From Streptomyces sp. NBC_00582 (GTDB lineage: Bacteria > Actinomycetota > Actinomycetes > Streptomycetales > Streptomycetaceae), in contig NZ_CP107772.1 of NCBI RefSeq assembly GCF_036345155.1, positions 3,472,001 through 3,536,000 on the forward strand: a DNA stretch of 64,000 bases, written 5' to 3'. Both the position numbers and the translations under genes were made by a program. The notes beneath the pieces are model-generated. The model ran no database searches and was not told the origin of the DNA. It worked only from the letters and a program-made list of their open reading frames with translations. Below, in pieces: positions 1 to 64,000 of this stretch; position 1 is the stretch's first letter, and every line of letters begins with the position of its first letter.

Positions 1-67
1 TAACCCTCGTGGCCCGCCGGGCGGCAAAAGGTTGCCGTACTCTCTCTTCACGTTTTCTTCGCAACAG

Positions 68-89
68 GTTGTCGAAGCGCTTCGACAAC
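68..89. promoter_or_regulatory. LacI-type operator 1 (perfect palindrome)
   Basis: A perfect 22-bp palindrome centred between 78 and 79, with core TCGAAGCGCTTCGA flanked by matching GTTG/CAAC arms. The central CG dyad is typical of LacI-family operators. The same core recurs at 161, 15685 and 15845, always next to genes of the sugar locus, so this is probably the autoregulatory site of the regulator that starts at 192. The assignment to that regulator is inferred from position and recurrence. Confidence 0.8.
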
Positions 90-158
90 CTATGGACACC
101 CACCTCCGCTGGAGCTACTGTCGAACCACCCTCACCGCCTCTTGTTCACACCGCGCAC

Positions 159-175
159 TGTCGAAGCGCTTCACA
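159..175. promoter_or_regulatory. LacI-type operator 2 (one half-site mismatch)
   Basis: The sequence TGTCGAAGCGCTTCACA is a 17-bp near-palindrome differing from the core at one symmetric position. It ends 16 bases before the regulator ATG at 192, so a bound repressor would cover the leader and approach the ribosome site. It lies 81 bp centre-to-centre from the perfect site at 68-89, a spacing that would permit looping. Confidence 0.7.
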
Positions 176-191
176 AAGCTGGGAGAGCTGG

Positions 192-1199
192 ATGGTCACC
201 CTCGCCGAGGTCGCCCAGCACGCCGGAGTCTCGGCGAGCACGGTGAGCTATGTCCTCAGTGGCAAGCGGTCCATCTCCACGGGCACCCGGCAGCGGGTCG
301 AGCAGAGCATCCGCGAGCTGGGCTACCACCCCAACGCGGGCGCGCGGGCGCTGGCCAGCAGCAGGTCGAACATCATCGCGCTGATGATCCCGCTGCGCAC
401 CGACATGTATGTGCCGGTGATGATGGAGATCGCCATCGCGGTGGCCACCACGGCCCGCACCCATGGCTACGACGTGCTGCTGCTCACCGGTGAGGAGGGC
501 CCCGACGCGGTGCGCCGGGTCACCGGCAGCGGCCTCGCCGACGCCATGATCCTGATGGACGTGCAGCTCGACGACGAACGGCTGCCCCTGCTGCGGCAGA
601 CGGACCAGCCCTCGGTGCTGATCGGGCTGCCCGCCGACACCACCGGCCTGACCTGCGTCGATCTCGACTTCACGGCGACCGGCGCCCTGTGTGTGGAGCA
701 TCTGGCGGCGCTCGGCCACCGCGACATCGCTGTCATCGGCGAGGCCCCCGCGGTGTACGAGCGGCACACCGGCTTCGCCGAGCGCACCCTCGACGGACTG
801 CGCTCCCGGGCCCGGGAGCTGGGCCTGCGGCTGCTGCACCGCCCCTGCGAGGGCGGGTACGACGCGATGGCCGTGACCCTGGCCCGCGTCCTCGACGAAC
901 GCCCGGGCACGACCGGGTTCGTCGTGCAGAACGAGTCCGCGGTCGAACCCCTGCTCGCGCTGCTGCGCCAGCAGGGCCGGGCCGTCCCCGAGGACGTCTC
1001 CGTGGTCGCGATCTGTCCCGAGCAGGTCGCCGTCCAGGCCTCGGTGCGGCTGACCTCCGTCGCCATCCCCGCCCAGGAGATGGGCCGGCACGCCGTGGAG
1101 CGTCTCGTGGCCAAGCTCGACGGCCGGCGGACGGACGACGTCGTGCTGCTCGCACCGGAGTTGACGGTCCGGGCGAGCACCGGCCCGGCCGCCTCCTGA
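192..1199 (+). CDS. LacI-family transcriptional regulator of the xyloglucan-type sugar locus
   Basis: A 335-residue LacI/GalR-family repressor. The N-terminal helix-turn-helix (residues 3-25, VTLAEVAQHAGVSASTVSYV) and hinge helix region (NAGARALAS) are followed by a periplasmic-binding-protein-like effector domain to the C-terminus. The ATG at 192 is preferred over the upstream frame start at 9 because it gives the canonical N-terminus, has GGGAGA just upstream, and leaves both operator palindromes outside the coding region. It lies 88 bp before the GH31 gene and may be cotranscribed with it. The recurrence of the same palindrome at the ABC-importer and GH3 promoters suggests it controls the whole locus, with a xyloglucan-derived oligosaccharide as likely inducer (inference). 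Confidence 0.93.
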   Translation: MVTLAEVAQHAGVSASTVSYVLSGKRSISTGTRQRVEQSIRELGYHPNAGARALASSRSNIIALMIPLRTDMYVPVMMEIAIAVATTARTHGYDVLLLTGEEGPDAVRRVTGSGLADAMILMDVQLDDERLPLLRQTDQPSVLIGLPADTTGLTCVDLDFTATGALCVEHLAALGHRDIAVIGEAPAVYERHTGFAERTLDGLRSRARELGLRLLHRPCEGGYDAMAVTLARVLDERPGTTGFVVQNESAVEPLLALLRQQGRAVPEDVSVVAICPEQVAVQASVRLTSVAIPAQEMGRHAVERLVAKLDGRRTDDVVLLAPELTVRASTGPAAS

Positions 1200-1287
1200 G
1201 CCACCCCCGCTCACCTTCTTCTCGCTGTTGTGCCACGCCGGGGCACCCCCATGTCCGCACTCCTCCAGGAGCACAGGAGCACGCTTC

Positions 1288-3345
1288 GTGAATCAGCCTG
1301 CCGAAAACCAGACCAGTCAGGGCACGGTCAGCCTCGCGCAGTCGTCCCCCACCGTCGGCACGTTCCGCGAGCGGGACGGCGCGCTGGAGTGGAGCGGCCG
1401 TCAGGAGACCCTCCGGATCGAGCCGTGGGGGCCGGACGCGGTCCGGGTCCGCGCCCGGCTCGGCGGTCCCGTGCTCGACGGGCTGCCGGGCGCCCTGCTG
1501 GACACGGCGCCGCCGACGCCGTACACGATCAAGACCGAGGACCGGCGCGGGTTGCTGACCGTCGGGGCGCTGACCGTCGAGGTCGACGCCGAGGGCCTGG
1601 TCCGCTTCGTACGGACGGACGACGGCGCCGAGGTCCTGGCCGAGGAGCGCGCCCACTTCTGGTGGCCTGGCCCGCGGCTCTACACGGCCGTCGGCAACGG
1701 GTACCACCGGCTGGAGCAGCGGTTCGCCGCCTACGAGGACGAGAAGCTGTACGGGCTCGGCCAGCACCAGCACGGGCGGTTCGACCAGAAGGGGCTGGTC
1801 CTGGACCTGGTCCAGCGCAACGCCGAGGTCGGCATCCCGGTGCTGACCTCCAGCCGCGGCTACACCCTGCTCTGGAACAACCCGGCGATCGGCCGGGTGG
1901 AGCTGGCAGGGAACGGCACGCGCTGGGTGGCCGACTCCGCCCGGCAGATCGACTACTGGATCACGGCGGGCTCCCCGGCCGACGGGCAGCGCCGCTACAG
2001 CGCGGTGACGGGCCGCACCCCGATGCTGCCGGAGTGGGCGGCGGGCTTCTGGCAGTGCAAGCTGCGCTACCGCACCCAGGACGAACTCCTCGCCGTGGCC
2101 CGGGAGTACGGGCGCCGGGGTCTGCCGATCTCGGCGATCGTCTGCGACTTCTTCCACTGGACGCACCTCGGCGACTGGAAGTTCGACCCGAGGGAGTGGC
2201 CCGACCCGGCCGCGCTGGTCCGCGAGTTGGAGGAGCTGGGCATCAAGCTGGTGGTGAGCGTGTGGCCGTCGGTGTCCCCGCTGAGCGAGAACCACGCGGT
2301 GATGGAGCAGCGCGGCCACTTCATCGGCACCCAGTACGGGCCGCTGGCGCACGCCGACTGGCCGGACAAGGAGGTCGCCTCCACCGTGCAGGTGGCCTTC
2401 TACGACGCGACGAACCCCGGGGCGCGGGAGTTCGTGTGGTCGCGCGTCCGGGACAACTACCTCGCCCCGTACGGGATCACGGCCTTCTGGCTGGACGCCT
2501 GCGAGCCGGAGCTGAAGCCGGGCTTCCAGGAGAACCTGCGCTACTGGGCGGGTCCTGGCCTGGAGGTCGGCAACCTCTATCCGGCGGAGAACGCCCGCAC
2601 CTTCTACGAGGGCCTGCGCGCCGAGGGCGAGGAGGTCGTCACCCTCAACCGCTCGGCGTGGGCGGGCAGTCAGCGCTACGGCGCCGCCCTGTGGTCGGGT
2701 GACATCGGCACCGACTTCCCGACCCTGCGCCGCCAGATCGCGGCCGGCCTCAACACCGCGCTGTCGGGGATCCCGTGGTGGAACACGGACATCGGCGGCT
2801 TCCACGGCGGCGACCCGGACGACCCGGCGTACCGCGAGGTGATGGTCCGCTGGTTCCAGTTCGGCGCGCTGTCCCCGCTGATGCGGCTGCACGGCTTCCG
2901 CGACCCGGGCATGCCGCTCGGCCCCGACATGACCGGCGGCCCGAACGAGGTGTGGTCCTACGGCGAGGAGGCGGGCGCGGTCCTGGAGAAGTACCTGCGG
3001 CTGCGCGAGCGCCTGAAGCCGTACGTCCTCGACGTCATGCGTCAGGCCCACGAGGAGGGGCTGCCGCCGATGCGTCCGCTGTTCCTGGAGTTCCCCGACG
3101 ACCCGGCGTCCTGGTCGGTCGACGACGCCTATCTCTTCGGCCGGGACCTGCTCGTCGTCCCGGTGCTGGAGGCGGGGGCGCGGGACCGCGGGGCGTACCT
3201 GCCGGCGGGGGCGCGCTGGACGGACGCGTGGACGGGTGAGACGTACCAGGGCGGCAGGTCCGTGACGGTGGACGCGCCGCTGGACCGGATCCCGCTGTTC
3301 CTGCGGGACGGGGCCCGGCTGCCGGTGGCCGAATCCCTCCCGTAA
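1288..3345 (+). CDS. GH31 family alpha-xylosidase / alpha-glucosidase
   Basis: A 685-residue glycoside hydrolase family 31 enzyme. The catalytic nucleophile is Asp403 in FWLDACEPEL (the WxDxxEP signature) and the acid/base is Asp472 in WSGDIGTDFP. The WLDACEPE context resembles GH31 alpha-xylosidases acting on xyloglucan oligosaccharides more than starch alpha-glucosidases, and the neighbouring GH12, GH74, GH95, GH42 and GH3 genes agree. No signal peptide is visible, so it should act in the cytoplasm on imported oligosaccharides. The GTG at 1288 is chosen because CAGGAG lies 8 bases upstream. It has no operator of its own in the 88-bp gap from the regulator, so it probably shares the lacI transcript. 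Exact substrate is inferred from context. Confidence 0.9.
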   Translation: MNQPAENQTSQGTVSLAQSSPTVGTFRERDGALEWSGRQETLRIEPWGPDAVRVRARLGGPVLDGLPGALLDTAPPTPYTIKTEDRRGLLTVGALTVEVDAEGLVRFVRTDDGAEVLAEERAHFWWPGPRLYTAVGNGYHRLEQRFAAYEDEKLYGLGQHQHGRFDQKGLVLDLVQRNAEVGIPVLTSSRGYTLLWNNPAIGRVELAGNGTRWVADSARQIDYWITAGSPADGQRRYSAVTGRTPMLPEWAAGFWQCKLRYRTQDELLAVAREYGRRGLPISAIVCDFFHWTHLGDWKFDPREWPDPAALVRELEELGIKLVVSVWPSVSPLSENHAVMEQRGHFIGTQYGPLAHADWPDKEVASTVQVAFYDATNPGAREFVWSRVRDNYLAPYGITAFWLDACEPELKPGFQENLRYWAGPGLEVGNLYPAENARTFYEGLRAEGEEVVTLNRSAWAGSQRYGAALWSGDIGTDFPTLRRQIAAGLNTALSGIPWWNTDIGGFHGGDPDDPAYREVMVRWFQFGALSPLMRLHGFRDPGMPLGPDMTGGPNEVWSYGEEAGAVLEKYLRLRERLKPYVLDVMRQAHEEGLPPMRPLFLEFPDDPASWSVDDAYLFGRDLLVVPVLEAGARDRGAYLPAGARWTDAWTGETYQGGRSVTVDAPLDRIPLFLRDGARLPVAESLP

Positions 3346-3350
3346 CCTCC

Positions 3351-3431
3351 GAACACCCTTGTGGCAAAGGGGAGTTGGTGGGGTAGTGGGCTGGCGTTCA
3401 GCTGCCCCACCCGCCCCACGGAAGGGTGTTC
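3351..3431 (+). terminator. Nested intercistronic hairpin (terminator or attenuator)
   Basis: GAACACCCTT (3351-3360) is exactly complementary to AAGGGTGTTC (3422-3431). Inside are further pairs: GTGGGG (3378-3383) with CCCCAC (3414-3419), GTGGG (3386-3390) with CCCAC (3406-3410), and a CTG/CAG tip. It begins 6 bases after the GH31 stop, and its right arm contains the AAGGGTG that would be the ribosome site for the ATG at 3436. It could terminate GH31 transcription, mask the next gene's RBS, or both. Confidence 0.65.
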
Positions 3432-3435
3432 CCCC

Positions 3436-4617
3436 ATGTCCGCACCTCCCCTCGCTCTCTCCCTCGCCAACCTGCTGCTGCGGCCGGGGTTCGCCTCCCG
3501 CCGCAGCCCCGACCGGGTCTTCGACCGGCTGGCCGCCTCGGCCGGCCCGGTGGAGGCGGTGTTCTCGGCGGAGTTCCGGTTCCTGCTGCGCCACTGGGCC
3601 CGGGACGAGCACCTCACCCCGGTCGGCTGGTGGTCGGCCCAGGGCCATGTGCGCCGGCATCTCACCAACCGCGCCCGGGTCCGGCGGCTGCTCGCCGAGC
3701 ACCCGGGGATCGCCCGGGAGCCGGTGGAGCGGCCGGTGTTCGTGGTGGGTCTGCCGCGCACCGCGACCACCCTCACCCACGGGGTGCTGTCCCTCTCCGA
3801 GCAGCATCGATGTCCCCGCCTCTGGGAGCTGCTCACCCCGGACCTGGAGGGGACCGCACGGCGGCGGAAGCAGGCGGTGGCGGCCGCGCGCGGGCTGGTC
3901 GGGGCGATCAACCTCTTCTCGCCGCGCTACCGCGACGTCCATCCGATGACCGCCGAGGGCCCCGAGGAGTGCACCTTCGCGCTTCCGCACACGATCATGC
4001 CGCTGTCCCAGGCCCGTATCCCCGCCTACCAGGCGCGTCACTACGAGCGGGACTTCCGGGCCGACTACGCCTACCTCAAGCAGATCTACCAGGTCCTGCA
4101 GTACGGCCGCGCGCGCCGCCGCTGGGTGCTGAAGTCGCCGCTGCACACCGAGAACCTGGACGCGCTGTTGTCGGTGTTCCCCGACGCGACGATCGTGTGG
4201 ACCCATCGTGATCCGGCCGCCGTGGTGCCGTCGTTCTGCAGTCTGATCGAGCACGGCATGGCGATCACCCGGCGCCCGCTGGACCTGCACGCGCTCGGCG
4301 CCACCTGGCTGGAGCTGCTCAGCCGCTCGATGACCCGCGGCCTCGCCGCCCGCTCCGTGATCCCCCGCGAGGCGCTGATCGACGTCCCGTACTCCTGGCT
4401 GGGCTCAGACCCGGCCGAGGGCGCCCCCAAGCTCTACGACGCCGTCGGCGCCCGCTGGACCGACGCCGACGCGGCCCGGCTGCCCGGGGTCGCGGCCCGC
4501 CCGAGGGGCACCCGGCCGCACCGCTACGACCTGGCCCGCTACGGTCTGACCCGTGCCGACGTGGACACCGCGTTCGCGGACTACAACGTGCTGCGGGCCG
4601 AGGTCGACCGGGCGTGA
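3436..4617 (+). CDS. Sulfotransferase family protein
   Basis: A 393-residue protein with the P-loop-like 5'-phosphosulfate-binding motif FVVGLPRTATT at residues 102-112 and the second PAPS-binding region WVLKSPLHTENLDAL followed by IVWTHRDPAAVVPS, as in the aryl/Stf0-type sulfotransferase superfamily. Acceptor unknown. It starts at an ATG immediately after a strong hairpin that covers its ribosome site. It sits between the GH31 gene and the convergent glycosidase operon but has no evident role in polysaccharide use; it may simply be an insertion in the locus. The gene ends 33 bp from the convergent GH12 stop. Confidence 0.85.
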   Translation: MSAPPLALSLANLLLRPGFASRRSPDRVFDRLAASAGPVEAVFSAEFRFLLRHWARDEHLTPVGWWSAQGHVRRHLTNRARVRRLLAEHPGIAREPVERPVFVVGLPRTATTLTHGVLSLSEQHRCPRLWELLTPDLEGTARRRKQAVAAARGLVGAINLFSPRYRDVHPMTAEGPEECTFALPHTIMPLSQARIPAYQARHYERDFRADYAYLKQIYQVLQYGRARRRWVLKSPLHTENLDALLSVFPDATIVWTHRDPAAVVPSFCSLIEHGMAITRRPLDLHALGATWLELLSRSMTRGLAARSVIPREALIDVPYSWLGSDPAEGAPKLYDAVGARWTDADAARLPGVAARPRGTRPHRYDLARYGLTRADVDTAFADYNVLRAEVDRA

Positions 4618-4650
4618 GAGCCCCGGCGCCGGCCCCGGCCCGCCGGTCCG

Positions 4651-5364
4651 TCAGCTGCTGCTGACGGTCAGGTTGTTGGTGACGAAGTCGAGGCCGCCAG
4701 AGGACGAGGTGATCTCGTACCCGAACTGCACGTCACCGATGGTCTCGTTGCCGAACCAGCCCTTGGTGTCCTTGATCCACTTCAGGATCGGCAGGATGCT
4801 CACGGTGCCCGACGACGAGTCGGACGTGCGCAGGAACGAGAACACCTCGTTCGAGCCGTTGTTGCCCTTGTAGACGGTCCAGGTGTGCCCGCCGAGGGTG
4901 ACGTTGCCCTGGGAGGTGCCGAGGGGGCCCACGGCACCGTTGTAGTTCACCCAGAGCATGACCTCGTAGTCGTAGTCCGTGTCCCAGATGTCGTACGACG
5001 TGTTGTACGCGCCGGACGACGGGACCGTGACGTTGTAGCTGCTGGAGAGCGAACCCAGGGAGGTGATCGTCTTGTTGATCACCTTCTTGGAGTCGGGGTA
5101 GGACTTGATCCCGCCGGTGTTGGGGTGGTTGGCCCAGACGCCCCAGTTGGTGCCGGAGTTGGCCCAGACGCACTGGCTGCCGGCTCCGGAGCCCCAGATG
5201 TTGTTGTAGAGGGTGTAGCCGTTCAGGGTGGTATTGCCCCACTGGTCGCAGGAGCTCCAGACGGCGGCCGAGGCGGGGGCGGAGGCGAGGCCGACGGTCG
5301 CGCCGAGGGCCAGGGTGGGGGCGATCAGGGCCTTGGCGACCCTGCCGAGCGTGCGTGTTGCCAT
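4651..5364 (-). CDS. GH12 secreted endoglucanase / xyloglucanase
   Basis: A 237-residue glycoside hydrolase family 12 enzyme with a Sec signal peptide (hydrophobic segment about residues 14-33, cleavage near ASA-AVW at 34). The nucleophile is Glu134 in EVMLWVNY and the acid/base Glu217 in GYEITSSSGG. It is a single catalytic domain with no carbohydrate-binding module. Members cleave beta-1,4-glucan or xyloglucan; beside a GH74 enzyme and side-chain-removing enzymes, xyloglucan is the likelier substrate. It is the last gene of the minus-strand operon, 36 bp after GH95, and would act outside the cell to generate oligosaccharides for the importer. Confidence 0.9.
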   Translation of the reverse strand: MATRTLGRVAKALIAPTLALGATVGLASAPASAAVWSSCDQWGNTTLNGYTLYNNIWGSGAGSQCVWANSGTNWGVWANHPNTGGIKSYPDSKKVINKTITSLGSLSSSYNVTVPSSGAYNTSYDIWDTDYDYEVMLWVNYNGAVGPLGTSQGNVTLGGHTWTVYKGNNGSNEVFSFLRTSDSSSGTVSILPILKWIKDTKGWFGNETIGDVQFGYEITSSSGGLDFVTNNLTVSSS

Positions 5365-5400
5365 GGTGTCCCTTCCATGGGTGGGGGGAGGTGCGGGGAG

Positions 5401-7587
5401 CTACCACGTCCCCGTGGTGAGGACGTGTTCTTCGCCGGCGACGAGGTCGAGCGGTTGCGGGTCGCCGGCGGAGGTCCGGACTTCGATGCGGAGGGTGCGG
5501 GTGGGCCTGAGGACCGCCGTGGCGCCCCCGGGACCCCAGACGAGGTCGAGTTCGGCTCCGAACCGGGTGCGCAGCCCCCGCAGTTCGCCCGTCGGGAGCG
5601 CGGGCGGCGGTGCGGGGAGCAGCACCAGCCGGTCGGGGGTGGAGTGTGCGAGCGCCTCGATCAGCACGGCGGGCAGGGTGTGCGCGGCGTCCGCGTTGTA
5701 GACGTCGCGGTGGGGGTAGTGGGAGCTCATCAGCGAGGCGTGGAAGAAGTCGCCGTCCAGGACCCGGTCGAGCGCGTGAGCGACCCGGTGGCCGTCGCGC
5801 AGCCGGGCCGCGATCAGGGCGTGGTGGAGATGGCCGTGCGCGGAGTCGTTCTCGGCGCCGCGGAGTTCGAGCGCGCGGTGCGCGGCGGCGGCGAGTTCCG
5901 GGGTGTCGTAGGGGGTGATCTCGTCGAGGGGCCAGACGCCGTAGAGGTGGCTGAGGTGGCGGTGGTCGTAGGTGTCGTCGAGGCCGGGCCGGGCCCATTC
6001 GGCGAGGGCGCCGTCGGCGTTGACGCGATGCGGGGGCAGACGCTCGGCCAGGGCACCCAGACGGCCGGCCGCGGACGGATGGTAGGCGGCGGCGGTGAGC
6101 AGCGCGTGCCGGGCGGCCGAGAGGTCCATGGCCGCGTCGATCGCGCCCCAGCTCGCGCCCGCGGGGCGGTTCTCGGGTGAGTAGGAGGGGACGATGACGA
6201 GGCGCCCGTCCTCGTCCTCGTGGGTCAGGAACTCCTCGTAGAAGAGCGCGACCTCGGCGAGGGCGGCGGCGGTGCGCGGGTCGCGGGCTCCCCGGGCCTC
6301 GTCGTGGTCGACGAGGGGCTTGAGCAGCCAGTCGGCGCCCGCCGTCCACAGGTGCAGCGGGTACTCGCGGCTGAAGTGGTACGACAGCCCGGACTCGCCG
6401 TCGGTGTGGGCGGGCGCGACCGCGCCCCGGGCGCCGAACACCGCGCGGGCGTTCTCCCGCCAGTCGTCGAGCTGGCGGTGGACCAGGGACGCGAGGGCTT
6501 CGGTGACCTCGGGGAGGGCGGCGGCCGTGGCGGAGGCGGTCTGCAGGTTGAGGTTGGCGTCGTTGGTGAACGCGCCGGACCAGGCGGTGTCCCAGTCGCC
6601 GGTCCACAGGCCGGTCAGCCGGGGCGGGTTGAGGCCGGAGGAGGAGAGCAGATGGTAGCGGCCGGCGGCGAAGAGGCGTTCCAGGAGGGCCGTGCTGCGG
6701 GGGCGTTTCAGCAGTTCGGAGCCGGGGAGGGCGCGTTCGTCGGGGTCGGCGCGCAGGTCGAGGGTGACCCGCTCGTAGGCGGTGCGGTGCAGGGCGAGGT
6801 GCCGGTCGAGGAGGGCGTCGTAGGAGGACGGCAGGGCGGCGAGGGCGCGCTGCTCGGCGGTGACGTCGAGTTCGCCGGTGTGGCGGCGCACCCGGGTGAG
6901 GAGGAGGACGGAGGCGGCGCCGGTGATCCGTACGCCGGGGAGGGTGAGGGAGGCGCTGCCGCCGGTGGCGGCGACGAGGGTGACGCCGGTGTACGCGCGG
7001 TCGCTGTCGGGGTAGCGGGCGCGCAGGGTGAGCCGGGCGCCGTGCGGGGTGAGGGCGGTGCCGTGGCCGACGGCGAGGTCGGCGGGGACGCCGGGGAGCC
7101 GGTGGTCCAGGGAGACGTCCAGGTCGGAGCCCGCGAGGGTGATGTGCTGGACGATCACGTCGTCGGCGCGGGAGACGAAGACCTTGCTGGTCCGCGCGCC
7201 GCAGACGGCGGTGGTCTCGCCGGTGGTGAAGTCGACCGTGCGGCGGTGGCGGTGCGGCTCGGAGGGGGCCGCCGTGCGCAGTCGTACCTGGAAGGCGGGG
7301 TGGAAGGGCTGGACCCACTGGAGCGGCCGGTGGTCGGTGAAGTCCTCGGCGGCCGTGAGGTCGCCCGCGAGCAACCGCTCCTGGAGCGCGGCGAGTCCGG
7401 CGGCCAGCTCGGGCGGACGGGCGTGTTCGCCGCCGTTGGGACGGACCAGGGTGTGATGGGTGACGACGACACGGTCGTCGTCCGGGTCGCCGAACATGAG
7501 GGTGCCGTGGTGGCCGTTGCCGCTGAGGAAGGCGTCCTCCCAGCGGGCGGCGGGGGTGGGTTCCCAGGTGCCGTGCGTGATCGTCAT
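5401..7587 (-). CDS. GH95 alpha-L-fucosidase-type glycoside hydrolase
   Basis: A 728-residue protein of glycoside hydrolase family 95. Supporting motifs are the N-terminal beta-domain with FLSGNGHHGTLMFGDP, the central NDANLNLQTASA (the asparagine-rich catalytic loop) and the C-terminal HRHLSHLYGVWP signature. Family members are inverting 1,2-alpha-L-fucosidases or, less often, alpha-L-galactosidases. There is no signal peptide, so it should trim imported oligosaccharides in the cytoplasm, for example the Fuc(alpha1,2)Gal side chain of fucosylated xyloglucan. The start overlaps the GH42 stop by four bases (ATGA), implying translational coupling. Fucosidase versus galactosidase cannot be settled by eye. 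Confidence 0.88.
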   Translation of the reverse strand: MTITHGTWEPTPAARWEDAFLSGNGHHGTLMFGDPDDDRVVVTHHTLVRPNGGEHARPPELAAGLAALQERLLAGDLTAAEDFTDHRPLQWVQPFHPAFQVRLRTAAPSEPHRHRRTVDFTTGETTAVCGARTSKVFVSRADDVIVQHITLAGSDLDVSLDHRLPGVPADLAVGHGTALTPHGARLTLRARYPDSDRAYTGVTLVAATGGSASLTLPGVRITGAASVLLLTRVRRHTGELDVTAEQRALAALPSSYDALLDRHLALHRTAYERVTLDLRADPDERALPGSELLKRPRSTALLERLFAAGRYHLLSSSGLNPPRLTGLWTGDWDTAWSGAFTNDANLNLQTASATAAALPEVTEALASLVHRQLDDWRENARAVFGARGAVAPAHTDGESGLSYHFSREYPLHLWTAGADWLLKPLVDHDEARGARDPRTAAALAEVALFYEEFLTHEDEDGRLVIVPSYSPENRPAGASWGAIDAAMDLSAARHALLTAAAYHPSAAGRLGALAERLPPHRVNADGALAEWARPGLDDTYDHRHLSHLYGVWPLDEITPYDTPELAAAAHRALELRGAENDSAHGHLHHALIAARLRDGHRVAHALDRVLDGDFFHASLMSSHYPHRDVYNADAAHTLPAVLIEALAHSTPDRLVLLPAPPPALPTGELRGLRTRFGAELDLVWGPGGATAVLRPTRTLRIEVRTSAGDPQPLDLVAGEEHVLTTGTW

Positions 7588-9581
7588 GGCCGCAACACCA
7601 CCACGCCGTACCGGTCGAGGGTGACGTGATCGGTGATCCGGTCGCCGGTGAGCAGGTCGGTGTGGCTGCCCGGGACGTCGACGGTGACCGGCTCGCGACG
7701 GTGGTTGAGGAGGAACAGCAGGTCACCGCGTCGTACCGCTTCGACCCGGTCCGGGAGCCCGTCGAGGACGGGGCGGACGCCCGCCCCGGCGGCGACCCGG
7801 GCCAGCAGTCCCCGCAGGGCCTCGGGCTCGGGGAGGGTGGAGACGTACCAGGCGCGGTCGCGGTGGAGGACGGCGGGCAGTCCGTCGAGTTCGCCGCCCT
7901 TGTAGACGCTGTCCACGGCCTCGTCCTCGGCCTCCAGCTCCTCCGACCACAGCGTGCCCCGGAAGCCCTCGCACGCGACGGTCTCCCCCGGCTCCAGCGG
8001 CCACCACTCGTGCAGGACACGGATGCCGAACAGCTCGCGCAGCCGGGGGTCCATACCGCCGGGGCGGATCCGGTCGTCCTCGTCGGCGACCCCGGTGAGG
8101 AAGCCGGAGACCAGGGTGCCGCCGGCGCGGACGAAGGCGAGGAGGTTGTCGACCGCCGCGTCCGTCAGCGCGTACAACTGGGGGACGACCACCAGCCGGT
8201 AGCGGGTGAGGTCGTGCGCGGGGTGGGCGAAGTCGGTGGCGAACCCGGCCTCCCACAGGGCGCGGTGCCAGGCGTGGAGTACGGCCGGATGGTCGACGTG
8301 GGCGGAGGGGCGGCCGTCCTGGGCGGAGGCCCACCAGGCGTCCCAGTCGTGCAGGATCGCGACGTCGGCGCTGTTGCGACGGCCGGTCACCTCCGGCCCG
8401 ATCCGCGCGAGTTCCGCGCCGAGCCGTTTGACCTCCTGGAAGGTACGGCCCTGCTCCCCCGCGTGGCCGACCATGCCCGAGTGGAACTTCTCGGCGCCCT
8501 GGCGGGACTGGCGCCACTGGAAGTAGCAGACGGCGTCCGCGCCCCGGGCGACCGCCTGGAGGGACCAGAGCCGGTTGAGACCGCGCGGCTTGGGGTGGTT
8601 CACCCCACGCCAGTTGACCGGGCCGGCCGCCTGTTCCATCAGCATCCAGGGGCCGCGCGCCTGCGAGCGGGTGAGGTCCTGGACGAGGGCGCCGTGCTGC
8701 GCGCCGAGCGGGTCCCTCGGGTCGGGGTAGAGGTCGACGGAGACGACGTCCTCCTCCTCGGCCCAGCGCCAGGCGTCCTGGCCGAAGAACAGCGGCATGA
8801 AGTTGGTGGTGACCGGGATGTGCGGGGTGTGCCGGGCGACGATGTCCCGCTCGGCGGTGCAGCACTCCAGGAGCATGTCGGAGGTGAAGCGCCGGAAGTC
8901 CAGCACCTGGGCGGGGTTCCTCAGATAGTGCGGGGTGCGCGGCGGCAGGATGCCGTCCCAGCTGTCGTAGCCCTGGCTCCAGAAGGCGGTGCCCCAGGCG
9001 GTGTTGAGGGCGTCGAGCGTGCGGTACCTCGCGCGCAGCCAGCGGCGGAAGCGGGCGGCGGCCTCGTCGCCGTGGTCGGCGGTGCAGTACTCGTTGTTGA
9101 TGTGCCACATGGTCAGCGCCGGGTGGCTCGCGTAACGGGCGGCCAGGGCCTCGGTGATGGCGGCGGCGTGGCTGCGGTAGGCGGCGCTGGAGTGGGAGAA
9201 GTGCTGCCGCCCGCCCCACCACTCGGTCCGGCCGTCCTCGGTGACGGGCAGGGTGTCCGGGTGGAGCCGGCCGAGCCAGGGGGGCGGGGAGGAGGTGGGG
9301 GTGGCGAGGACGACGCCGACGCCGTGGTCGTGCATCAGGTCCATGAGCCGGTCCAGCCAGCCGAACTCCCGCACCCCCGGCCGGGGTTCGAGCTTCGCCC
9401 AGGAGAAGACACCGAGGGTGACGGAGTTGACCCCGGCCTCGCGCATCAGCCGGACGTCCTCCTGCCAGGTCTCCTGCGGCCACTGCTCGGGGTTGTAGTC
9501 GCCGCCGAAGAGGATGCGGCCGCGGGTGGCGTCGGCGAGGGTCGGTGTGCGGGCGGGGGCCGGTTCGCCGTCGGCGGGCAT
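7584..9581 (-). CDS. GH42 beta-galactosidase
   Basis: A 665-residue glycoside hydrolase family 42 enzyme: (beta/alpha)8 barrel starting with ILFGGDYNPEQWP, acid/base Glu164 in WHINNEY, nucleophile Glu316 in MLMEQAAGPVNW, then trimerisation and C-terminal beta domains. No secretion signal. In this setting it would remove beta-galactosyl residues from xyloglucan oligosaccharides after the fucosidase. The ATG at 9581 is chosen because it shares a base with the GH74 stop (TGATG) and gives the canonical N-terminus; the open frame extends further upstream but only as antisense-like sequence over GH74. Confidence 0.92.
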   Translation of the reverse strand: MPADGEPAPARTPTLADATRGRILFGGDYNPEQWPQETWQEDVRLMREAGVNSVTLGVFSWAKLEPRPGVREFGWLDRLMDLMHDHGVGVVLATPTSSPPPWLGRLHPDTLPVTEDGRTEWWGGRQHFSHSSAAYRSHAAAITEALAARYASHPALTMWHINNEYCTADHGDEAAARFRRWLRARYRTLDALNTAWGTAFWSQGYDSWDGILPPRTPHYLRNPAQVLDFRRFTSDMLLECCTAERDIVARHTPHIPVTTNFMPLFFGQDAWRWAEEEDVVSVDLYPDPRDPLGAQHGALVQDLTRSQARGPWMLMEQAAGPVNWRGVNHPKPRGLNRLWSLQAVARGADAVCYFQWRQSRQGAEKFHSGMVGHAGEQGRTFQEVKRLGAELARIGPEVTGRRNSADVAILHDWDAWWASAQDGRPSAHVDHPAVLHAWHRALWEAGFATDFAHPAHDLTRYRLVVVPQLYALTDAAVDNLLAFVRAGGTLVSGFLTGVADEDDRIRPGGMDPRLRELFGIRVLHEWWPLEPGETVACEGFRGTLWSEELEAEDEAVDSVYKGGELDGLPAVLHRDRAWYVSTLPEPEALRGLLARVAAGAGVRPVLDGLPDRVEAVRRGDLLFLLNHRREPVTVDVPGSHTDLLTGDRITDHVTLDRYGVVVLRP

Positions 9582-11764
9582 CAGACGGGCTCCCCGTACT
9601 GGATGCCCCGCCCGTTGGTGGCGAGGTAGACCCGGCCGTACACGCGCGGGTCGCCGGTGATGTTCGCGCCGGTCCAGCCCCACTGGTGCCGGTCGTCGTT
9701 GACGCGCACCCAGCTCCTCGCGCCGTCGTCGGAGCGGTAGACGGCGGTGATCGTCTCCGTCGAGCCGACCTGGTAGATCGCCGGATAGTCGGCGCCGTCG
9801 GCGGCCTTGCCGAAGCCGAGGGTGTACGAGGCCCAGCAGCTGGTGATCTTCGTGAAGGAGACACCGCCGTCGGTGGACCGGTAGAGCCCGTTCCACTTGG
9901 CGGAGAGCCACAGATCACCGGACCGGCCCGGGGCCGCGACCAGCTTGAACTGGCTGTCTCCGGCCGGCAGCCCGGCCGCACGGACCGTGAACGAGCGGCC
10001 ACTGTCAGTGCTGGCGAGTACGTTTCCCTTGTCGGTGTCGTACGCGTAGAAGAGCGTCGGGTCGGCCGGGTCGGCGACCGGCGTGGCGCCCTTCGGGAAG
10101 GAGGAGATCTCGGACCAGGTCGTGCCGTTGTCCGTGGAGCGGTGAGCGGGGTACTTCGTGCCGTCCCAGTGCACGAAGGACCACAGCAGCACACCGCCGT
10201 CGGCGTTGGCGGCGATCGGCCCCGGAGCGTCCTTGGCGATGGCGGGCTGTCCCCCGAAGGGCGCCCAGGTCCGCCCACCGTCGTTCGAGAACGCCCCGTT
10301 GCCGTGGTCGCCCCACCCGCTGCGGACCACGTACGACGGCCTGGCCGCGGCCTGCGCGAGTCCCGTCGCCGACCCGGACACGGGGTTCGTCGCCATGCCG
10401 CGCGACGGAGACGCGGTGAGCCGCTCGTGGTACATCACGCCGATGTCCCCCGAACCGCTCAGCAGGTGTGCCTCCCCGACCGGGGGCGACACCAGCTGGA
10501 CCACGGACGTCTCCTCCAGGCCGCGGACCTGCGGCGCCCAGTGCCTGAGGTCCCGGGTGCCGTAGAGGGTGGCGCCGGTGCCGTACACGACGTGCTTCGA
10601 GTCGTACGGGTCGACGGCCACGGCCTGGATCCACCAGCCGAACTTCGGCTGGTCCTCGCCCCACTTCAGGAAGGGAGTCTCGGATACGTCGAACACCGCC
10701 GCGTCCTTGAGGGACGTCCAGGTGCGACCGCCGTCGGTGGTCCGGTACAGGGTGTCGACCGCCGCCCAGCGGTTGTTGGTGGAGACGACGAGGGTGCCGG
10801 GACGCCGGGCGTCCACGGCGACGCCTCCGTAGCCGAAGGTGTCGCCGCCTTCCGGCCGGACCGGTGTGACCTCGGTCCAGGTGCCGCTCGTGGTGGCCAG
10901 CTTGTGCACGCTGCCGTCGGACTGGCCGTTGGGGCCGGGCGCGTCGGCGTACGTCACGTACAGCTCGCGGGTGTGGCAGTCGTAGGCGGCGCGGATCGGG
11001 ACCTTGGCGGAGGCTCCGGTCGGCTGCCCCGGGACGGCTTCCCAGGTGCGCCCGTCGCCGGTCCGGTAGAGGCGGGCGGACCCGGCCGTGCCGTCGGAGT
11101 CGCCCCAGCCGGCGTAGAGGGTGCGGCCGGCGGCGACGAGGAAGGTGACGCCCTGACCGCCGGCGGTGGGCGCGGCGGGGAAGCCGTCGGCAGCCGCCCA
11201 GCCGGCGCCCCGGTCGGTCGACTTGAGCAGCCCGTCGTGCCGGGTGCCCAGCCACAGGGTGTCGCTGTCCCGCGGGTCCACCAGGAGCCGCTCCCCCGTG
11301 CCCCGGCCGTCCTCGTTGGCCCCGAGCCTCACCGTGAGGTCGGTGCGGGTCCAGGTGGCGCCGCGGTCCTCGGAACGCAGGATCGCGCCGTTGCCGGCCC
11401 AGGACTGGGTGTAGGTGCCGAGGGCGAGGTAGAGGCGGTCCGGGTGGGCGGGGTCGACGGCGATCGCCTCCACGCCGAGGAGGTTCCAGTCGTCCCAGCC
11501 GAGGTGGTCGGTGAGGGGCGTCCAGCGGGCCGCTCCGTCGTCCCAGCGGTAGGCGCCGCCGATGTCCGTGCGGGCGTAGGCGAGACCACGGACGGAGGGG
11601 TGGAACAGGACACCGGTGACGAAACCGGTGCCGCCGATGACGGCGTTGCGCCAGCGGTAGGCGGGGGTGGCGCCGGTGGCTGCGCGGGCCTGCACCGCCG
11701 GAAGGGCGGTGAGCGCGGCGGCGGCCGCGGTGCCGGCGAGGACGGTGCGGCGGGTGACGTGCAT
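9581..11764 (-). CDS. GH74 secreted endo-xyloglucanase
   Basis: A 727-residue glycoside hydrolase family 74 protein. The N-terminus has a twin-arginine signal (TRRTVLAG, hydrophobic stretch to about residue 29). The tandem seven-bladed propeller fold is shown by repeated DGGRTW/TDGGVSF-type blades. Catalytic aspartates are Asp67 in ARTDIGGAYRW and Asp440 in GSGDIGVMYH. GH74 enzymes attack the xyloglucan backbone. Unlike many actinobacterial GH74 proteins it lacks a C-terminal cellulose-binding module. It is followed at once by GH42. With GH12 it is one of two extracellular depolymerases of the locus. Confidence 0.93.
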   Translation of the reverse strand: MHVTRRTVLAGTAAAAALTALPAVQARAATGATPAYRWRNAVIGGTGFVTGVLFHPSVRGLAYARTDIGGAYRWDDGAARWTPLTDHLGWDDWNLLGVEAIAVDPAHPDRLYLALGTYTQSWAGNGAILRSEDRGATWTRTDLTVRLGANEDGRGTGERLLVDPRDSDTLWLGTRHDGLLKSTDRGAGWAAADGFPAAPTAGGQGVTFLVAAGRTLYAGWGDSDGTAGSARLYRTGDGRTWEAVPGQPTGASAKVPIRAAYDCHTRELYVTYADAPGPNGQSDGSVHKLATTSGTWTEVTPVRPEGGDTFGYGGVAVDARRPGTLVVSTNNRWAAVDTLYRTTDGGRTWTSLKDAAVFDVSETPFLKWGEDQPKFGWWIQAVAVDPYDSKHVVYGTGATLYGTRDLRHWAPQVRGLEETSVVQLVSPPVGEAHLLSGSGDIGVMYHERLTASPSRGMATNPVSGSATGLAQAAARPSYVVRSGWGDHGNGAFSNDGGRTWAPFGGQPAIAKDAPGPIAANADGGVLLWSFVHWDGTKYPAHRSTDNGTTWSEISSFPKGATPVADPADPTLFYAYDTDKGNVLASTDSGRSFTVRAAGLPAGDSQFKLVAAPGRSGDLWLSAKWNGLYRSTDGGVSFTKITSCWASYTLGFGKAADGADYPAIYQVGSTETITAVYRSDDGARSWVRVNDDRHQWGWTGANITGDPRVYGRVYLATNGRGIQYGEPV

Positions 11765-11844
11765 GGGGGTACCTCGGGGGGAGTCGGAGGGGTGGGGTGG
11801 GTTGCTGTGGGGGGTGTCACTCGCGACTGCCCGCGGTTCAACGG

Positions 11845-11880
11845 GTTTTCAGGGGCGCGGGGAACTGAGCCCCCACTCGG
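11845..11880 (+). repeat. Partial copy of a dispersed Streptomyces intergenic repeat
   Basis: The gap of about 130 bp between the GH74 start and the permease stop contains a TTTTCAGGGGCGCGGGGAAC-type element. The AGGGGCGCGGGG head is shared with the copies near 29041 and, in the other orientation, near 21258. Function unknown; such elements are recalled as common between genes in streptomycetes. Confidence 0.5.
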
Positions 11881-11893
11881 CCGCTCCCGGGAC

Positions 11894-12817
11894 TCAGCCC
11901 TTGACCGCCCCCGTCAGCATCCCCTTCTTGAAGTGCTTCTGGACGAACGGGGACAGGACGGCCACCGGCAGCAACGCCATCACCATCACGGCCATCTGCA
12001 CGGCCAGCCCGGACAGCTCACCGGTCTTGATGGCCTGCCCCAGCCCCACCGGGGCCTCCTGCTTCTGCACGAGCTGGATCATGACGTTCTGCAGCGGCAT
12101 CATGTCCTGGTCGTTGAGGTACAGCGACGCGTTGAACCAGGCGCTCCAGTACCCGACCGCGTAGAACAGCGTGATGACCGCCAGCACCGCCCGCGACAGC
12201 GGCATGACGATCTGCCACAGGATCCGGAAGTCCCCGGCCCCGTCGATCCGCGCGCTGTCGATCAGTTCCTGCGAGATCCCCATGAAGAACCCCCGCAGGA
12301 CCAGGATGTTGAAGACGCTGACCGCGCTGGGCAGGATCAGCGCCAGATAGGTGTCGGTCAGCCCCATGGACTGCACCAGCAGATACGTCGGGATCAGACC
12401 CGCGCTGAAGAACATCGTGGCCAGCAGCACCAGCAGCAGCCAGCGGTGGCCCAGTGAGCCCGTGCGGGAGAGGCCGTAGGCGCACAGGACGGACACCGTC
12501 ATGGAGAACAGCGTGCCGACCAGGGTGATGAGGACGCTGATCACCGTCGCCCGCGTGACCTGGCCCCCGCTCAGCAGCTCCCGGTAGGCGACGAACGTGA
12601 TGCCCTTGGGGATCATCACCAGCCCGCCCGCCTCGTCGATGGTCCGGCGGGAGGAGAGGCTGGTGACGACGACGATCCAGATCGGGAAGAGGATCCCGAG
12701 GCAGGCCAGCGTGAGGACGAGCCCCTTGCCCGCGAGGCCGGCCCTGCTGGGCTCCTCCTCCCAGGCCGGCCGGGGAGGGGCGGACCAGGGACGGGTCTTC
12801 TCGAGCGCCGTGCTCAT
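11894..12817 (-). CDS. Carbohydrate ABC transporter permease (LplC/MalG type)
   Basis: A 307-residue integral membrane protein with about six transmembrane helices (first at LVLTLACLGILFPIWIVVV, residues 33-51) and the EAA-loop signature ELIDSARIDGAGDFRILWQIVMP that contacts the ATPase. This is the MalG/LplC-like second permease of an oligosaccharide importer. Its start overlaps the stop of the first permease by ATGA, so the two are coupled. No ATPase gene is present in the locus, so it must use a shared MsiK-type ATPase encoded elsewhere, as is usual for Streptomyces sugar importers (established for the genus, inferred here). Confidence 0.92.
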   Translation of the reverse strand: MSTALEKTRPWSAPPRPAWEEEPSRAGLAGKGLVLTLACLGILFPIWIVVVTSLSSRRTIDEAGGLVMIPKGITFVAYRELLSGGQVTRATVISVLITLVGTLFSMTVSVLCAYGLSRTGSLGHRWLLLVLLATMFFSAGLIPTYLLVQSMGLTDTYLALILPSAVSVFNILVLRGFFMGISQELIDSARIDGAGDFRILWQIVMPLSRAVLAVITLFYAVGYWSAWFNASLYLNDQDMMPLQNVMIQLVQKQEAPVGLGQAIKTGELSGLAVQMAVMVMALLPVAVLSPFVQKHFKKGMLTGAVKG

Positions 12818-13848
12818 TTCTTGTACACCCCCTGCTCGCCCATCAGATGGGCCACCTTGTTCGCGGCGAGGACCAGCCCGAGGCTGACCACACCCTTGAC
12901 CAGCCCGGCGGCGGCCGCGTATCCGAAGTCCTGGTTGCGCACGCCGTTCCACCAGACGAAGGTGTCGAGGACCTCGGAGGCACCGGGTCCCACGGCATCG
13001 CGTTGCAGCAGGATCTGTTCGAAGCCAACGGTGAGCGCGTCGCCGACGCGCAGGACCAGCAGCAGCGCGATCACCGGGCGCAGGGCGGGCAACGTCACGT
13101 GCCACATGCGGCGCCAGCGTCCGGCGCCGTCCATGGCGGCGGCCTCGTACAGGTCCGTCGGGACGGAGGACAGCGCGGCGAGGAAGACGATGATCCCCCA
13201 GCCGGCGTCCTTCCACACGCTCTGCGCGGTGATCAGGTACTTGAAGGTCTCGGGGTCGGTCATGATGTCGAGGCCGTCGTAGCCGTGCTGGCGCAGGAGC
13301 TGGGAGAGGATGCCCGCCCCGCCGAACAGCTGCTGGAAGACCGCGATGACCAGGACCCACGAGAAGAAGTGCGGCAGGTACAGGATCGCCTGCGACACCG
13401 CCCGCACCCTCGGCCTGACCACGCTGTTGATGAGCAGCGCGAGCAGGATGGGGATCGGGAAGTACAGCACCAGTTGCAGGAAGAACAGCACCAGGGTGTT
13501 GGTGACCGCCTCCCAGAACGCCGAGTCCTCGAAGATGCGCTGGAAGTTCTCCAGGCCCACCCAGGGGCTGTGCAGCATGGAGACGATGCCGTTGTCGCTG
13601 ATGTACGGGTCGTAGTCCTGGAAGGCGACGATGTTGCCCAGGATCGGCACGTAGTTGAAGAGCAGCACCAGCGCGACGGCCGGCAGGGTCATCAGGAGCA
13701 GGGCGCGGTCGCGTCTGAACCGCAGGCGCAGGCTCAGTCTCCCCGAGGGGGGTTTCCGCGGGGAGCCGGTGGCGTCGCCTGGCGCCACCGGGGCCTTCGC
13801 CGTCTCGTCTGCCTCGGTCCCGCTGCGAGGCACCGTGCTGTGGGACAC
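12814..13848 (-). CDS. Carbohydrate ABC transporter permease (LplB/MalF type)
   Basis: A 344-residue permease with a proline/serine-rich cytoplasmic N-terminus of about 48 residues, then six predicted membrane helices beginning ALLLMTLPAVALVLLF. The EAA motif is YEAAAMDGAGRWRRMWHVTLP. The LplB-like family pairs with large lipoproteins of the type encoded immediately upstream. Gap to the binding-protein gene is 27 bp, so it belongs to the same operon. Probable role: import of xyloglucan-derived oligosaccharides. Confidence 0.92.
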   Translation of the reverse strand: MSHSTVPRSGTEADETAKAPVAPGDATGSPRKPPSGRLSLRLRFRRDRALLLMTLPAVALVLLFNYVPILGNIVAFQDYDPYISDNGIVSMLHSPWVGLENFQRIFEDSAFWEAVTNTLVLFFLQLVLYFPIPILLALLINSVVRPRVRAVSQAILYLPHFFSWVLVIAVFQQLFGGAGILSQLLRQHGYDGLDIMTDPETFKYLITAQSVWKDAGWGIIVFLAALSSVPTDLYEAAAMDGAGRWRRMWHVTLPALRPVIALLLVLRVGDALTVGFEQILLQRDAVGPGASEVLDTFVWWNGVRNQDFGYAAAAGLVKGVVSLGLVLAANKVAHLMGEQGVYKK

Positions 13849-13875
13849 GGCCGTTCTCCTTGCCTCGGTGCCGGA

Positions 13876-15567
13876 TCAGCTCGCCGCTGTGCCGTTGTCG
13901 TCGAGCAGCTTCTTGTACCAGTCGCGCAGGGCGTCGCCGCCCTTGCTCTTCCAGTCGGAGACGGCCTGCTGCATGTCGCTGATCTTCTTGCGGCCGCGGG
14001 TGATGTCGTCCTCGAGCTGCTCGAAGTCGTTGGAGAGGTTGGTGTAGCGGGCGGGCTCGGTGATCTGCATGCCGTAGAAGGAGGACTTCTTGGTGAAGCC
14101 GCCCATGCGCTGCTGCCATTCGACCTGCGCCTTGGCGACCTCCGGGAAGTCGGGGTGCGCCAGGGTGGCCGCGGGGCTCGCGACCATGACGTACGCGTTC
14201 AGGACCTCGTTGTTGCCCTTGTCCGTCTTGACCGGGACACCGTCCTTGACGGTGTAGTGGGTGCCCTCCACGCCGTAGTTGGTCATCATGTACTCCTTGG
14301 TGCCGTACGGCGCGGCGGTGACGTTGGCGACCGCCAGCACGTCACGGACGACCGACTCGGACGCCTTCTTGTTGACGAAGGCGAAGATGCCGGCCGGCTG
14401 TTCGGCCCACACCGTGGGGTCGCCGCCGTCGTGGCCGTAGACGTCCATGCCCCAGATCTTGAAGTCGGGGTTCTGGGTGGCCTGTTCGGCGGTGCGGCCC
14501 CACCACTGGCTGATGTTGTTGGAGTAGATGAGGAACTCGCCGGCCGCGAACTTGGGGCCGGGGTCGGGCGCCGTCTTGCCGAGCTTGCCGTCGGGGTGCA
14601 CCACGCCCGCCGCGAAGAGCTTGCGGGTCCACTCCAGGGCCTCGAGGTACTCGTCGGTCTCGACGCGGTTGATCAGCTTGCCGTCGACGAGGTTCCAGCC
14701 CAGCGGCTTCTCGCTGCCGGACAACACGCCGAACATCTGCCAGGCGGTCCACTTCATGTCCAGACAGGCCCACCGCTTGGCCTTCGCGTTGGTGATCTCC
14801 TTGGCCAGAGCCAGGAACTCGTCCGCCGAGCGCGGGACTTCGTACCCCTGCTTGTCGAAGATGTCCTTGCGGTACAGGGGCACGATGCCGGTGACGTACG
14901 ACTGGGGCATCGGCAGGCCGCGCAGCTTGCCGCCGAAGATGGAGCGCTGCCAGGCGTCCGTGGGGATGGCGGCGAGGTTCGGGTAGTCCTTGACCGCGTC
15001 ACCGGAGAGGTAGGGGCCCAGGTCGGCGAACTTGCTGATGATCGCGCTGGGTATCCTGCCGTTCATGTTCCAGCCGGGGACGACCACCACGTCCGGTACG
15101 TCGCTGGAGGCGAGGACCGCGCCGAGCTTCTGGTCGTAGGTGTTGCCGTCCTGGTTCTGCCAGACGACGTCCACGCCGATGAGGTCGTTCATCCCCGTGT
15201 AGTAGGCGTTGTCGGCCTTGGGCGGGGAGCCCCAGAACGGCGACATGACGGTGACCTTGCCGCCCTTGCCGAGCTTCTTCGGCACCGAGGTCTTCAAGGT
15301 CGTCAGATCCAGCTTGCTGGTGAAGCCGACCGGGGAGCCGTTCTTGGAGGGGATGTCGGGCGTCACCACATTGCTGGCGACGTACGCCGGCAGGATCTTC
15401 TTGGCGTCCTTGCCCGAGGTGGTGCCGTCGCGCGAGCCGCTGTCCGAGCCGCCGCAGGCGGAGAGCAGCGGCATCCCTCCCGCCACCGCTGCGGTGGCGA
15501 CCGCCGTGGAGGCGAGGAAGCTTCTCCGGCTCGGGCCGGAGGAGGCGGAAGCGGCGTTCGGCGTCAT
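13876..15567 (-). CDS. Extracellular oligosaccharide-binding lipoprotein of the ABC importer
   Basis: A 563-residue solute-binding protein, large like the LplA group. The N-terminus combines a twin-arginine motif (SRRSFLAS, residues 13-20) with a lipobox LLSAC whose cysteine is residue 38, so it should be exported folded and anchored to the membrane. It is the first gene of a seven-gene minus-strand operon (binding protein, two permeases, GH74, GH42, GH95, GH12). A promoter at 15709-15737 and a palindromic operator at 15685-15698 precede it, with a leader of about 130 bases between operator and ATG. Confidence 0.93.
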   Translation of the reverse strand: MTPNAASASSGPSRRSFLASTAVATAAVAGGMPLLSACGGSDSGSRDGTTSGKDAKKILPAYVASNVVTPDIPSKNGSPVGFTSKLDLTTLKTSVPKKLGKGGKVTVMSPFWGSPPKADNAYYTGMNDLIGVDVVWQNQDGNTYDQKLGAVLASSDVPDVVVVPGWNMNGRIPSAIISKFADLGPYLSGDAVKDYPNLAAIPTDAWQRSIFGGKLRGLPMPQSYVTGIVPLYRKDIFDKQGYEVPRSADEFLALAKEITNAKAKRWACLDMKWTAWQMFGVLSGSEKPLGWNLVDGKLINRVETDEYLEALEWTRKLFAAGVVHPDGKLGKTAPDPGPKFAAGEFLIYSNNISQWWGRTAEQATQNPDFKIWGMDVYGHDGGDPTVWAEQPAGIFAFVNKKASESVVRDVLAVANVTAAPYGTKEYMMTNYGVEGTHYTVKDGVPVKTDKGNNEVLNAYVMVASPAATLAHPDFPEVAKAQVEWQQRMGGFTKKSSFYGMQITEPARYTNLSNDFEQLEDDITRGRKKISDMQQAVSDWKSKGGDALRDWYKKLLDDNGTAAS

Positions 15568-15684
15568 TGCGTCAACCCTTCATGGCGCACCAGGACACCC
15601 GGCGGTGGCCGTCGGCTGCGGTGTCTCGAGTGGAACTGGCTGAGCTGAAGCGGATCCTCCGACCCCTGTGACGAGGATTTCCAG

Positions 15685-15698
15685 TCGAAGCGCTTCGA
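15685..15698. promoter_or_regulatory. LacI-type operator 3, upstream of the importer/glycosidase operon
   Basis: Perfect 14-bp palindrome TCGAAGCGCTTCGA, identical to the core at 72-85. On the minus strand it begins 10 bases after the -10 box at 15709-15714, so it covers the transcription start and first bases of the message, a classic repressor roadblock position. Confidence 0.8.
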
Positions 15699-15708
15699 TG
15701 TTGCTGCG

Positions 15709-15737
15709 AGGTTAAGTGAACACCGAGGGGTGCACAA
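15709..15737 (-). promoter_or_regulatory. Predicted promoter of the importer/glycosidase operon
   Basis: On the minus strand a -35-like TTGTGC (15737-15732), a 17-base spacer and a -10-like TAACCT (15714-15709) are followed directly by the palindromic operator. The match to vegetative consensus is moderate, but the geometry with the operator supports it. Confidence 0.5.
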
Positions 15738-15815
15738 GGGTCGCTTCCAACATTCCTCCGAGGTACCGGAGGTGACCTGTTCTTATGGCCTGCTTGAAAT
15801 AAGCGTGAGGTCCCC

Positions 15816-15845
15816 TTGACACCCACCCGTGCGTCGAATGAGCAT
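15816..15845 (+). promoter_or_regulatory. Predicted promoter of the GH3 gene
   Basis: A consensus -35 TTGACA at 15816-15821, an 18-base spacer and a -10-like GAGCAT at 15840-15845 that runs straight into the operator at 15845-15858. It mirrors the divergent promoter on the other strand. Confidence 0.55.
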
Positions 15846-15858
15846 CGAAGCGCTTCGA
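15845..15858. promoter_or_regulatory. LacI-type operator 4, upstream of GH3
   Basis: Perfect TCGAAGCGCTTCGA palindrome immediately downstream of the -10 of the GH3 promoter and 36 bp before the GTG start. An overlapping extra CTTCGAAAGCG follows. Its placement argues that the GH3 start is 15895 and not the in-frame ATG at 15829, which would put the operator inside the gene. Confidence 0.8.
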
Positions 15859-15894
15859 AAGCGCTCCCCCGCTCCATCGCAAAGGGAACCCCAC

Positions 15895-18738
15895 GTGACC
15901 GCACCCACGCCGCACACGCCGCCTTTCCGCGATCCGCACCTGCCGTTCGCGAAGCGCATCGACGATCTGCTGGCGCGCCTCACCCTGGACGAGAAGATCG
16001 CCTTCCTGCACCAGTTCGCGCCCGCCGTCGAGCGGCTCGGCGTCGCCGCGTTCCGCACCGGCCAGGAGGCCCTGCACGGCGTGGCGTGGATGGGTCCGGC
16101 GACGGTGTTCCCCCAGGCCGTGGGGCTGGGCGCGACCTGGAACACCGACCTCGTACGACGGGTCGGCGAGGCGGTGTCCAAGGAGGTCCGGGCGATGCGC
16201 GCCCGCGACGACCGCGTGGGCCTGAACGTCTGGTCGCCCACGGTCAACCTGCTGCGGCACCCGCTGTGGGGACGCAACGAGGAGGGCTACTCCGAGGATC
16301 CCCGGCTGACCTCGGCGATCGCGACGGCGTACACGCACGGGCTGCGCGGTGACCACCCGACGTACTGGCGCACGGCCCCCGTCCTCAAGCACTGGCTGGC
16401 CCACAACAACGAGACGGGGCGGGACGTCACCTCCTCCTCGGTCCGCCCGCGCGTGCTGCACGAGTACGATCTGCGCGCGTTCGAGGAGACGGTCGAGGCC
16501 GGTGCGGTGGCCGGGGTGATGCCGGCGTACAACCTGGTCAACGGCCGCCCCAACCATGTCTCCCCGTATCTGCGGGAGCACCTGCGCAGGTGGACGGAGG
16601 AGGAGCTGCTGGTCTGCTCGGACGCGGGCGCGCCCTCCAACCTGGTGGACTCCGAGCACTACTTCGCCACCCACGAGGAGGCGACGGCGGCCGCGCTCCA
16701 GGCCGGCGTGGACAGCTTCACCGACCACGGCACCGACGGCTCGACCATCGTCGCCCGGGTCGAGGGGGCCCTGGAGCAGGGCCTGCTGACGGAGGCGGAC
16801 ATCGACGCGGCGGTCCGTCGGCAGCTCTCCATCCGCTTCCGGCTGGGTGAGTTCGACCCGCACGACGACCCGCACGCGGGCACCGGCGAGTTCGACACCC
16901 CGGCCCACCGCGAGCTCGCCCGGGAGGCCGCGGAGCAGGCGATCGTGCTGCTGCGCAACGACGGGGTCCTCCCGCTCGCTCCCGACACCCGGATCGCGGT
17001 GGTGGGCCTGCTCGCCGACGAGTGCAAGCTCGACTGGTACAGCGGTACCCTCCTCCACCGCTCGACTCCCCTGGAGGGGCTGTACGAGCGGTTCGGCGCG
17101 GAGCGCGTGGAGTTCGCGGAGGGCGTGGACCGCGTCCTGCTGAAGACCTCCGCCGGAACGTTCCTGACCGTCCCCGCGTCCCCCGAGGCCGCCGACGAGG
17201 TGCGCGGCGCGCAGGGCGCCCTGGATCCGGCGCTGCTCGCGGGCCGCACCGACCTCCCGCCGCTGAGCGTGGACGCCACCGGCACGGAGCTCGCGCTCGT
17301 CGACTGGGGTGCGGGGGTGCTGACCCTGCGCGCTCCCGACGGCCGGTATCTCTCGGCCGCCGAGGACGGCTTCCTGCGCGCCTCCGCCGATCAGCCGGGC
17401 GGCTGGATCGTGCAGGAGACGTTCCGCCTGGAACCCCACGCGAACGGCCACCTCCTCCGGCACCTGGGAACGGATCGCCCCGTGTGTGTCGCCGCCGAGG
17501 GCGTCCGGGTTGCCGCGGACGGCACCGAGGGCGAGGTCTTCGAGGTGGTCGTCGCCGAGCGCGGCGAGGACGCGGTGGCCCGGGTGACGGCCCAGGCGGA
17601 CGTCGTCGTGGTCGTCGCGGGCAACGACCCGCACATCAACGGCCGCGAGACCGAGGACCGGACGACCCTGGACCTGCCCGCACACCAGGAGCGGATCCTG
17701 GCGGCGGCCCGGGCCTCGGGCGTGCGTACGGTGCTGGCGCTGGTGTCGGCGTACCCGTACGCCGTGGAGCCGGGGCGGCTGGGCGCGGTGCTGTGGACGG
17801 CCCACGGCGGCCAGGCCGCGGGCACCGCCCTCGCCCGGGTGCTGGCCGGGGACGTCTCCCCCGCGGGCCGGCTCCCCCAGACCTGGTACGCCGACGACGC
17901 CGACCTGCCCGATCTGCTGGACTACGACGTGATCGGCGCCCGCCAGACCTATCTGTACTTCGAGGGCAGGCCGCTCTTCCCCTTCGGACACGGGCTGTCG
18001 TACGCCTCCTTCTCCTACGCGGGCCTGGCGGTGGAGGTCGAGGCGGACCGGGTGCGGATCTCCTTCACGGTCACCAACACGGGGGACATGACCGCCGACG
18101 AGGTCGCCCAGCTCTACACCCGCGCCGTGGACCCGTCGGTCACCCGGCCGCGCCGTGAGCTGCTGGACCACCGCCGGCTCACGCTCGCGCCGGGCGCCAC
18201 GGCGGGGGTCTCCTTCGAGGTCCCGCTGTCCGCGTTCGCGTTCTGGGACGTGGCCCGCGGCGGGCCGCGGGTGGAGCCGGGGCCGTACGACCTGCTGGTC
18301 GGCGGGTCCAGCGAGGACGTGCGGCTGCGCAGGACGATCGTCCTGGAGGGCGAGGCGGCCGTCGCGCGCCCGGCCCGCCGCCGCGGGATCTCCGCCGCCG
18401 ACTTCGACGAGCAGAGCGGCACCGACATCGTCGATCTGACGAAGTCGGCGGGCGACGCGGTGACGCCGGCCGGCGGGGGCTCGGGCGAACTGGTGTACCG
18501 GGCCTGCGACTTCGGGGCGGGGACGACGGGGGTGACGGTGACGGTGGCCGGGGAGGGCGCGGTCGAGGTGTCGCTGGGCGGTGCCCCGGCCACGGCGGTG
18601 CTGACCGTCCCGACGCCCACGCCGGGCCCGTACGACTACGTCACCGTCGAGGCGCCCTTCGTCGCCGACGGTGTGCACGATCTGCATCTCAGACTGCGCG
18701 GCCCGCTGCGGCTCGCGCACGTCGGCTTCTCCGGTTGA
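15895..18738 (+). CDS. GH3 beta-glucosidase/beta-xylosidase with inserted beta-trefoil-like and C-terminal CBM6-like modules
   Basis: A 947-residue glycoside hydrolase family 3 enzyme. Order: N-terminal (beta/alpha)8 domain with nucleophile Asp243 in VCSDAGAPSN; (alpha/beta)6 domain split by an insert of about 140 residues with a fascin/ricin-like pattern (LTLRAPDGRYLSAAEDGFLR); the resumed domain with VVAGNDPHINGRE; a fibronectin-III-like domain (ADEVAQLYTRAVDPSV); and a C-terminal segment of about 130 residues resembling a CBM6-type module (ELVYRACDFG). No signal peptide. Likely removes terminal beta-glucosyl units from debranched oligosaccharides inside the cell. GTG start with AAGGGA seven bases upstream. 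Ends before a strong terminator. Confidence 0.88.
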   Translation: MTAPTPHTPPFRDPHLPFAKRIDDLLARLTLDEKIAFLHQFAPAVERLGVAAFRTGQEALHGVAWMGPATVFPQAVGLGATWNTDLVRRVGEAVSKEVRAMRARDDRVGLNVWSPTVNLLRHPLWGRNEEGYSEDPRLTSAIATAYTHGLRGDHPTYWRTAPVLKHWLAHNNETGRDVTSSSVRPRVLHEYDLRAFEETVEAGAVAGVMPAYNLVNGRPNHVSPYLREHLRRWTEEELLVCSDAGAPSNLVDSEHYFATHEEATAAALQAGVDSFTDHGTDGSTIVARVEGALEQGLLTEADIDAAVRRQLSIRFRLGEFDPHDDPHAGTGEFDTPAHRELAREAAEQAIVLLRNDGVLPLAPDTRIAVVGLLADECKLDWYSGTLLHRSTPLEGLYERFGAERVEFAEGVDRVLLKTSAGTFLTVPASPEAADEVRGAQGALDPALLAGRTDLPPLSVDATGTELALVDWGAGVLTLRAPDGRYLSAAEDGFLRASADQPGGWIVQETFRLEPHANGHLLRHLGTDRPVCVAAEGVRVAADGTEGEVFEVVVAERGEDAVARVTAQADVVVVVAGNDPHINGRETEDRTTLDLPAHQERILAAARASGVRTVLALVSAYPYAVEPGRLGAVLWTAHGGQAAGTALARVLAGDVSPAGRLPQTWYADDADLPDLLDYDVIGARQTYLYFEGRPLFPFGHGLSYASFSYAGLAVEVEADRVRISFTVTNTGDMTADEVAQLYTRAVDPSVTRPRRELLDHRRLTLAPGATAGVSFEVPLSAFAFWDVARGGPRVEPGPYDLLVGGSSEDVRLRRTIVLEGEAAVARPARRRGISAADFDEQSGTDIVDLTKSAGDAVTPAGGGSGELVYRACDFGAGTTGVTVTVAGEGAVEVSLGGAPATAVLTVPTPTPGPYDYVTVEAPFVADGVHDLHLRLRGPLRLAHVGFSG

Positions 18739-18763
18739 GGGTCCGGACCAGGCCGACGACAGG

Positions 18764-18803
18764 AAGGGGTCCGGCACCGGAAGGCATCGGTGCCGGACCC
18801 CTT
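18764..18803. terminator. Intrinsic-type terminator between convergent genes
   Basis: A perfect 16-bp stem, AAGGGGTCCGGCACCG (18764-18779) with its complement at 18788-18803, and an 8-base loop. It lies 25 bp after the GH3 stop and 48 bp before the end of the convergent dehydrogenase gene, so it can serve both. There is no U tract, as is usual in streptomycetes. Confidence 0.85.
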
Positions 18804-18850
18804 CGGGGAGCCTATATGAAAATGATTCCCATGAGCCAGGGGGCCGCCCG

Positions 18851-20296
18851 CTACAGCGCGAGACCCGTCAGGACCAGCACCCGCTCGTACGTGTAGTCGT
18901 CCATCGCGAACTTCACGCCCTCACGGCCGACGCCGGACTGCTTGGCGCCGCCGTACGGCATCTGGTCGGCGCGGTAGGAGGGGACGTCACCGATGACGAC
19001 TCCGCCGACCTCCAGCGCGCGGTGGGCGCGGAAGGCGACCTGGACGTCATGGGTGAACACGCCCGCCTGGAGGCCGTACTTGGAGGTGTTGACCGCGGCG
19101 AAGGCCTCGGCCTCGCCGTCGACCTTCTGCACGGTGAGGACCGGCCCGAAGATCTCCTCGCAGGCGACCTTGGTGTCGGCCGGCACGTCGGTGAGGACGG
19201 TCGGCGCGTAGGAGGCGCCGTCGCGCTTGCCGCCGGCGAGGAGGGAGGCACCCGCGGCGACGGCCTCCTCCACCCACGTCTCCACGCGCCGGGCCGCGTC
19301 CTCGCTCACCAGCGGGCCGACGTCGGTGGTCGCGTCGGAGGGGTCGCCGGTGACCTGGGCCTCGACGGCCGCGACGATCCGCGGCAGGAGACGGTCGTAC
19401 ACCGAGGCGTCGGCGATGACCCGCTGCACCGAGATGCAGGACTGACCGCCCTGGTAGTTGGAGAAGGTCGCGATGCGGGTCGCGGCCCAGTCGAGGTCGG
19501 CGTCGGACGCGTAGTCGCCGAGGACGACGGCCGCGCCGTTGCCGCCCAGCTCCAGGGTGCAGTGCTTGCGCGGCACCGAGTCCATGATCGCGTAACCGAC
19601 CTTCTCGGAGCCCGTGAAGGAGATGACCGGCAGCCGCTCGTCCTGGACGAGGGCGGGCATCCGGTCGTTGGACACCGGCAGGATCGACCAGGAGCCGGCC
19701 GGCAGGTCCGTCTCGGCCAGCAGATCGCCGATGATCAGGCCGGACAGCGGGGTCGCCGGGGCCGGCTTCAGGATGATCGGCGCACCGGCCGCGATCGCCG
19801 GGGCGACCTTGTGGGCGCACAGATTCAGCGGGAAGTTGAACGGCGCGATACCGAGCACGACGCCCTTCGGGAAACGGCGGGTGAGCGCGAGCCGGCCCTG
19901 GCCGCCGAGGTCGGTGTCGAGCCGCTGGGCCTCGCCGCCGTTGAAGCGCCGGGCCTCCTCGGCCGCGAACCGGAACACGGAGACGGCCCGGCCGACCTCG
20001 CCCCGGGCCCACTTGATCGGCTTGCCGTTCTCGGCGGAGATCAGCTGGGCGATCTCCTCGGTGCGCTCGACGAGCCGCCTGCTGACGTGGTCGAGGGCGG
20101 CGGCGCGGACATGGGCGGGGGTCGCGGCGAACTCCTCGCGCACGGAGTACGCGGCGGCCACGGCCTCCTCGACCTGGGCGTCCGTCGGCACGCTGACCTT
20201 GCCGACGAGCCGTCCGTCCCACGGGGAGGTGACGTCGAAGCTGTCCTCGCCGGTGGCCTGGCGGCCGGCGAGCCAGAAGGCGTGGGTGGAAGTCAT
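18851..20296 (-). CDS. gabD: NAD(P)-dependent aldehyde dehydrogenase, succinate-semialdehyde dehydrogenase type
   Basis: A 481-residue aldehyde dehydrogenase. Visible motifs: PFNFPLNLCAHKVAPAIAAG with ILKPAPATPLS for cofactor binding, the catalytic glutamate in TLELGGNGAAVV and the catalytic cysteine in GGQSCISVQR, plus EEIFGPVLTVQ. It lies in the same stretch as a GABA aminotransferase gene and a polyamine importer, which points to oxidation of succinate semialdehyde to succinate, the last step of GABA catabolism. The symbol rests on context; other short aliphatic semialdehydes are possible. ATG at 20296 gives the canonical N-terminus. Confidence 0.8.
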   Translation of the reverse strand: MTSTHAFWLAGRQATGEDSFDVTSPWDGRLVGKVSVPTDAQVEEAVAAAYSVREEFAATPAHVRAAALDHVSRRLVERTEEIAQLISAENGKPIKWARGEVGRAVSVFRFAAEEARRFNGGEAQRLDTDLGGQGRLALTRRFPKGVVLGIAPFNFPLNLCAHKVAPAIAAGAPIILKPAPATPLSGLIIGDLLAETDLPAGSWSILPVSNDRMPALVQDERLPVISFTGSEKVGYAIMDSVPRKHCTLELGGNGAAVVLGDYASDADLDWAATRIATFSNYQGGQSCISVQRVIADASVYDRLLPRIVAAVEAQVTGDPSDATTDVGPLVSEDAARRVETWVEEAVAAGASLLAGGKRDGASYAPTVLTDVPADTKVACEEIFGPVLTVQKVDGEAEAFAAVNTSKYGLQAGVFTHDVQVAFRAHRALEVGGVVIGDVPSYRADQMPYGGAKQSGVGREGVKFAMDDYTYERVLVLTGLAL

Positions 20297-20415
20297 AGTG
20301 GCGTTCCCGGCCCTTCCGCTGATGTCGGGGGTGTGCTGTGGCTTGCGTGGTCCACGGTAGGGCGGGTGGGGCGCGGGAGCGCTTGTCCGAGTCGTACGGG
20401 TGGACGGGCGGCGTA

Positions 20416-21117
20416 CTACGGTTTGGCGGGGTCGGGCCGGGTCGCCCGGTGCAGGAACAGCCACAGTGCGCCGAGCAGCGCGGTGCACAGACACCAGCTC
20501 GCCAGCACGTCCAGCGGCCAGTGGTAGCCGCGCCGGACCAGACCGTAGGAGACGGCGAGGACGAGCAGGGCGGCCGTGGCGACCGCGAGACGCCGGGCCA
20601 GGGCCGTCAGCAGCCACGGCAGCAGGATCATCGCGGCGGAGCCGTAGGCGACGGCCGCCGTCGCCGTGTGTCCGGAGGGGTAGTAGCCGGTGGCGGGCGG
20701 CACGGCGGGGGTGCCCGGGCGGGCGGTCCAGTCCTTCAGGGGGACGACGATCAGCGGGACCAGCGTCATCGCGACGAGAGCGGCGACCGGAGGCAGCCAC
20801 CAGCGCGGCCGGCCCTCCCACTGCCCGTGCAGGGCCACGTACACGGTCACCAGGACGAGGACGGGCAGCGCGATCTGCACGTTCCCCAGGTCCGAGAGCA
20901 GCTCGGAGAAGCGGTCCGGGTGGATCAGGGCGTGGCTGAGGTGGCCGTCCAGGGTGAGCAGGGGGCCGTCGGTCATCACCTGCCAGGTGATCAGGGCGAG
21001 GAGGAGGGCGGGGAGGACGAGGAGGGGGACCGTCAGCAGGCCGAGGGACCGTCTCGGGGTGGGGGCGGGTGCCGCGGGGGTACGGTCCTCGGTCTGCTGG
21101 TGGGGACTGGTGGGCAT
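20416..21117 (-). CDS. PAP2-family membrane phosphatase
   Basis: A 233-residue membrane protein with about five to six helices and the three PAP2 signatures: KDWTARPG, PSGHTATAA and SYGLVRRGYHWPLDVLA, which supply the catalytic histidines. Members remove phosphate from lipid phosphates such as phosphatidate or undecaprenyl pyrophosphate at the outer membrane face. The first 25 or so residues are cytoplasmic and proline/threonine-rich. It is flanked by a dispersed repeat at 21178-21257 and by a gap of about 120 bp before the dehydrogenase, so it is probably monocistronic. Confidence 0.9.
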   Translation of the reverse strand: MPTSPHQQTEDRTPAAPAPTPRRSLGLLTVPLLVLPALLLALITWQVMTDGPLLTLDGHLSHALIHPDRFSELLSDLGNVQIALPVLVLVTVYVALHGQWEGRPRWWLPPVAALVAMTLVPLIVVPLKDWTARPGTPAVPPATGYYPSGHTATAAVAYGSAAMILLPWLLTALARRLAVATAALLVLAVSYGLVRRGYHWPLDVLASWCLCTALLGALWLFLHRATRPDPAKP

Positions 21118-21177
21118 GGGGTACAGCCTCTCAGCACGGGGCGCTCCGCGGGCGTGCGGCGTGCTGCGTGCCGAGAG

Positions 21178-21257
21178 GGCGCCGTCATTCGGGTGCGGGT
21201 GCGTCGTGGCTGGTCGCGCCCACGCGGCCGGGCCGCGCGCCGACGCGGCCCCGCGCC
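21178..21257 (-). repeat. Dispersed Streptomyces intergenic repeat (minus orientation)
   Basis: Read on the minus strand this region opens with GGGCGCGGGG, abutting the TAG of the glycosyltransferase gene, and continues with CCGCGTGGGCGCGACCAGCC and a GCACCCGCACCCG tail. The head and the CCGCGTGGGCGCGACC block recur at 29041-29100 in plus orientation, so at least these two copies lie in the window. It separates the glycosyltransferase from the PAP2 gene. Role unknown. Confidence 0.6.
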
Positions 21258-22883
21258 CTATCGCCTGCGGCGGTCGGGGCGCACGAGCCCCCTCAGGCGG
21301 CCCGCGCTGATCCTTCGGCCCAGGCCTCTGAGCCTTCTGCGGGTGCGCTTCGTGTGCTTGATGTCGAGGCTCAGGTTGCCGTACGGGGTGTAGTACGGCT
21401 TGACCGTGAGGTCGCCGGTGGTACCGCCGGTGGCGGGGGCGAGGTCGGGGGCCTTGCGGGCGCCGTAGCGGCGGCGGGTGCTCAGTCCCTGGGTGCGGAC
21501 GTTGAGGTAGACGTCCCAGATGCCCTGGGGCAGCGGGCGCCCGTCGAGGGCGGTCCTGATGTCGATGTCGGCGGTGAAGCCCGCCTCGCCGTGGCCGGCG
21601 CCGGGTGCCGCGCGGGTGGGGATGTGTATCTCGTGGCCGTCGGCGCGGGCCCGCAGGACGAGTGCGGTGGCGGGATCGCGGGTGAGGACCTTCTCGATGA
21701 AGCCGTGGCCGTGCAGGCGGAGGACTCCGCGCCGCCCCTTGCCCTTCCACCGCACGGCGTCGAGGCGGTCGTCCTGGCGCAGACCGTCGGTGACGTCGAA
21801 GCAGGAGTCGGGGATACCGGTCCGCCCGTCACGGAAGTGGGGGTAGGCCGCGTAGGCGCGGCCGCCGTCGACCACGATCTCGTGCGGGGCCCGGCGGCCG
21901 GCCCGCTCCTCCTTCAGGAACTCGATGAGGTCGATCAGCTCGTGGCGCAGACCGTGCCGTGCGCAGTGCGCGAAGAGGCGGTGCGGCACGGTCATCCGCG
22001 CGTCGATGTCCGGGGTGTAGAACGCGTCGACCTGTTCCTTGACCATCTCCATGGCCTCGATCTGCCGGTCCTCCTCCAACTGCGGGAAGCGCCAGGAGAA
22101 GGAGTCCAGCAGACCGCCCCGGAAGGTGCGCAGCAGGGCGGCGTCGCGCACGGGGCCGGGTTCGCTGTGCGCGGCGATCGCGGCCATGATCCGCCGGGCG
22201 GTCTCGAAACGCTTGGCCAGGTCGCTGTAGCTGCTGGTGATGTTGCCGTTGTCGTCGCGCTTGACCTTGTAGTAGCAGTCCTCGTCGGCGACCACCGAGA
22301 TCACGGAGGCCTGGAGATAGGCCTTGGTGACGAAGAGGCGGTCCTCACCGATGCGGATGTCCTCGTCGAAACGCAGGCCCCGTTCCTCGACGAAGGAGCG
22401 GCGGAAGAGCTTGTGCGGGGTCAGGGCGTTCCAGACGCGGGAGGTCGCGAGGTCGACGACCTCCTGGTTGGCCTCGAACATGGAGCGGGGTACGTCGCAG
22501 TCGACGCCCACGTATTTGCCGAGCACCACGTCGGAGCCGTTGCGCTCGGCCATGTCGGTCATCCGGCGCATGGCGTGCGGGCCGAGGTGGTCGTCGGCGT
22601 CGAGGAAGAAGACGTACCGGCCTCTGGCCAGGCCGAGGGCGACGTTGCGGGGGCCACTGGGCCCGCCGGAGTTCGGCTGGTGGACCACGCGTAAGAGGCC
22701 GGGATGCTCGGCGGCGAAACGGTCCAGCTCCTGGCCGGTGCCGTCGGTCGAACCGTCGTCGACGGCCAGGCACTCCAGGGTGTACTCCCCCAAGGACTGC
22801 TCGGCCACCGACCGGAGACAGCGGGTCAGATAGGGCATGGCGTTGTACGCGCCGATGACAACGGTGATGGTTGGTTCCGACAC
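21258..22883 (-). CDS. Family 2 glycosyltransferase
   Basis: A 541-residue protein with an N-terminal GT-A fold: TITVVIGAYNAMPYLTRCL, VDDGSTDGT and the nucleotide-sugar/metal motif FLDADDHLG (DADD at 95-98), followed by a long helical middle region and a basic C-terminus (RRRLRGLGRR, RPDRRRR). The architecture resembles TagF/teichoic-acid or capsule-type transferases, but acceptor and sugar are unknown. The GTG at 22883 is preferred over the TTG one codon upstream because a G-rich ribosome site then has a five-base spacing. No partner wall-polymer genes lie nearby. Confidence 0.85.
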   Translation of the reverse strand: MSEPTITVVIGAYNAMPYLTRCLRSVAEQSLGEYTLECLAVDDGSTDGTGQELDRFAAEHPGLLRVVHQPNSGGPSGPRNVALGLARGRYVFFLDADDHLGPHAMRRMTDMAERNGSDVVLGKYVGVDCDVPRSMFEANQEVVDLATSRVWNALTPHKLFRRSFVEERGLRFDEDIRIGEDRLFVTKAYLQASVISVVADEDCYYKVKRDDNGNITSSYSDLAKRFETARRIMAAIAAHSEPGPVRDAALLRTFRGGLLDSFSWRFPQLEEDRQIEAMEMVKEQVDAFYTPDIDARMTVPHRLFAHCARHGLRHELIDLIEFLKEERAGRRAPHEIVVDGGRAYAAYPHFRDGRTGIPDSCFDVTDGLRQDDRLDAVRWKGKGRRGVLRLHGHGFIEKVLTRDPATALVLRARADGHEIHIPTRAAPGAGHGEAGFTADIDIRTALDGRPLPQGIWDVYLNVRTQGLSTRRRYGARKAPDLAPATGGTTGDLTVKPYYTPYGNLSLDIKHTKRTRRRLRGLGRRISAGRLRGLVRPDRRRR

Positions 22884-23364
22884 CAATTCCCCCCCGGGAA
22901 CCGTTCATGACAAGTCGCCCTACATTTACCCTTCGTTTACCGACTTCGCAAAGTATTCAACTGTTCGCGGCCGATTGAGGGTTGATTTCCCGCCACATGG
23001 CGCTGAGGGGCCCTGGGGGGTGGGAGAAGGAGGTCGGCCACCCCGGAACGGGGGGGATGGTTCCGAGGTGGCCGTCCGGATCGGAATGCCGGCCGCCCCG
23101 GGGGGTTTGGGGCGGGCGACGGTCCGATCGGTGAGGAGATCCGAAGCACGAGGCTCCGGTTGTGTGCGCGAGGGCACGACCAGGTCGAAGCTGGGGAGGC
23201 CCCGGCCTGGGGGTTCCGTCCGCAGTCGCCTGCGGACGGGTGTATCTCTCATCTGGGTAGAACGTACGGCAGTGACGGGCGGTACGACAGCCGGATGCGC
23301 CACCCGCCATGCACCCCGCACACCTTCTTCACACCGCCTGCCGTCCCTGGGGAACGGCTGTGGG
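22884..23364. other. Gene-free gap between glycosyltransferase and gabT
   Basis: About 480 bp without a convincing gene on either strand. It contains the hairpin at 23216-23239 downstream of gabT and presumably the glycosyltransferase promoter in the more A+T-rich part near 22920-22990. The short frames here have no recognisable product. Confidence 0.5.
23216..23239 (-). terminator. Hairpin downstream of gabT
   Basis: CCGTCCGCAG (23216-23225) pairs perfectly with CTGCGGACGG (23230-23239) around a four-base loop. It lies 126 bp past the gabT stop on the transcribed side and is the only strong stem in the gap. Confidence 0.6.
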
Positions 23365-24699
23365 TCAGACGCCGGCCAGGGCCTGCTCGATGATGTCGAG
23401 GCCCTCGTTCAGCAGGTCCTCGCCGATGACCAGCGGCGGCAGGAAGCGCAGCACGTTGCCGTACGTGCCACAGGTCAGGACCAGCAGCCCCTCCTGGTGG
23501 CAGGCCTTGGCGAGCGCGGCGGTGGCCTCCGGGTTGGGCTCCTTGGTCGTACGGTCCTTGACCAGCTCGATGGCGATCATCGCGCCACGGCCCCGGACGT
23601 CACCGATGACGTCGAACTTCTCGGCCATCGCCGTGAGGCGGGCCTTCATCGTCGACTCGATCGCCTTCGCCCTCGCGTTGAGGTCGAGCTCCTTCATCGT
23701 CTCGATCGAACCGAGCGCACCCGCGCAGGCCACCGGGTTGCCGCCGTAGGTGCCGCCCAGGCCGCCCGCGTGCGCGGCGTCCATGATCTCGGCGCGGCCG
23801 GTGACGGCGGCGAGCGGCAGACCGCCCGCGATGCCCTTGGCGGTGGTGATCAGGTCCGGGACGATGCCCTCGTCCTCGCAGGCGAACCACTGGCCGGTGC
23901 GGCAGAAGCCGGACTGGATCTCGTCGGCGACGAAGACGATGCCGTTGTCGGCGGCGAACTTGCTCAGCGCGGGCAGGAAGCCCTTCGCGGGCTCGATGAA
24001 GCCGCCCTCGCCGAGCACCGGCTCGATGATGATCGCGGCCACGTTGTCCGCACCGACCTGCTTGGTGATCTGGTCGATGGCCTGCGCGGCGGCCTCGGGG
24101 CCCGCGTTCTGCGGGCCGGTCGGCCAGCGGTAGCCGTAGGCGACGGGGACGCGGTAGACCTCGGGCGCGAAGGGGCCGAAGCCGTGCTTGTACGGCATGT
24201 TCTTCGCCGTCAGTGCCATCGTGAGGTTGGTACGGCCGTGGTAGCCGTGGTCGAAGACGACGACCGCCTGGCGCTTGGTGTAGGCGCGGGCGATCTTCAC
24301 GGCGTTCTCGACGGCCTCGGCGCCGCTGTTGAACAGGGCCGACTTCTTGGCGTGGTCGCCCGGGGTCAGCTCGGCGAGGGCCTCGGCGACCTCCACGTAG
24401 CCCTCGTACGGGGTGACCATGAAACAAGTGTGGGTGAAGTCGGCGAGCTGCGCGGAGGCGCGGCGTACGACGGCCTCGGCGGAGGCGCCGACGCTGGTCA
24501 CGGCGATGCCGGAGCCGAAGTCGATGAGACGGTTGCCGTCGACGTCCTCGATGATTCCGCCGCCCGCGCGCGCGGTGAACACCGGCAGCACGGAGCCGAC
24601 GCCCTGGGCGACCGCGGCGACACGGCGGGCCTGCAGCTCCTGCGACTTCGGGCCGGGGATGGCGGTGACGATCCGGCGCTCCTGCGGAAGGGCGGTCAT
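23365..24699 (-). CDS. gabT: 4-aminobutyrate aminotransferase (class III PLP enzyme)
   Basis: A 444-residue class III aminotransferase. Key motifs: FNSGAEAVENAVKIAR and HGYHGRTNLTMALT (PLP phosphate and ring contacts), VADEIQSGFCRTG (aspartate to the pyridine nitrogen), the Schiff-base lysine in TTAKGIAGGLP and GGTYGGNPVACAGAL. Length and motifs match bacterial GabT, which moves the amino group of GABA to 2-oxoglutarate giving succinate semialdehyde. The dehydrogenase at 18851-20296 would finish the route to succinate, and the Pot importer, amine oxidoreductase and gamma-aminobutyraldehyde-type dehydrogenase at 29867-37014 would supply GABA from putrescine. Confidence 0.92.
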   Translation of the reverse strand: MTALPQERRIVTAIPGPKSQELQARRVAAVAQGVGSVLPVFTARAGGGIIEDVDGNRLIDFGSGIAVTSVGASAEAVVRRASAQLADFTHTCFMVTPYEGYVEVAEALAELTPGDHAKKSALFNSGAEAVENAVKIARAYTKRQAVVVFDHGYHGRTNLTMALTAKNMPYKHGFGPFAPEVYRVPVAYGYRWPTGPQNAGPEAAAQAIDQITKQVGADNVAAIIIEPVLGEGGFIEPAKGFLPALSKFAADNGIVFVADEIQSGFCRTGQWFACEDEGIVPDLITTAKGIAGGLPLAAVTGRAEIMDAAHAGGLGGTYGGNPVACAGALGSIETMKELDLNARAKAIESTMKARLTAMAEKFDVIGDVRGRGAMIAIELVKDRTTKEPNPEATAALAKACHQEGLLVLTCGTYGNVLRFLPPLVIGEDLLNEGLDIIEQALAGV

Positions 24700-24885
24700 G
24701 AGGGCTCCTGGGGGTTTTCACGCACGCGGTGCGCGGACGCTGTCCTTCATTTCTTTCTTTTCTCGCAGGCTAGGACGGGGAACGGGGGGTCGGCATGCTC
24801 CATGTGGGCGTTGTCGGCGGGGCCGGTTGTCCGCCGTGGACAGTGACGGGTGAGCGGCGATCCGTGCCACCCGGCCCCGTATGCG

Positions 24886-24914
24886 GTGAACTCCCCTTGC
24901 CGGGGCGTTAGATT
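24886..24914 (+). promoter_or_regulatory. Possible promoter giving a leaderless mRNA for the membrane ATPase
   Basis: TAGATT at 24909-24914 sits 8 bases before the ATG at 24923, with a weak -35-like GTGAAC at 24886-24891 after a 17-base spacer. This geometry would start the transcript at or next to the ATG. There is no good ribosome site for 24923, which fits a leaderless message. Confidence 0.35.
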
Positions 24915-24922
24915 GACCGCTG

Positions 24923-27298
24923 ATGGTGGACGGAGCGGCTGGTCAGGGGGCAAGGGCGATGGACAGCGACGGGATGCGGGACGCGCGCGGCACGCATGCG
25001 AATCCTGTACCGCGCCCGGCGGGACCGCCACAGGTGCCGCCGCGGCCCGCGGCCCCGCCGACCGCCTCGGCCGTGGGGAGCTGGCTCGACGAGCCGCGTC
25101 CCGCCGCGAAGCCCGGTGTCTGGCGGTTCGGGTACCGGCCCCCGAAGGGTGACCGCACGGTGGAGCGGCTCGCGCCCGTGACGGTGATCGGGATGCTGGT
25201 GCCGCTGGTGGTGGCGCTGGTGCTGTGGTCGCTGTGGCGGCGCGGCAGCCTGCCGTACCAGTTCACGCTGCTGCGGCTGTTCACGCCGGGCGACTGGTGG
25301 TGGGGCGGCACGATCGCCTCGCCGAAGACCACCGAGGGCGCCGAGGCCCGGGTCGTCTACGACGGTGTCTTCTTCGCGGTCCTCCTCTTCACGATGGGCC
25401 GGCTGGGCAGCTGGCCGGAGGCGCTGCGGCACTTCGTGGGCCGCCGTCCGCAGCCCGCCCGGGCCCTGCTCGCCCTGCTGTGCGCGCTGGCCGCGCTCAG
25501 CTTCGTGTTCCCCGGCGCCTTCGGGGTCGGCTGGGACGCGCTGCCGGTCGTCGACCCGCTGTTCTCGCTGATCGTCCTGATCAGCGGGAGCTACGAACTG
25601 TTCGCCTCGGTCCTGTTCACGGACACCCTGTACGCGGTGATCACCCTGCTCGTGGTGTGGCCGTTCGCCAAGGTCGGCGGCTGGTGGCCGTATCTGCAGG
25701 AACGACTCGCCGCCCGGAAGAACCCGAAGACGCCCGCTCCCGTCGTCGCGCGGCCCCCCTCCCAGTGGCCCGAGCTGCGGGACGCCGGGCAGGTCGAGGT
25801 CGCCGAGCTGCTGACCGGTGAGGTGGCCGCCGGGCGGATGAACGACGTCGACTGCGCGCGGGTGCGGCGGGCGTGGACGGTGGGGCTGCCCGAGTTCCGG
25901 GAGACCGTGCTGCGGCAGGGCGGGGCCGCCTGGACCCACCCCTCCGGCGCCCGTGACCTGCCCCGCCGCGCCGCCCGCCACGATCTGCTCGCCGGGCAGG
26001 TCCGCATCGGCCGCTGGGTGGCCGCCGAGCGCAGCCCGGCCGCCTACCACGACGCCGGCGCCGCGCTCGGCCCGGACGTGCTCGGCACCTCGCTCCTGGC
26101 GATCGGCCCGTCCGGCGCGGGCAAGACCCGCACGCTGATCGAGCCGCTGACGGAAGCCCTGGCGCTGCAGTCGCTGACCGGGGGCTGCGCGGTGGTCGCG
26201 GTGTCCTCGCCCGGCGGCGCCCCGCTCGGCGCCGACTCCTCCTACGACGTGATCGTCCGGATCGGCGACCCGTCCTCGGTGCACGACCTGGACCCGTACG
26301 CCGAGTCCGACGACCCCGACGAGGCGGCCGAGATCCTCGCCGAGGCCCTCGTCGGCGATCTGGACACGGTGAGCGGGCAGGGCGCGGCGACCGCGCTCGC
26401 CCAGCTCCTGGGCCCCTACCGGGCGGCGCACGGCCGGTTCCCCGACCTGGGTGAGCTGCGTGAACTCCTCGAGGGTGAGCCGGGGGCGCTGGGCGCGCTG
26501 CGGGCCGCCGTGGCCGGGAACGACGTGATGCGCAGGGAGCTGGAGGCGCGTGTACGGCAGACGGGGGCGCCCGGCGACCCGGGGCGCGCCCTCGCCGACC
26601 GGCTGGCGCTGCTGAACCGGCCGGTGTTCGACGGGTTCTTCGGCGGAGGCGGGGAAACCCACCGCGCCTTCTCCCTGCGGGCCGTCGCCCACCACCCGCT
26701 GCGGGTCCGCGTGGACCTGCCCGAGCGGGGTCATGAGGAGGCGGGCCGGCTGATCACCCGGCTGGTCCTGGCCCAGTTCCACGCCGTCGTACGGGAGGGG
26801 CGGCGGGCGCACTTCGCCTGTCTGGTCCTCGACGACGCGACCGGCACGGTGACCGCCGACTCGGTGCGCCGGATCCAGCGGCTGCGCTCGCGGAACGCCG
26901 GCGTGGTCCTCGCCCTGCGCACCGTGGCGGACGTACCGGAGGCGCTGCACGGGCCGCTGTACGGGGCGGTGGGCTGCCGGATGGCGTTCTCCGGGATCAC
27001 CACCTGGGACGGCGGCCGGTTCGCGCAGACCTGGGGCACCGAGTGGGTGGAGACCACGGAGGTCGCCAAGCACACCGTCTTCGCCGACCAGCCGATGACC
27101 CGGGCCATCCACGCCCTGCGCAAGCTGGTGACCGGCAAGGCGGTGACGACGGACGCGGTGACCGTGCGGCAGGTCGAGCGGGAGCGGTGGTCGGCGTCCC
27201 AGCTCGCGCACGAGGTGCCGCCGGGTCACGCGGTGCTGTCGCTGACGAGCGTCGGGGGCGAGCACGCGCCGCCGCTGCTGGTGGACCTCAGAGGCTGA
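24923..27298 (+). CDS. Membrane-anchored ATPase (VirD4/TraG/FtsK-like), conserved Streptomyces 'ATP/GTP-binding protein'
   Basis: A 791-residue protein (779 if the second ATG at 24959 is used). After a proline-rich cytoplasmic N-terminus come four or five membrane helices within residues about 75-255, then a cytoplasmic P-loop domain with Walker A GPSGAGKT (Lys401) and a Walker-B-like CLVLDDATG; AVVAVSSPGG and RNAGVVLALRTVADVPEAL resemble VirD4/TraG and FtsK-HerA ATPases. The arrangement fits a coupling-type pump or inner-membrane motor, yet no conjugation or secretion genes are nearby. It is divergent from gabT and precedes pucR by 110 bp. Function unknown. Confidence 0.75.
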   Translation: MVDGAAGQGARAMDSDGMRDARGTHANPVPRPAGPPQVPPRPAAPPTASAVGSWLDEPRPAAKPGVWRFGYRPPKGDRTVERLAPVTVIGMLVPLVVALVLWSLWRRGSLPYQFTLLRLFTPGDWWWGGTIASPKTTEGAEARVVYDGVFFAVLLFTMGRLGSWPEALRHFVGRRPQPARALLALLCALAALSFVFPGAFGVGWDALPVVDPLFSLIVLISGSYELFASVLFTDTLYAVITLLVVWPFAKVGGWWPYLQERLAARKNPKTPAPVVARPPSQWPELRDAGQVEVAELLTGEVAAGRMNDVDCARVRRAWTVGLPEFRETVLRQGGAAWTHPSGARDLPRRAARHDLLAGQVRIGRWVAAERSPAAYHDAGAALGPDVLGTSLLAIGPSGAGKTRTLIEPLTEALALQSLTGGCAVVAVSSPGGAPLGADSSYDVIVRIGDPSSVHDLDPYAESDDPDEAAEILAEALVGDLDTVSGQGAATALAQLLGPYRAAHGRFPDLGELRELLEGEPGALGALRAAVAGNDVMRRELEARVRQTGAPGDPGRALADRLALLNRPVFDGFFGGGGETHRAFSLRAVAHHPLRVRVDLPERGHEEAGRLITRLVLAQFHAVVREGRRAHFACLVLDDATGTVTADSVRRIQRLRSRNAGVVLALRTVADVPEALHGPLYGAVGCRMAFSGITTWDGGRFAQTWGTEWVETTEVAKHTVFADQPMTRAIHALRKLVTGKAVTTDAVTVRQVERERWSASQLAHEVPPGHAVLSLTSVGGEHAPPLLVDLRG

Positions 27299-27302
27299 AG
27301 GG

Positions 27303-27322
27303 GCGTACGGGGGACCGTACGC
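27303..27322. promoter_or_regulatory. Short perfect hairpin between the ATPase gene and pucR
   Basis: GCGTACGG (27303-27310) pairs with CCGTACGC (27315-27322) around GGGA. It starts four bases after the ATPase stop and about 86 bp before the pucR ATG. It may be a terminator for the ATPase transcript or a binding site in the pucR leader. Confidence 0.45.
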
Positions 27323-27408
27323 TGAGGCAGAATCGGCACAGGCCCTTCATACGCAGCGGCCAAAGATCATCCCGCCGGTCCCTCTCGTCCGACCCCTCTG
27401 AAGGCCCC

Positions 27409-29019
27409 ATGCCTCCCACGCTCGCCTCGCTCGTCCACCACTCCGCGCTGAAGCTGACCGTGCGGGCGGGCGAGGACCGCCTGGACGTGCCGGTGCGCTG
27501 GGCGCATGTCAGCGAGCTCGCCGACCCCGTGCCGTACATGGAGGGCGGGGAACTGCTGCTGATCACCGCGCTGAAGCTGGACGCGGAGGACCCCGAGGCC
27601 ATGCGGCGCTATGTGAAGCGCCTGGCCGGGGCCGGGGTGGTCGGACTCGGCTTCGCGGTCGGCGTCAACTACGACGAGATCCCGAAGGCGCTCGTCGACG
27701 CGGCCGAGCAGGAGGGCCTGCCGCTGCTGGAGGTGCCGCGCCGGACACCGTTCCTCGCGATCAGCAAGGCGGTGTCGGCGGCGATCGCGGCCGATCAGTA
27801 CCGGGCGGTGACGGCCGGGTTCGCCGCCCAGCGGGAGCTGACGAAACAGGCGCTCACGGACGGCCCGGAGGGGCTGCTGGCCGCGCTCGCCTCCCAGGTC
27901 GACGGCTGGGCGGCGCTCTACGACGCCTCGGGCGCCGTCGTCGCGACCGCACCGGAGTGGGCGGGCCGGCGGGCCGCGCGGCTCACGGCGGACGTGGAGC
28001 GGCTGCGCGAGCGCCCCGCGCCGGCGTCGGCGGTGGTCGCCGGGGCCGGGTCGGCCGAGGGCGGCGAGAGCGTGGAGAACACCGACCGGGTCGAGCTGCA
28101 CACCCTGGGCACCGGTCGCCGGCCGCGCGCCGCGCTCGCCGTCGGCACGGCCGCCGCCCTCGGCACGGCCGAGCGGTACGCCGTCCACTCCGCGATCGCC
28201 CTGCTCACGCTCACGACGGAACGCTCCCGCTCCCTTCAGGCGGCGGAGCAGCGCATCGGCACGGCGGTCCTGCGGATGCTTCTGGCGGGCGAGCCGGACC
28301 ACGCCCGCGCCGTCGCGGGCGATCTCTACGGCGCGCTGCTGGACGCCCCGTTCCGGGTGATCGTCGCGGAATCCGGGCCGACGGCCGGGAGCGAGCCCGA
28401 CCGTGACCCCCTCGGCGGTCTGTCCGAGGTGGCCGAGTCCGCCGCCGCCCGGTCCGGCGAGGCCGTGCTGGTGGTGCCCGAGGGCGAGCGGCTGGTGGTG
28501 CTGGCGTCGGACGGGGGCGCGGCCGTCGCCGCGGTGGCGCGGTGCGCGGCGATGCTGGAGGGCGCCCGCGCGAACGGCGAGGAACACGCGGACGAGGAGC
28601 TGGTCGTCGGCCTGTCGGCGCCGGCCGGTCCGATCGCGGCGGCGGCGGCGTACCGGCAGGCCGAGCAGGCGCTGTCGGTGGCCCGGCGCAGGGGCCGGGT
28701 CCTCGTCGAGCACGAGCAGCTCGCGGCGGGTTCGGTGCTGCCGCTGCTCGCGGACGACGCGGTGAAGGCGTTCGCGGACGGTCTGCTGCGGGCGCTGTAC
28801 GAGCACGACGCGACCGGGCGCGGCGACCTCGTGGCCTCGCTGCGGGCCTGGCTGTCCCGGCACGGCCAGTGGGACGCGGCGGCGGCCGATCTGGGGGTGC
28901 ACCGGCACACGCTGCGCTACCGGATGCGGCGGGTCGAGGAGATCCTCGGGCGGTCCCTGGACGACCCGGACGTACGGATGGAGTTGTGGCTGGCGTTGAA
29001 GGCGACGGCGCCGGACTGA
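27409..29019 (+). CDS. PucR-family transcriptional regulator
   Basis: A 536-residue regulator. The N-terminal PucR domain (residues about 5-125; LADPVPYMEGGELLLITALKL is diagnostic) is followed by a GGDEF-like degenerate middle region and a C-terminal HTH_30 domain (WDAAAADLGVHRHTLRYRMR). Family members activate purine, GABA and polyamine catabolic genes in response to a pathway metabolite. Its place between gabT/gabD and the polyamine importer operon makes those the likely targets (inference). The ATG at 27409 begins the domain properly; the longer open frame overlaps the ATPase gene and is rejected. Confidence 0.88.
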   Translation: MPPTLASLVHHSALKLTVRAGEDRLDVPVRWAHVSELADPVPYMEGGELLLITALKLDAEDPEAMRRYVKRLAGAGVVGLGFAVGVNYDEIPKALVDAAEQEGLPLLEVPRRTPFLAISKAVSAAIAADQYRAVTAGFAAQRELTKQALTDGPEGLLAALASQVDGWAALYDASGAVVATAPEWAGRRAARLTADVERLRERPAPASAVVAGAGSAEGGESVENTDRVELHTLGTGRRPRAALAVGTAAALGTAERYAVHSAIALLTLTTERSRSLQAAEQRIGTAVLRMLLAGEPDHARAVAGDLYGALLDAPFRVIVAESGPTAGSEPDRDPLGGLSEVAESAAARSGEAVLVVPEGERLVVLASDGGAAVAAVARCAAMLEGARANGEEHADEELVVGLSAPAGPIAAAAAYRQAEQALSVARRRGRVLVEHEQLAAGSVLPLLADDAVKAFADGLLRALYEHDATGRGDLVASLRAWLSRHGQWDAAAADLGVHRHTLRYRMRRVEEILGRSLDDPDVRMELWLALKATAPD

Positions 29020-29040
29020 GAAGCGGCTCTGCGGCGCACC

Positions 29041-29100
29041 TGAGGGGCGCGGGGCTGTATCGATCTGCGGCTCCGCCGCGTGGGCGCGACCGGCCACAGC
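29041..29100 (+). repeat. Dispersed Streptomyces intergenic repeat (plus orientation)
   Basis: Starts TGAGGGGCGCGGGGCTGTAT and carries a small GCGGC/GCCGC hairpin at 29067-29079 and the CCGCGTGGGCGCGACC block shared with the reverse-orientation copy at 21178-21257. It lies 22 bp past the pucR stop, just before the long inverted repeat. Confidence 0.6.
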
Positions 29101-29141
29101 GGCGCAGCGGCCGACCGACGACACAGCGCGGCACACGTCTG

Positions 29142-29304
29142 GGGGGTGTTGCGAAAGTCCTGTGCGGTGCCCGCGGTGTCCGGTGCGTGCTCTCGGCGTG
29201 CCGGACGAAAGCCCTCGTACTGGACGTACTTGGGGTTTCGGCCGGTGCGGCGCGAGGACGTGCCGGGCGCCGCGGGTGCTGTGCGGCACTTTCGAAACAC
29301 CCCC
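29142..29304 (+). repeat. 163-nt near-symmetric inverted repeat forming a long RNA hairpin
   Basis: Two 81-base arms are symmetric about 29223. Aligning the left arm with the reverse complement of the right by eye gives 58 Watson-Crick pairs, 12 transition differences and 11 mismatches, several of these near the tip. Every one of the 12 transitions has T or G in the orientation that makes a G-U pair in plus-strand RNA, and none the reverse, so only the plus-strand transcript folds well. It fills the gap between the convergent pucR and the 29304-29744 gene, whose TAG stop begins at the right end. Either arm translated gives a similar arginine-rich peptide, which is a by-product of the symmetry. 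Confidence 0.8.
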
Positions 29305-29744
29305 TAGTCGGCCAAACCGGCGGCCGCCTCGTGCATGGCCAGTTCCAGCAGCGCCGGATCCGTCAGCGTGCCGGAGCCGTCCGGGGGGACGAGCCAGCGG
29401 ACCGTGCCGGTGGAGCGGTTCGGGTACGGGACGACGATCCAGGTGCCCGCGCCCGCCGTGCGGACACCGGTGCCGAGCCAGTTGGCGGCCGTGCCGGGGG
29501 GCACGAAGAAGCCCATGCGGTGGTCCCCGAAGTCGACCAGCACGGGCCCCGGCCGGCCGAGGATGCGGGTGAGGACGTCGAGCGTCGGGTAGCCGAGTTC
29601 GCCCGGCAGGATGAGCACGTCCCAGGCCCTGCCCGCCGGCAGCAGCGCGACCCCCAGGGGGTTGCGCTCCCACTCCCAGCGGCAGGCCTCGGGATCCGGT
29701 GCGACGGATGCCAGCCACTCGGCCGCCGACTTCGCCCCAGCCAT
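29304..29744 (-). CDS. Conserved hypothetical protein, function unknown
   Basis: A 146-residue soluble protein with no signal peptide or membrane segment. It begins MAGAKSAAEWLASVAPDPEA and has a hydrophobic core segment AWDVLILPGELG and a C-terminal half WIVVPYPNRSTGTVRWLVPP. I do not recognise a family with confidence; the pattern recalls the small remnant-like DNA primase/polymerase N-terminal proteins of streptomycetes but no catalytic residues can be assigned. The ATG at 29744 is chosen because a strong GGGAGG lies seven bases upstream; that ribosome site is part of a perfect hairpin at 29750-29798, suggesting translational control. Confidence 0.7.
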   Translation of the reverse strand: MAGAKSAAEWLASVAPDPEACRWEWERNPLGVALLPAGRAWDVLILPGELGYPTLDVLTRILGRPGPVLVDFGDHRMGFFVPPGTAANWLGTGVRTAGAGTWIVVPYPNRSTGTVRWLVPPDGSGTLTDPALLELAMHEAAAGLAD

Positions 29745-29749
29745 GAGAA

Positions 29750-29798
29750 GACCTCCCTCTCTCGTCGACGCGGTCGCGTCAGGAGGGAGAGGGAGGTC
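29750..29798 (-). promoter_or_regulatory. RBS-sequestering leader hairpin
   Basis: GACCTCCCTCTC (29750-29761, plus strand) pairs perfectly over 12 bp with GAGAGGGAGGTC (29787-29798), and the 25-base loop contains another perfect stem GACGC/GCGTC (29767-29780). In the minus-strand mRNA the GGGAGGT ribosome site of the gene starting at 29744 lies in the 3' arm, so the folded form would hide it. Confidence 0.65.
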
Positions 29799-29866
29799 CT
29801 GGCCTTGCATTACGCGGGTTCCTGCCACCCGTTGGAGTGAACCGGGTCACCGCCGCGGAGGGCGGG

Positions 29867-31285
29867 TCAGCTGTCGAAGCCCAGGCCGAGCCGGTCCATG
29901 GTCCGCAGCCACAGGTTGCGCCGTCCGCCGTGCGCGTCGGCCCGGGCCAGCGACCACTTGGTGAGCGCGATCCCGGTCCAGGCGAACGGTTCCGGTGGGA
30001 AGGGCAGCGGCTTCCTGCGGACCATCTCCAGCCGGGTCCGCTCGGTGTCCTCCCCCGCGAGCAGGTCCAGCATCACCTCGGCGCCGAAGCGGGTGGCGCC
30101 CACGCCGAGGCCGGTGTACCCGGCGGCGTAGGCGACCTTTCCGTGGTGGGCCGTGCCGAAGAACGCGGAGAAGCGGGAGCAGGTGTCGATCGCGCCGCCC
30201 CACGCGTGGGTGAAGCGGACGCCCTCCAGCTGCGGGAAGCAGGTGAAGAAGTGCCCGGCGAGCTTGGCGTACGTCTCCGGCCGGTCGTCGTACTCGGCGC
30301 GGACCCGGCCGCCGTACGGGTAGATCGCGTCGTAGCCGCCCCACAGGATCCGGTTGTCGGCGGACAGCCGGAAGTAGTGGAACTGGTTGGCGGAGTCGCC
30401 GAGGCCCTGGCGGTTCTTCCAGCCGATCGCGCCGAGCTGCTCGGCGGTGAGGGGTTCGGTCATCAGGGCGTAGTCGTAGACCGGGACGGTGTACGCCCGC
30501 ACCCGCTTGACCAGGCTGGGGAAGATGTTGGTGCCGAGGGCGACCTGCCGGGCGCGGACCCGGCCGTACGGCGTGCGGACGGTCATCCCGGCGCCGTAGG
30601 CCTTCAGGTCCAGGGCGGGTGTGTGCTCGTACACGCGGACGCCGAGCCGGACGCAGGCCCGCTTCAGGCCCCAGGCCAGTTTGGCGGGGTGGAGCATGGC
30701 CACGCCCCGCCGGTCGTACAGGCCCGCCTCGAAGGTGGGTGAGGCGACCTGTTCGCGGACCTGGTCGGCGTCGAGGAAGTCGATGCCGTCCGCGAGGCCC
30801 TTGCGCTCGAGTTCCTCGTACCAGTCGCGCAGTTCCCACGCCTGGTAGGTCTCGGTGGCGACGTCGATCTCGCCGGTGCGTTCGAAGTCGCAGTCGATGC
30901 CGTGCCGGGCGATCGCCGCCTCGATCTCGTCGAGGTTGCGGGCGCCCAGCTCCTGCAGGGTGTGGATCTCGTCGGGCCAGCGGGCGAGCCCGTTGGGCAG
31001 CCCGTGGGTGAGGGAGGCCGCGCAGAAGCCTCCGTTGCGGCCCGAGGCGGCCCAGCCCACCTCGCGCCCCTCCAGCAGCACCACGTCCCGCCGTGGATCG
31101 CGCTCCTTGGCGACGAGCGCGGTCCACAGTCCGCTGTAGCCGCCGCCGACGACCAGCAGGTCGCAGCTGTCGGCGCCGGTGAGGGCGGGCTCGGGGTGGG
31201 GCTTGCCGGGGTCCTCCAGCCAGTACGGCGACGGCTGGGCGTCGGAAAGAGAAGTGATCCAACGGTTCATGGCGCTTGGGGCCAT
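29867..31285 (-). CDS. FAD-dependent amine oxidoreductase (DAO family), polyamine-associated
   Basis: A 472-residue flavoprotein of the D-amino-acid-oxidase/glycine-oxidase-like fold: the dinucleotide motif LLVVGGGYSGLWTA near residue 45, LLEGREVGWAASGRNGGFC, and the C-terminal AAGYTGLGVGATRFGAEV. It resembles gamma-glutamylputrescine oxidase (PuuB-type) and related amine oxidases. It is the last gene of the Pot importer operon, 14 bp after the permease, which supports oxidation of an imported polyamine or its gamma-glutamyl derivative to an aldehyde. ATG at 31285 has GGGAG eight bases upstream; a second ATG five codons later is possible. Confidence 0.85.
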   Translation of the reverse strand: MAPSAMNRWITSLSDAQPSPYWLEDPGKPHPEPALTGADSCDLLVVGGGYSGLWTALVAKERDPRRDVVLLEGREVGWAASGRNGGFCAASLTHGLPNGLARWPDEIHTLQELGARNLDEIEAAIARHGIDCDFERTGEIDVATETYQAWELRDWYEELERKGLADGIDFLDADQVREQVASPTFEAGLYDRRGVAMLHPAKLAWGLKRACVRLGVRVYEHTPALDLKAYGAGMTVRTPYGRVRARQVALGTNIFPSLVKRVRAYTVPVYDYALMTEPLTAEQLGAIGWKNRQGLGDSANQFHYFRLSADNRILWGGYDAIYPYGGRVRAEYDDRPETYAKLAGHFFTCFPQLEGVRFTHAWGGAIDTCSRFSAFFGTAHHGKVAYAAGYTGLGVGATRFGAEVMLDLLAGEDTERTRLEMVRRKPLPFPPEPFAWTGIALTKWSLARADAHGGRRNLWLRTMDRLGLGFDS

Positions 31286-31299
31286 GATTTCAACTCCCT

Positions 31300-32100
31300 C
31301 TATGCCTTCTGTTTGTTGCGGCGGTTGCCGATGACCATGGACGTCAGGACGAGCAGGACGGCGATCAGGAACATGGCCGTGCCGATGACGTTGATCTGGA
31401 CGGGCGTTCCGCGCTGTGCCGAGCCCCAGACGAACATGGGGAAGGTGACCGTCGAGCCCGCGTTGAAATTGGTGATGATGAAGTCGTCGAAGGAGAGCGC
31501 GAAGGCGAGCAGCGCGCCCGCGGCGATGCCGGGGGCCGCGATGGGCAGGGTGACGCGCAGGAAGGTCTGCACCGGTCCGGCGTAGAGGTCCTGGGCGGCC
31601 TGTTCGAGGCGCGGGTCCATGGACAGGACGCGTGCCTTGACGGCGACGACGACGAAGCTGAGGCAGAACATGATGTGCGCGATGAGGATCGTCCAGAAGC
31701 CCAGCTGCGCGCCCAGGTTCAGGAACAGGGTGAGCAGCGAGGCGGCCATGACGACCTCGGGCATCGCCATCGGCAGGAAGATCAGCGAGTTGACGGAGCC
31801 GCGCGCGCGGAAGCGGTAGCGGACCAGCGCGAAGGCGATCATCGTGCCGAGCAGGGTGGCGCCGATGGTCGCCCAGATCGCGATCTGGAGGCTGATCGAC
31901 AGCGAGTTGCACATTCCGGCGACGCCGCAGGGGTTCTTCCAGGCGTCGGTGGAGAACTGCTGCCACTCGTAGTTGAAGCGCCCCTTCGGTTTGTTGAAGG
32001 AGAACACCGTGACGACGATGTTGGGCAGCAGGAGATAGCCGAGGGTCAGCAGTCCCGCGATGACGACGAGATGGCGTTTGAACCAGTTGACGACAGTCAT
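31300..32100 (-). CDS. potC: Polyamine ABC transporter permease (PotC/PotI type)
   Basis: A 266-residue permease with about six helices and the EAA loop DPRLEQAAQDLYAGPVQTF followed by the PotC-typical LLAFALSFDDFIITNFNAG. The NSLSISLQIAIWATIGATLLGTM segment is also characteristic of spermidine/putrescine permeases. It directly follows the PotB-type permease with no intergenic space, and would form the heterodimeric channel with it. Confidence 0.92.
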   Translation of the reverse strand: MTVVNWFKRHLVVIAGLLTLGYLLLPNIVVTVFSFNKPKGRFNYEWQQFSTDAWKNPCGVAGMCNSLSISLQIAIWATIGATLLGTMIAFALVRYRFRARGSVNSLIFLPMAMPEVVMAASLLTLFLNLGAQLGFWTILIAHIMFCLSFVVVAVKARVLSMDPRLEQAAQDLYAGPVQTFLRVTLPIAAPGIAAGALLAFALSFDDFIITNFNAGSTVTFPMFVWGSAQRGTPVQINVIGTAMFLIAVLLVLTSMVIGNRRNKQKA

Positions 32101-33030
32101 TTAGACCAGATCCTCCGTCCCGGCCCGGCGGATGTAGACGGTCACCATGAGGAGGATGGCCGCCATCAGGATGAACGACAGGGCCGCCGCCGTCGGATAG
32201 TCCAGCACGCGCAGGAACTGGGTCTGGATGACGTTTCCGATCATGCGGGTGTCGGTGGAGCCGAGCAGTTCGGCGTTGACGTAGTCGCCGGCCGCCGGGA
32301 TGAAGGTCAGCAGCGTGCCGGAGACGACACCGGGCATCGACAGCGGGAAGGTCACCTTGCGGAAGGTGGTGAGGGGGGTGGCGTACAGGTCGCCCGCCGC
32401 CTCGTGCAGCCGTCCGTCGATGCGCTCCAGCGAGGTGTAGAGCGGCAGGATCATGAACGGCAGGAAGTTGTACGTCAGTCCGCACACCACCGCGAGCGGG
32501 GTGGCGAGGACTCTGTCGCCGGAGGTCCAGCCGAGCCAGTCGGTGACGTCGAGGACGTGCAGGGTGTTGAGGGCACCGACGACCGGGCCGCTGTCGGCGA
32601 GGATCGTCTTCCAGGCGAGGGTGCGGATCAGGAAGCTGGTGAAGAACGGCGCGATGACCAGGATCATGATCAGGTTCCGCCAGCGGCCCGCGCGGAAGGC
32701 GATCAGATACGCCAGCGGGTAGCCGAGGATCAGACACAGGAGCGTCGCGGCGGTCGCGTAGAGGACCGAGCGGAGGAACTGCGGCCAGTACTCGCTCAGC
32801 GCGTCCCAGTAGGTCGCGAGGTGCCAGGTGACCTTGTAGCCCTCCTCCAGGGAGCCCGTCTGCACGGACGTGGAGGCCTGGTAGATCATCGGCAGCGCGA
32901 AGAACACGACGAGCCAGAGCAGGCCGGGCAGCAGCAGCCAGTACGGCGTCATGCGGCCCCGCTTGCGCGGCGGCTTCCGCGCGGGCGCCGGCGGGGAGAG
33001 CGGCGGGGGAGCCTCGGTCAGCGTGGCCAT
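32101..33030 (-). CDS. potB: Polyamine ABC transporter permease (PotB/PotH type)
   Basis: A 309-residue permease. A proline-rich basic N-terminus of about 27 residues is followed by six helices beginning YWLLLPGLLWLVVFFALPM; the EAA loop is RLHEAAGDLYATPLTTFRKVTFP and LLTFIPAAGDYVNAELLG is diagnostic of the PotB/PotH group. Its ATG lies one base after the PotA-type gene stop, so expression is coupled. Confidence 0.92.
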   Translation of the reverse strand: MATLTEAPPPLSPPAPARKPPRKRGRMTPYWLLLPGLLWLVVFFALPMIYQASTSVQTGSLEEGYKVTWHLATYWDALSEYWPQFLRSVLYATAATLLCLILGYPLAYLIAFRAGRWRNLIMILVIAPFFTSFLIRTLAWKTILADSGPVVGALNTLHVLDVTDWLGWTSGDRVLATPLAVVCGLTYNFLPFMILPLYTSLERIDGRLHEAAGDLYATPLTTFRKVTFPLSMPGVVSGTLLTFIPAAGDYVNAELLGSTDTRMIGNVIQTQFLRVLDYPTAAALSFILMAAILLMVTVYIRRAGTEDLV

Positions 33031-33031
33031 C

Positions 33032-34186
33032 TCAGACCGCCACCTGTTCGTCGATGCCGGCGTCGATGTCCTGGGCCGCGTCCAGACCGAAGGTGTGGGC
33101 GGGGCTCCAGTGCAGGACGACGTCGGCGCCGGGGGCGAGGCGGGGGTCGCGGTCCAGGTTCTGGGCGTAGACCTCGAACTCGGGACAGACCGTGCTGTCG
33201 ATGACGTACTGGGTGGAGACACCGATGAAGGAGGAGTGGGCGATCTTCCCGGTGATGCGGTTGCGCCCCTCGGGGATCTCGCCGGCGTCGTCGGCGTGGG
33301 TGAGGGAGATCTTCTCCGGGCGTACGCCGACCAGGACCTTGCCGCCGGCCGTGGTCGGCGCGGAGCAGCGGGCCTCGGGCAGGACGAGCTTGCCGCCGCC
33401 CGCCCTCAGCACGATGTCGTCGCCGCTCTTGGTGTCGACCTCGGCCTCGATGAGGTTGGAGGTGCCGAGGAAGTTGGCGACGAACGTGGTCTGCGGGTTC
33501 TCGTAGAGGTCGGTGGGCGAGCCGAGCTGCTCGACGCGGCCCGCGTTCATCACGGCGACGGTGTCGGCCATGGTCATGGCCTCCTCCTGGTCGTGCGTGA
33601 CGTGCACGAAGGTGATGCCGACCTCGGTCTGGATGCGCTTGAGCTCGAGCTGCATCTGGCGGCGCAGCTTGAGGTCGAGGGCGCCGAGGGGCTCGTCGAG
33701 GAGGAGCACCTTGGGGTGGTTGATGAGGGCGCGGGCGACGGCGACGCGCTGCTGCTGGCCGCCGGAGAGCTGGTGCGGCTTCTTGCGGGCCTGCTCACCG
33801 AGCTGCACCAGCTCGAGCATGTCCTCGACCTGCTTCTTCACCGACTTGATGCCGCGTCGGCGCAGACCGAAGGCGACGTTCTCGAAGATGTCGAGGTGCG
33901 GGAAGAGGGCGTAGGACTGGAAGACGGTGTTCACCGGGCGCTTGTACGGCGGGAGGGCGGTGACGTCCTGGTCGCCGAGGTGGACGGTGCCGGAGGAAGG
34001 TTCCTCCAGTCCGGCGATCATGCGCAGGGTGGTGGTCTTGCCGCAGCCGGAGGCGCCGAGCAGGGCGAAGAACGAGCCCTGCGGGACGGTCAGGTCGAGC
34101 GGCTGCACGGCGGTGAAGGAGCCGTAGGTCTTGCTGATGCCGGAGAGGCGGACGTCGCCGCTGCTGTCTTTCGTCATGGTCGTCAC
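33032..34186 (-). CDS. potA: Polyamine ABC transporter ATP-binding protein (PotA type)
   Basis: A 384-residue ATPase with Walker [17 protein letters not shown]-loop, ABC signature [15 protein letters not shown], Walker [13 protein letters not shown] and the switch histidine in THDQEEAMT, followed by a C-terminal TOBE-type regulatory domain ([13 protein letters not shown]). The GTG at 34186 overlaps the binding-protein stop as GTGA; an in-frame ATG three codons later is possible. Energises import through the two permeases downstream. Confidence 0.95.
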
Positions 34187-35418
34187 GCCCCTGTGAGCTT
34201 CGCGAACTGCTGCTGGTAGGCCGTCTCTTCCTTCGAGCTCAGGGAGCGGAAGGCATGGGACTTGGCCTGCATGGCCTTGTCGGGAACGATCAGCGGGTTG
34301 TCCGCCGCCGACTCGTCGATCTTGGCGAGGTACGGCTTCACGTCCGCAACCGGACTCACGTAGTTGATGTACGCGGCGAGTTCGGCGGCGGGCCCCGGCT
34401 CGTAGTAGTAGTCCATGAGCCGCTCGGCGTTCGTCTTGTGGCGCGCCTTGTTGGGGATCAGCATGTTGTCCGTCGACGTCATGTATCCGCTGTCGGGGAT
34501 GACGTAGTCGACGTCCGGGTTGTCGGCCTGGAGCTGCACGATGTCGCCGGCCCAGGCGACACAGGCCGCCAGGTCGCCCTTGCTGAGGTCGGACGTGTAG
34601 TCGTTGCCGGTGAAGCGGCGGATCTGGCCCTTGTCGACGGCCTTCTGGAGCCGGGCGATCACGGCGTCGTAGTCGTCGTCGGTGAACTTCGCCGGGTCGA
34701 TGTCCATGTCGAGCATGGTCATGCCGACGGTGTCGCGCATCTCCGTCAGCAGGCCGACCCGGCCCTTGAGCGCCGGGTTGTCGAGCAGGTCGGAGACCGA
34801 CTTCACCTCGACGCCGCCGAGCGCCTTCTTGTTGAACGCGACGACCGTCGAGATGCCCTGCCAGGGGTACGAGTAGGCGCGCCCCGGGTCCCAGTCGGGG
34901 CTGCGGAACTGGTCCGACAGGTTGGCGAAGGCGTGCGGCAGGTTGGACGCGTCCAGCTTCTGGACGTAGCCCAGCCGGATCATGCGGGCGGCCAGCCAGT
35001 CGGTGAGGACGATGAGGTCGCGGCCGGTGTCCTGACCGGCGGCGAGCTGCGGCTGGATCTTGCCGAAGAACTCGTCGTTGTCGTTGATGTCCTCGGTGTA
35101 CGTGACCTTGATGCCGGTCCGTTTGCGGAACGCGTCCAGCGTCGGACGGTGCTGCTCGCTGTCGTCCACGTCGATGTACTCGGGCCAGTTGGAGAAGTTG
35201 ACGACCTTCTCCTTCTCCGAGTGGTCGTCGGCGGAGACGCCACCCTGGGACTTGCCGGCCGCGGGGATTCCGCAGGCGCTCAGGGCCCCGACGCCGCCCA
35301 CCGCGAGCGCGCCGCCCATCAGCGACCGTCGGGTCATGGCGGCCCTGCCGCTGCGGAGACTGCGCCGCATGGCGGCCACTTCGACCGGGGTCGGGCGGTC
35401 GGGCTCGTACTGCCTCAT
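34183..35418 (-). CDS. potD: Spermidine/putrescine-binding lipoprotein (PotD/PotF type)
   Basis: A 411-residue solute-binding protein. A long cytoplasmic-type N-terminus precedes a twin-arginine signal (MTRRSLMGG at 28-36) and a lipobox ALSAC with cysteine 49. The mature part begins NFSNWPEYIDVDDS, the standard opening of PotD/PotF proteins, and later has DNMLIPNKARHKTNAERLMDYYY-like sequence. ATG at 35418 has AAAGGG eight bases upstream. A hairpin at 35441-35461 separates it from the upstream dehydrogenase gene. Confidence 0.92.
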   Translation of the reverse strand: MRQYEPDRPTPVEVAAMRRSLRSGRAAMTRRSLMGGALAVGGVGALSACGIPAAGKSQGGVSADDHSEKEKVVNFSNWPEYIDVDDSEQHRPTLDAFRKRTGIKVTYTEDINDNDEFFGKIQPQLAAGQDTGRDLIVLTDWLAARMIRLGYVQKLDASNLPHAFANLSDQFRSPDWDPGRAYSYPWQGISTVVAFNKKALGGVEVKSVSDLLDNPALKGRVGLLTEMRDTVGMTMLDMDIDPAKFTDDDYDAVIARLQKAVDKGQIRRFTGNDYTSDLSKGDLAACVAWAGDIVQLQADNPDVDYVIPDSGYMTSTDNMLIPNKARHKTNAERLMDYYYEPGPAAELAAYINYVSPVADVKPYLAKIDESAADNPLIVPDKAMQAKSHAFRSLSSKEETAYQQQFAKLTGA

Positions 35419-35440
35419 CGCTTGGTGCCCTTTCGGGAAG

Positions 35441-35461
35441 CCGGCCGCGGTGAGCGGCCGG
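35441..35461 (-). terminator. Intra-operon hairpin between the dehydrogenase and potD
   Basis: CCGGCCGC (35441-35448) and GCGGCCGG (35454-35461) form a perfect 8-bp stem with a GGTGA loop in the 51-bp gap. It could partly terminate, so that dehydrogenase and importer are made in different amounts, or protect the 5' end of the potD message. Confidence 0.5.
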
Positions 35462-35469
35462 GGCTGTGG

Positions 35470-37014
35470 CTATCGGTCCCCGAAGATCGTGCGGTGCCAG
35501 GGCTTCCGGGCCACCGCCGTGTTATCGAACATAACGTGCTTGATCTGGGTGTACTCGTCGAACGAATACGCTGACATGTCCTTGCCGAAGCCGGAGGCCT
35601 TGTACCCGCCGTGCGGCATCTCGCTGATGATCGGGATGTGGTCGTTGATCCACACGCATCCCGCGGCGATCTCGCGTGTCGCACGGTTCGCCCGGAACAC
35701 GTCCCGGGTCCACGCGGAGGCGGCGAGCCCGTACGGCGTGTCGTTGGCGAGCCGGATGCCCTCGTCGTCGGTGTCGAAGGGCAGGACGACCAGGACAGGA
35801 CCGAAGATCTCGGACTGGACGACCTCGCTGTCCTGGGCGGCGTCCGCGATCAGGGTGGGCCGGTAGTAGGCGCCCTTCGCCAGGTCGCCGCCGGTGGCCT
35901 CGCCGCCGGTCACCACGCGCGCGTAGGCACGCGCCCGGTCGACGAAGGCGGCGACGCGGTCGCGCTGGGCGTGGGAGACGAGCGGGCCGATGTCCGTGCC
36001 GGCCGCGAACGGGTCACCGACCCGCACGCCCGCCATGAGGGCGGCGGTCGCCTCGACGAACGCGTCGTAGAGGGGACGCTGCACGTACGCGCGCGTGGCG
36101 GCCGTGCAGTCCTGCCCGGTGTTGATGAGCGCGCCGGCGACGGCCCCGTTGACGGCGGCCTCCAGATCGGCGTCGTCGAAGACGACGAAGGGGGCCTTGC
36201 CGCCGAGCTCCAGGTGCAGGCGCTTGACGGTGGCGGTGGCGATCTCGGCGACGCGCCGGCCGACGGCGGTGGAGCCGGTGAACGAGGTCATCGCGACGTC
36301 GGGGTGTCCCACGAGGTGCTCACCGGCCTCCTTCCCCGTCCCCGTCACGACGTTGATCACCCCGTCCGGGATACCGGCGGCCGTCGCCGCCTCGGCGAAC
36401 AGCAGCGAGGTGAGCGGGGTGAGCTCGGCGGGCTTGAGCACGATCGTGTTGCCCGCCGCGATCGCCGGGAGGATCTTCCAGGCGGCCATCTGGAGGGGGT
36501 AGTTCCAGGGGGCGACGGAGCCGACGACGCCGATGGGTTCCCGGCGGACGTAGGAGGTGTGGTCGCCGGAGTACTCGCCGGCGGCCTGGCCCTGGAGGTG
36601 CCGGGCGGCGCCGGCGAAGAAGGCCGTGTTGTCGATCGTCCCCGGGACGTCGAACTCGCGCGTCAGCTTCAGCGGCTTGCCGCACTGGAGGGACTCGGCG
36701 CGGGCGAACTCCTCGGCGCGGTCGGCGAGGACGGCGGCGAAGCGGTGCAGGGCGTCGGAACGCTCGCCGGGCGTGGCGCCGGACCAGCCGGGGAAGGCGG
36801 CGCGGGCCGCGGCGACGGCCGCGTCCACGTCGGCGGCGGAAGCCAGTTCGTACGTGTACACCTCCTCGCCGGTGGCCGGGTCGATCACGGTGTGGGTGCG
36901 GCCCGAGGTGCCCCGGGTGAGGCGGCCCGCGATGTACTGAGCGCCGTCCGCGAAGCGTTCTCGTGCGGGGAACCTGTCGGTGGTGTCCGGGGTGGCGGTA
37001 CCCGGGTTCTGCAT
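35470..37014 (-). CDS. Aldehyde dehydrogenase, gamma-aminobutyraldehyde dehydrogenase type
   Basis: A 514-residue aldehyde dehydrogenase. Motifs: WNYPLQMAAWKILPAIAAGN and IVLKPAELTPLTS (cofactor), FTGSTAVGRRVAE, catalytic glutamate in LHLELGGKAPFVVFD, catalytic cysteine in INTGQDCTAATR, and EIFGPVLVVLPF. The INTGQDC loop and genetic linkage to a polyamine importer match the PatD/PuuC-like gamma-aminobutyraldehyde dehydrogenases that make GABA. It is the first gene of the polyamine operon. ATG at 37014 has GGAGGAG seven bases upstream and a strong promoter candidate at 37087-37115. Confidence 0.85.
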   Translation of the reverse strand: MQNPGTATPDTTDRFPARERFADGAQYIAGRLTRGTSGRTHTVIDPATGEEVYTYELASAADVDAAVAAARAAFPGWSGATPGERSDALHRFAAVLADRAEEFARAESLQCGKPLKLTREFDVPGTIDNTAFFAGAARHLQGQAAGEYSGDHTSYVRREPIGVVGSVAPWNYPLQMAAWKILPAIAAGNTIVLKPAELTPLTSLLFAEAATAAGIPDGVINVVTGTGKEAGEHLVGHPDVAMTSFTGSTAVGRRVAEIATATVKRLHLELGGKAPFVVFDDADLEAAVNGAVAGALINTGQDCTAATRAYVQRPLYDAFVEATAALMAGVRVGDPFAAGTDIGPLVSHAQRDRVAAFVDRARAYARVVTGGEATGGDLAKGAYYRPTLIADAAQDSEVVQSEIFGPVLVVLPFDTDDEGIRLANDTPYGLAASAWTRDVFRANRATREIAAGCVWINDHIPIISEMPHGGYKASGFGKDMSAYSFDEYTQIKHVMFDNTAVARKPWHRTIFGDR

Positions 37015-37086
37015 GTCGCTCTCCTCCGCCTTCGCCCCGCCTCGTGCGGGGGCCGGTGGCGTAGCTCCAGCCTGATTTGAGTGCCG

Positions 37087-37130
37087 ATCCTGACAGAGCA
37101 ATGGCACTCCAACAAGTGATTCCGTTGTTG
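37087..37130 (-). promoter_or_regulatory. Promoter of the polyamine operon with overlapping inverted repeat
   Basis: On the minus strand a -35 TTGTTG (37115-37110), a 17-base spacer and a -10 CAGGAT (37092-37087) form a good Streptomyces vegetative promoter 73 bp before the dehydrogenase ATG. The -35 is one arm of an inverted repeat CAACAA-N9-TTGTTG (37110-37130), a likely operator. Confidence 0.55.
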
Positions 37131-37153
37131 CCTTTTGGTTACGCGACGGAATC
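37118..37153. promoter_or_regulatory. Long-spaced inverted repeat upstream of the polyamine operon
   Basis: GATTCCGT (37118-37125) and ACGGAATC (37146-37153) are exact inverted repeats whose centres are 28 bp apart, just upstream of the -35 of the dehydrogenase promoter. The position suits an activator such as the PucR protein encoded at 27409 (inference). Confidence 0.5.
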
Positions 37154-37195
37154 TGTCGACCAGGTGTCGAGTCGTGGCGGAAAAGGCGGGACGCA

Positions 37196-37783
37196 GTGTC
37201 AGTGGTGCCTGCCATGCTGGCGTGCATGGAGAGGATCGATGGTCTGGACGCCCTGGTCAGGCAGGTCCGGGCGGGGGCGAGGATCAAGTACCTGCACTTC
37301 TGGGGACACCGCCCGCGGCCGGACGGCCGGCTGGGTTCGAGCTGTCTCAGCCAGTGGTGGCCGTCACCGTTCGTGGTGGACGGGGTGAGCTATGCGACGG
37401 CCGAGCACTGGATGATGGCGGAGAAGGCCCGTCTGTTCGGTGACGCGGAGGCGGAGCGGCGGGCGCTGGGCGCCGCGCACCCCTCCCAGGCGAAGAAGGC
37501 GGGCCGGCTCGTGCGCGGCTTCGACGAGCGGACCTGGGAGCGGGAGCGGTTCCGGATCGTCGTCGAGGGCAGCGTCCACAAGTTCCGCTCCACCCCGGAG
37601 CTGACCGGCTTCCTGCTCGGCACGGGCGACCGCGTCCTTGTCGAGGCGAGCCCGGTCGACCGCGTCTGGGGCATCGGCCTCGCGGCGGACGACGAGGCGG
37701 CGGGGGATCCGGAGCGGTGGCGTGGGCCGAATCTCCTGGGCTTCGCGCTGATGGGGGCTCGGGAGCGGCTGAGAGGGGAGTGA
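37196..37783 (+). CDS. NADAR-family protein (YbiA/DUF1768)
   Basis: A 195-residue protein of the NADAR superfamily: IKYLHFWGH, SQWWPSPFVVDGVSYATAEHWMM (conserved W and E-H-W-M), and GIGLAADD near the end match the family. Characterised members are N-glycosidases acting on ADP-ribosyl groups or on riboflavin-pathway intermediates (YbiA). The gene is divergent from the polyamine operon. Start is uncertain: GTG 37196 has GGCGGG five bases upstream; ATG 37226 gives a shorter 185-residue form beginning MERIDGLDAL. No toxin partner such as a DarT-like gene is adjacent. Confidence 0.88.
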   Translation: MSVVPAMLACMERIDGLDALVRQVRAGARIKYLHFWGHRPRPDGRLGSSCLSQWWPSPFVVDGVSYATAEHWMMAEKARLFGDAEAERRALGAAHPSQAKKAGRLVRGFDERTWERERFRIVVEGSVHKFRSTPELTGFLLGTGDRVLVEASPVDRVWGIGLAADDEAAGDPERWRGPNLLGFALMGARERLRGE

Positions 37784-37987
37784 GGGGCGCCTGACGGCGG
37801 GCCGGGCGGGGGTGCAGTCGGGCTGGGCGGCGGGGGGCCGGAGCCGGGGGTAACCGGGCCGGGGCAGGGGACCAGGGCGCGGGAGAGCAGGGGGTCTCGG
37901 GCGCGGGAGAGCCGGGGCCCGGGGCCAGGTCCTGGGGTGCCGGGGGTCTGGGGCCGGGGGCCATTCCCCTCCCCCGTCCGGCAGGTG
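37784..37987. other. Strongly G-rich intergenic tract
   Basis: About 200 bp between the NADAR gene and the DUF4190-type gene has very many G runs on the plus strand (for example GGCGGGCCGGGCGGGGGTGC and GGGGCCCGGGGCCAGG) and almost no A or T. It could form G-quadruplexes on the plus strand and C-rich structures in the minus strand. No gene is visible in it. Confidence 0.55.
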
Positions 37988-39301
37988 CTAGGCCGGGATC
38001 ATGAAGACCAGGACGCCCAGGCCCACTCCCAGGACGACGCCCGCGATGCCGCAGATGATCCCGGCCAGGGCCTGGCCCGGGTTGCCGGCCTCGCCCCGGC
38101 CGGCCTTCCTGCGGCCGATCGCGCCGAAAATGACGCCCAGGATGCCGGTGACGATAGCCAGCGGCCACACACAGAAGATCAGGGCCGAGGCGATCCCCAG
38201 CACCATCGAGGCCACCCCCATCCCGTTGCTCTCGATGGGCGGCATGCCGGGCCAGTAGGGGCCGCCCGGGCCCGGGGCGGGATAGCCGTAGGCCCCTGGG
38301 TAGCCGTACGGCATCCGACCGGGACCGTCCGGGGAAATCGGCGGCGGAGGCACCGGACCGGTCTGGGCGAGGGGCGGCGCGAAGGGGTTCGGCGGCGCAC
38401 CGGCCGCCAAGGTGGCCGGATCCGGCGGAGGGAAGGAGGCGAAGGGGGTCGGCGCGGGCGGGGGCACGGGACTGGCCCAGGAGTGCGGGGCGGCGCCGAC
38501 TGCGAGGGGCGGGGGTACGGCGTCCGCCGGGGGAACAGGCGTGGGGCCGTTCGCCGGGGGCGGTGAGGTGGCCGGGGCGGGCCAAGGCCGCGGGGCGCCG
38601 CCGGCCGCGAAGGACGAGGGCGCAGGGGCGGTGCCGTTCGCCGAAGGCTGCGGTATCGCGTCCGCGCCGCCGGCCGCGAAGGACGAAGGCGCAGGGGCGG
38701 TGCCGTTCGCCGAAGGCTGCGGTACCGCGTCCGCGCCGCCGGCCGCGAAGGACGAAGGCGCAGGGGCGGTGCCGTTCGCCGAAGGCTGCGGTACCGCGTC
38801 CGCGCCGCCGGCCGCGAAGGACGAAGGCGCAGGGGCGGTGCCGTTCGCCGAAGGCTGCGGTACCGCGTCCGCGCCGCCGGCCGCGAAGGACGAAGGCGCA
38901 GGGGCGGTGCCGTTCGCCGAAGGCCGCGGTACCGCGTCCGCGCCGCCGGCCGCGAAGGACGAAGGCGCAGGGGCGGTGCCGTTCGCCGAAGGCTGCGGTA
39001 TCGCGTCCGCGGCAGGCGCGGTCTCGGGCGGCGGCTCGCTCGTGACGGCCGTGTGGGCGGAGGCCGCGTGGGTGTCGGCGGCGGGGGCGGAACCCTCGGC
39101 CAGGGGCACCTCGTCCGAGTGGACCTCGTCCGACCGCGTTCCCTCCGACCGCACGCCCTCCGGCGGAGCCTGCACCGCGGCCGCCTTCTCCAGCGGCACC
39201 CCGGGAGTCGTGTCCTCGGGGCCGTCCGGCTCGGTGGAGGCAGGGGCCGGCCATGTTTCACGGGCGGCGTCACCGGCCGGAGTCGGCGCGTCGTCGGACA
39301 T
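37988..39301 (-). CDS. Proline/alanine-rich membrane protein with tandem repeats and C-terminal DUF4190-like domain
   Basis: A 437-residue protein. An acidic, proline/alanine-rich N-terminus is followed by six 23-residue repeats (consensus start ADAVPQPSANGTAPAPSSF) at about residues 97-235, then a proline/tyrosine/glycine-rich stretch (YGYPGAYGYPAPG) and a C-terminal membrane module with two helices separated by a basic loop (IGRRKAGRGEAGNPGQALAG), typical of DUF4190. Such proteins are small Streptomyces membrane proteins of unknown role; the long disordered cytoplasmic region is unusual. The gene ends against the G-rich tract. Confidence 0.8.
   Translation of the reverse strand: MSDDAPTPAGDAARETWPAPASTEPDGPEDTTPGVPLEKAAAVQAPPEGVRSEGTRSDEVHSDEVPLAEGSAPAADTHAASAHTAVTSEPPPETAPAADAIPQPSANGTAPAPSSFAAGGADAVPRPSANGTAPAPSSFAAGGADAVPQPSANGTAPAPSSFAAGGADAVPQPSANGTAPAPSSFAAGGADAVPQPSANGTAPAPSSFAAGGADAIPQPSANGTAPAPSSFAAGGAPRPWPAPATSPPPANGPTPVPPADAVPPPLAVGAAPHSWASPVPPPAPTPFASFPPPDPATLAAGAPPNPFAPPLAQTGPVPPPPISPDGPGRMPYGYPGAYGYPAPGPGGPYWPGMPPIESNGMGVASMVLGIASALIFCVWPLAIVTGILGVIFGAIGRRKAGRGEAGNPGQALAGIICGIAGVVLGVGLGVLVFMIPA
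38597..39010 (-). repeat. Six tandem 69-bp repeats within the DUF4190-type gene
   Basis: Six units of 69 bp, each 23 codons, run without interruption. Units differ by only a few substitutions (GCGGTACC versus GCGGTATC, CTGCGG versus CCGCGG, CGAAGG versus CGAGGG), which indicates recent expansion by slippage or unequal exchange. The multiple of three keeps the frame. Confidence 0.93.
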
Positions 39302-39524
39302 GCACGGGTCCCCTCTGTCGAACGTTCCGTCATGCTACGGCCCAAGCCATGCCCGCGCGGGCGCAGCCCGAAGGCCGACGGCCGAGTCTCAGCGGCACCC
39401 CCACCTCCGTCGCCCCCTCCCCTCTCCCCCCGCCTACGATGGCCCTGACCCACCGATCAGCCGATCACCCGCGTCCCGTCCGGTCCGTTCGTCCGGCCGG
39501 GGGCGCCGTCCCGGGGAGGACCCC

Positions 39525-40676
39525 TTGACCGACCGCCTCGACGCCTCCGCCGCAGCCGCCGCGTCCGGCAGCCCCGCAGGTTCCCACGCCCCCGCCGGCT
39601 CCACCTCCTCCGGTGCCCCCGTCGGGCCCACCGCCGGTGCCGGGGTGCGGGACCTGCACGCGTTCATCGCCGGGCTGCCCAAGGCCGAGCTGCATGTCCA
39701 TCACGTCGGCTCCGCCTCCCCCCGTATCGTCTCCGAGCTCGCCGCCCGGCACCCCGACTCCAAGGTGCCCACCGACGCCGAGGCCCTGGCCGACTACTTC
39801 ACGTTCACGGACTTCGCGCACTTCATCGACGTGTACCTGTCCGTCGTGGACCTCATCCGTACCCCGGAGGACGTCCGCCTGCTGACGTACGAGGTGGCCC
39901 GGGACCTGGCCCGCCAGCAGGTGCGGTACGCCGAGCTGACCATCACGCCGTACTCCTCGACCCGGCGCGGCATCGACGAGCGGGCCTTCATGGACGCGAT
40001 CGAGGACGCCCGCAAGGCGGCCGAGGCGGAGTTCGGGACGGTGCTGCGGTGGTGCTTCGACATTCCCGGAGAGGCGGGGCTCGAGTCCGCCGAGGTGACC
40101 GCGCGGCTCGCCACGGACGACCGGCTCCGGCCGGAGGGGCTGATCTCCTTCGGCCTCGGCGGACCCGAGATCGGCGTACCGCGCCCGCAGTTCAAGCCCT
40201 ACTTCGACCGGGCGATCGCCGCGGGCCTCAGGTCCGTGCCGCACGCCGGGGAGACGACCGGCCCGGAGACGGTGTGGGACGCGCTCACCCACCTGCGCGC
40301 CGAACGCATCGGGCACGGCACCAGCTCCGCGCAGGACGAGAAGCTCCTCGCGCACCTCGCCGAGCACCGCGTCGCGCTGGAGGTGTGCCCGACCTCCAAC
40401 ATCGCCACGCGCGCCGTCCGCACCCTCGACGAGCACCCGATCAAGGAGTTCGTGCGGGCCGGGGTCCTCGTCACCGTCAACTCCGACGACCCGCCGATGT
40501 TCGGCACCGACCTCAACAACGAGTACGCGGTCGCCGCCCGGCTCCTCGACCTCGACGAGCGCGGCCTCGCCGACCTCGCGAAGAACGCGGTCGAGGCGTC
40601 CTTCCTGGACGGTCCCGGCAAGGCCGGGATCAGCGCGGAGATCGACACGTACACCGCCGCGTGGCTCGCAGACTGA
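39525..40676 (+). CDS. Adenosine deaminase family protein, possibly aminodeoxyfutalosine deaminase
   Basis: A 383-residue metal-dependent deaminase of the adenosine deaminase family. Zinc ligands and catalytic residues: ELHVHHVGS, SVPHAGETTGPETVWD (His and catalytic Glu), RIGHGTSSAQD and VTVNSDDPPMFGT. The HVHHVGSASP opening differs from classical adenosine deaminases (HLHLDGA); in streptomycetes a member of this subgroup is, to my recollection, the aminodeoxyfutalosine deaminase of the futalosine menaquinone pathway. Substrate is therefore open. The TTG at 39525 is chosen because GGGGAGGA lies just upstream; about 40 residues of alanine/serine-rich sequence precede the domain, so a later start is possible. 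Confidence 0.82.
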   Translation: MTDRLDASAAAAASGSPAGSHAPAGSTSSGAPVGPTAGAGVRDLHAFIAGLPKAELHVHHVGSASPRIVSELAARHPDSKVPTDAEALADYFTFTDFAHFIDVYLSVVDLIRTPEDVRLLTYEVARDLARQQVRYAELTITPYSSTRRGIDERAFMDAIEDARKAAEAEFGTVLRWCFDIPGEAGLESAEVTARLATDDRLRPEGLISFGLGGPEIGVPRPQFKPYFDRAIAAGLRSVPHAGETTGPETVWDALTHLRAERIGHGTSSAQDEKLLAHLAEHRVALEVCPTSNIATRAVRTLDEHPIKEFVRAGVLVTVNSDDPPMFGTDLNNEYAVAARLLDLDERGLADLAKNAVEASFLDGPGKAGISAEIDTYTAAWLAD

Positions 40677-40694
40677 CCCGGACACAATGGGCCC

Positions 40695-41381
40695 ATGCAG
40701 ACGCTGACCGCCGTGGCCCATCGCGGCGCCCCCTACCGCTTCCGTGAGAACACGCTCGGCTCGCTGCGTGCCGCGCTCGCCCTGGGCGCGGACGCCGTCG
40801 AGTTCGACGTCCGCCTCACCAGGGACGGCGTGCCCGTGCTGCTGCACGACGCGACGCTGAAGCGGCTGTGGGAGCTGGACCGTCCGCTGCGGTCGCTGTC
40901 GGCCGACGAGGTGCGCGGACTGACGGCGGGCGGGGTGCCGACCCTCGCGGAGGCGCTCGCGGCGACCGAGGGCACCCGGGTGATGATCGACCTGCCGGGC
41001 ACCCGGGACGTGCGGCAGGCGCGACGGGTGGTGGACGCGGTGCGCGAGGCGGGGGCGGCCGATCGCGCCTACTACTGCGCGGGCGCCGAGGAGATGCTCG
41101 CCGTCCGGGCGGCCGATCCGTCCGCCGAGATCGCCCTGACCCGCACCAGCGTGGCGCCGCCGCGCCCGGTCCTGCTCGACACGGTCAAGCCGCGCTGGCT
41201 GAACTACCGCTTCTCCCTCGTGGACCGGGCCCTGGCCGAGCGGGTCCACCGCGGCGGCCGGCTGCTCTCCGTGTGGACCCCGGACACCCGTCGCTCGATG
41301 CGCCGTCTGATCGAGCTGGGCGTGGACTCGATCACCACCAACCGCATCGACGTCCTGACCGGCCTCAGGGACGCGAGCTAG
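40695..41381 (+). CDS. Glycerophosphodiester phosphodiesterase family protein
   Basis: A 228-residue cytoplasmic enzyme of the GDPD family: AHRGAPYRFRENTLGSL (catalytic His and Glu/Asn), EFDVRLTRDGVPVLLHDATLKR (metal Glu, Asp and general acid His), and the C-terminal LLSVWTPDTRRSMRRLIELGVDSITTNR, here with VWT as in the family's nucleoside of strands. It hydrolyses glycerophosphodiesters to glycerol-3-phosphate and an alcohol. It begins 18 bp after the deaminase stop and is probably cotranscribed with it. Confidence 0.9.
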   Translation: MQTLTAVAHRGAPYRFRENTLGSLRAALALGADAVEFDVRLTRDGVPVLLHDATLKRLWELDRPLRSLSADEVRGLTAGGVPTLAEALAATEGTRVMIDLPGTRDVRQARRVVDAVREAGAADRAYYCAGAEEMLAVRAADPSAEIALTRTSVAPPRPVLLDTVKPRWLNYRFSLVDRALAERVHRGGRLLSVWTPDTRRSMRRLIELGVDSITTNRIDVLTGLRDAS

Positions 41382-41515
41382 TGCCCCGGCACCAGCCCCT
41401 GGCGTACGCCAGCGGTGGCGAGATCGCCTGGGCGTCCGCGCCCTCGCCGAGCCACAGGCGGATCAGCAGCGCCGCCGTCGCCTCCAGCAGACCGGCCCGG
41501 GCCAGGCCACCGGAT

Positions 41516-41869
41516 GACCGCCGACCAGGACTTCCTCGCCGACTGCCGGACCCGGCTCGCCTTCGACCTCGTCACCCACACCTGGAACCCGGTGGTGATC
41601 CGGGCCCTGAAGGAGGGTCCGGCCCGCCCGGGTGAGCTGCGGGCGCGCATCGGCGGGATCAGCCCGAAGGTGCTGACCGAGGCCCTGCGCCGGCTGGAGT
41701 TCAACGGGTTGGTGGCACGGCGGGCGTACGGCGGGTCGCCGCCCCGGGTCGAGTACGCGCTCACCGGTCCGGGGCGGACACTGCTCGCCCCGAGGCCTTC
41801 GGCGCCTGGGCGCACGACCACGGCGACGAGGCGCTGGACGCGCAGGACCGCTACACCCGTGAGGTCTGA
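41516..41869 (+). pseudogene. HxlR-family regulator with a frameshift
   Basis: From ATG 41516 the frame encodes a typical HxlR winged-helix domain: CRTRLAFDLVTHTWNPVVIRAL, then GGISPKVLTEALRRLEFNGLVARR and YALTGPGRTLLAP. At about 41790 the frame breaks; the expected C-terminus (EAFGAWAHDHGDEALDAQD, then RYTREV and TGA at 41867-41869) is present in another frame. A loss of one or four bases at CTCGCCCCGAGG explains it. The read-through frame would run to 41906 into the sigma-factor gene. Either a real decay or an assembly error. The 135 bp upstream (41382-41515) hold no clear gene; a minus-strand frame there (LARAGLLEATAALLIRLWLG) may be a decayed divergent partner. Confidence 0.75.
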
Positions 41870-43557
41870 GCCACCGTCGCCGGGTCGGCCGGGGTGTCGC
41901 GGGTGACGTACTGCGGCACGGGGGTGTCGTCGCCCCCGGTGTCCCGGACCAGGCCGTAGCGCACCGCTCCCTCGGGCGGGCCGGTGACGATGTCTTTCTC
42001 CACGGCGTCCCAGGTGCTGGGGAAGACGCTGACGCCGTAGTCGGCGCCGCGTTCGTTCACGGTGAGGGTGACGCTGCCGTCGACGTAGAAGTACTCGTTC
42101 TGCCACATCTGCTGGGTGCCGGCGGGCAGGACGGTGTATCCGGTGGCCGCGCTGCCCATGCCGGTGGCGGTGGCGTCGGTGGTGCTCGTCGGGTCGTCCA
42201 TCCGGCGCCCGCCGCCCGAGGCGACGTGGAACAGCTTGCCCTTCAGGCCGGTCCAGGACGGCGGGACCAGGCTGCCGGACCGGTACCGCGGCGAGATCTG
42301 CCAGCGCACGAGGACATAGCCCCGGCCGCTGAGGGTGACCGCGTCCCCGCGGTGGTTCATGACGGCATGGGCGCCACCGGTGCTGGTGATGCCGGGCTCG
42401 GGCCGGTGCGGCAGGGCGCCGGGCGGGGTGTCGGGGTCGGGTGCCTTGTCGACGGCGTCGACGACACTGCCGTACTCCGCCTTCCTCGTCGCCGACGGGG
42501 ACGGGGAGGCGGAGGCGGACGCGGATGCCGACGGTGCGGCGGACGGGGTCGGGACCGGCGCGCGCCGCGGCCCGGCGGTGGTGGCCGCAGCCGTGGGGAC
42601 GGTGGTGGTGCGCGGCGGCGGGTCCTCGGGCGGGTGTACGGCGACGTAGACGCCGCCCGCCGCGAGGGTGGCGCCGGCCGTCACCGCGACGGCGGGCTTG
42701 GTCAGCGCGCCCAGCACCTTCGCGGACCAGCCGACGGAGGCGGAGCCCGTCACGGCCGCCGCGGTCTTGCCGCCGAGGCCGAGGGAGAGCGTGAAGCCGA
42801 CCGGGACGGGGACCAGCGCGATGCCGACGAGCAGCCGTTCCGCCGGGACGACGGTCTCGCGGGTGTCCCCGCAGTAGCCGCAGCCCCGGATGTGCCGGGC
42901 CAGCCGTTTGCGCCAGACGGAGTCGGGGCGGCCGTTCCAGCGGGCGGTCAGCTCGCGCAGGTCGGGGCAGGCGCCGTCGAGGGCGCGCACGATGCCCCGG
43001 GAGACCTCGAGGCGTTCCTTCACCCGCTGGACGCGCACGGCGGCGTGCTGCCGGCTGATGCCGACGGCGGCGGCGAGTTCGCGGCGGGTGAGTTCACCGG
43101 CGACCTCCAGCCACCACAGGGACAGCAGCTGACGGTCCTCGTCGTCCAGCCAGCGCACCGCCTCCGCGACCTCGCGCCGCTGACCCTCCAACTGGAGCCT
43201 GAGCACGGTGAGTTCGGCGAAGTCGGCGCTTCCCTCGGGGGCCGCGCTCTCGTCGAGGCGGGTGGCGGTCCTGCGGCGGGCCCGGTCGCGGATCTGCCGC
43301 ATGGCGATCGCCACCAGCCAGGGGCGGAAGCTGTCCGGGTCGCGCAGGGAGCCGAGGTTGTCGACGGCGCGCAGCATGGTCTCCTGGACGACGTCGTCCA
43401 CGTCGGCGTGGCCGTTCAGGGCGCGGCCGACGATGTTGTAGACCAGCGGCAGCCAGCCCGCGACCAGCTCGTCCAGGGCCTGGCGGTCGCCCGCCTGTGC
43501 GGCGGCGACGGTGGCCCGCCAGTGCCGCCCGGCCTCGGCGTCGGCGTACGTCCTCAT
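41851..43557 (-). CDS. ECF sigma factor fused to zinc-binding, transmembrane and extracellular domains
   Basis: A 568-residue protein. Residues 12-95 are sigma region 2 (ELVAGWLPLVYNIVGRAL, DDVVQETMLRAV) and 115-190 region 4 (LTRRELAAAVGISRQHAAVRVQRVKERL). Then comes a putative anti-sigma-like zinc motif H222-x3-C226-x2-C229 (HIRGCGYC), a transmembrane stretch near 286-307, a proline/serine/alanine linker (about 310-365), and an extracellular domain of roughly 190 residues (YVLVRWQISPRYRSGSLVPP). This matches C-terminally extended ECF groups in which sensing and sigma activity are one polypeptide. Its stop overlaps the end of the convergent HxlR remnant by 19 bp. Confidence 0.88.
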   Translation of the reverse strand: MRTYADAEAGRHWRATVAAAQAGDRQALDELVAGWLPLVYNIVGRALNGHADVDDVVQETMLRAVDNLGSLRDPDSFRPWLVAIAMRQIRDRARRRTATRLDESAAPEGSADFAELTVLRLQLEGQRREVAEAVRWLDDEDRQLLSLWWLEVAGELTRRELAAAVGISRQHAAVRVQRVKERLEVSRGIVRALDGACPDLRELTARWNGRPDSVWRKRLARHIRGCGYCGDTRETVVPAERLLVGIALVPVPVGFTLSLGLGGKTAAAVTGSASVGWSAKVLGALTKPAVAVTAGATLAAGGVYVAVHPPEDPPPRTTTVPTAAATTAGPRRAPVPTPSAAPSASASASASPSPSATRKAEYGSVVDAVDKAPDPDTPPGALPHRPEPGITSTGGAHAVMNHRGDAVTLSGRGYVLVRWQISPRYRSGSLVPPSWTGLKGKLFHVASGGGRRMDDPTSTTDATATGMGSAATGYTVLPAGTQQMWQNEYFYVDGSVTLTVNERGADYGVSVFPSTWDAVEKDIVTGPPEGAVRYGLVRDTGGDDTPVPQYVTRDTPADPATVAQTSRV

Positions 43558-43667
43558 GCCCGCACCCTCTCAGCCGGGCCCCCGTGGTTGGCAATGTCGG
43601 AGATCACACCCGAGGGGACGGCCGAACCGGCCAGGGGATAACACTTTTTCGACACCCGTAGGGGCCA

Positions 43668-43696
43668 CCCCTCACAACTCACCCATCGGTGAGGGG
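43668..43696. promoter_or_regulatory. Inverted repeat between the sigma factor and serine hydrolase genes
   Basis: CCCCTCAC (43668-43675) and GTGAGGGG (43689-43696) are exact inverted repeats 13 bp apart in the 264-bp divergent region; CAACTC/GAGTTG gives an alternative overlapping fold. Could be an operator or a leader hairpin for the hydrolase message. Confidence 0.4.
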
Positions 43697-43821
43697 AGTT
43701 GCTCCGGGTCCGGTCAGGGCCGGGTGCCCTCCTCGGTGAGGATCCCTTTCCTCGCGCCGCGCCGGAGGATCTTCACGAACCTTCCGATCACCGCCCCCCT
43801 TCCTTTCCCAGGAGTCCTCGC

Positions 43822-44970
43822 ATGCGCGCTCGTCGCCGCACGACCGTCCTCGCCGCCTCCCTCGTCCTCGCCCTCGCGGCGGCCGGACCGCTGGCCGCCG
43901 CGCCCGCGTTCGCCGCCGCCCCTGCCGTCCAGCGGGCGAGCACGCTCGACGAACAGGCGCTCGCCGCCGCGCTCTCCGGACTCCCGGACGCCGACGCGAC
44001 CGCCGCCCTGGTCCGTGTCGGCGGTAGGGACGGCACCTGGCGCGGCAGCGCGGGAGTGCACGACCTGGCGAGCGGCAGGGCGGCCGATCCGGACGCGCGG
44101 TTCCGGGCCGGGTCGACGACGAAGACGGTGACGGCGGCGGCCGTGCTGCGGCTGGCGGCCGAGGGGAGGGTCGACCTGGACCGGCCGATCCAGCGCTATC
44201 TGCCGGGGCTCCTCGGCCGGCAGTTCCGGCCGATCACCGTTCGGCAGCTGCTCAACCACACCAGCGGCATCCCGGCCGGCGACGGACTCGGGAACACCTT
44301 CGAGGAGGTGTACGCCCATCGCTTCGAGTCGCTCCCCGCGCGGGAGGTCGCGGCCTCGGCGGGGGCGAAGGAGCCCGAGTTCCGCCCGGGGGAGAAGCAG
44401 CACTACCTCAACATCAACTACACGTTCCTCGGCCTGCTGATCGAGAAGGTGACCGGGCGGTCGTACGCCTCCGGGGCCACCCGGCTGGTGCTCGCGCCGG
44501 CCGGCATGCGGGACACGTACTTCCCGGGCAACGACCCGCGCGTCCTCGGCCCGCACAACCACGGCTACCAGGCGGTCAAGAAGGCCGACGGGACCACCGA
44601 GTACGTCGACGTCACCGAGTGGATCCCCGCCGACGAGGCGGCCGGCGGCATGATCTCCACGACCGCCGATCTCGAGCGCCTGCTCACCTCGCTCTTCCGG
44701 GGCCGGATCGTCCCACGGCCGCAGCTGCGGGAGATGTTCACCGTCCCGGCGGGCATCGAGGGCGCCACCTACAGCGCGGGGCTCCAGCGGTTCGAGTACG
44801 AGGGGACGGTCTACTGGCTCAAGTCGGGTGCCCGCTACGGCTACAGCAGCATGATCCTCGGCACCCGCGATCTCAGCCGCACGCTCGTGTACTCGGTCAA
44901 CTCCACGAACGCGAAGGGCGAGGGCCTGAACGCGGTGGCCCAGCGGATCGCCCTGGCGGCGCTCAAGTAG
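43822..44970 (+). CDS. Secreted serine hydrolase of the beta-lactamase / D-alanyl-D-alanine carboxypeptidase family
   Basis: A 382-residue class C beta-lactamase-fold protein. A Sec signal peptide spans about residues 1-32 (cleavage near AFA-AAP). The catalytic SxxK is Ser98-Thr-Thr-Lys101 (GSTTKTVTAAA), the YxN motif is in YLNINYTFLG, and SGIP lies nearby in LLNHTSGIPAG. Members act as D,D-peptidases, esterases or beta-lactamases in the cell envelope; substrate not assignable. ATG at 43822 has CAGGAG upstream. It is divergent from the fused sigma factor, which might respond to the envelope (inference). Confidence 0.88.
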   Translation: MRARRRTTVLAASLVLALAAAGPLAAAPAFAAAPAVQRASTLDEQALAAALSGLPDADATAALVRVGGRDGTWRGSAGVHDLASGRAADPDARFRAGSTTKTVTAAAVLRLAAEGRVDLDRPIQRYLPGLLGRQFRPITVRQLLNHTSGIPAGDGLGNTFEEVYAHRFESLPAREVAASAGAKEPEFRPGEKQHYLNINYTFLGLLIEKVTGRSYASGATRLVLAPAGMRDTYFPGNDPRVLGPHNHGYQAVKKADGTTEYVDVTEWIPADEAAGGMISTTADLERLLTSLFRGRIVPRPQLREMFTVPAGIEGATYSAGLQRFEYEGTVYWLKSGARYGYSSMILGTRDLSRTLVYSVNSTNAKGEGLNAVAQRIALAALK

Positions 44971-44980
44971 GGGTGGCGAG

Positions 44981-44998
44981 GTACCCCTGGGGGGTATA
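44981..44998. promoter_or_regulatory. CsoR-like operator 1
   Basis: GTACCCCTGGGGGGTATA is a near-palindrome of the TACCCC-GGGGTA type bound by copper-sensing CsoR repressors. It overlaps a -10-like TATAAC (44995-45000). Confidence 0.6.
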
Positions 44999-45010
44999 AC
45001 ATCATCGCTG

Positions 45011-45030
45011 AATACCCCCGGGAGGTATTT
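45011..45030. promoter_or_regulatory. CsoR-like operator 2
   Basis: AATACCCCCGGGAGGTATTT is a second CsoR-type near-palindrome, 31 bp centre-to-centre from the first (three helical turns), ending 34 bp before the ATG at 45065. Tandem phased sites argue for repressor control of the secreted protein that follows. Confidence 0.65.
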
Positions 45031-45064
45031 AGCGACGACAGCGGCAATACGACGGGAGCCCGCC

Positions 45065-45940
45065 ATGAAACCCCTCCAGACGATCGGGGCGTTCTCCGCC
45101 GGGCTCGCCGTGGTCTTCGGTGCCGCCTACGGCATCGGGGCGGGGATCGGGCCCGGTTCTCCGCCCCCGCGACCCGCCGCCGCCCACGGCGAGGCGCACT
45201 CCGAGGAGGCGGAGCAGATACAGCTCACCCCGGCCGGACTCCAGGTCTCCGAGGGCGGGCACACCCTCGACCTGGAGACCCGGACCCTGTCCGCCGGCCG
45301 GCCCGGCACCCTGCGCCTCACGATCAGGGACGCGCACGGGGAGCCGGTCACGTCCTACGCGACCGAGCACACCAAGCAGCTCCACCTGATCGTCGCCTCG
45401 CGCGAGCTGACCACCTACCGCCACCTCCACCCCACCCGCGACGCGGACGGCACCTGGAGCACACCGGTCGACCTCCCGACGGCGGGCTCCTACCGCGTCT
45501 TCGCCGACTTCCGCCCCGCCGGGGCGAAGAAGGGCCTCACCCTGGGCGCCGACCTCACCGTCACCGGGCGGTACGAGGCGACCGCACCGGCCCCGCCCTC
45601 CCCCACCACGACCGTCGACGGCTACACCGTCACCCTCGCCGGCCGACTGCGGCCGGGGGCGGAGAGCGACCTCACCTTCACCGTCGAGCGCGACGGCCGA
45701 CCGGTCACCGACCTCCAGCCCTACCTCGGCGCCTACGGCCATCTCGTCGCCCTGCGCTCGGGCGACCTCGCCTACCTCCATGTGCACCCGCACGGCGAGG
45801 CCCGGGAGGGCCGCACCTCGGGCCCGGACGTCTCCTTCGCCGCGACCACGCCCAGCGCGGGCGCCTACCGCCTCTTCCTGGACTTCAAGGCGGGCGGAAC
45901 GGTCCACACGGCGGCCTTCACGGTGCGCACCGGCGCCTAG
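45065..45940 (+). CDS. Secreted or membrane-anchored protein under probable copper control
   Basis: A 291-residue protein with an N-terminal signal/anchor segment (TIGAFSAGLAVVFGAAYGIGAG) followed by a histidine-containing stretch (HGEAHSEEAEQ). The mature part has two related beta-sandwich-like repeats, each with a His-rich strand and an AGSYR/AGAYR turn (LHLIVASRELTTYRHLHP then SYRVFADFRPAG; and LAYLHVHPHGEA then AYRLFLDFKAGG). I do not know its biochemical role; similar proteins are found beside copper chaperone and exporter genes in actinobacteria, and the histidines could bind metal. The two CsoR-like sites upstream support copper induction. It shares a CTAG with the convergent gene's stop. 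Confidence 0.75.
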   Translation: MKPLQTIGAFSAGLAVVFGAAYGIGAGIGPGSPPPRPAAAHGEAHSEEAEQIQLTPAGLQVSEGGHTLDLETRTLSAGRPGTLRLTIRDAHGEPVTSYATEHTKQLHLIVASRELTTYRHLHPTRDADGTWSTPVDLPTAGSYRVFADFRPAGAKKGLTLGADLTVTGRYEATAPAPPSPTTTVDGYTVTLAGRLRPGAESDLTFTVERDGRPVTDLQPYLGAYGHLVALRSGDLAYLHVHPHGEAREGRTSGPDVSFAATTPSAGAYRLFLDFKAGGTVHTAAFTVRTGA

Positions 45941-46827
45941 GGAACCAGCACCAGCCGCCCCCGTACCCCGCCCTCCTCCAGGCGGGCGTGGGCCTTCGCG
46001 GCCTCGTCCAGGGGGTAGGTCTCGGCGACCCGCAGCGTCAGCACCCCCTCGTCCACCAGCGCCGCCAGCTCCGCGAGCCGCGCCCCGTCGGCGGCGACCG
46101 CCACGGCGGCCGTCCGCACCCCGCGCACCGACGCGGGATGCGCGCCGGGCCGCACGCCCACGTAGGCGCCGCCGTCCCGCACCCACTCCAGGGCCGCCCC
46201 ACCGAGCACCGCCGCGTCCAGCACGGCGTCGACGCCGCCCGCCCCGACCTCGCCGGAGGTGAAGCGCGCGGCCCCCAGCGACCGTACGAGCTCCTCGTCG
46301 CCCGCCCTGGCCAGCCCGGTCACCGACACCCCGCGACGGGCGGCGAGCTGGACCGCGAACCCGCCGACCGCGCCCCCGGCGCCGGTCACCAGGAGCGACT
46401 GCCCCTCCTGCAACTCCAGCAGGTCCAGGGCCTGGACGGCGGTCAGGGCGTTCAGGGGCAGCGTCGCGGCATGGACGGCGTCGACCGTGGCCGGCGCCTT
46501 CGCCACCGCGTCCGTCTCGACGACGACGTACTCGGCGTGCGTGCCCACCGGACGGACCATGCCGGGATCCAGCGCCACCACCTCGTCGCCGACGCTCCAC
46601 GCCGTGGCCACGCCCGTCGCGTCCACCGTCCCGGCCACGTCCCAGCCGAACCCGATGCGCTTGCCCGCCCCACCGAAGAACCCGCCCCGCACCCCGGCGT
46701 CCACCGGGTTCAGCGTGGCCGCCGCCACCTTGATCCTCACCTGTCGCGCCCCCGGCTCCGGTACCTCCGTCTCCACGACCTCGACGACCTCGGGCTCACC
46801 GAACGCCCTCACCACTGCGGCACGCAT
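45937..46827 (-). CDS. MDR-family NADPH:quinone oxidoreductase
   Basis: A 296-residue medium-chain dehydrogenase/reductase of the quinone-reductase branch: N-terminal catalytic domain (VRIKVAAATLNPVDAGVRGG, GWDVAGTVDATG) and the cofactor motif LLVTGAGGAVGGFAVQLAARRG. The zinc ligands of alcohol dehydrogenases are absent. It is divergent from an HxlR regulator, the common arrangement for redox- or aldehyde-responsive pairs. Substrate unknown. Confidence 0.88.
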   Translation of the reverse strand: MRAAVVRAFGEPEVVEVVETEVPEPGARQVRIKVAAATLNPVDAGVRGGFFGGAGKRIGFGWDVAGTVDATGVATAWSVGDEVVALDPGMVRPVGTHAEYVVVETDAVAKAPATVDAVHAATLPLNALTAVQALDLLELQEGQSLLVTGAGGAVGGFAVQLAARRGVSVTGLARAGDEELVRSLGAARFTSGEVGAGGVDAVLDAAVLGGAALEWVRDGGAYVGVRPGAHPASVRGVRTAAVAVAADGARLAELAALVDEGVLTLRVAETYPLDEAAKAHARLEEGGVRGRLVLVP

Positions 46828-46895
46828 CTCGACTCCCCATGACTGAAAGGCTGTTGGTGCGGCTTTCCGCCGTACCGCGACAACCGTAGGAAGAG

Positions 46896-46916
46896 CTACT
46901 ATCCATTCGGAAGTAG
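46896..46916. promoter_or_regulatory. Putative HxlR operator
   Basis: CTACT-N11-AGTAG (46896-46916) is an inverted repeat in the 125-bp divergent gap between the MDR gene and the HxlR gene, in its most A+T-rich part. Such spaced palindromes are typical of HxlR dimers. Confidence 0.45.
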
Positions 46917-46952
46917 TTACCTGAGAGTGCCTAGGTCCCCGGGAGGGAAGCC

Positions 46953-47360
46953 ATGGCGACCACCACCGCGGCCCAGCGGCGCGAGCAGGCGCGCGTCGCG
47001 TACGACGCCTTCCTGCGGGCCTGCCCCACCAACGAGCTCCTGGGCCGCCTCAGCGACAAATGGGTCAGTCTCGTCGTCGCCGCCCTCTCGCCCGGACCCC
47101 TGCGCTACAGCGACCTCAGCCGCAAGCTCGCCGGCGTCAGCCCCAAGATGCTCACCCAGACCCTGCGCACCCTGGAGCGCGACGGCCTCCTCAGCCGCAC
47201 CGTCACGCCGTCCGTCCCGGTCCGCGTCGACTACGAACTCACCGACCTCGGCGGCAGCCTCGCCGTCCTCCTGACCGCCGTGAAGGACTGGGCGGAGATT
47301 CACATCGAGGAGGTCCACGAGGCCCGCGAGCGCTACGACACGGCGGCCCAGGACGCTTGA
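46953..47360 (+). CDS. HxlR-family transcriptional regulator
   Basis: A 135-residue winged-helix regulator: CPTNELLGRLSDKWVSLVVAAL, LSRKLAGVSPKMLTQTLRTLERDGL and VRVDYELTDLGGSLAVLLTAVKDW are the family core. There is a cysteine at residue 26 near the start of the domain, the position used for aldehyde or thiol sensing in HypR/HxlR-type proteins. ATG at 46953 follows GGGAGGGAAG. Probably controls the divergent MDR oxidoreductase and itself. Confidence 0.9.
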   Translation: MATTTAAQRREQARVAYDAFLRACPTNELLGRLSDKWVSLVVAALSPGPLRYSDLSRKLAGVSPKMLTQTLRTLERDGLLSRTVTPSVPVRVDYELTDLGGSLAVLLTAVKDWAEIHIEEVHEARERYDTAAQDA

Positions 47361-47364
47361 CGTC

Positions 47365-50300
47365 TCACCTCAGCGGATCCTCCAGCGGCACGTTCCGCAC
47401 CCCCGGCAGATGCCCGTCCAGCTCCCCGGGCTCGAACCGGCACATGCCGACCGCGTGCCAGAACTCGCCGGTGACGTCGCCCTCGTACTTGTAGCCGCCG
47501 GAGGGCGCCAGCGCGGCCCAGCCGCCGGGCAGACCCACCAGGGTGGCGCGCAGGGCCGCCGGGCCGTCGGCCGGGACGTCCCAGAGGCGGACCGTGCCGT
47601 CCTCACCGCCGCTGGCCAGCAGGGAGCCGTCGGGACTGAAGGCGACCGCCAGCACCCGCCCGGTGTGACCGCTCAGCGCGGCCGTCTCCCGCCCGGTGTG
47701 CGCGTCCCACAGCCGGACCGTGCGGTCGTCGCCGGCCGTCGCCAGCAGCGGACGCAGCGGATGCGCCGCGGCCGTCCACAGCTTTCCGGTGTGACCGGAC
47801 AGCCGGTGCACGGCCACCCCGTCCCGCCAGATCACGGCGTCCCCGTCCCAGGCGGCACTGGCCAGCCAGGAGCCGTCGGCGGCGAACGCCACCGCGTACA
47901 CCCGGTCGGTGTGGCCGTCGAGGACCGCGGTGATCCGGCGCTCCTCCAGGTCCCAGACGCGCACCCGGCGGTCGTCGCAGCCGGTGGCGAGGGCCCGCCC
48001 GTCCGCCCGGAAGGCGATGGAGCGGACCCGCCCGAAGTGCTCGCCGATGGTGACGACATGGGCGCCGGTGGCCCGGTACCAGAGGCGGACGGTGTCGTCG
48101 TCGTTGGCGGTGGCGAGCAGATCGCCGTCGGGGCTGAACGCCTCGGCCCAGACGTGGTCGGTCTCCGCGTCCATCTCCCGCTGGTACTCGCCCGTCGAGG
48201 CGTTCCACAGATACAGGTCGCCGTCGCTGCTCGCGGTGGCGAGGAGAGTGCCGCCGGGGCTGAACACGGCCGAGACCAGCCGGTCGCTCTGCCCGGTCAG
48301 CTCCCGAAGCCGCTGTCCGGTATGGGAGTTCCACAGCCGGATCACGCCGTCGTTGCCGCCCGCCGCGAGGATCGAGCCGTCGGAGCTGAAGGACAGCGTG
48401 CCGATCTTCCGGCCGTGGCCGCGCAGGATGCGCCGGCCCTGGCTGGTGGCGGGGTCGTGGAGCCGGACCACCCCGTCGTTGCCGCCGGTGACGAGGAGGG
48501 GCCCGGTGTCCGGGGCGGGGGCGTCGCCGTGCGGGCGGAACTTGCAGACCCAGACCGAGCCCCGGTGCTCGGCGGGCTGCCGGGTGAGCGGGACGGCCAC
48601 CGGGTCCGCGCCCGGCTCGATCCGCCAGAGCCGGACCACGCCCTGGCTGTCCCCGGCGGCGAGCAGGGCGCCGTCCGGGTCGAAGAGCACCTGGTACACG
48701 GCGCCCCGGCAGCCGCCGAGCAGCCCGGCGCCGGTCCCCTCGGCCAGGTCCCACAGCCGCACCTCCCCCTCGGTGTCGCCGCTCACCAGGTAACGGCCGC
48801 CGGGGTGGAAGTCGAGGGTGTAGACCCGGCCGGTGTGCCCGGTGAACTCGTGCCGGAGGCTGCGGTCGGCGACGTTCCAGATCCGGACCGTGCCGCCCTG
48901 CCGCTCGTCGCCGCGGTCACCGGTGGCCAGCAGCGAGCCGTCCGGGCTGAACCGCGCCCGGTACACCGCGCTCTGGTGGCCCGGCAGCTCACCGGCCCAC
49001 CGCCCGGTCGTGAGGTCCCACAGCCGTACGGACGTGGAGGCGTCCCCGGTGACCAGGGTCGTCCCACCGGGTGCGAAGGCCACGGTGTAGACGGGCGCGA
49101 AGTGGCCGGGCAGCCGGTGCAGCGGGGTGCCCGAGGCGGTGTCCCAGACGGTGACCACACCCTCGGCGTCCCCGGTGGCCAGCAGCGAGCCGTCGGCGTC
49201 CGGGGCGACGGGCCACACCCCGCGCGGATGGATGTCCAGCACCTGCAGACAGCGCCCGGACACCGGGTCCCACAGGCGCACGGTCCCGTCGGCGCTGCCG
49301 GTCGCGAGGACCCGCTGCCGGAACTTGACGGCGTAGACGCGGTCGGTGTGCCCCTCCAGGGTGCGCAGGGCGGTGCCGGTGGCCGCGTCGCAGACCAGCA
49401 CCCCGCCGTCCTCGGCGCCGACGGCGAGGAGTTCGCCGTCGGGGCTGTAGGAGATCGGTTCGGGCAGTCGGCTGGTGCGCATGTCGAAGCCGTACGGCAC
49501 CCCCACCGCCGAGGGCCGGAAGCCGGAGTCGACGGCCATACCGGGGGCGAGGGCGGCGGCGGCAAGCTCGGGCGCCCGCAGCAGCCCCTGCTCGGCGGTG
49601 GCGGTGACCAGGGCGGCGCGCTGCCAGCGGCCCCCCTCGACCCGGGCGCCGGTCAGGTCGGTGCGGATGAGCCGGGCCCGGCGCAGGTCGGCGCCGCGCA
49701 GATCGGCGTCGGAGAGGTCGGCGCCGTCGAGCCGGGCGCCGGTCAGCCGGGCGTCGCGCAGGACCGCGCCGGCGAGGTTGGCGCCGACCAGCCGGGCGTC
49801 GGTGAGGTCGGCGCGGGTGAGGTCGACGCCGGAGAAGTCGCGGTAGGAGAGGTCCTCCCCGGCGAGCGCGGCCCCGCGCAGATCGGTGTGGGCGGGCACC
49901 CGCAGCCGGGAGAGGATCTTCACGGCGTTGGCGCGGGCCACCTCGTCCTCGCCGCCGTCGAGTGTGCGCTCGGCCCATGCCTGGCAGGCACGGTGGTCGG
50001 CGAGGTCGCACAGGAACTCCACGGCGAGCTGACTGAGGCGGCGCCGGGCGAGCAGCGCGCTGTCCCCGGCGAGAAGCCGGTTCGCGCACTCACGGGCGAT
50101 GAGCCACTCCACGACCGAGCCGTGGATGAACCGGAACACCCCGTCGTCGCTGCGCACCAGCAGGGTGCCGGAGCCGACGGCGTGGGCGGCCTGCCCCGGG
50201 GAGAGCCGGCCGGCGGCGAGTCCGGTGAGGGTCTCGGCCACATCGGTGAGCTCGTCGAGCCGCAACGACTCCTGGCCGGTCTGCCACAGCCTGAGGGCGA

Positions 50301-53148
50301 GCGCGGTGACCGCGTTCCAGAGCTGGTCGAGGCCGAGTCCGGGGGTGCGGCCGGGGCCGCCGCTCGCCCGCTGCTGCTCGTACGTCAGCCAGGCGGTGAG
50401 GACCTCTTGGTAGAGCCCGGCGGGGCTGAGGGCCCGGCCGGCCCCGGCGACCGCGCGCAGCTGGTCGTCGTCGAGGTCGGCGACGAAGCCGAGGAGGCGG
50501 GGGTTGCGGCACAGGGCGAGCAGGTCGGGGATGGCGTCGAGCAGGCGGACGCGGCGGTCGGCGGCGCGTTCGTCGCCGTCGTAGCGGTTGACCAGGTAGG
50601 CGCGTATCTGCTGCGGGGTGAACTCCTGGACGGCGAGGACACGGCGGTGCGGGAGCATGCCGACGCGTTCGCCCAGGGCGGTCAGGACCTGGCCCTGGGA
50701 GCGGAAGTGCTGGGTGCGGCTGCTGACGACGATCTTGGCGCTGTCCACGGCGGAGTCCAGCAGCACCTGGAGGCGTTCGGCGGCGCGGTCGTACGTCACG
50801 CGGGTGACGAGCTCGTCGAAGCCGTCGAACAGGAGCACGATCCGGCCCTGCTGGAGCATGTACCGGAAGGCGCGCAGGTCGATGTTGTCGACGCCGTGCG
50901 CGGCGAGGTGGGCGGCGACCAGGCCCTCGAAGGAGTAGGCGCGGTCGAGGGCGTTCAGCTCGACCAGCAGCGGGACGAGGTGCGGCAGTTCGGCGGGGAT
51001 ACGGCGGGCCAGCTCGCGCAGCGCGAACGTCTTGCCGTGGCCGAAGTCGCCGAGCAGCAGCAGGAAGCGGCCCTGGTCGGAGTCGAGGAGGCGGAGCATC
51101 GCGTCGACCAGGCCGTCGCGGTCCTCGGCGTCGAGCCGCTCGACCTCCCGGTAGCGCTGCGGCAGGTACATGCCCGGGGGATAGCGGGGGTCGGTGCGCA
51201 GGCGTTCGCTCTGGGCGCCGACGTAGGCGCGCAGGTCGAGCAGGCCCTGGAACTCGGTGAAGCTGCGCACCCGTACGCCCCGGCGGCGGGCCAGGTCCCT
51301 GAGCTCGCGGGCGGGCGGGGGGCCGTCGTGGACGAGTTCGGCCTCGGTCTCGGAGTCGGCGGCGTGGACGAGGGCGACGACCCGGTCGACGTCCTGGGCG
51401 GTGGGGGTGCCGGTGTGGACGGCGACGCGCTGCTGACGGACGAAGCCCGACTGGGTCCAGGTGACGAGGAGTTGGGGCACGGGTCCGTCGACGGGGCGGA
51501 TCTGGGCGCCCTCGTGCCGGGTGCGGCAGACCTCGGCGACCCGGGCGAGCAGTATCTCGGCCGGGGACTGCACGGCGCGCGGCTCGGGGTCGGGCGTGCG
51601 GACCGTCTCCGGGTCGGCGGCGGTGGGGTCGGTGGGGCCGAAGGCGCGGTGGGCGCGGCGCCACTCGAGACGGTCCTGGCGTGGTTCACCGGGTCCCGGC
51701 CAGGTCGCGAGTCCGTCCCGGCCGATGCGCAGGAGCTGGTGCCGGGCGGGTCCGGCGACGCCGAGCAGGGGCACTTCGCCGGCGGCGGTGGTCAGCAGGG
51801 GGCGGGCGCCGGGTCCGGCGGGGCCGTGCAGCAGCAGATGGAGGCGGGGGGCGGTCAGGCGGGCCAGGACGTCCGTGTCGCGCAGGGGGCCGGAGCCGTT
51901 CTGGGCGGCCGTGCGCAGGACGCCCTGCGGGACGGTGCCGGGGGCGTGGCGCAGGGCGCCGATCCGCAGCCAGCCCTCCTGCTCGTACGGCCGCAGGGCC
52001 TGCGCGAACCAGGCGGCCTGCTCCCGGCCGACCAGGCCGTACTGGTCGTCGAGCCGGTGGCTGTACGCCATGGAGGAGTTGAGGCCGGCGACGACGGTGT
52101 GCAGTTCGGGCACCGGGAACAGGGTCCAGGGCTGGTCGCTGTCGAAGACGGCGTCGAGGCCCTGGTAGAGCTCCTGGAAGACGCGGGCGAAGTGGCGCCA
52201 CTTGGGCCAGTAGGGCGGCCGGGGCGGCATCTCGTCGGCCTCGCAGGTGCTGAAGTAGGCGCGGCAGGCGGCCTGGTTGACGTCGTGGCCGCCGGGCACG
52301 AGGGCGACGCGGTGCGGTTCGAGGCCGAGCAGGGCGCGCAGTCCGGTGAGGAAGGCGAGCGCCTGGTCGAACTCGCGGGGGCTGCCGGAGGCGGTGAGGT
52401 CGCCGGTGACGACCAGCAGGTCCGGGGAGGGGGCGCCCGCGTCGGTGAGCTCGACGAGGTCGCCCCAGATCGCCGCCTGGAGTTCGGCCGGGTCCTGGCC
52501 GCGCCCGAAGACGGGCCCGGCCAGGTGGAGCACGGTGACCGCGTCTCGGACCGCCGGGTCGCCGTCGGTGCGCGGGTAGGCGGGCGGGGCCGGGGGTCTG
52601 CGGCGGCCGGCCCAGCCGAGTCCGCCGAGCGGGCGGCCGGGCGGGGGTGCCACCGGTACGACCGGTGCGGGCGCCGCGGGCTGTCCCTCCCCCGGGTAGC
52701 CGGGCCGCAGACTGGGGCGGGCCCGTCCGTCGAGGGCCTGCCGGACCCGGGTGAGCAGCAGGTCGCGGGCGGCGGCCGGATCGGTCACCGGGACGAGGTC
52801 GACGTAGGTGATGGTGGCGAGGAGTCCCTCCACGGGGATGTCCTCGACGCGGACGGTGATCAGCCGGCGCTCGGGCACGTCCGGGTCGGCGCGCAGGGCG
52901 GCCTGCCACTCCATCCGGCCGTACCTCGACCGCTCGTAGTTCCTGGACAGTACGGCGATGACGGCCGCGGACTCGCTCACCCCCCGGTCCATGAAGTCCA
53001 CGAAGTTCGTGCCCGGCACGAAGTCCCAGGCCTGCAGGACGGTCCGGTAGCCGGCCTCCTCCAGGGTCCAGGCGATCCAGGACGCCCAGCGCTCGTCGGC
53101 GGGCGAGTAACTGACGAAGAAGTCCAACGGCCCGGTGTTCCCGGTCAT
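47365..53148 (-). CDS. TIR - degenerate calcineurin-like - NACHT - pentapeptide - WD40 NLR-like protein
   Basis: A 1927-residue protein. Residues about 8-125 are a TIR domain (DFFVSYSPADERWASWI; Glu80 in RMEWQAAL is the candidate catalytic residue). A proline-rich linker leads to a calcineurin-like region (about 205-480) that keeps VVTGDLTASG and a GGHD box but has lost the DxH motif. A domain of unknown type (about 570-660) precedes a NACHT/STAND NTPase with Walker A GDFGHGKT (Lys706) and Walker B LLFDGFDEL (Asp775). Pentapeptide repeats (about 1095-1165) and some fifteen WD40 repeats (about 1225-1860) follow. ATG 53148 is preferred because GGGGGA lies just upstream. Likely a sensor-effector protein for defence or signalling; no partner gene is needed by the architecture. 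Confidence 0.9.
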   Translation of the reverse strand: MTGNTGPLDFFVSYSPADERWASWIAWTLEEAGYRTVLQAWDFVPGTNFVDFMDRGVSESAAVIAVLSRNYERSRYGRMEWQAALRADPDVPERRLITVRVEDIPVEGLLATITYVDLVPVTDPAAARDLLLTRVRQALDGRARPSLRPGYPGEGQPAAPAPVVPVAPPPGRPLGGLGWAGRRRPPAPPAYPRTDGDPAVRDAVTVLHLAGPVFGRGQDPAELQAAIWGDLVELTDAGAPSPDLLVVTGDLTASGSPREFDQALAFLTGLRALLGLEPHRVALVPGGHDVNQAACRAYFSTCEADEMPPRPPYWPKWRHFARVFQELYQGLDAVFDSDQPWTLFPVPELHTVVAGLNSSMAYSHRLDDQYGLVGREQAAWFAQALRPYEQEGWLRIGALRHAPGTVPQGVLRTAAQNGSGPLRDTDVLARLTAPRLHLLLHGPAGPGARPLLTTAAGEVPLLGVAGPARHQLLRIGRDGLATWPGPGEPRQDRLEWRRAHRAFGPTDPTAADPETVRTPDPEPRAVQSPAEILLARVAEVCRTRHEGAQIRPVDGPVPQLLVTWTQSGFVRQQRVAVHTGTPTAQDVDRVVALVHAADSETEAELVHDGPPPARELRDLARRRGVRVRSFTEFQGLLDLRAYVGAQSERLRTDPRYPPGMYLPQRYREVERLDAEDRDGLVDAMLRLLDSDQGRFLLLLGDFGHGKTFALRELARRIPAELPHLVPLLVELNALDRAYSFEGLVAAHLAAHGVDNIDLRAFRYMLQQGRIVLLFDGFDELVTRVTYDRAAERLQVLLDSAVDSAKIVVSSRTQHFRSQGQVLTALGERVGMLPHRRVLAVQEFTPQQIRAYLVNRYDGDERAADRRVRLLDAIPDLLALCRNPRLLGFVADLDDDQLRAVAGAGRALSPAGLYQEVLTAWLTYEQQRASGGPGRTPGLGLDQLWNAVTALALRLWQTGQESLRLDELTDVAETLTGLAAGRLSPGQAAHAVGSGTLLVRSDDGVFRFIHGSVVEWLIARECANRLLAGDSALLARRRLSQLAVEFLCDLADHRACQAWAERTLDGGEDEVARANAVKILSRLRVPAHTDLRGAALAGEDLSYRDFSGVDLTRADLTDARLVGANLAGAVLRDARLTGARLDGADLSDADLRGADLRRARLIRTDLTGARVEGGRWQRAALVTATAEQGLLRAPELAAAALAPGMAVDSGFRPSAVGVPYGFDMRTSRLPEPISYSPDGELLAVGAEDGGVLVCDAATGTALRTLEGHTDRVYAVKFRQRVLATGSADGTVRLWDPVSGRCLQVLDIHPRGVWPVAPDADGSLLATGDAEGVVTVWDTASGTPLHRLPGHFAPVYTVAFAPGGTTLVTGDASTSVRLWDLTTGRWAGELPGHQSAVYRARFSPDGSLLATGDRGDERQGGTVRIWNVADRSLRHEFTGHTGRVYTLDFHPGGRYLVSGDTEGEVRLWDLAEGTGAGLLGGCRGAVYQVLFDPDGALLAAGDSQGVVRLWRIEPGADPVAVPLTRQPAEHRGSVWVCKFRPHGDAPAPDTGPLLVTGGNDGVVRLHDPATSQGRRILRGHGRKIGTLSFSSDGSILAAGGNDGVIRLWNSHTGQRLRELTGQSDRLVSAVFSPGGTLLATASSDGDLYLWNASTGEYQREMDAETDHVWAEAFSPDGDLLATANDDDTVRLWYRATGAHVVTIGEHFGRVRSIAFRADGRALATGCDDRRVRVWDLEERRITAVLDGHTDRVYAVAFAADGSWLASAAWDGDAVIWRDGVAVHRLSGHTGKLWTAAAHPLRPLLATAGDDRTVRLWDAHTGRETAALSGHTGRVLAVAFSPDGSLLASGGEDGTVRLWDVPADGPAALRATLVGLPGGWAALAPSGGYKYEGDVTGEFWHAVGMCRFEPGELDGHLPGVRNVPLEDPLR

Positions 53149-53255
53149 CTGACGGTCCCCCATGTATTCATGATGCAATGGACGAGCGCCGTTTTGGACT
53201 GATTTCACGCCAACCCCCTGGTCACACGGGAGCACACCTGTGCGACCCTTCCCCC

Positions 53256-54548
53256 GTGTCTGTCTTACGGCGTCTGCATGTACTGGACCGGGTGGCGGTC
53301 GCCCTGCTCGCGACCGGACTGCTGTGCGTGGCCTCGGGCTTGCTGCCGGCCGCCGACGCGGGGGACGCGATGCGCCGGATCGCCCCCTTGCTGGCGTTCC
53401 TCGGCACCGTGATCGTGCTGGCCGAACTCACCAGCAGGGCGGAGGTGTTCGATGTGGTGGCGGCGAGCGTGGCCCGGGCGGGCCGGGGCAGCTACCCCCT
53501 CCTCTTCCTGCTGTGCGTGGCCTTCGCGTCGATCACGACGATCTCGCTGAACCTGGACACGACGGCGGTGCTGCTGACGCCGGTGATGCTGGCGCTGGCC
53601 GGCCGGGTGGGCATCGCGGCGGTCCCGCTCGCCATGACGACGGTCTGGCTGGCCAACACCGCGAGCCTCCTGCTGCCCGTCTCCAATCTGACGAACCTCC
53701 TGGCCGCGGACCGGGTGGCCCTGTCCTCCCTGGGCCTGGCCGGCCGGATGTGGGCCGCGCAGCTCGCGGCGATCGCGGTGACGACGGCGTGTCTGTGGGG
53801 CTTCTTCTGGCGCCGGGGCCGACGAGCGCCCACCGCGAGGCCCAGCCCGGGCGCCGGCCCGGGGGCGGCACGGGTGGAGCACCCGCGGGCAAAGGCGCCA
53901 CGGGCCGACGCCGGGCGGACCGGCGCGGCGGCCGATCGGTATGTGCCGCCCGGTGCCCACCGGCCCGCCGACCCCGTGGTGTTCCGGGCCTGTGCGGTGG
54001 CCTGTGGGGGGTTTCTGCTGGCCATCCTGGTCGCGGACGTGGAGCTGTGGGTGGCGTCGGCGACGGCCGCGGCGGTGGCCGTCGTGGCGTTCGCCGCGCG
54101 GGAGCGGGCGGCGCTGCGCTGGTCCCTGGTGCCGTGGCGGCTGCTGGTGATGGTGCCCGGGATGTTCCTGGTGGTGGAGACGGTCAACGCCCACGGACTG
54201 CATGCGCTGCTCTCCTCGGCGGTCGGGCACGACGGCGGCACCCTGGGCCTGTTCCGCGCCGCGGCGGTCGGCGCCGGGCTGTCCAACGTCCTGAACAACC
54301 TGCCCGTCTATCTGGCGGGCGAGGGCGCGGTCCCGGTGGGCAACCACGACCAGCTCCTCGCCCTGCTGATCGGCACCAACGCCGGTCCGGTGATCACCCC
54401 GTGGGCCTCCCTGGCGACCCTGCTCTGGTACGAGCGCTGCGTCGCGTACGGCGTACGGGTGCCGGTGGCCCGGCTGATGGGCACGGGCGCGGTGCTGGCG
54501 GTCAGCGCGGTCGCGGCGTCGGTGACAGCGCTGGCGCTGACGCGGTAG
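53256..54548 (+). CDS. ArsB/NhaD (ion transporter) superfamily membrane protein
   Basis: A 430-residue transporter (456 if the in-frame ATG at 53178 is used) with about ten to eleven helices and two homologous halves, each with a re-entrant asparagine/threonine signature: ITTISLNLDTTAVLLTPV and LSNVLNNLPVYLAG, as in arsenite/Na+/dicarboxylate-type carriers. A cytoplasmic loop rich in arginine, proline and alanine (about residues 190-240) joins the halves. Substrate unknown. It is divergent from the large TIR-NACHT gene and its end overlaps the convergent phosphatase gene by 47 bp. Confidence 0.82.
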   Translation: MSVLRRLHVLDRVAVALLATGLLCVASGLLPAADAGDAMRRIAPLLAFLGTVIVLAELTSRAEVFDVVAASVARAGRGSYPLLFLLCVAFASITTISLNLDTTAVLLTPVMLALAGRVGIAAVPLAMTTVWLANTASLLLPVSNLTNLLAADRVALSSLGLAGRMWAAQLAAIAVTTACLWGFFWRRGRRAPTARPSPGAGPGAARVEHPRAKAPRADAGRTGAAADRYVPPGAHRPADPVVFRACAVACGGFLLAILVADVELWVASATAAAVAVVAFAARERAALRWSLVPWRLLVMVPGMFLVVETVNAHGLHALLSSAVGHDGGTLGLFRAAAVGAGLSNVLNNLPVYLAGEGAVPVGNHDQLLALLIGTNAGPVITPWASLATLLWYERCVAYGVRVPVARLMGTGAVLAVSAVAASVTALALTR

Positions 54549-55386
54549 CCGCGGCCGGGCCGGCCACCAGGTCCAGCAGGTGGGGCAGCAGCTCGGGGCG
54601 GGCGGCGACGAAGGAGCGGTCCGTGTCCGGGCCGGTGAAGGACGCCGGGAAGTCGCGGCCGTCCAGGTGGCACAGGCGCACCCCGGCCTCGCGGGCGAGG
54701 AGGGCGCCGCCCGGCAGGTCGATCGCCTCGGCGCGGTAGCCGACGAAGCCGTCGATGTCGCCCCGGGCGAGCATGGCCCAGGCGACCAGGGGCGCCCAGA
54801 GCTGGAGCAGGCGGCGGGAGCGCAGTTCGAGGGTGTGGCGCAGGGCGCGGGCAACGGGGTCGTCACGGCGGACCGCGTGGCCCTGGGTCCAGGCGAGGAG
54901 GGGTCCGGCGGGGGCTGCCGGGCGGGGGGCGGGAGCGAGCGGGCCGTCGGGGCCGCGGGCGCCGGTGCCGTGCACGGCCGACCAGGTCCGGCCGGTCAGC
55001 GGCTCGTGCACGACCCCGACGACGGGCAGCGCGTCGACGCACAGGGCGATGCCGACGACGTAGACGGGCAGCCCGATCACCACGTTGTTGCTGCCGTCGA
55101 GGGGGTCGACCAGCCAGGTCCGGCGGCCGCCGTCCCCGGCCGCCGCGTCGCCCGTCTCCTCCGCGAGGATCCGGTCGTACGGGAAGTCCTCCCGGATCCG
55201 GTCGACGACCAGCCGTTCGGCCAGCAGGTCCAGGTCGGTGACGACATCGCCGTTCGCTCCCTTGGGCCGGGCCGCGAAGCCGTCCGGGAAGCGGGAGCGC
55301 AGCAGCGCCCCCGCGGCCTCGGCGGCCGCCACCGCCGTACGGCACTCCCGGGTGCGGTCAGCCGGCGGGCGGGGGTTCGGGCTCAT
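54502..55386 (-). CDS. Inositol monophosphatase family protein
   Basis: A 294-residue Mg2+-dependent phosphatase: GDVVTDLDLLAERLVVDRI, ILAEETGD, the metal motif WLVDPLDGSNN and C-terminal GYRAEAIDLPGGALLAREAG. Family members hydrolyse inositol phosphates, fructose-1,6-bisphosphate, histidinol phosphate or 3'-phosphoadenosine nucleotides. ATG 55386 overlaps the upstream cupin-like gene by 29 bp, so the two are translationally linked. The C-terminal 16 or so residues overlap the transporter on the other strand. Confidence 0.88.
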   Translation of the reverse strand: MSPNPRPPADRTRECRTAVAAAEAAGALLRSRFPDGFAARPKGANGDVVTDLDLLAERLVVDRIREDFPYDRILAEETGDAAAGDGGRRTWLVDPLDGSNNVVIGLPVYVVGIALCVDALPVVGVVHEPLTGRTWSAVHGTGARGPDGPLAPAPRPAAPAGPLLAWTQGHAVRRDDPVARALRHTLELRSRRLLQLWAPLVAWAMLARGDIDGFVGYRAEAIDLPGGALLAREAGVRLCHLDGRDFPASFTGPDTDRSFVAARPELLPHLLDLVAGPAAATASAPALSPTPRPR

Positions 55387-56020
55387 GGATCCTCCTGAGC
55401 GCGGCCTGGGCGATCCGGGCGGTCTGGGCCGCGTCGCACATCCTGCGGACCACCCGGTGGCCCGGGGCCCGTAACGGGCCCAGGGAGAGGTCCGCCCGGC
55501 CGGGCAGGGTCCGCCCCAGCACCAGGGTGGCGGTCGGACGGCCGTCCGGCACCACGGTGGTGTGGAACTCACCCGCCGGCAGGGCGTAGGTCTGGCCCCG
55601 GGAGCTGGTCTGGCCGGGGCCCGGCACACAGCGCACCAGCCGTCTGGTGGGCCGCAGTTCGTCCACACCGGTGGCCCTGCTGAGGACCTCGAAGACGCGG
55701 TGGGTGGGTTCCGCGGTCTCCTCGGCCACCCCCATCCGCCGGTTGTCGAGCTGTCCGTAGAGCACGGTGCTGATCAGGTCCCAGCTGTGCGAGTGCACCT
55801 GGTGATCGGTCAGGATCGGGTCCGTCGGTCCGAAGACGTGGACGCAGACGCCGTCCGGCCCGTCCCGCAGCACGGGCAGACAGACGAACCCCAGTGGATG
55901 GCGCACCGCGCGCAGTGCGCGGCCGCCGGTGGCGACCTGCTGCAGTTCCGATGCGGCGTGCCGCACCAGCTCGGCGGACTCACCCCGCCGGGCGGCCCGT
56001 TCCAGGGCCGGGTAGTCCAT
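55358..56020 (-). CDS. Cupin-like hypothetical protein
   Basis: A 220-residue soluble protein without a signal. HQVHSHSWDLISTVLYGQLDN followed about 80 residues later by ALPAGEFHTTVVPDG resembles the two histidine motifs of cupin or cysteine-dioxygenase-like barrels, so a metal-binding beta-barrel is plausible. I cannot name the family. It is the middle gene of a minus-strand trio: a membrane protein upstream (75 bp gap) and a phosphatase downstream (overlap). Confidence 0.65.
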   Translation of the reverse strand: MDYPALERAARRGESAELVRHAASELQQVATGGRALRAVRHPLGFVCLPVLRDGPDGVCVHVFGPTDPILTDHQVHSHSWDLISTVLYGQLDNRRMGVAEETAEPTHRVFEVLSRATGVDELRPTRRLVRCVPGPGQTSSRGQTYALPAGEFHTTVVPDGRPTATLVLGRTLPGRADLSLGPLRAPGHRVVRRMCDAAQTARIAQAALRRIHEPEPPPAG

Positions 56021-56095
56021 GGTCTCCCCCTCGATGACCTCGATCGACCTCGATGGACCGGTCGATGGAACTCGACGGACCTGAGTGGGGCGCGG

Positions 56096-57064
56096 TCAGC
56101 CGCGGTAGGGGTCCTCCGCGCGCAGCGCCTTGTCGACGATCTCGCCCACGTCGCGGTCGGTGAAGCTGGACGGCAGGGGCACCCCGAGCCGGTCCATCAG
56201 GCGTCTGACCTCGTCCACGGTGGGTTCGTCGCCGAGCTCGGTCGCCTCCCGCAGATCGAGCTTGACGGCCTGCTCGCGGCTCTGGTGCAACTCGGTGACG
56301 TAGTAGTCGTACAAGGGCCGGTCCCGCTCCACGCAGAGGCTGACGCGGCGCGGGTCGTCCTGGGTGATGATCAGGCAGGTGTCGGAGAGGTCGAAGCGCA
56401 GCGCGGGGGCCACCGAGCTCAGGTGCACGTCGATCTCCAGAGTGTCCAGCCGCTGCCGGTGCCAGACGGCGGCCAGGACGGTGGCGTACGACTCCTTGCG
56501 GGTGCGTTCCGTGGTCCAGCCGCCGGTGCCGTCGTGGCCGAAGGTGCGGCGGAAGCGGGCGTAGGCCTCGCAGACCCGGTCGTCGGCCGGGTTGACGATG
56601 TCGATCTTCATGCTGAGGGCGCGGCGCTGCCGCTGGGCCTCCAGGACGCACTGGGGCAGGGTGACGGCCCGCAGATAGGTGCCGGTGCCGCCCTTGAACA
56701 CCCACCGGGCCGTGGTGCGGCGGGCCTGTTCGTGGGCGAGGGTCACCTCGGGTCCGGCGAGGCTGCGCACCATGGCCAGGTCCTCGATCGCCCGGCCGGT
56801 CGCGGCGGTGGCGGCTCTGATGTCGGCCATCCGGCGTCGGCGCTCGGTCAGCGAGCCGTACACCAGGGCGGCCAGCACGAGCAGGATGGACCCGGTGACG
56901 ACGTTGTTGTCCCGGTCGAAGTCCTGGTCGGTGATGTCCAGCAGACCCACCGTCAGGGCGACGCCGATGGCGACGACCCCGTCCGCGTTGCGGACCGCCC
57001 AGGCGATCGAGTCCTCCAGCCGGCGTCCCGGCCGCTGCGGTTCGCTGCGCGACACGTCCCCCAC
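56096..57064 (-). CDS. Membrane protein of unknown function
   Basis: A 322-residue protein with two predicted membrane helices near the N-terminus (GVVAIGVALTVGLLDI at about 29-44 and VVTGSILLVLAALVYGSL at about 55-72) and a large cytoplasmic remainder without recognised motifs (for example KIDIVNPADDRVCEAYARF). The cytoplasmic segment has mixed alpha/beta character and many charged residues; it could bind a nucleotide or lipid. First gene of a probable operon with the cupin-like and phosphatase genes. Confidence 0.65.
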   Translation of the reverse strand: MGDVSRSEPQRPGRRLEDSIAWAVRNADGVVAIGVALTVGLLDITDQDFDRDNNVVTGSILLVLAALVYGSLTERRRRMADIRAATAATGRAIEDLAMVRSLAGPEVTLAHEQARRTTARWVFKGGTGTYLRAVTLPQCVLEAQRQRRALSMKIDIVNPADDRVCEAYARFRRTFGHDGTGGWTTERTRKESYATVLAAVWHRQRLDTLEIDVHLSSVAPALRFDLSDTCLIITQDDPRRVSLCVERDRPLYDYYVTELHQSREQAVKLDLREATELGDEPTVDEVRRLMDRLGVPLPSSFTDRDVGEIVDKALRAEDPYRG

Positions 57065-57132
57065 CCTCCCCCGACGGCGACTTCCATGGTAGGAGCACCG
57101 ACCGGCCGACGGCTACGGCGTGCGAATCGGCC

Positions 57133-57642
57133 TCAGCGGCGCGTACTCGACGCCGAGGGCGCGCTCGACGGCGCCCGGGGGGTGGTGGAGCGCTCGACGT
57201 CGGAGGCGGAGGTGGGGGCGTCGCTGGCCCGGGCGTCCTCGGAGGCGCGGGACGCCTTGGAGGGGGTGGGGGTGCCCCGCCGCTCGGCCGCCGAGGCCTC
57301 GGGCACGGCCGAGGGGACCGCGTCGGCCGACGGGTCCGGTCCGGTCGACGGGCTGCTCGCCGGGGCCGGGGCGAGCGGGACCGTCGGGCGGGCCGGGGGC
57401 TCGTGCGTGGTCGGCCGCAGCGGCAGCAGCACGGCGAGCGCGGCGACGGCGCAGGTCGCGCCGACCCCGGCGGCGGTGCGCAGCAGCCGACGGCGGGAGG
57501 CGCCGCGGCGGATCTCCTCGTAGCGGCCGGGCGGCGGGGCGAGATGGCCGGCGGGGGGCCGCAGAATGACGGTGAGCGGGTCGTCGGGCTCGGGGCGGTC
57601 GAGGTCCGGGCCGTCGTCGAAGTCGTCAGCGGGTGTGATCAA
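57133..57642 (-). CDS. Single-pass membrane protein downstream of an ECF sigma factor
   Basis: A 169-residue protein with an acidic cytoplasmic N-terminus (about 50 residues), one membrane helix (RTAAGVGATCAVAALAVLLPL) and a Ser/Pro/Ala-rich extracellular tail. Its ATG lies inside the sigma-factor gene (17-bp overlap), the place usually held by an anti-sigma factor, though no zinc motif (HxxxCxxC) is present. It may be a divergent anti-sigma factor; this is inference from location and topology. Confidence 0.7.
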   Translation of the reverse strand: MITPADDFDDGPDLDRPEPDDPLTVILRPPAGHLAPPPGRYEEIRRGASRRRLLRTAAGVGATCAVAALAVLLPLRPTTHEPPARPTVPLAPAPASSPSTGPDPSADAVPSAVPEASAAERRGTPTPSKASRASEDARASDAPTSASDVERSTTPRAPSSAPSASSTRR

Positions 57643-58132
57643 GGCTTCTCCTCAAGTGGGCGCGGAGCAGTTCGCGGGCCGCGTGCAGGTCGGCCTTGAC
57701 GGTCCCTTCCTTGCGCCCGGTCAGCACGGACACCTCCCGGATCGGCATGTCAGCGTAGTAGTGCAGCATGATCGGCACGCGCAGCCGGTCGGGCAGCGAC
57801 TGCACGAGCAGCCGGACCGAGGGGTCGTCCGGTGCGGCGGCCGGGTGCACGGCGGCCTCGGCGGTGGCCCGGCGCACGGCCCGGCGCTCCCGCTCCAGCT
57901 TGCGCCAGTGGTCGCGGACCAGGTTGGCGGCGGTGACGTAGAGGAAGCCCTGGGGTTCCGCGACGGACGTCCAGCGGGCCCAGAGCCGGGTGAAGGCCTC
58001 CGAGGCGATCTCGTGGGCGGTCCCGTCGTCGTCGACGAGCCGGCGGCACCAGCCGGCGAGGCGTGGGTAGAGGGCGGCGAACAGTTCGGACGCCGCCCTC
58101 TCGCGCTCACGGGAGCGAGCGGGCCGTTTCAA
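57626..58132 (-). CDS. ECF-subfamily RNA polymerase sigma factor
   Basis: A 168-residue ECF sigma factor of the SigE/sigma-70 region 2 plus 4 type: FAALYPRLAGWCRRLVDDDGT, HEIASEAFTRLWARW, FLYVTAANLVRDHWRKL and the region 4 helix IREVSVLTGRKEGTVKADLH. The likely start is TTG at 58132: it overlaps the sortase stop as TTGA and has GGAG eight bases upstream. The longer open frame continues as antisense to the sortase gene and is rejected. It probably regulates its own envelope-protein operon. Confidence 0.85.
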   Translation of the reverse strand: MKRPARSRERERAASELFAALYPRLAGWCRRLVDDDGTAHEIASEAFTRLWARWTSVAEPQGFLYVTAANLVRDHWRKLERERRAVRRATAEAAVHPAAAPDDPSVRLLVQSLPDRLRVPIMLHYYADMPIREVSVLTGRKEGTVKADLHAARELLRAHLRRSLDHTR

Positions 58133-58782
58133 CGTTCTCCCGCAGAGGTCGAGGCGGAGTCGGAGGCGGAGGTCAGGGCGGCGAAGACGATCACGTTGTC
58201 GCGGTAGCCGGCCCCGCTGCGGGGACCGCCGCACGTGATGAGACGCAACTCCGGCCGGTCCACGTTCCCGTAGACGTCCTCGGTCGGGAACTCCGCCTTG
58301 TCGACGGTCCGTACCTCGGTGACGGCGAACTCGGCCGTCGTGCCGTTCCCCAGGCGCGCCGCGATCCGGTCGCCCCGGCGCAGCCGGTCGAGGTGGCGGA
58401 AGACACCGTCGCCGTACTGGCCGACGGTGACATGGCCGAGGATCACCGACGGTCCGGTCTGCCCCGGCGTCGGCGAGTGCCCGTACCAGCCCGCGCGGTC
58501 GTGCGCCTGGACCGGCGGCACCTCCACGGTGCCGTCGGCCCGCAGCCCCAGCCGCAGCACCGGCGTGTCGACCCCGATGGCGGGGATCCGCAGCGTGACC
58601 GGCACCGAGCGTGCGAGGGGGCGCGCGGCCTGTGCGGTGCGGGTCGGGGCGACGGAGGGTGTGCCGGGGGCCGCGCCGGTGCCGGCCCCGCCCGTGGGGC
58701 GGTCGGCCGGGCCGCCGCCGCAGCCCGTCAGCAGGACGGCGAGGGCGGCGGCGGCCAGGGCGCGCCTGGAGAGGGGGCTCAT
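58129..58782 (-). CDS. Class E/F-type sortase with lipoprotein signal
   Basis: A 217-residue sortase. Signal with lipobox LLTGC (Cys21), then a proline/threonine linker and the sortase domain (about 60-205): IPAIGVDTPVLRLGLR, catalytic His117 in VILGHVTVGQYGDGVF, catalytic Cys184 in LRLITCGG and an arginine a few residues later. Sortases cleave a sorting motif of secreted proteins and anchor them. The gene upstream encodes a protein with a sorting-signal-like C-terminus. Overlaps ATGA with that gene and TTGA with the sigma factor. Confidence 0.9.
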   Translation of the reverse strand: MSPLSRRALAAAALAVLLTGCGGGPADRPTGGAGTGAAPGTPSVAPTRTAQAARPLARSVPVTLRIPAIGVDTPVLRLGLRADGTVEVPPVQAHDRAGWYGHSPTPGQTGPSVILGHVTVGQYGDGVFRHLDRLRRGDRIAARLGNGTTAEFAVTEVRTVDKAEFPTEDVYGNVDRPELRLITCGGPRSGAGYRDNVIVFAALTSASDSASTSAGER

Positions 58783-59150
58783 GCGCCGGTCGCCCTCCGG
58801 CGCCGTACGACGAGGAAGCCCGCGCCGGCCGCGGCGAACGCGGCGGCGGCCGCACCGCCGCCGATCAGCCCGGCGTGGCTCCCGGAGTCCTCCGCGACAC
58901 CGGTGTCGGCCGCGCCCCTCGGCACGACTCCGACCTGGGTCGGCACGGCGGAGGGGGCCTCGGAGGCCTTCCGGGCGTCCTCGGGGTTCCCGGCGTCCTC
59001 GGTCGCCGAGGGGACCGCGCCGGCCTCGCTCACCGCGGGGGTGCTGGGGATCGCGGACGGCGCCGCGTCGGCGAAGGCCGGGGCCGCGCCCGCCAGGAGG
59101 GCGGTGCCGACGGCCAGGGCGGCGAGGCCCGTTCGGGACATGAGTCGCAT
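58779..59150 (-). CDS. Small secreted protein with sortase-type C-terminal sorting signal
   Basis: A 123-residue protein: signal peptide to about residue 27 (AFA-DAA), an alanine/serine/glutamate-rich middle, and a C-terminus AADTG followed by an alanine/glycine-rich hydrophobic helix and an RRRR tail. This is the cell-wall sorting architecture with A in place of the usual L of LAxTG. First gene of an operon with the sortase, ECF sigma factor and membrane protein, and presumably the sortase's substrate. Confidence 0.75.
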   Translation of the reverse strand: MRLMSRTGLAALAVGTALLAGAAPAFADAAPSAIPSTPAVSEAGAVPSATEDAGNPEDARKASEAPSAVPTQVGVVPRGAADTGVAEDSGSHAGLIGGGAAAAAFAAAGAGFLVVRRRRATGA

Positions 59151-59230
59151 GTGTGGCTCACTTTCGTCAGTGCGTGGACCGTCACTGCGTGGACGGATCG
59201 TGCGGAGAGACGAGGCGGCACGGACCCAGG

Positions 59231-59260
59231 TTGTAAAGAACTGGCAAAGCGAGAAATGCT
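59231..59260 (+). promoter_or_regulatory. Possible promoter of the sugar-binding lipoprotein gene
   Basis: TTGTAA (59231-59236), an 18-base spacer and AATGCT (59255-59260) lie about 30 bp before the ATG at 59292, in the most A+T-rich part of the divergent gap. Weak match. Confidence 0.3.
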
Positions 59261-59291
59261 GTCTCCTTCCGAGGAATGAGAGGGACGTTCG

Positions 59292-60353
59292 ATGAACTCA
59301 CGTTCGGTACGCGGTGCGGTGGCGGTCGCCGCCTCCCTGTGCGCGCTGGTCGCGCTCTCCGCGTGCACCGCCCGGCCCGACACCGGCGCCGAGGGCGTGA
59401 GCGCCTCGCCCGCGCGGGCGAGGAACCTGAAGGTCGGCTGGTCGACGAGCACCCTGACGACCGCGTGGATGCGGCAGACGCTGACGACGCTTCAGGGGGA
59501 CGTCGGCCGCCTGAGGTCGGCCGGCACGGTGGGTTCGTTCCGGGCCTTCGACGCGGGCGGCGACACCGCGCTCCAGATCGCGCAGATCCGCGCCATGGTG
59601 CGGCAGACGTACGACGTGATCCTGGTCGACGCCGGTTCGCCGACCGCGCTCGACCCGGCGCTGGAGGAGGCCGTCGCCTCCGGGGTCACCGTGGTCGCCT
59701 TCGACTCGCTGCCGACCACTCCCGCGGTCGTCAAGGTCGGCACCGACCGGCGGGCCTGGGGCGCGCTGCTGGCCGGCTGGCTGGTGGACGCGCTCGGCGG
59801 CACGGGCGACATCATCGCCATGGCCGGGCCGGCCGGCGCCGAGAGCCGCGACGAGCGGTGGGCGGGGGCCGCCGCCGTCTTCGAGCAGTATCCGGGCATC
59901 AAGGTCGTCGACACCGTGCACAGCGCGAACTCCGTGGAGCCCGCCGCCCGGGCCTTCGCCTCGGCGTACGCGAGGCACCCGGACGTCCGGGGCGTCTTCT
60001 CACCGGGCGGAACCCTGTCGGCGGCCGTGCTGCGGACGCTGGTCGAGACGGGCGGGAAGCTCGTCCCGGTCACCGGTGAGAACTACAACGGCTTCCTGAA
60101 GCTATGGCGCAGCGAGCGGACGGCGGGATTCTCCGCCCTGGCCACGGCCCAGCCCGACTACCTCTCGGTGATCGCCCTGGAGGCGGCCGTCGCCCAGCGG
60201 GAAGGGGTCAAGGTGCCCCCGGTCGTCGACGTCCCGCTGCCCGAGATCACCGACGACGTCCTCGCCCGGTACGCCGACCCCGGCGCGCCCGACGACACCT
60301 ACCCGGTCGAGGCGCTGCCGCAGTCCCGGATCGACGAGCTGATCGGCCGCTGA
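59292..60353 (+). CDS. Orphan sugar ABC transporter substrate-binding lipoprotein (RbsB type)
   Basis: A 353-residue type I periplasmic-binding protein. Lipobox VALSACT with Cys25, then an N-lobe with QIAQIRAMVRQTYDVILVDAGSPTAL and the family signature ARHPDVRGVFSPGG. Members bind ribose, xylose or autoinducer-like sugars. No permease or ATPase gene is nearby, so it either serves a transporter encoded elsewhere or acts as a sensor input. Gene begins 7 bp after AGAGGG at 59280-59285. Confidence 0.85.
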   Translation: MNSRSVRGAVAVAASLCALVALSACTARPDTGAEGVSASPARARNLKVGWSTSTLTTAWMRQTLTTLQGDVGRLRSAGTVGSFRAFDAGGDTALQIAQIRAMVRQTYDVILVDAGSPTALDPALEEAVASGVTVVAFDSLPTTPAVVKVGTDRRAWGALLAGWLVDALGGTGDIIAMAGPAGAESRDERWAGAAAVFEQYPGIKVVDTVHSANSVEPAARAFASAYARHPDVRGVFSPGGTLSAAVLRTLVETGGKLVPVTGENYNGFLKLWRSERTAGFSALATAQPDYLSVIALEAAVAQREGVKVPPVVDVPLPEITDDVLARYADPGAPDDTYPVEALPQSRIDELIGR

Positions 60354-60465
60354 GCGGGGAAGTCGTGGCGGTCGTGTAAGCGTTTTCTGAAGCTATGCCG
60401 CGCATTACGGAGCAATGAGGCAGCACCCTTGCGACCCTCTTCACCGTGCCGTAAGCACGTGCAGC

Positions 60466-61128
60466 ATGAACCTGTTCACCCGTGCTGCGTCCCGGCGCCG
60501 CTCGGCACCCCCCACACCCCAACTCCCCCACCGGTCATCGCACTTCGCCCACGGCGGCGGGCCCGCCCCCGACCGGGGGCTGGCCGCGCTGACCGGCGAG
60601 TGGATGATCGACCCGGCGCACAGCCGGATCGGTTTCTCGGTCCGCCACGCCCTGGTGACGACCGTGCGCGGCGCCTTCACCGAGTACCGCAGCCGTCTGT
60701 GGTTCGACGGCCGTGACCCGGCCCGCTCACGGGCGGAGATCGTCCTGTCCACGGCGTCCGTCGAGACCGGCGTGGAGCAGCGCGACGCCCATCTGACCGG
60801 GCGGGACTTCCTGGACGCCGCGGCCCATCCGCGGATGCGCTTCGTGAGTACCGCGGTACGGCTGACGGACGCCGACGTCTACCGCATGACCGGTGACCTC
60901 ACCATCAAGGGCACCACCCGCCCCGTCGACCTGGAGCTGACCTACCTCGGCCATGTCGTCGACGCCTTCGGCGACGAGCGGGCCGGTTTCGACGGCACCA
61001 CCACCATCGACCGCTCGGAGTGGGGTCTGACGTACAACCAGCGGCTGGCCGAGGGCGGCGCGATGGTGAGCGAGAAGGTGCGGCTGCAGTTCGACATCGC
61101 CGCCATCCGTACGATCCCCGGCGACTGA
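60466..61128 (+). CDS. YceI-family protein
   Basis: A 220-residue protein of the YceI lipocalin-like family: WMIDPAHSRIGFSVRH, VETGVEQRDAHLTGRDFLDA, MTGDLTIKGTTRPVDLEL and DRSEWGLTYN are diagnostic. Bacterial YceI proteins bind polyisoprenoids. No clear signal peptide is present; the N-terminus (MNLFTRAASRRRSAP) is basic. Start is ATG 60466 by similarity to the usual N-terminal length; the upstream ATG at 60415 would add 17 residues without a better ribosome site. Confidence 0.88.
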   Translation: MNLFTRAASRRRSAPPTPQLPHRSSHFAHGGGPAPDRGLAALTGEWMIDPAHSRIGFSVRHALVTTVRGAFTEYRSRLWFDGRDPARSRAEIVLSTASVETGVEQRDAHLTGRDFLDAAAHPRMRFVSTAVRLTDADVYRMTGDLTIKGTTRPVDLELTYLGHVVDAFGDERAGFDGTTTIDRSEWGLTYNQRLAEGGAMVSEKVRLQFDIAAIRTIPGD

Positions 61129-61164
61129 GGGACGTACGGGCGACGCGGGACAGGCCGTGCGGGC

Positions 61165-61965
61165 TCAGGAGTTGTCGAGGGAGCGCGCCAGCGTGTCGGC
61201 CGCCGCCCGGAGATCGGTGTGGATCGCGCGCTCCTGCGGCAGCAGGTCCTGCTGTCGGCCGACCACCGACACCGCGGCCCGGATGTGCCCGCCCGCGTCC
61301 CGCACGGGCACGGCGTACTCGGTGACGCCGTGCTCGAACTCGCCGTGGGCCGCGACGACCCCGCGCCGTCGGTCCCGGTCGTTGGCGGCGACGAGTTCGG
61401 CGACCGAGCGGGCCGCGCTGGGGCCGCCGACGCCGATCAGTTCGTAGTCGTCGAGGAGGGCGGTGAGCTCCTCGACGGTGTGGTCGAGGAGGAGCGCCCG
61501 GCCGGCGCCGGTGCACCAGCACGGCGTGACGAGACTCGCGCGGCCGAGCCGGTCCGGGGCGCCGCCCGCGGCGGACTCGGACCGCAGCAGCCGCACCTGC
61601 ACCCCGTCGCGGACCGAGAGCCGGGCGCCGGCCCCGTGCGCGACCGCCATCCGGCGCAGGACGGGACGGCCGCGGCGGAGCAGCCCGGGGTGCAGGGACG
61701 CGGCCACCGCGAAGAAGGACTCTCCGGCCCGCAGCGTCGCGTCCTCACGGCGTTCCAGGAAACCCTTGTCGCAGAGGTCCTGGGTGGTGCGGGAGGCCTT
61801 GCTGCGCTCGACGCCCACCTCGTCGGCGAGCCGGCTGACGTTGAAGCCGCTCCGGCCCGACGTCTCCCGGTCCAGCACCGTGCTCACCATCCGCAGGGCC
61901 AGGCGCAGGGAGGAGGCCGTGGTCGGGCCCGCCGGCCGACCGGGCGCGGGGCCGTTCGTCGTCAC
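61165..61965 (-). CDS. IclR-family transcriptional regulator
   Basis: A 266-residue regulator with an N-terminal winged helix (LRLALRMVSTVLDRET, FNVSRLADEVGVERSKASRTTQDL) and a C-terminal IclR effector domain (ARLSVRDGVQVRLLR, TPCWCTGAGRALLLDH, GGHIRAAVSVVGR). The GTG at 61965 is chosen because a TATAGT -10 box ends seven bases before it, indicating a leaderless message; the longer open frame would run through that promoter. Divergent from the dehydrogenase pair to its right and likely its regulator. Confidence 0.88.
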   Translation of the reverse strand: MTTNGPAPGRPAGPTTASSLRLALRMVSTVLDRETSGRSGFNVSRLADEVGVERSKASRTTQDLCDKGFLERREDATLRAGESFFAVAASLHPGLLRRGRPVLRRMAVAHGAGARLSVRDGVQVRLLRSESAAGGAPDRLGRASLVTPCWCTGAGRALLLDHTVEELTALLDDYELIGVGGPSAARSVAELVAANDRDRRRGVVAAHGEFEHGVTEYAVPVRDAGGHIRAAVSVVGRQQDLLPQERAIHTDLRAAADTLARSLDNS

Positions 61966-61971
61966 CTCGGC

Positions 61972-61977
61972 ACTATA
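61972..61977 (-). promoter_or_regulatory. -10 box giving a leaderless IclR message
   Basis: TATAGT on the minus strand is followed by exactly six bases and then the GTG start codon, so transcription should begin at the start codon itself. No strong -35 was found at the expected distance. Confidence 0.55.
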
Positions 61978-62107
61978 AGCGTCCCGCTCCGGGCGAAAGG
62001 AGCGCCCCTCGCAGGACGAACGCCCGGCGCCCGAGCGCATCGGCAGTCCTCTCCGCCGGATCGACAGGGCCGCACCGACCTCCCGCGGCCCGACGCTGAA
62101 CGTGTTC

Positions 62108-62132
62108 CCGCCGGCCGGTCCGAGGCCGGCGG
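62108..62132 (+). promoter_or_regulatory. Leader hairpin upstream of the homoserine-dehydrogenase-like gene
   Basis: CCGCCGGCC (62108-62116) pairs perfectly with GGCCGGCGG (62124-62132) around a seven-base loop, ending 26 bp before the ATG at 62159. It may be an attenuator, an mRNA-stabilising stem or part of a regulator site. Confidence 0.45.
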
Positions 62133-62158
62133 ACGCACGAAGGAGAGGGAGGCTCTCG

Positions 62159-63238
62159 ATGACCCGCTACGACATCGCGCTCATCGGATTCGGCGGGGTG
62201 AACCGCGCGCTCGCCGAGCTGATCGCCGCGCGCGGGGACGCCCTGGAGGCCGGACTCGGCTTCGCCCTGCGGGTGGTGGCCATCACCGACCTGCGCGCCG
62301 GATCGCTGGTGAGGACCGACGGGGACGGCATCGCGCTGGCCCCGCTGCTCGCCGTCGCCCCGGGCGAGCTGGACTTCTCCGGCATGGCCGGAGGCAGCCC
62401 GGAGCCGCGCAACGCGTGGGTGATCCGTGAGGTGCCAGCCGACATCGTCGCGGAGGCCACGTTCACCAACCCCACGGACGGCGAGCCCGCCCTGTCCCAT
62501 GTGCGCTGGGCGATCGAGGCCGGCAAACACGTGTGCACCACCAACAAGGGCCCCGTCGCCCTGCACGGCCCGGCCCTGAAGGAGCTCGCCCGGCAGGCCG
62601 GGGTGTCCTTCGAGTTCGAGGGGACGGTGATGTCGGGGACACCGGTCCTGCGCACCGCGCGCCGGATGTTCGGCGGTCTCGCCGTGCACGGCTTCGAGGG
62701 CATCATGAACGGCACCTCCAACTACGTCCTCGGCCGCCTGGAGTCCGGTCTCTCCTTCGCGGACGCCGTCGCCGAGGCCCAAGCCCTGGGCTACGCCGAG
62801 GCCGACCCGACGGCCGACGTCGAGGGGTACGACGTCCAGCTCAAGGTCATGATCCTCGCGAACGAGGTGCTCGGCGCCGACCTGCGGCGCGTGGACGTGC
62901 CCTGCACCGGCATCTCCGCCCTCACCGCCGAGGACGTACGGCGGGCCGCCGCCGAGGGACTGCGCTGGAAGCTGGTCGGTTCCGCCGAGCGGCACGCCGA
63001 CGGCGGCGTCACCGCCCGGGTCGCGCCGGTCGCGCTGCCCGCCGAGCACCCGCTGGCCGGGGTCTCCGGTCCCACCAACGCCCTCGCCTTCCACACCGAC
63101 CTGCTGGGCACCGTCACGATCGGCGGGCCCGGCGCCGGCCGTACCGAGACGGCGTACGCCCTGCTGTCGGACGTCATCGGCATCCACGACCGGACCAGCG
63201 CCGGCACCGCGATCCTCCAGGAGGCCCGCCGTGGCTGA
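62159..63238 (+). CDS. Homoserine-dehydrogenase-like NAD(P) oxidoreductase
   Basis: A 359-residue protein: Rossmann motif [47 protein letters not shown] region with the lysine that binds the carboxylate, and the catalytic block [11 protein letters not shown] with [16 protein letters not shown], all as in homoserine dehydrogenase. It lacks a C-terminal ACT domain. No threonine or methionine pathway genes adjoin it; instead an IclR gene and an aldehyde dehydrogenase do, suggesting a catabolic paralogue. ATG 62159 has GGGAGG seven bases upstream. Confidence 0.82.
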
Positions 63239-64000
63239 GACCGTGGTCGAGACCCCCGCGCTCACCTCCCCGCCGCCGGCCGGCGAGGGCATGTCCCCCG
63301 TCCGCAGCCCGTACACCGGCGAGACCATCGGCTCGGTCTGCCTCACCCCCGCCGACGCCGTGGACGAGGTCCTGCGGCGGGCCCGCGCCGGCCGGACGAC
63401 GGCCCGCGCGCTGTCCCGCGCCGCCCGGGCCGCCGTGCTCGACGGCGCGGCCCGGCTGATCGAGGAGCGCGCCGAGTCCTTCGCGCGGCTGATCGTCTCC
63501 GAGGCCGGCAAGACCCTCGTCCAGGCCCGCAAGGAGACCGCGCGCGCGGTCAACACCCTGCGGCTGTCGGCGGCCGAGGCCCGCCGCAACGCCGGTGAGG
63601 TCGTGCCGTTCGACGCCTACGCCGGGTCGGAGGGCCGCACGGGGTGGTTCACCCGGGAGCCGCTCGGGATCGTCGTGGCCGTCACGCCGTACAACGACCC
63701 GCTGAACCTGGTCGCGCACAAGCTGGGCCCGGCGATCGCGGGCGGCAACGCGGTCGTGCTCAAACCGTCCCTGCTCACCCCGCTGTCGGCGCTCAGGCTC
63801 GTCGACACGCTGGTGGAGGCCGGGCTGCCAAAGGAGGTGGTGACCGTCGTCAACGGCGGCGCCGAGCTGGGCGCGGCCCTGGTCGCCGCGCCGGACGTGC
63901 GCATGGTGTCCTTCACCGGCGGCTTCCGCACCGGTGAGGCCATCGCGCGCTCGGCGGGACTCAAGAAGCTCGCCATGGACCTGGGCGGAAACGCGCCCGT
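63231..64000 (+). CDS. Aldehyde dehydrogenase, partial at the right edge
   Basis: The first 256 codons of an aldehyde dehydrogenase, open to the end of the window. [52 protein letters not shown] and MDLGGNAPV (catalytic glutamate replaced by asp in the usual ELGG) are visible; the catalytic cysteine lies beyond the edge. GTG at 63231 overlaps the previous stop by 8 bp and follows GGAGG. The pair probably oxidises an aldehyde produced in the same pathway as the homoserine-dehydrogenase-like enzyme. Substrate unknown. Confidence 0.85.

Follow-up and report, generated by a model that had tools for sequence, protein, structure and literature searches.

A TIR-NACHT-WD40 giant of Streptomyces as the possible NLR-like core of a conserved five-gene block

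Plant and animal NLRs link a sensor to TIR or other effectors. The window analysed here (a stretch of 64,000 nucleotides from Streptomyces sp. NBC_00582) raises the question whether a giant bacterial protein encoded on its minus strand is a counterpart of these, and whether it acts together with its neighbours. An earlier note had described a TIR-phosphoesterase-NACHT-pentapeptide-WD40 protein and had considered it a candidate NLR-like defence sensor. The architecture is confirmed by Pfam and by the WD40 stretches (Table 1).

The frame has 1956 codons when read from GTG 53235. The start used here is ATG 53148; the database copy begins with MGDRQ at ATG 53163, so that this is also a possible start. 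GC at the codon positions is 78/53/95%, which marks the frame as coding, and an antiparallel 1930-aa frame on the plus strand was dismissed as a shadow frame by its GC pattern. The N-terminal half of the giant has no second copy in its own genome; the other matches there fall on its WD40 and pentapeptide regions. Besides the giant, this genome has six more NACHT-like matches, four of them above the Pfam cut-off. Elsewhere, the window encodes a 568-aa protein (41851-43557, minus strand) that has a sigma-70 region 2 and whose long C-terminal portion could be assigned to no family.

Table 1. Features of the giant protein, of its partner genes and of the plasmid-borne pair; positions refer to the window unless a locus is named.
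Feature	Position	Strand	Evidence
Giant TIR - pseudo-phosphoesterase - NA-iREase3 - NACHT - pentapeptide - WD40 protein, 1927 aa	47365..53148	-	
TIR domain, residues 10-129, predicted NADase	52762..53121	-	PF13676 (TIR_2) 8.8e-35
Calcineurin-like (Rv0805-type) pseudo-phosphoesterase, residues 204-460	51769..52539	-	Metallophos 1.3e-5; motif I Asp and His lost
NA-iREase3, residues 532-639	51232..51555	-	PF22739 2.5e-40; 138.2 bits versus gathering score 27
NACHT NTPase, residues 695-853, Walker A and B intact	50590..51066	-	PF05729 1.7e-10
Pentapeptide repeats, residues about 1096-1169	49642..49863	-	PF00805 7.5e-22
WD40 array, 14 stretches, residues about 1227-1857, putative sensor	47578..49470	-	
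ArsB/CitMHS-type permease, divergent from the giant	53292..54548, start may reach 53178	+	PF03600 (CitMHS) 7.8e-32, PF02040 (ArsB) 2.2e-17
Inositol-monophosphatase-family protein, predicted phosphatase	54502..55332	-	PF00459 (Inositol_P) 2.8e-37
Cupin-like protein, 220 aa, HPLGF and HxHSW motifs	55358..56020	-	block conservation; alignment
Two-TM protein, 322 aa, undescribed soluble domain (FKGGTGTYLRAVTLP)	56096..57064	-	alignment; hydropathy
Two-TM and cupin-like pair on plasmids of Rhodococcus opacus and Methylobacterium	L206:4737-6273 and L207:4677-6228		

A homologue search with residues 1-700 of the giant found 586 proteins, the best 120 of which, the window's own included, were listed. 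All except one (119 of 120) are longer than 1800 aa, and where the source gives a name they are from Streptomyces, Kitasatospora, Embleya and Streptoverticillium. Glu80, Lys706, LAGPVFG and GGHD, to which the earlier note had drawn attention, were found where it had placed them. Glu80, which we take to be the catalytic position of TIR NADases, is invariant in these 120 listed orthologues (best 120 of 586), and among 80 named loci the Glu is present in all 74 where this part is covered. The claim that Walker A and Walker B are intact holds as well, with Lys706, Asp775 and Glu779 each occurring in 119 of the 120 listed orthologues and the Walker lysine in 80 of 80 named loci.

The situation differs for the calcineurin-like domain. 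Active calcineurin-like phosphoesterases bind metal through a set of motifs (DxH, GD, GNHD, H and GHxH), and this set is incomplete in the giant. Motif I reads AGPxFG instead of the expected SDLHFG in the best 120 of 586 homologues, the Asp being gone in 120 of 120 and also in 80 of 80 named loci, so that the earlier statement that the DxH motif is lost applies far beyond this one protein. GNHD is degraded in the 120 listed orthologues (the N is left in 5, the H in 10), as is GHxH. The GD motif has been retained in 120 of 120 listed orthologues and in 72 of 80 named loci, and His401 is invariant in the former. In the missing Asp and His of motif I and in the degraded GNHD and GHxH the giant departs from Rv0805-type calcineurin-like phosphodiesterases. 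The best curated NCBIfam match of this part is the anti-phage phosphoesterase DS9_1 (NF053862, 1.7e-15), from which it differs in that the score of 56.9 bits lies below the equivalog cut-off of 420, that metal motif I is lost and that the domain is embedded in a STAND protein.

The roughly 100 residues preceding NACHT, which had been left as unrecognised, form a clear NA-iREase3 domain. Going by its Pfam name this is an inactive restriction-endonuclease fold; a Foldseek match to MspJI is weak (1.4e-3). In NACHT-associated relatives where both domains are found, NA-iREase3 precedes NACHT as it does in the giant, which differs from other PF22739 proteins by the TIR and pseudo-phosphoesterase upstream and by its location inside a gene block. 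The overall layout is NLR-like, with the TIR effector N-terminal and the WD40 stretches C-terminal of NACHT. A Pfam search with six pieces of the giant gave no significant DNA-binding output domain, and a further listing for the giant covers 25 of 71 families; the best match, HTH_TANC1 (E 0.042, below cut-off), lies where STAND proteins carry a winged helix.

Mean identity to the window protein, calculated over 118 orthologues, is 0.914 for the TIR domain, 0.864 for NACHT, 0.798 for the pseudo-phosphoesterase and 0.783 for NA-iREase3. For the same orthologues the WD40 array has about 0.745, the lowest value of the folded parts and slightly under its neighbours (0.753-0.798), and the two linkers flanking the pseudo-phosphoesterase have 0.49-0.58. 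Omega for the whole gene lies at 0.15-0.26 in nine near pairs; by domain, these pairs give 0.00-0.10 for TIR, 0.02-0.12 for NACHT, 0.12-0.19 for the pseudo-phosphoesterase and 0.19-0.30 for WD40, the pentapeptide stretch being the loosest (0.21-0.52). Whole-gene omega reaches 0.34-0.52 in more distant pairs (L062, L065, L071), where dS is probably underestimated because of GC-rich codons. All domains of the giant, the WD40 array included, are thus under purifying selection on average. Judged by omega in the near pairs, the phosphoesterase domain is still under selection without its metal motif, and the WD40 sensor shows no diversification on average. The idea of a hypervariable WD40 sensor is therefore unsupported on average.

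The giant occurs in 13 of 200 Streptomyces species, six further matches (E 5e-5 to 9e-4) having been excluded as partial. This rules out a housekeeping gene of all streptomycetes, which the 120 close orthologues had first suggested and which the earlier note had named as speaking against a defence role. PF22739 has 61 matches in 37 of 394 Actinomycetes genomes, with a maximum of five in one draft genome of a family labelled f18, and none in 14 control genomes. For a survey of domain order, 48 of the 61 PF22739 loci were combined with 12 Streptomyces loci; one of these 60 is without readable core. TIR and phosphoesterase occur together in 42 of the remaining 59 relatives. TIR without phosphoesterase is found in 13 and phosphoesterase without TIR in 3, while a single relative, a broken gene, has NACHT alone. 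The effector domains are shuffled in relatives outside the block. The wider family retains Glu at the catalytic position in 113 of 118 distinct TIRs, and the five that lost it are outside the block.

The fullest phosphoesterase motifs (SDxQFG, GD, GNHD, HH, GHxH) were found in four loci (L096, L100, L105, L106). All of them are without full DxH and read DxQ; the three that were compared with the DS9_1 model gave 6.8e-30 to 7.2e-28, versus 1.7e-15 for the window. We considered whether an intact phosphoesterase is confined to relatives lacking TIR, and rejected this, as three of the four have TIR and the phosphoesterase of TIR-less L091 is degraded.

When a tree is built from the NA-iREase3-NACHT core, a branch supported at 100/100 separates the 30 block rows from the others. 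In the core tree, Streptomycetaceae (100/100) and family f18 (100/98) are each set apart by a branch as well, and Streptosporangiaceae and Micromonosporaceae are each interrupted solely by one nested row. That the core tree follows bacterial families suggests long vertical inheritance. A few genes deviate in length. In one of the 13 Streptomyces genomes (G004, locus L067) two overlapping frames, of 845 and 1363 aa, stand in place of an unbroken giant, which may be a decaying block. Frames of 2669-2670 aa read through upstream of TIR in L064 and L077, probably due to a GC-rich open frame and not to a longer protein.

The neighbourhood was scanned in one genome per species, which gave 223 relatives, and the best 80 were kept. 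Wherever at least 1.5 kb upstream is available (73 of these 80), permease and giant are arranged head to head. When the best 80 were pooled with 29 loci from the survey of domain order and 12 duplicates were removed, 97 were left, 76 of which reach 6.5 kb or more upstream. In 67 of these 76 distinct loci the four partners follow one another in the identical order, from the two-TM protein through cupin-like protein and phosphatase to the permease. Four lack the two-TM protein alone, three from family f18 differ, and in two Micromonospora-like loci (L076 and L187) the permease is the sole partner seen beside the giant. Of 200 Streptomyces genomes, the 13 with the giant all have an orthologue of the phosphatase (identity at least 58%). 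None was found in the 187 giant-less genomes, where the best matches have E 1.2e-27 or weaker, with 35-42% identity as listed, one genome having no match (Fisher 1e-20, kinship ignored). Genes outside the block were compared for 41 of the 80 named loci, from eight clades picked from the tree, over about 5 kb per side. They are common to 3 of 725 cross-clade pairs and 42 of 95 within-clade pairs, in a comparison that leaves out everything up to 4.3 kb upstream, where antisense frames over the block probably inflate shared counts.

Gene order, co-occurrence, the outside genes and the family-wise core tree make the block look old and kept or lost as a unit, in surroundings that depend on the clade. 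The earlier note ends with the giant gene, but the conserved unit reaches past it to about 57064 and takes in four partners which had been left unconnected.

Two of these partners are hard to classify. In the cupin-like protein the histidines of HPLGF and HxHSW are invariant in the alignment, and Pfam gives a weak Cupin_2 match in 3 of 15 members. The two-TM protein has membrane segments at 27-45 and 55-73 by hydropathy. Its own Pfam matches are scattered and weak, none of them convincing. It has 558 homologues, and the 120 listed are named at most hypothetical or uncharacterized protein and have no Pfam domain. PDB profile searches with the cupin-like and two-TM proteins gave no match.

Between the giant and the permease lies a palindrome, GCACAGGTGTGC (53232-53243). 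A GCAC-N3-5-GTGC dyad was found upstream of the giant in 23 of 85 distinct loci (25 of 97 loci with duplicates included, versus 3.6 expected by shuffling). As nearly all are from one Streptomyces clade, the dyad was not accepted as part of the module.

The giant was searched for on mobile elements. It was found in none of 50,697 records of a phage collection, was not confirmed in any viral contig by a pattern scan, and had no genuine plasmid record in a plasmid collection. The listed plasmid records match the TIR part alone, with the exception of Nonomuraea NZ_LT559118.1, which covers 80% of residues 1-690; this 11.85 Mb record is filed as a plasmid and looks like a chromosome. Distant relatives of the two-TM and cupin-like proteins were found side by side on a Rhodococcus opacus plasmid and on one from a Methylobacterium, with their order unchanged and with a recombinase and a ParA gene within about 5 kb. 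The two-TM relatives were found by tblastn (2e-9 and 6e-6; 2.2e-15 by hhalign for that from Methylobacterium), and the cupin-like relatives have hhalign values of 3e-7 and 1.8e-12 (single-pair values). A search with the Rhodococcus two-TM relative gave 7 proteins, itself included. Both plasmids are typed as non-mobilizable. The pair can thus exist on plasmids without the giant, possibly as a stand-alone effector-regulator pair.

Some of these traits are known from other systems. The bNACHT antiphage proteins, as far as described in the consulted part of PMC12169576, share with the giant an N-terminal effector, a central NACHT and a C-terminal sensor region. The giant differs from them by its combination of TIR, two apparently dead enzyme folds and WD40, and by the four recurrent partner genes; the NCBIfam antiphage NACHT models match it weakly (EruA 9.7e-4, HyoA 0.13). 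Aravind and co-workers have described conflict systems of multicellular bacteria in which TIR, calcineurin-like phosphoesterase, NACHT and inactive enzyme domains recur, but the domain order of the giant and its gene block are absent from the descriptions in the consulted parts of these papers (PMC7159879, PMC8195603). PADLOC-DB 2.0.0 gave seven partial matches to the giant (best bSEFIR, 2.5e-9, residues 9-72) and no specific system match; the four partners had no match at E 0.1. Among the papers listed by searches of an open-licence library, no title or abstract opening dealt with the giant's architecture or the five-gene block.

We see about even chances that the giant is an NLR-like STAND switch at the core of a five-gene conflict module. 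Four features point to a conflict system: the order of effector, NACHT and sensor, a TIR that is intact, enzyme parts that seem to be dead, and a partner pair that also occurs on plasmids. The NLR-like part of the earlier proposal is thus borne out by the architecture, by the intact TIR and NACHT motifs and by the conservation of the dead phosphoesterase, while the defence role is one that we infer. A conserved trigger would be detected by the WD40 array, either alone or together with the pentapeptide repeats, and NACHT would then bind ATP and presumably oligomerise. The clustered TIRs may cleave NAD+, by which either the cell would be emptied of NAD+ or a nucleotide signal would be made. Between TIR and NACHT, both the dead phosphoesterase and the REase-like fold could serve as ligand-binding or docking parts. 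The two-TM protein would be the likeliest membrane partner effector and the cupin-like protein its putative regulator, and permease and phosphatase may deal with a small anion or a phosphorylated product. Phages are presumably the target.

Several observations argue against a conflict module: the absence of the giant from the searched phages, viral contigs and genuine plasmids; the weak PADLOC matches of the giant and their lack for the partners; a WD40 identity barely below that of its neighbours, unlike a fast-changing sensor; slow evolution with a family-congruent core tree; and the non-mobilizable typing of both pair-carrying plasmids. As a permease and a phosphatase are in the block, a metabolic role fits too. 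The STAND protein may be a physiological switch that senses a metabolite or stress and, via TIR chemistry, controls a transport-and-phosphatase unit, the patchy block then reflecting an optional nutrient or stress niche. This reading, which we hold to be possible though on the unlikely side, is in line with the constant adjacency of the ArsB/CitMHS permease (73 of 73 loci with room upstream) and the 13 of 13 co-occurrence of the phosphatase, as well as with the average purifying selection on all domains, the family-level congruence and the absence from the searched phages, viral contigs and genuine plasmids. It is at odds with the shuffled effector domains outside the block, with surroundings that vary between clades and with the lack of a significant DNA-binding output domain in the six pieces, and a TIR with intact Glu80 would be costly for routine regulation.

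That the TIR serves for docking and cleaves no NAD, the output coming solely from a partner such as the two-TM protein conserved next door, seems improbable to us. The best PDB sequence matches of the TIR do include the scaffold TIRs of TLRs and MyD88. Fold matches (predicted-structure pLDDT 87), however, include the NADases SARM1, AbTir and SPARTA, and the Glu is invariant in the block clade, the Glu-less TIRs lying outside it. Finally, that unrelated genes merely remained together is very hard to believe: although co-occurrence across genomes was measured directly for the phosphatase, related strains are not independent and 9 of 76 distinct loci are without one or more partners nearby, the full order persists in the other 67 across clades that share next to no outside genes (3 of 725 pairs), and a phosphatase orthologue was found in none of the 187 giant-less genomes.

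Returning to the conflict module, a more detailed version can be drawn up, which as a whole we regard as rather unlikely. The block would be an undescribed actinomycete immune module of NLR type, in which WD40-NACHT assembly activates the TIR. An NAD-derived nucleotide would be bound by the pseudo-phosphoesterase or by the two-TM membrane effector, which would then open; the cupin-like protein would restrain the latter, and phosphatase and permease would clear or move the signal. The two-TM and cupin-like proteins would be a new effector-regulator pair that is also used alone on plasmids.

On the NLR-like reading, the giant would be a bacterial NLR counterpart in which a stack of two enzyme folds, both apparently dead, separates the effector from the switch. 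As the set of four partners is recurrent, one gene after another can be examined for its place in the wiring downstream of such a protein. Our results suggest that the NLR-like proteins of bacteria are not all encoded by island genes with fast turnover, and that some persist for long within defined blocks while being constrained by purifying selection. The compact unit of five genes, which some soil bacteria seemingly keep or lack as a whole, suggests a new kind of self-protection system.
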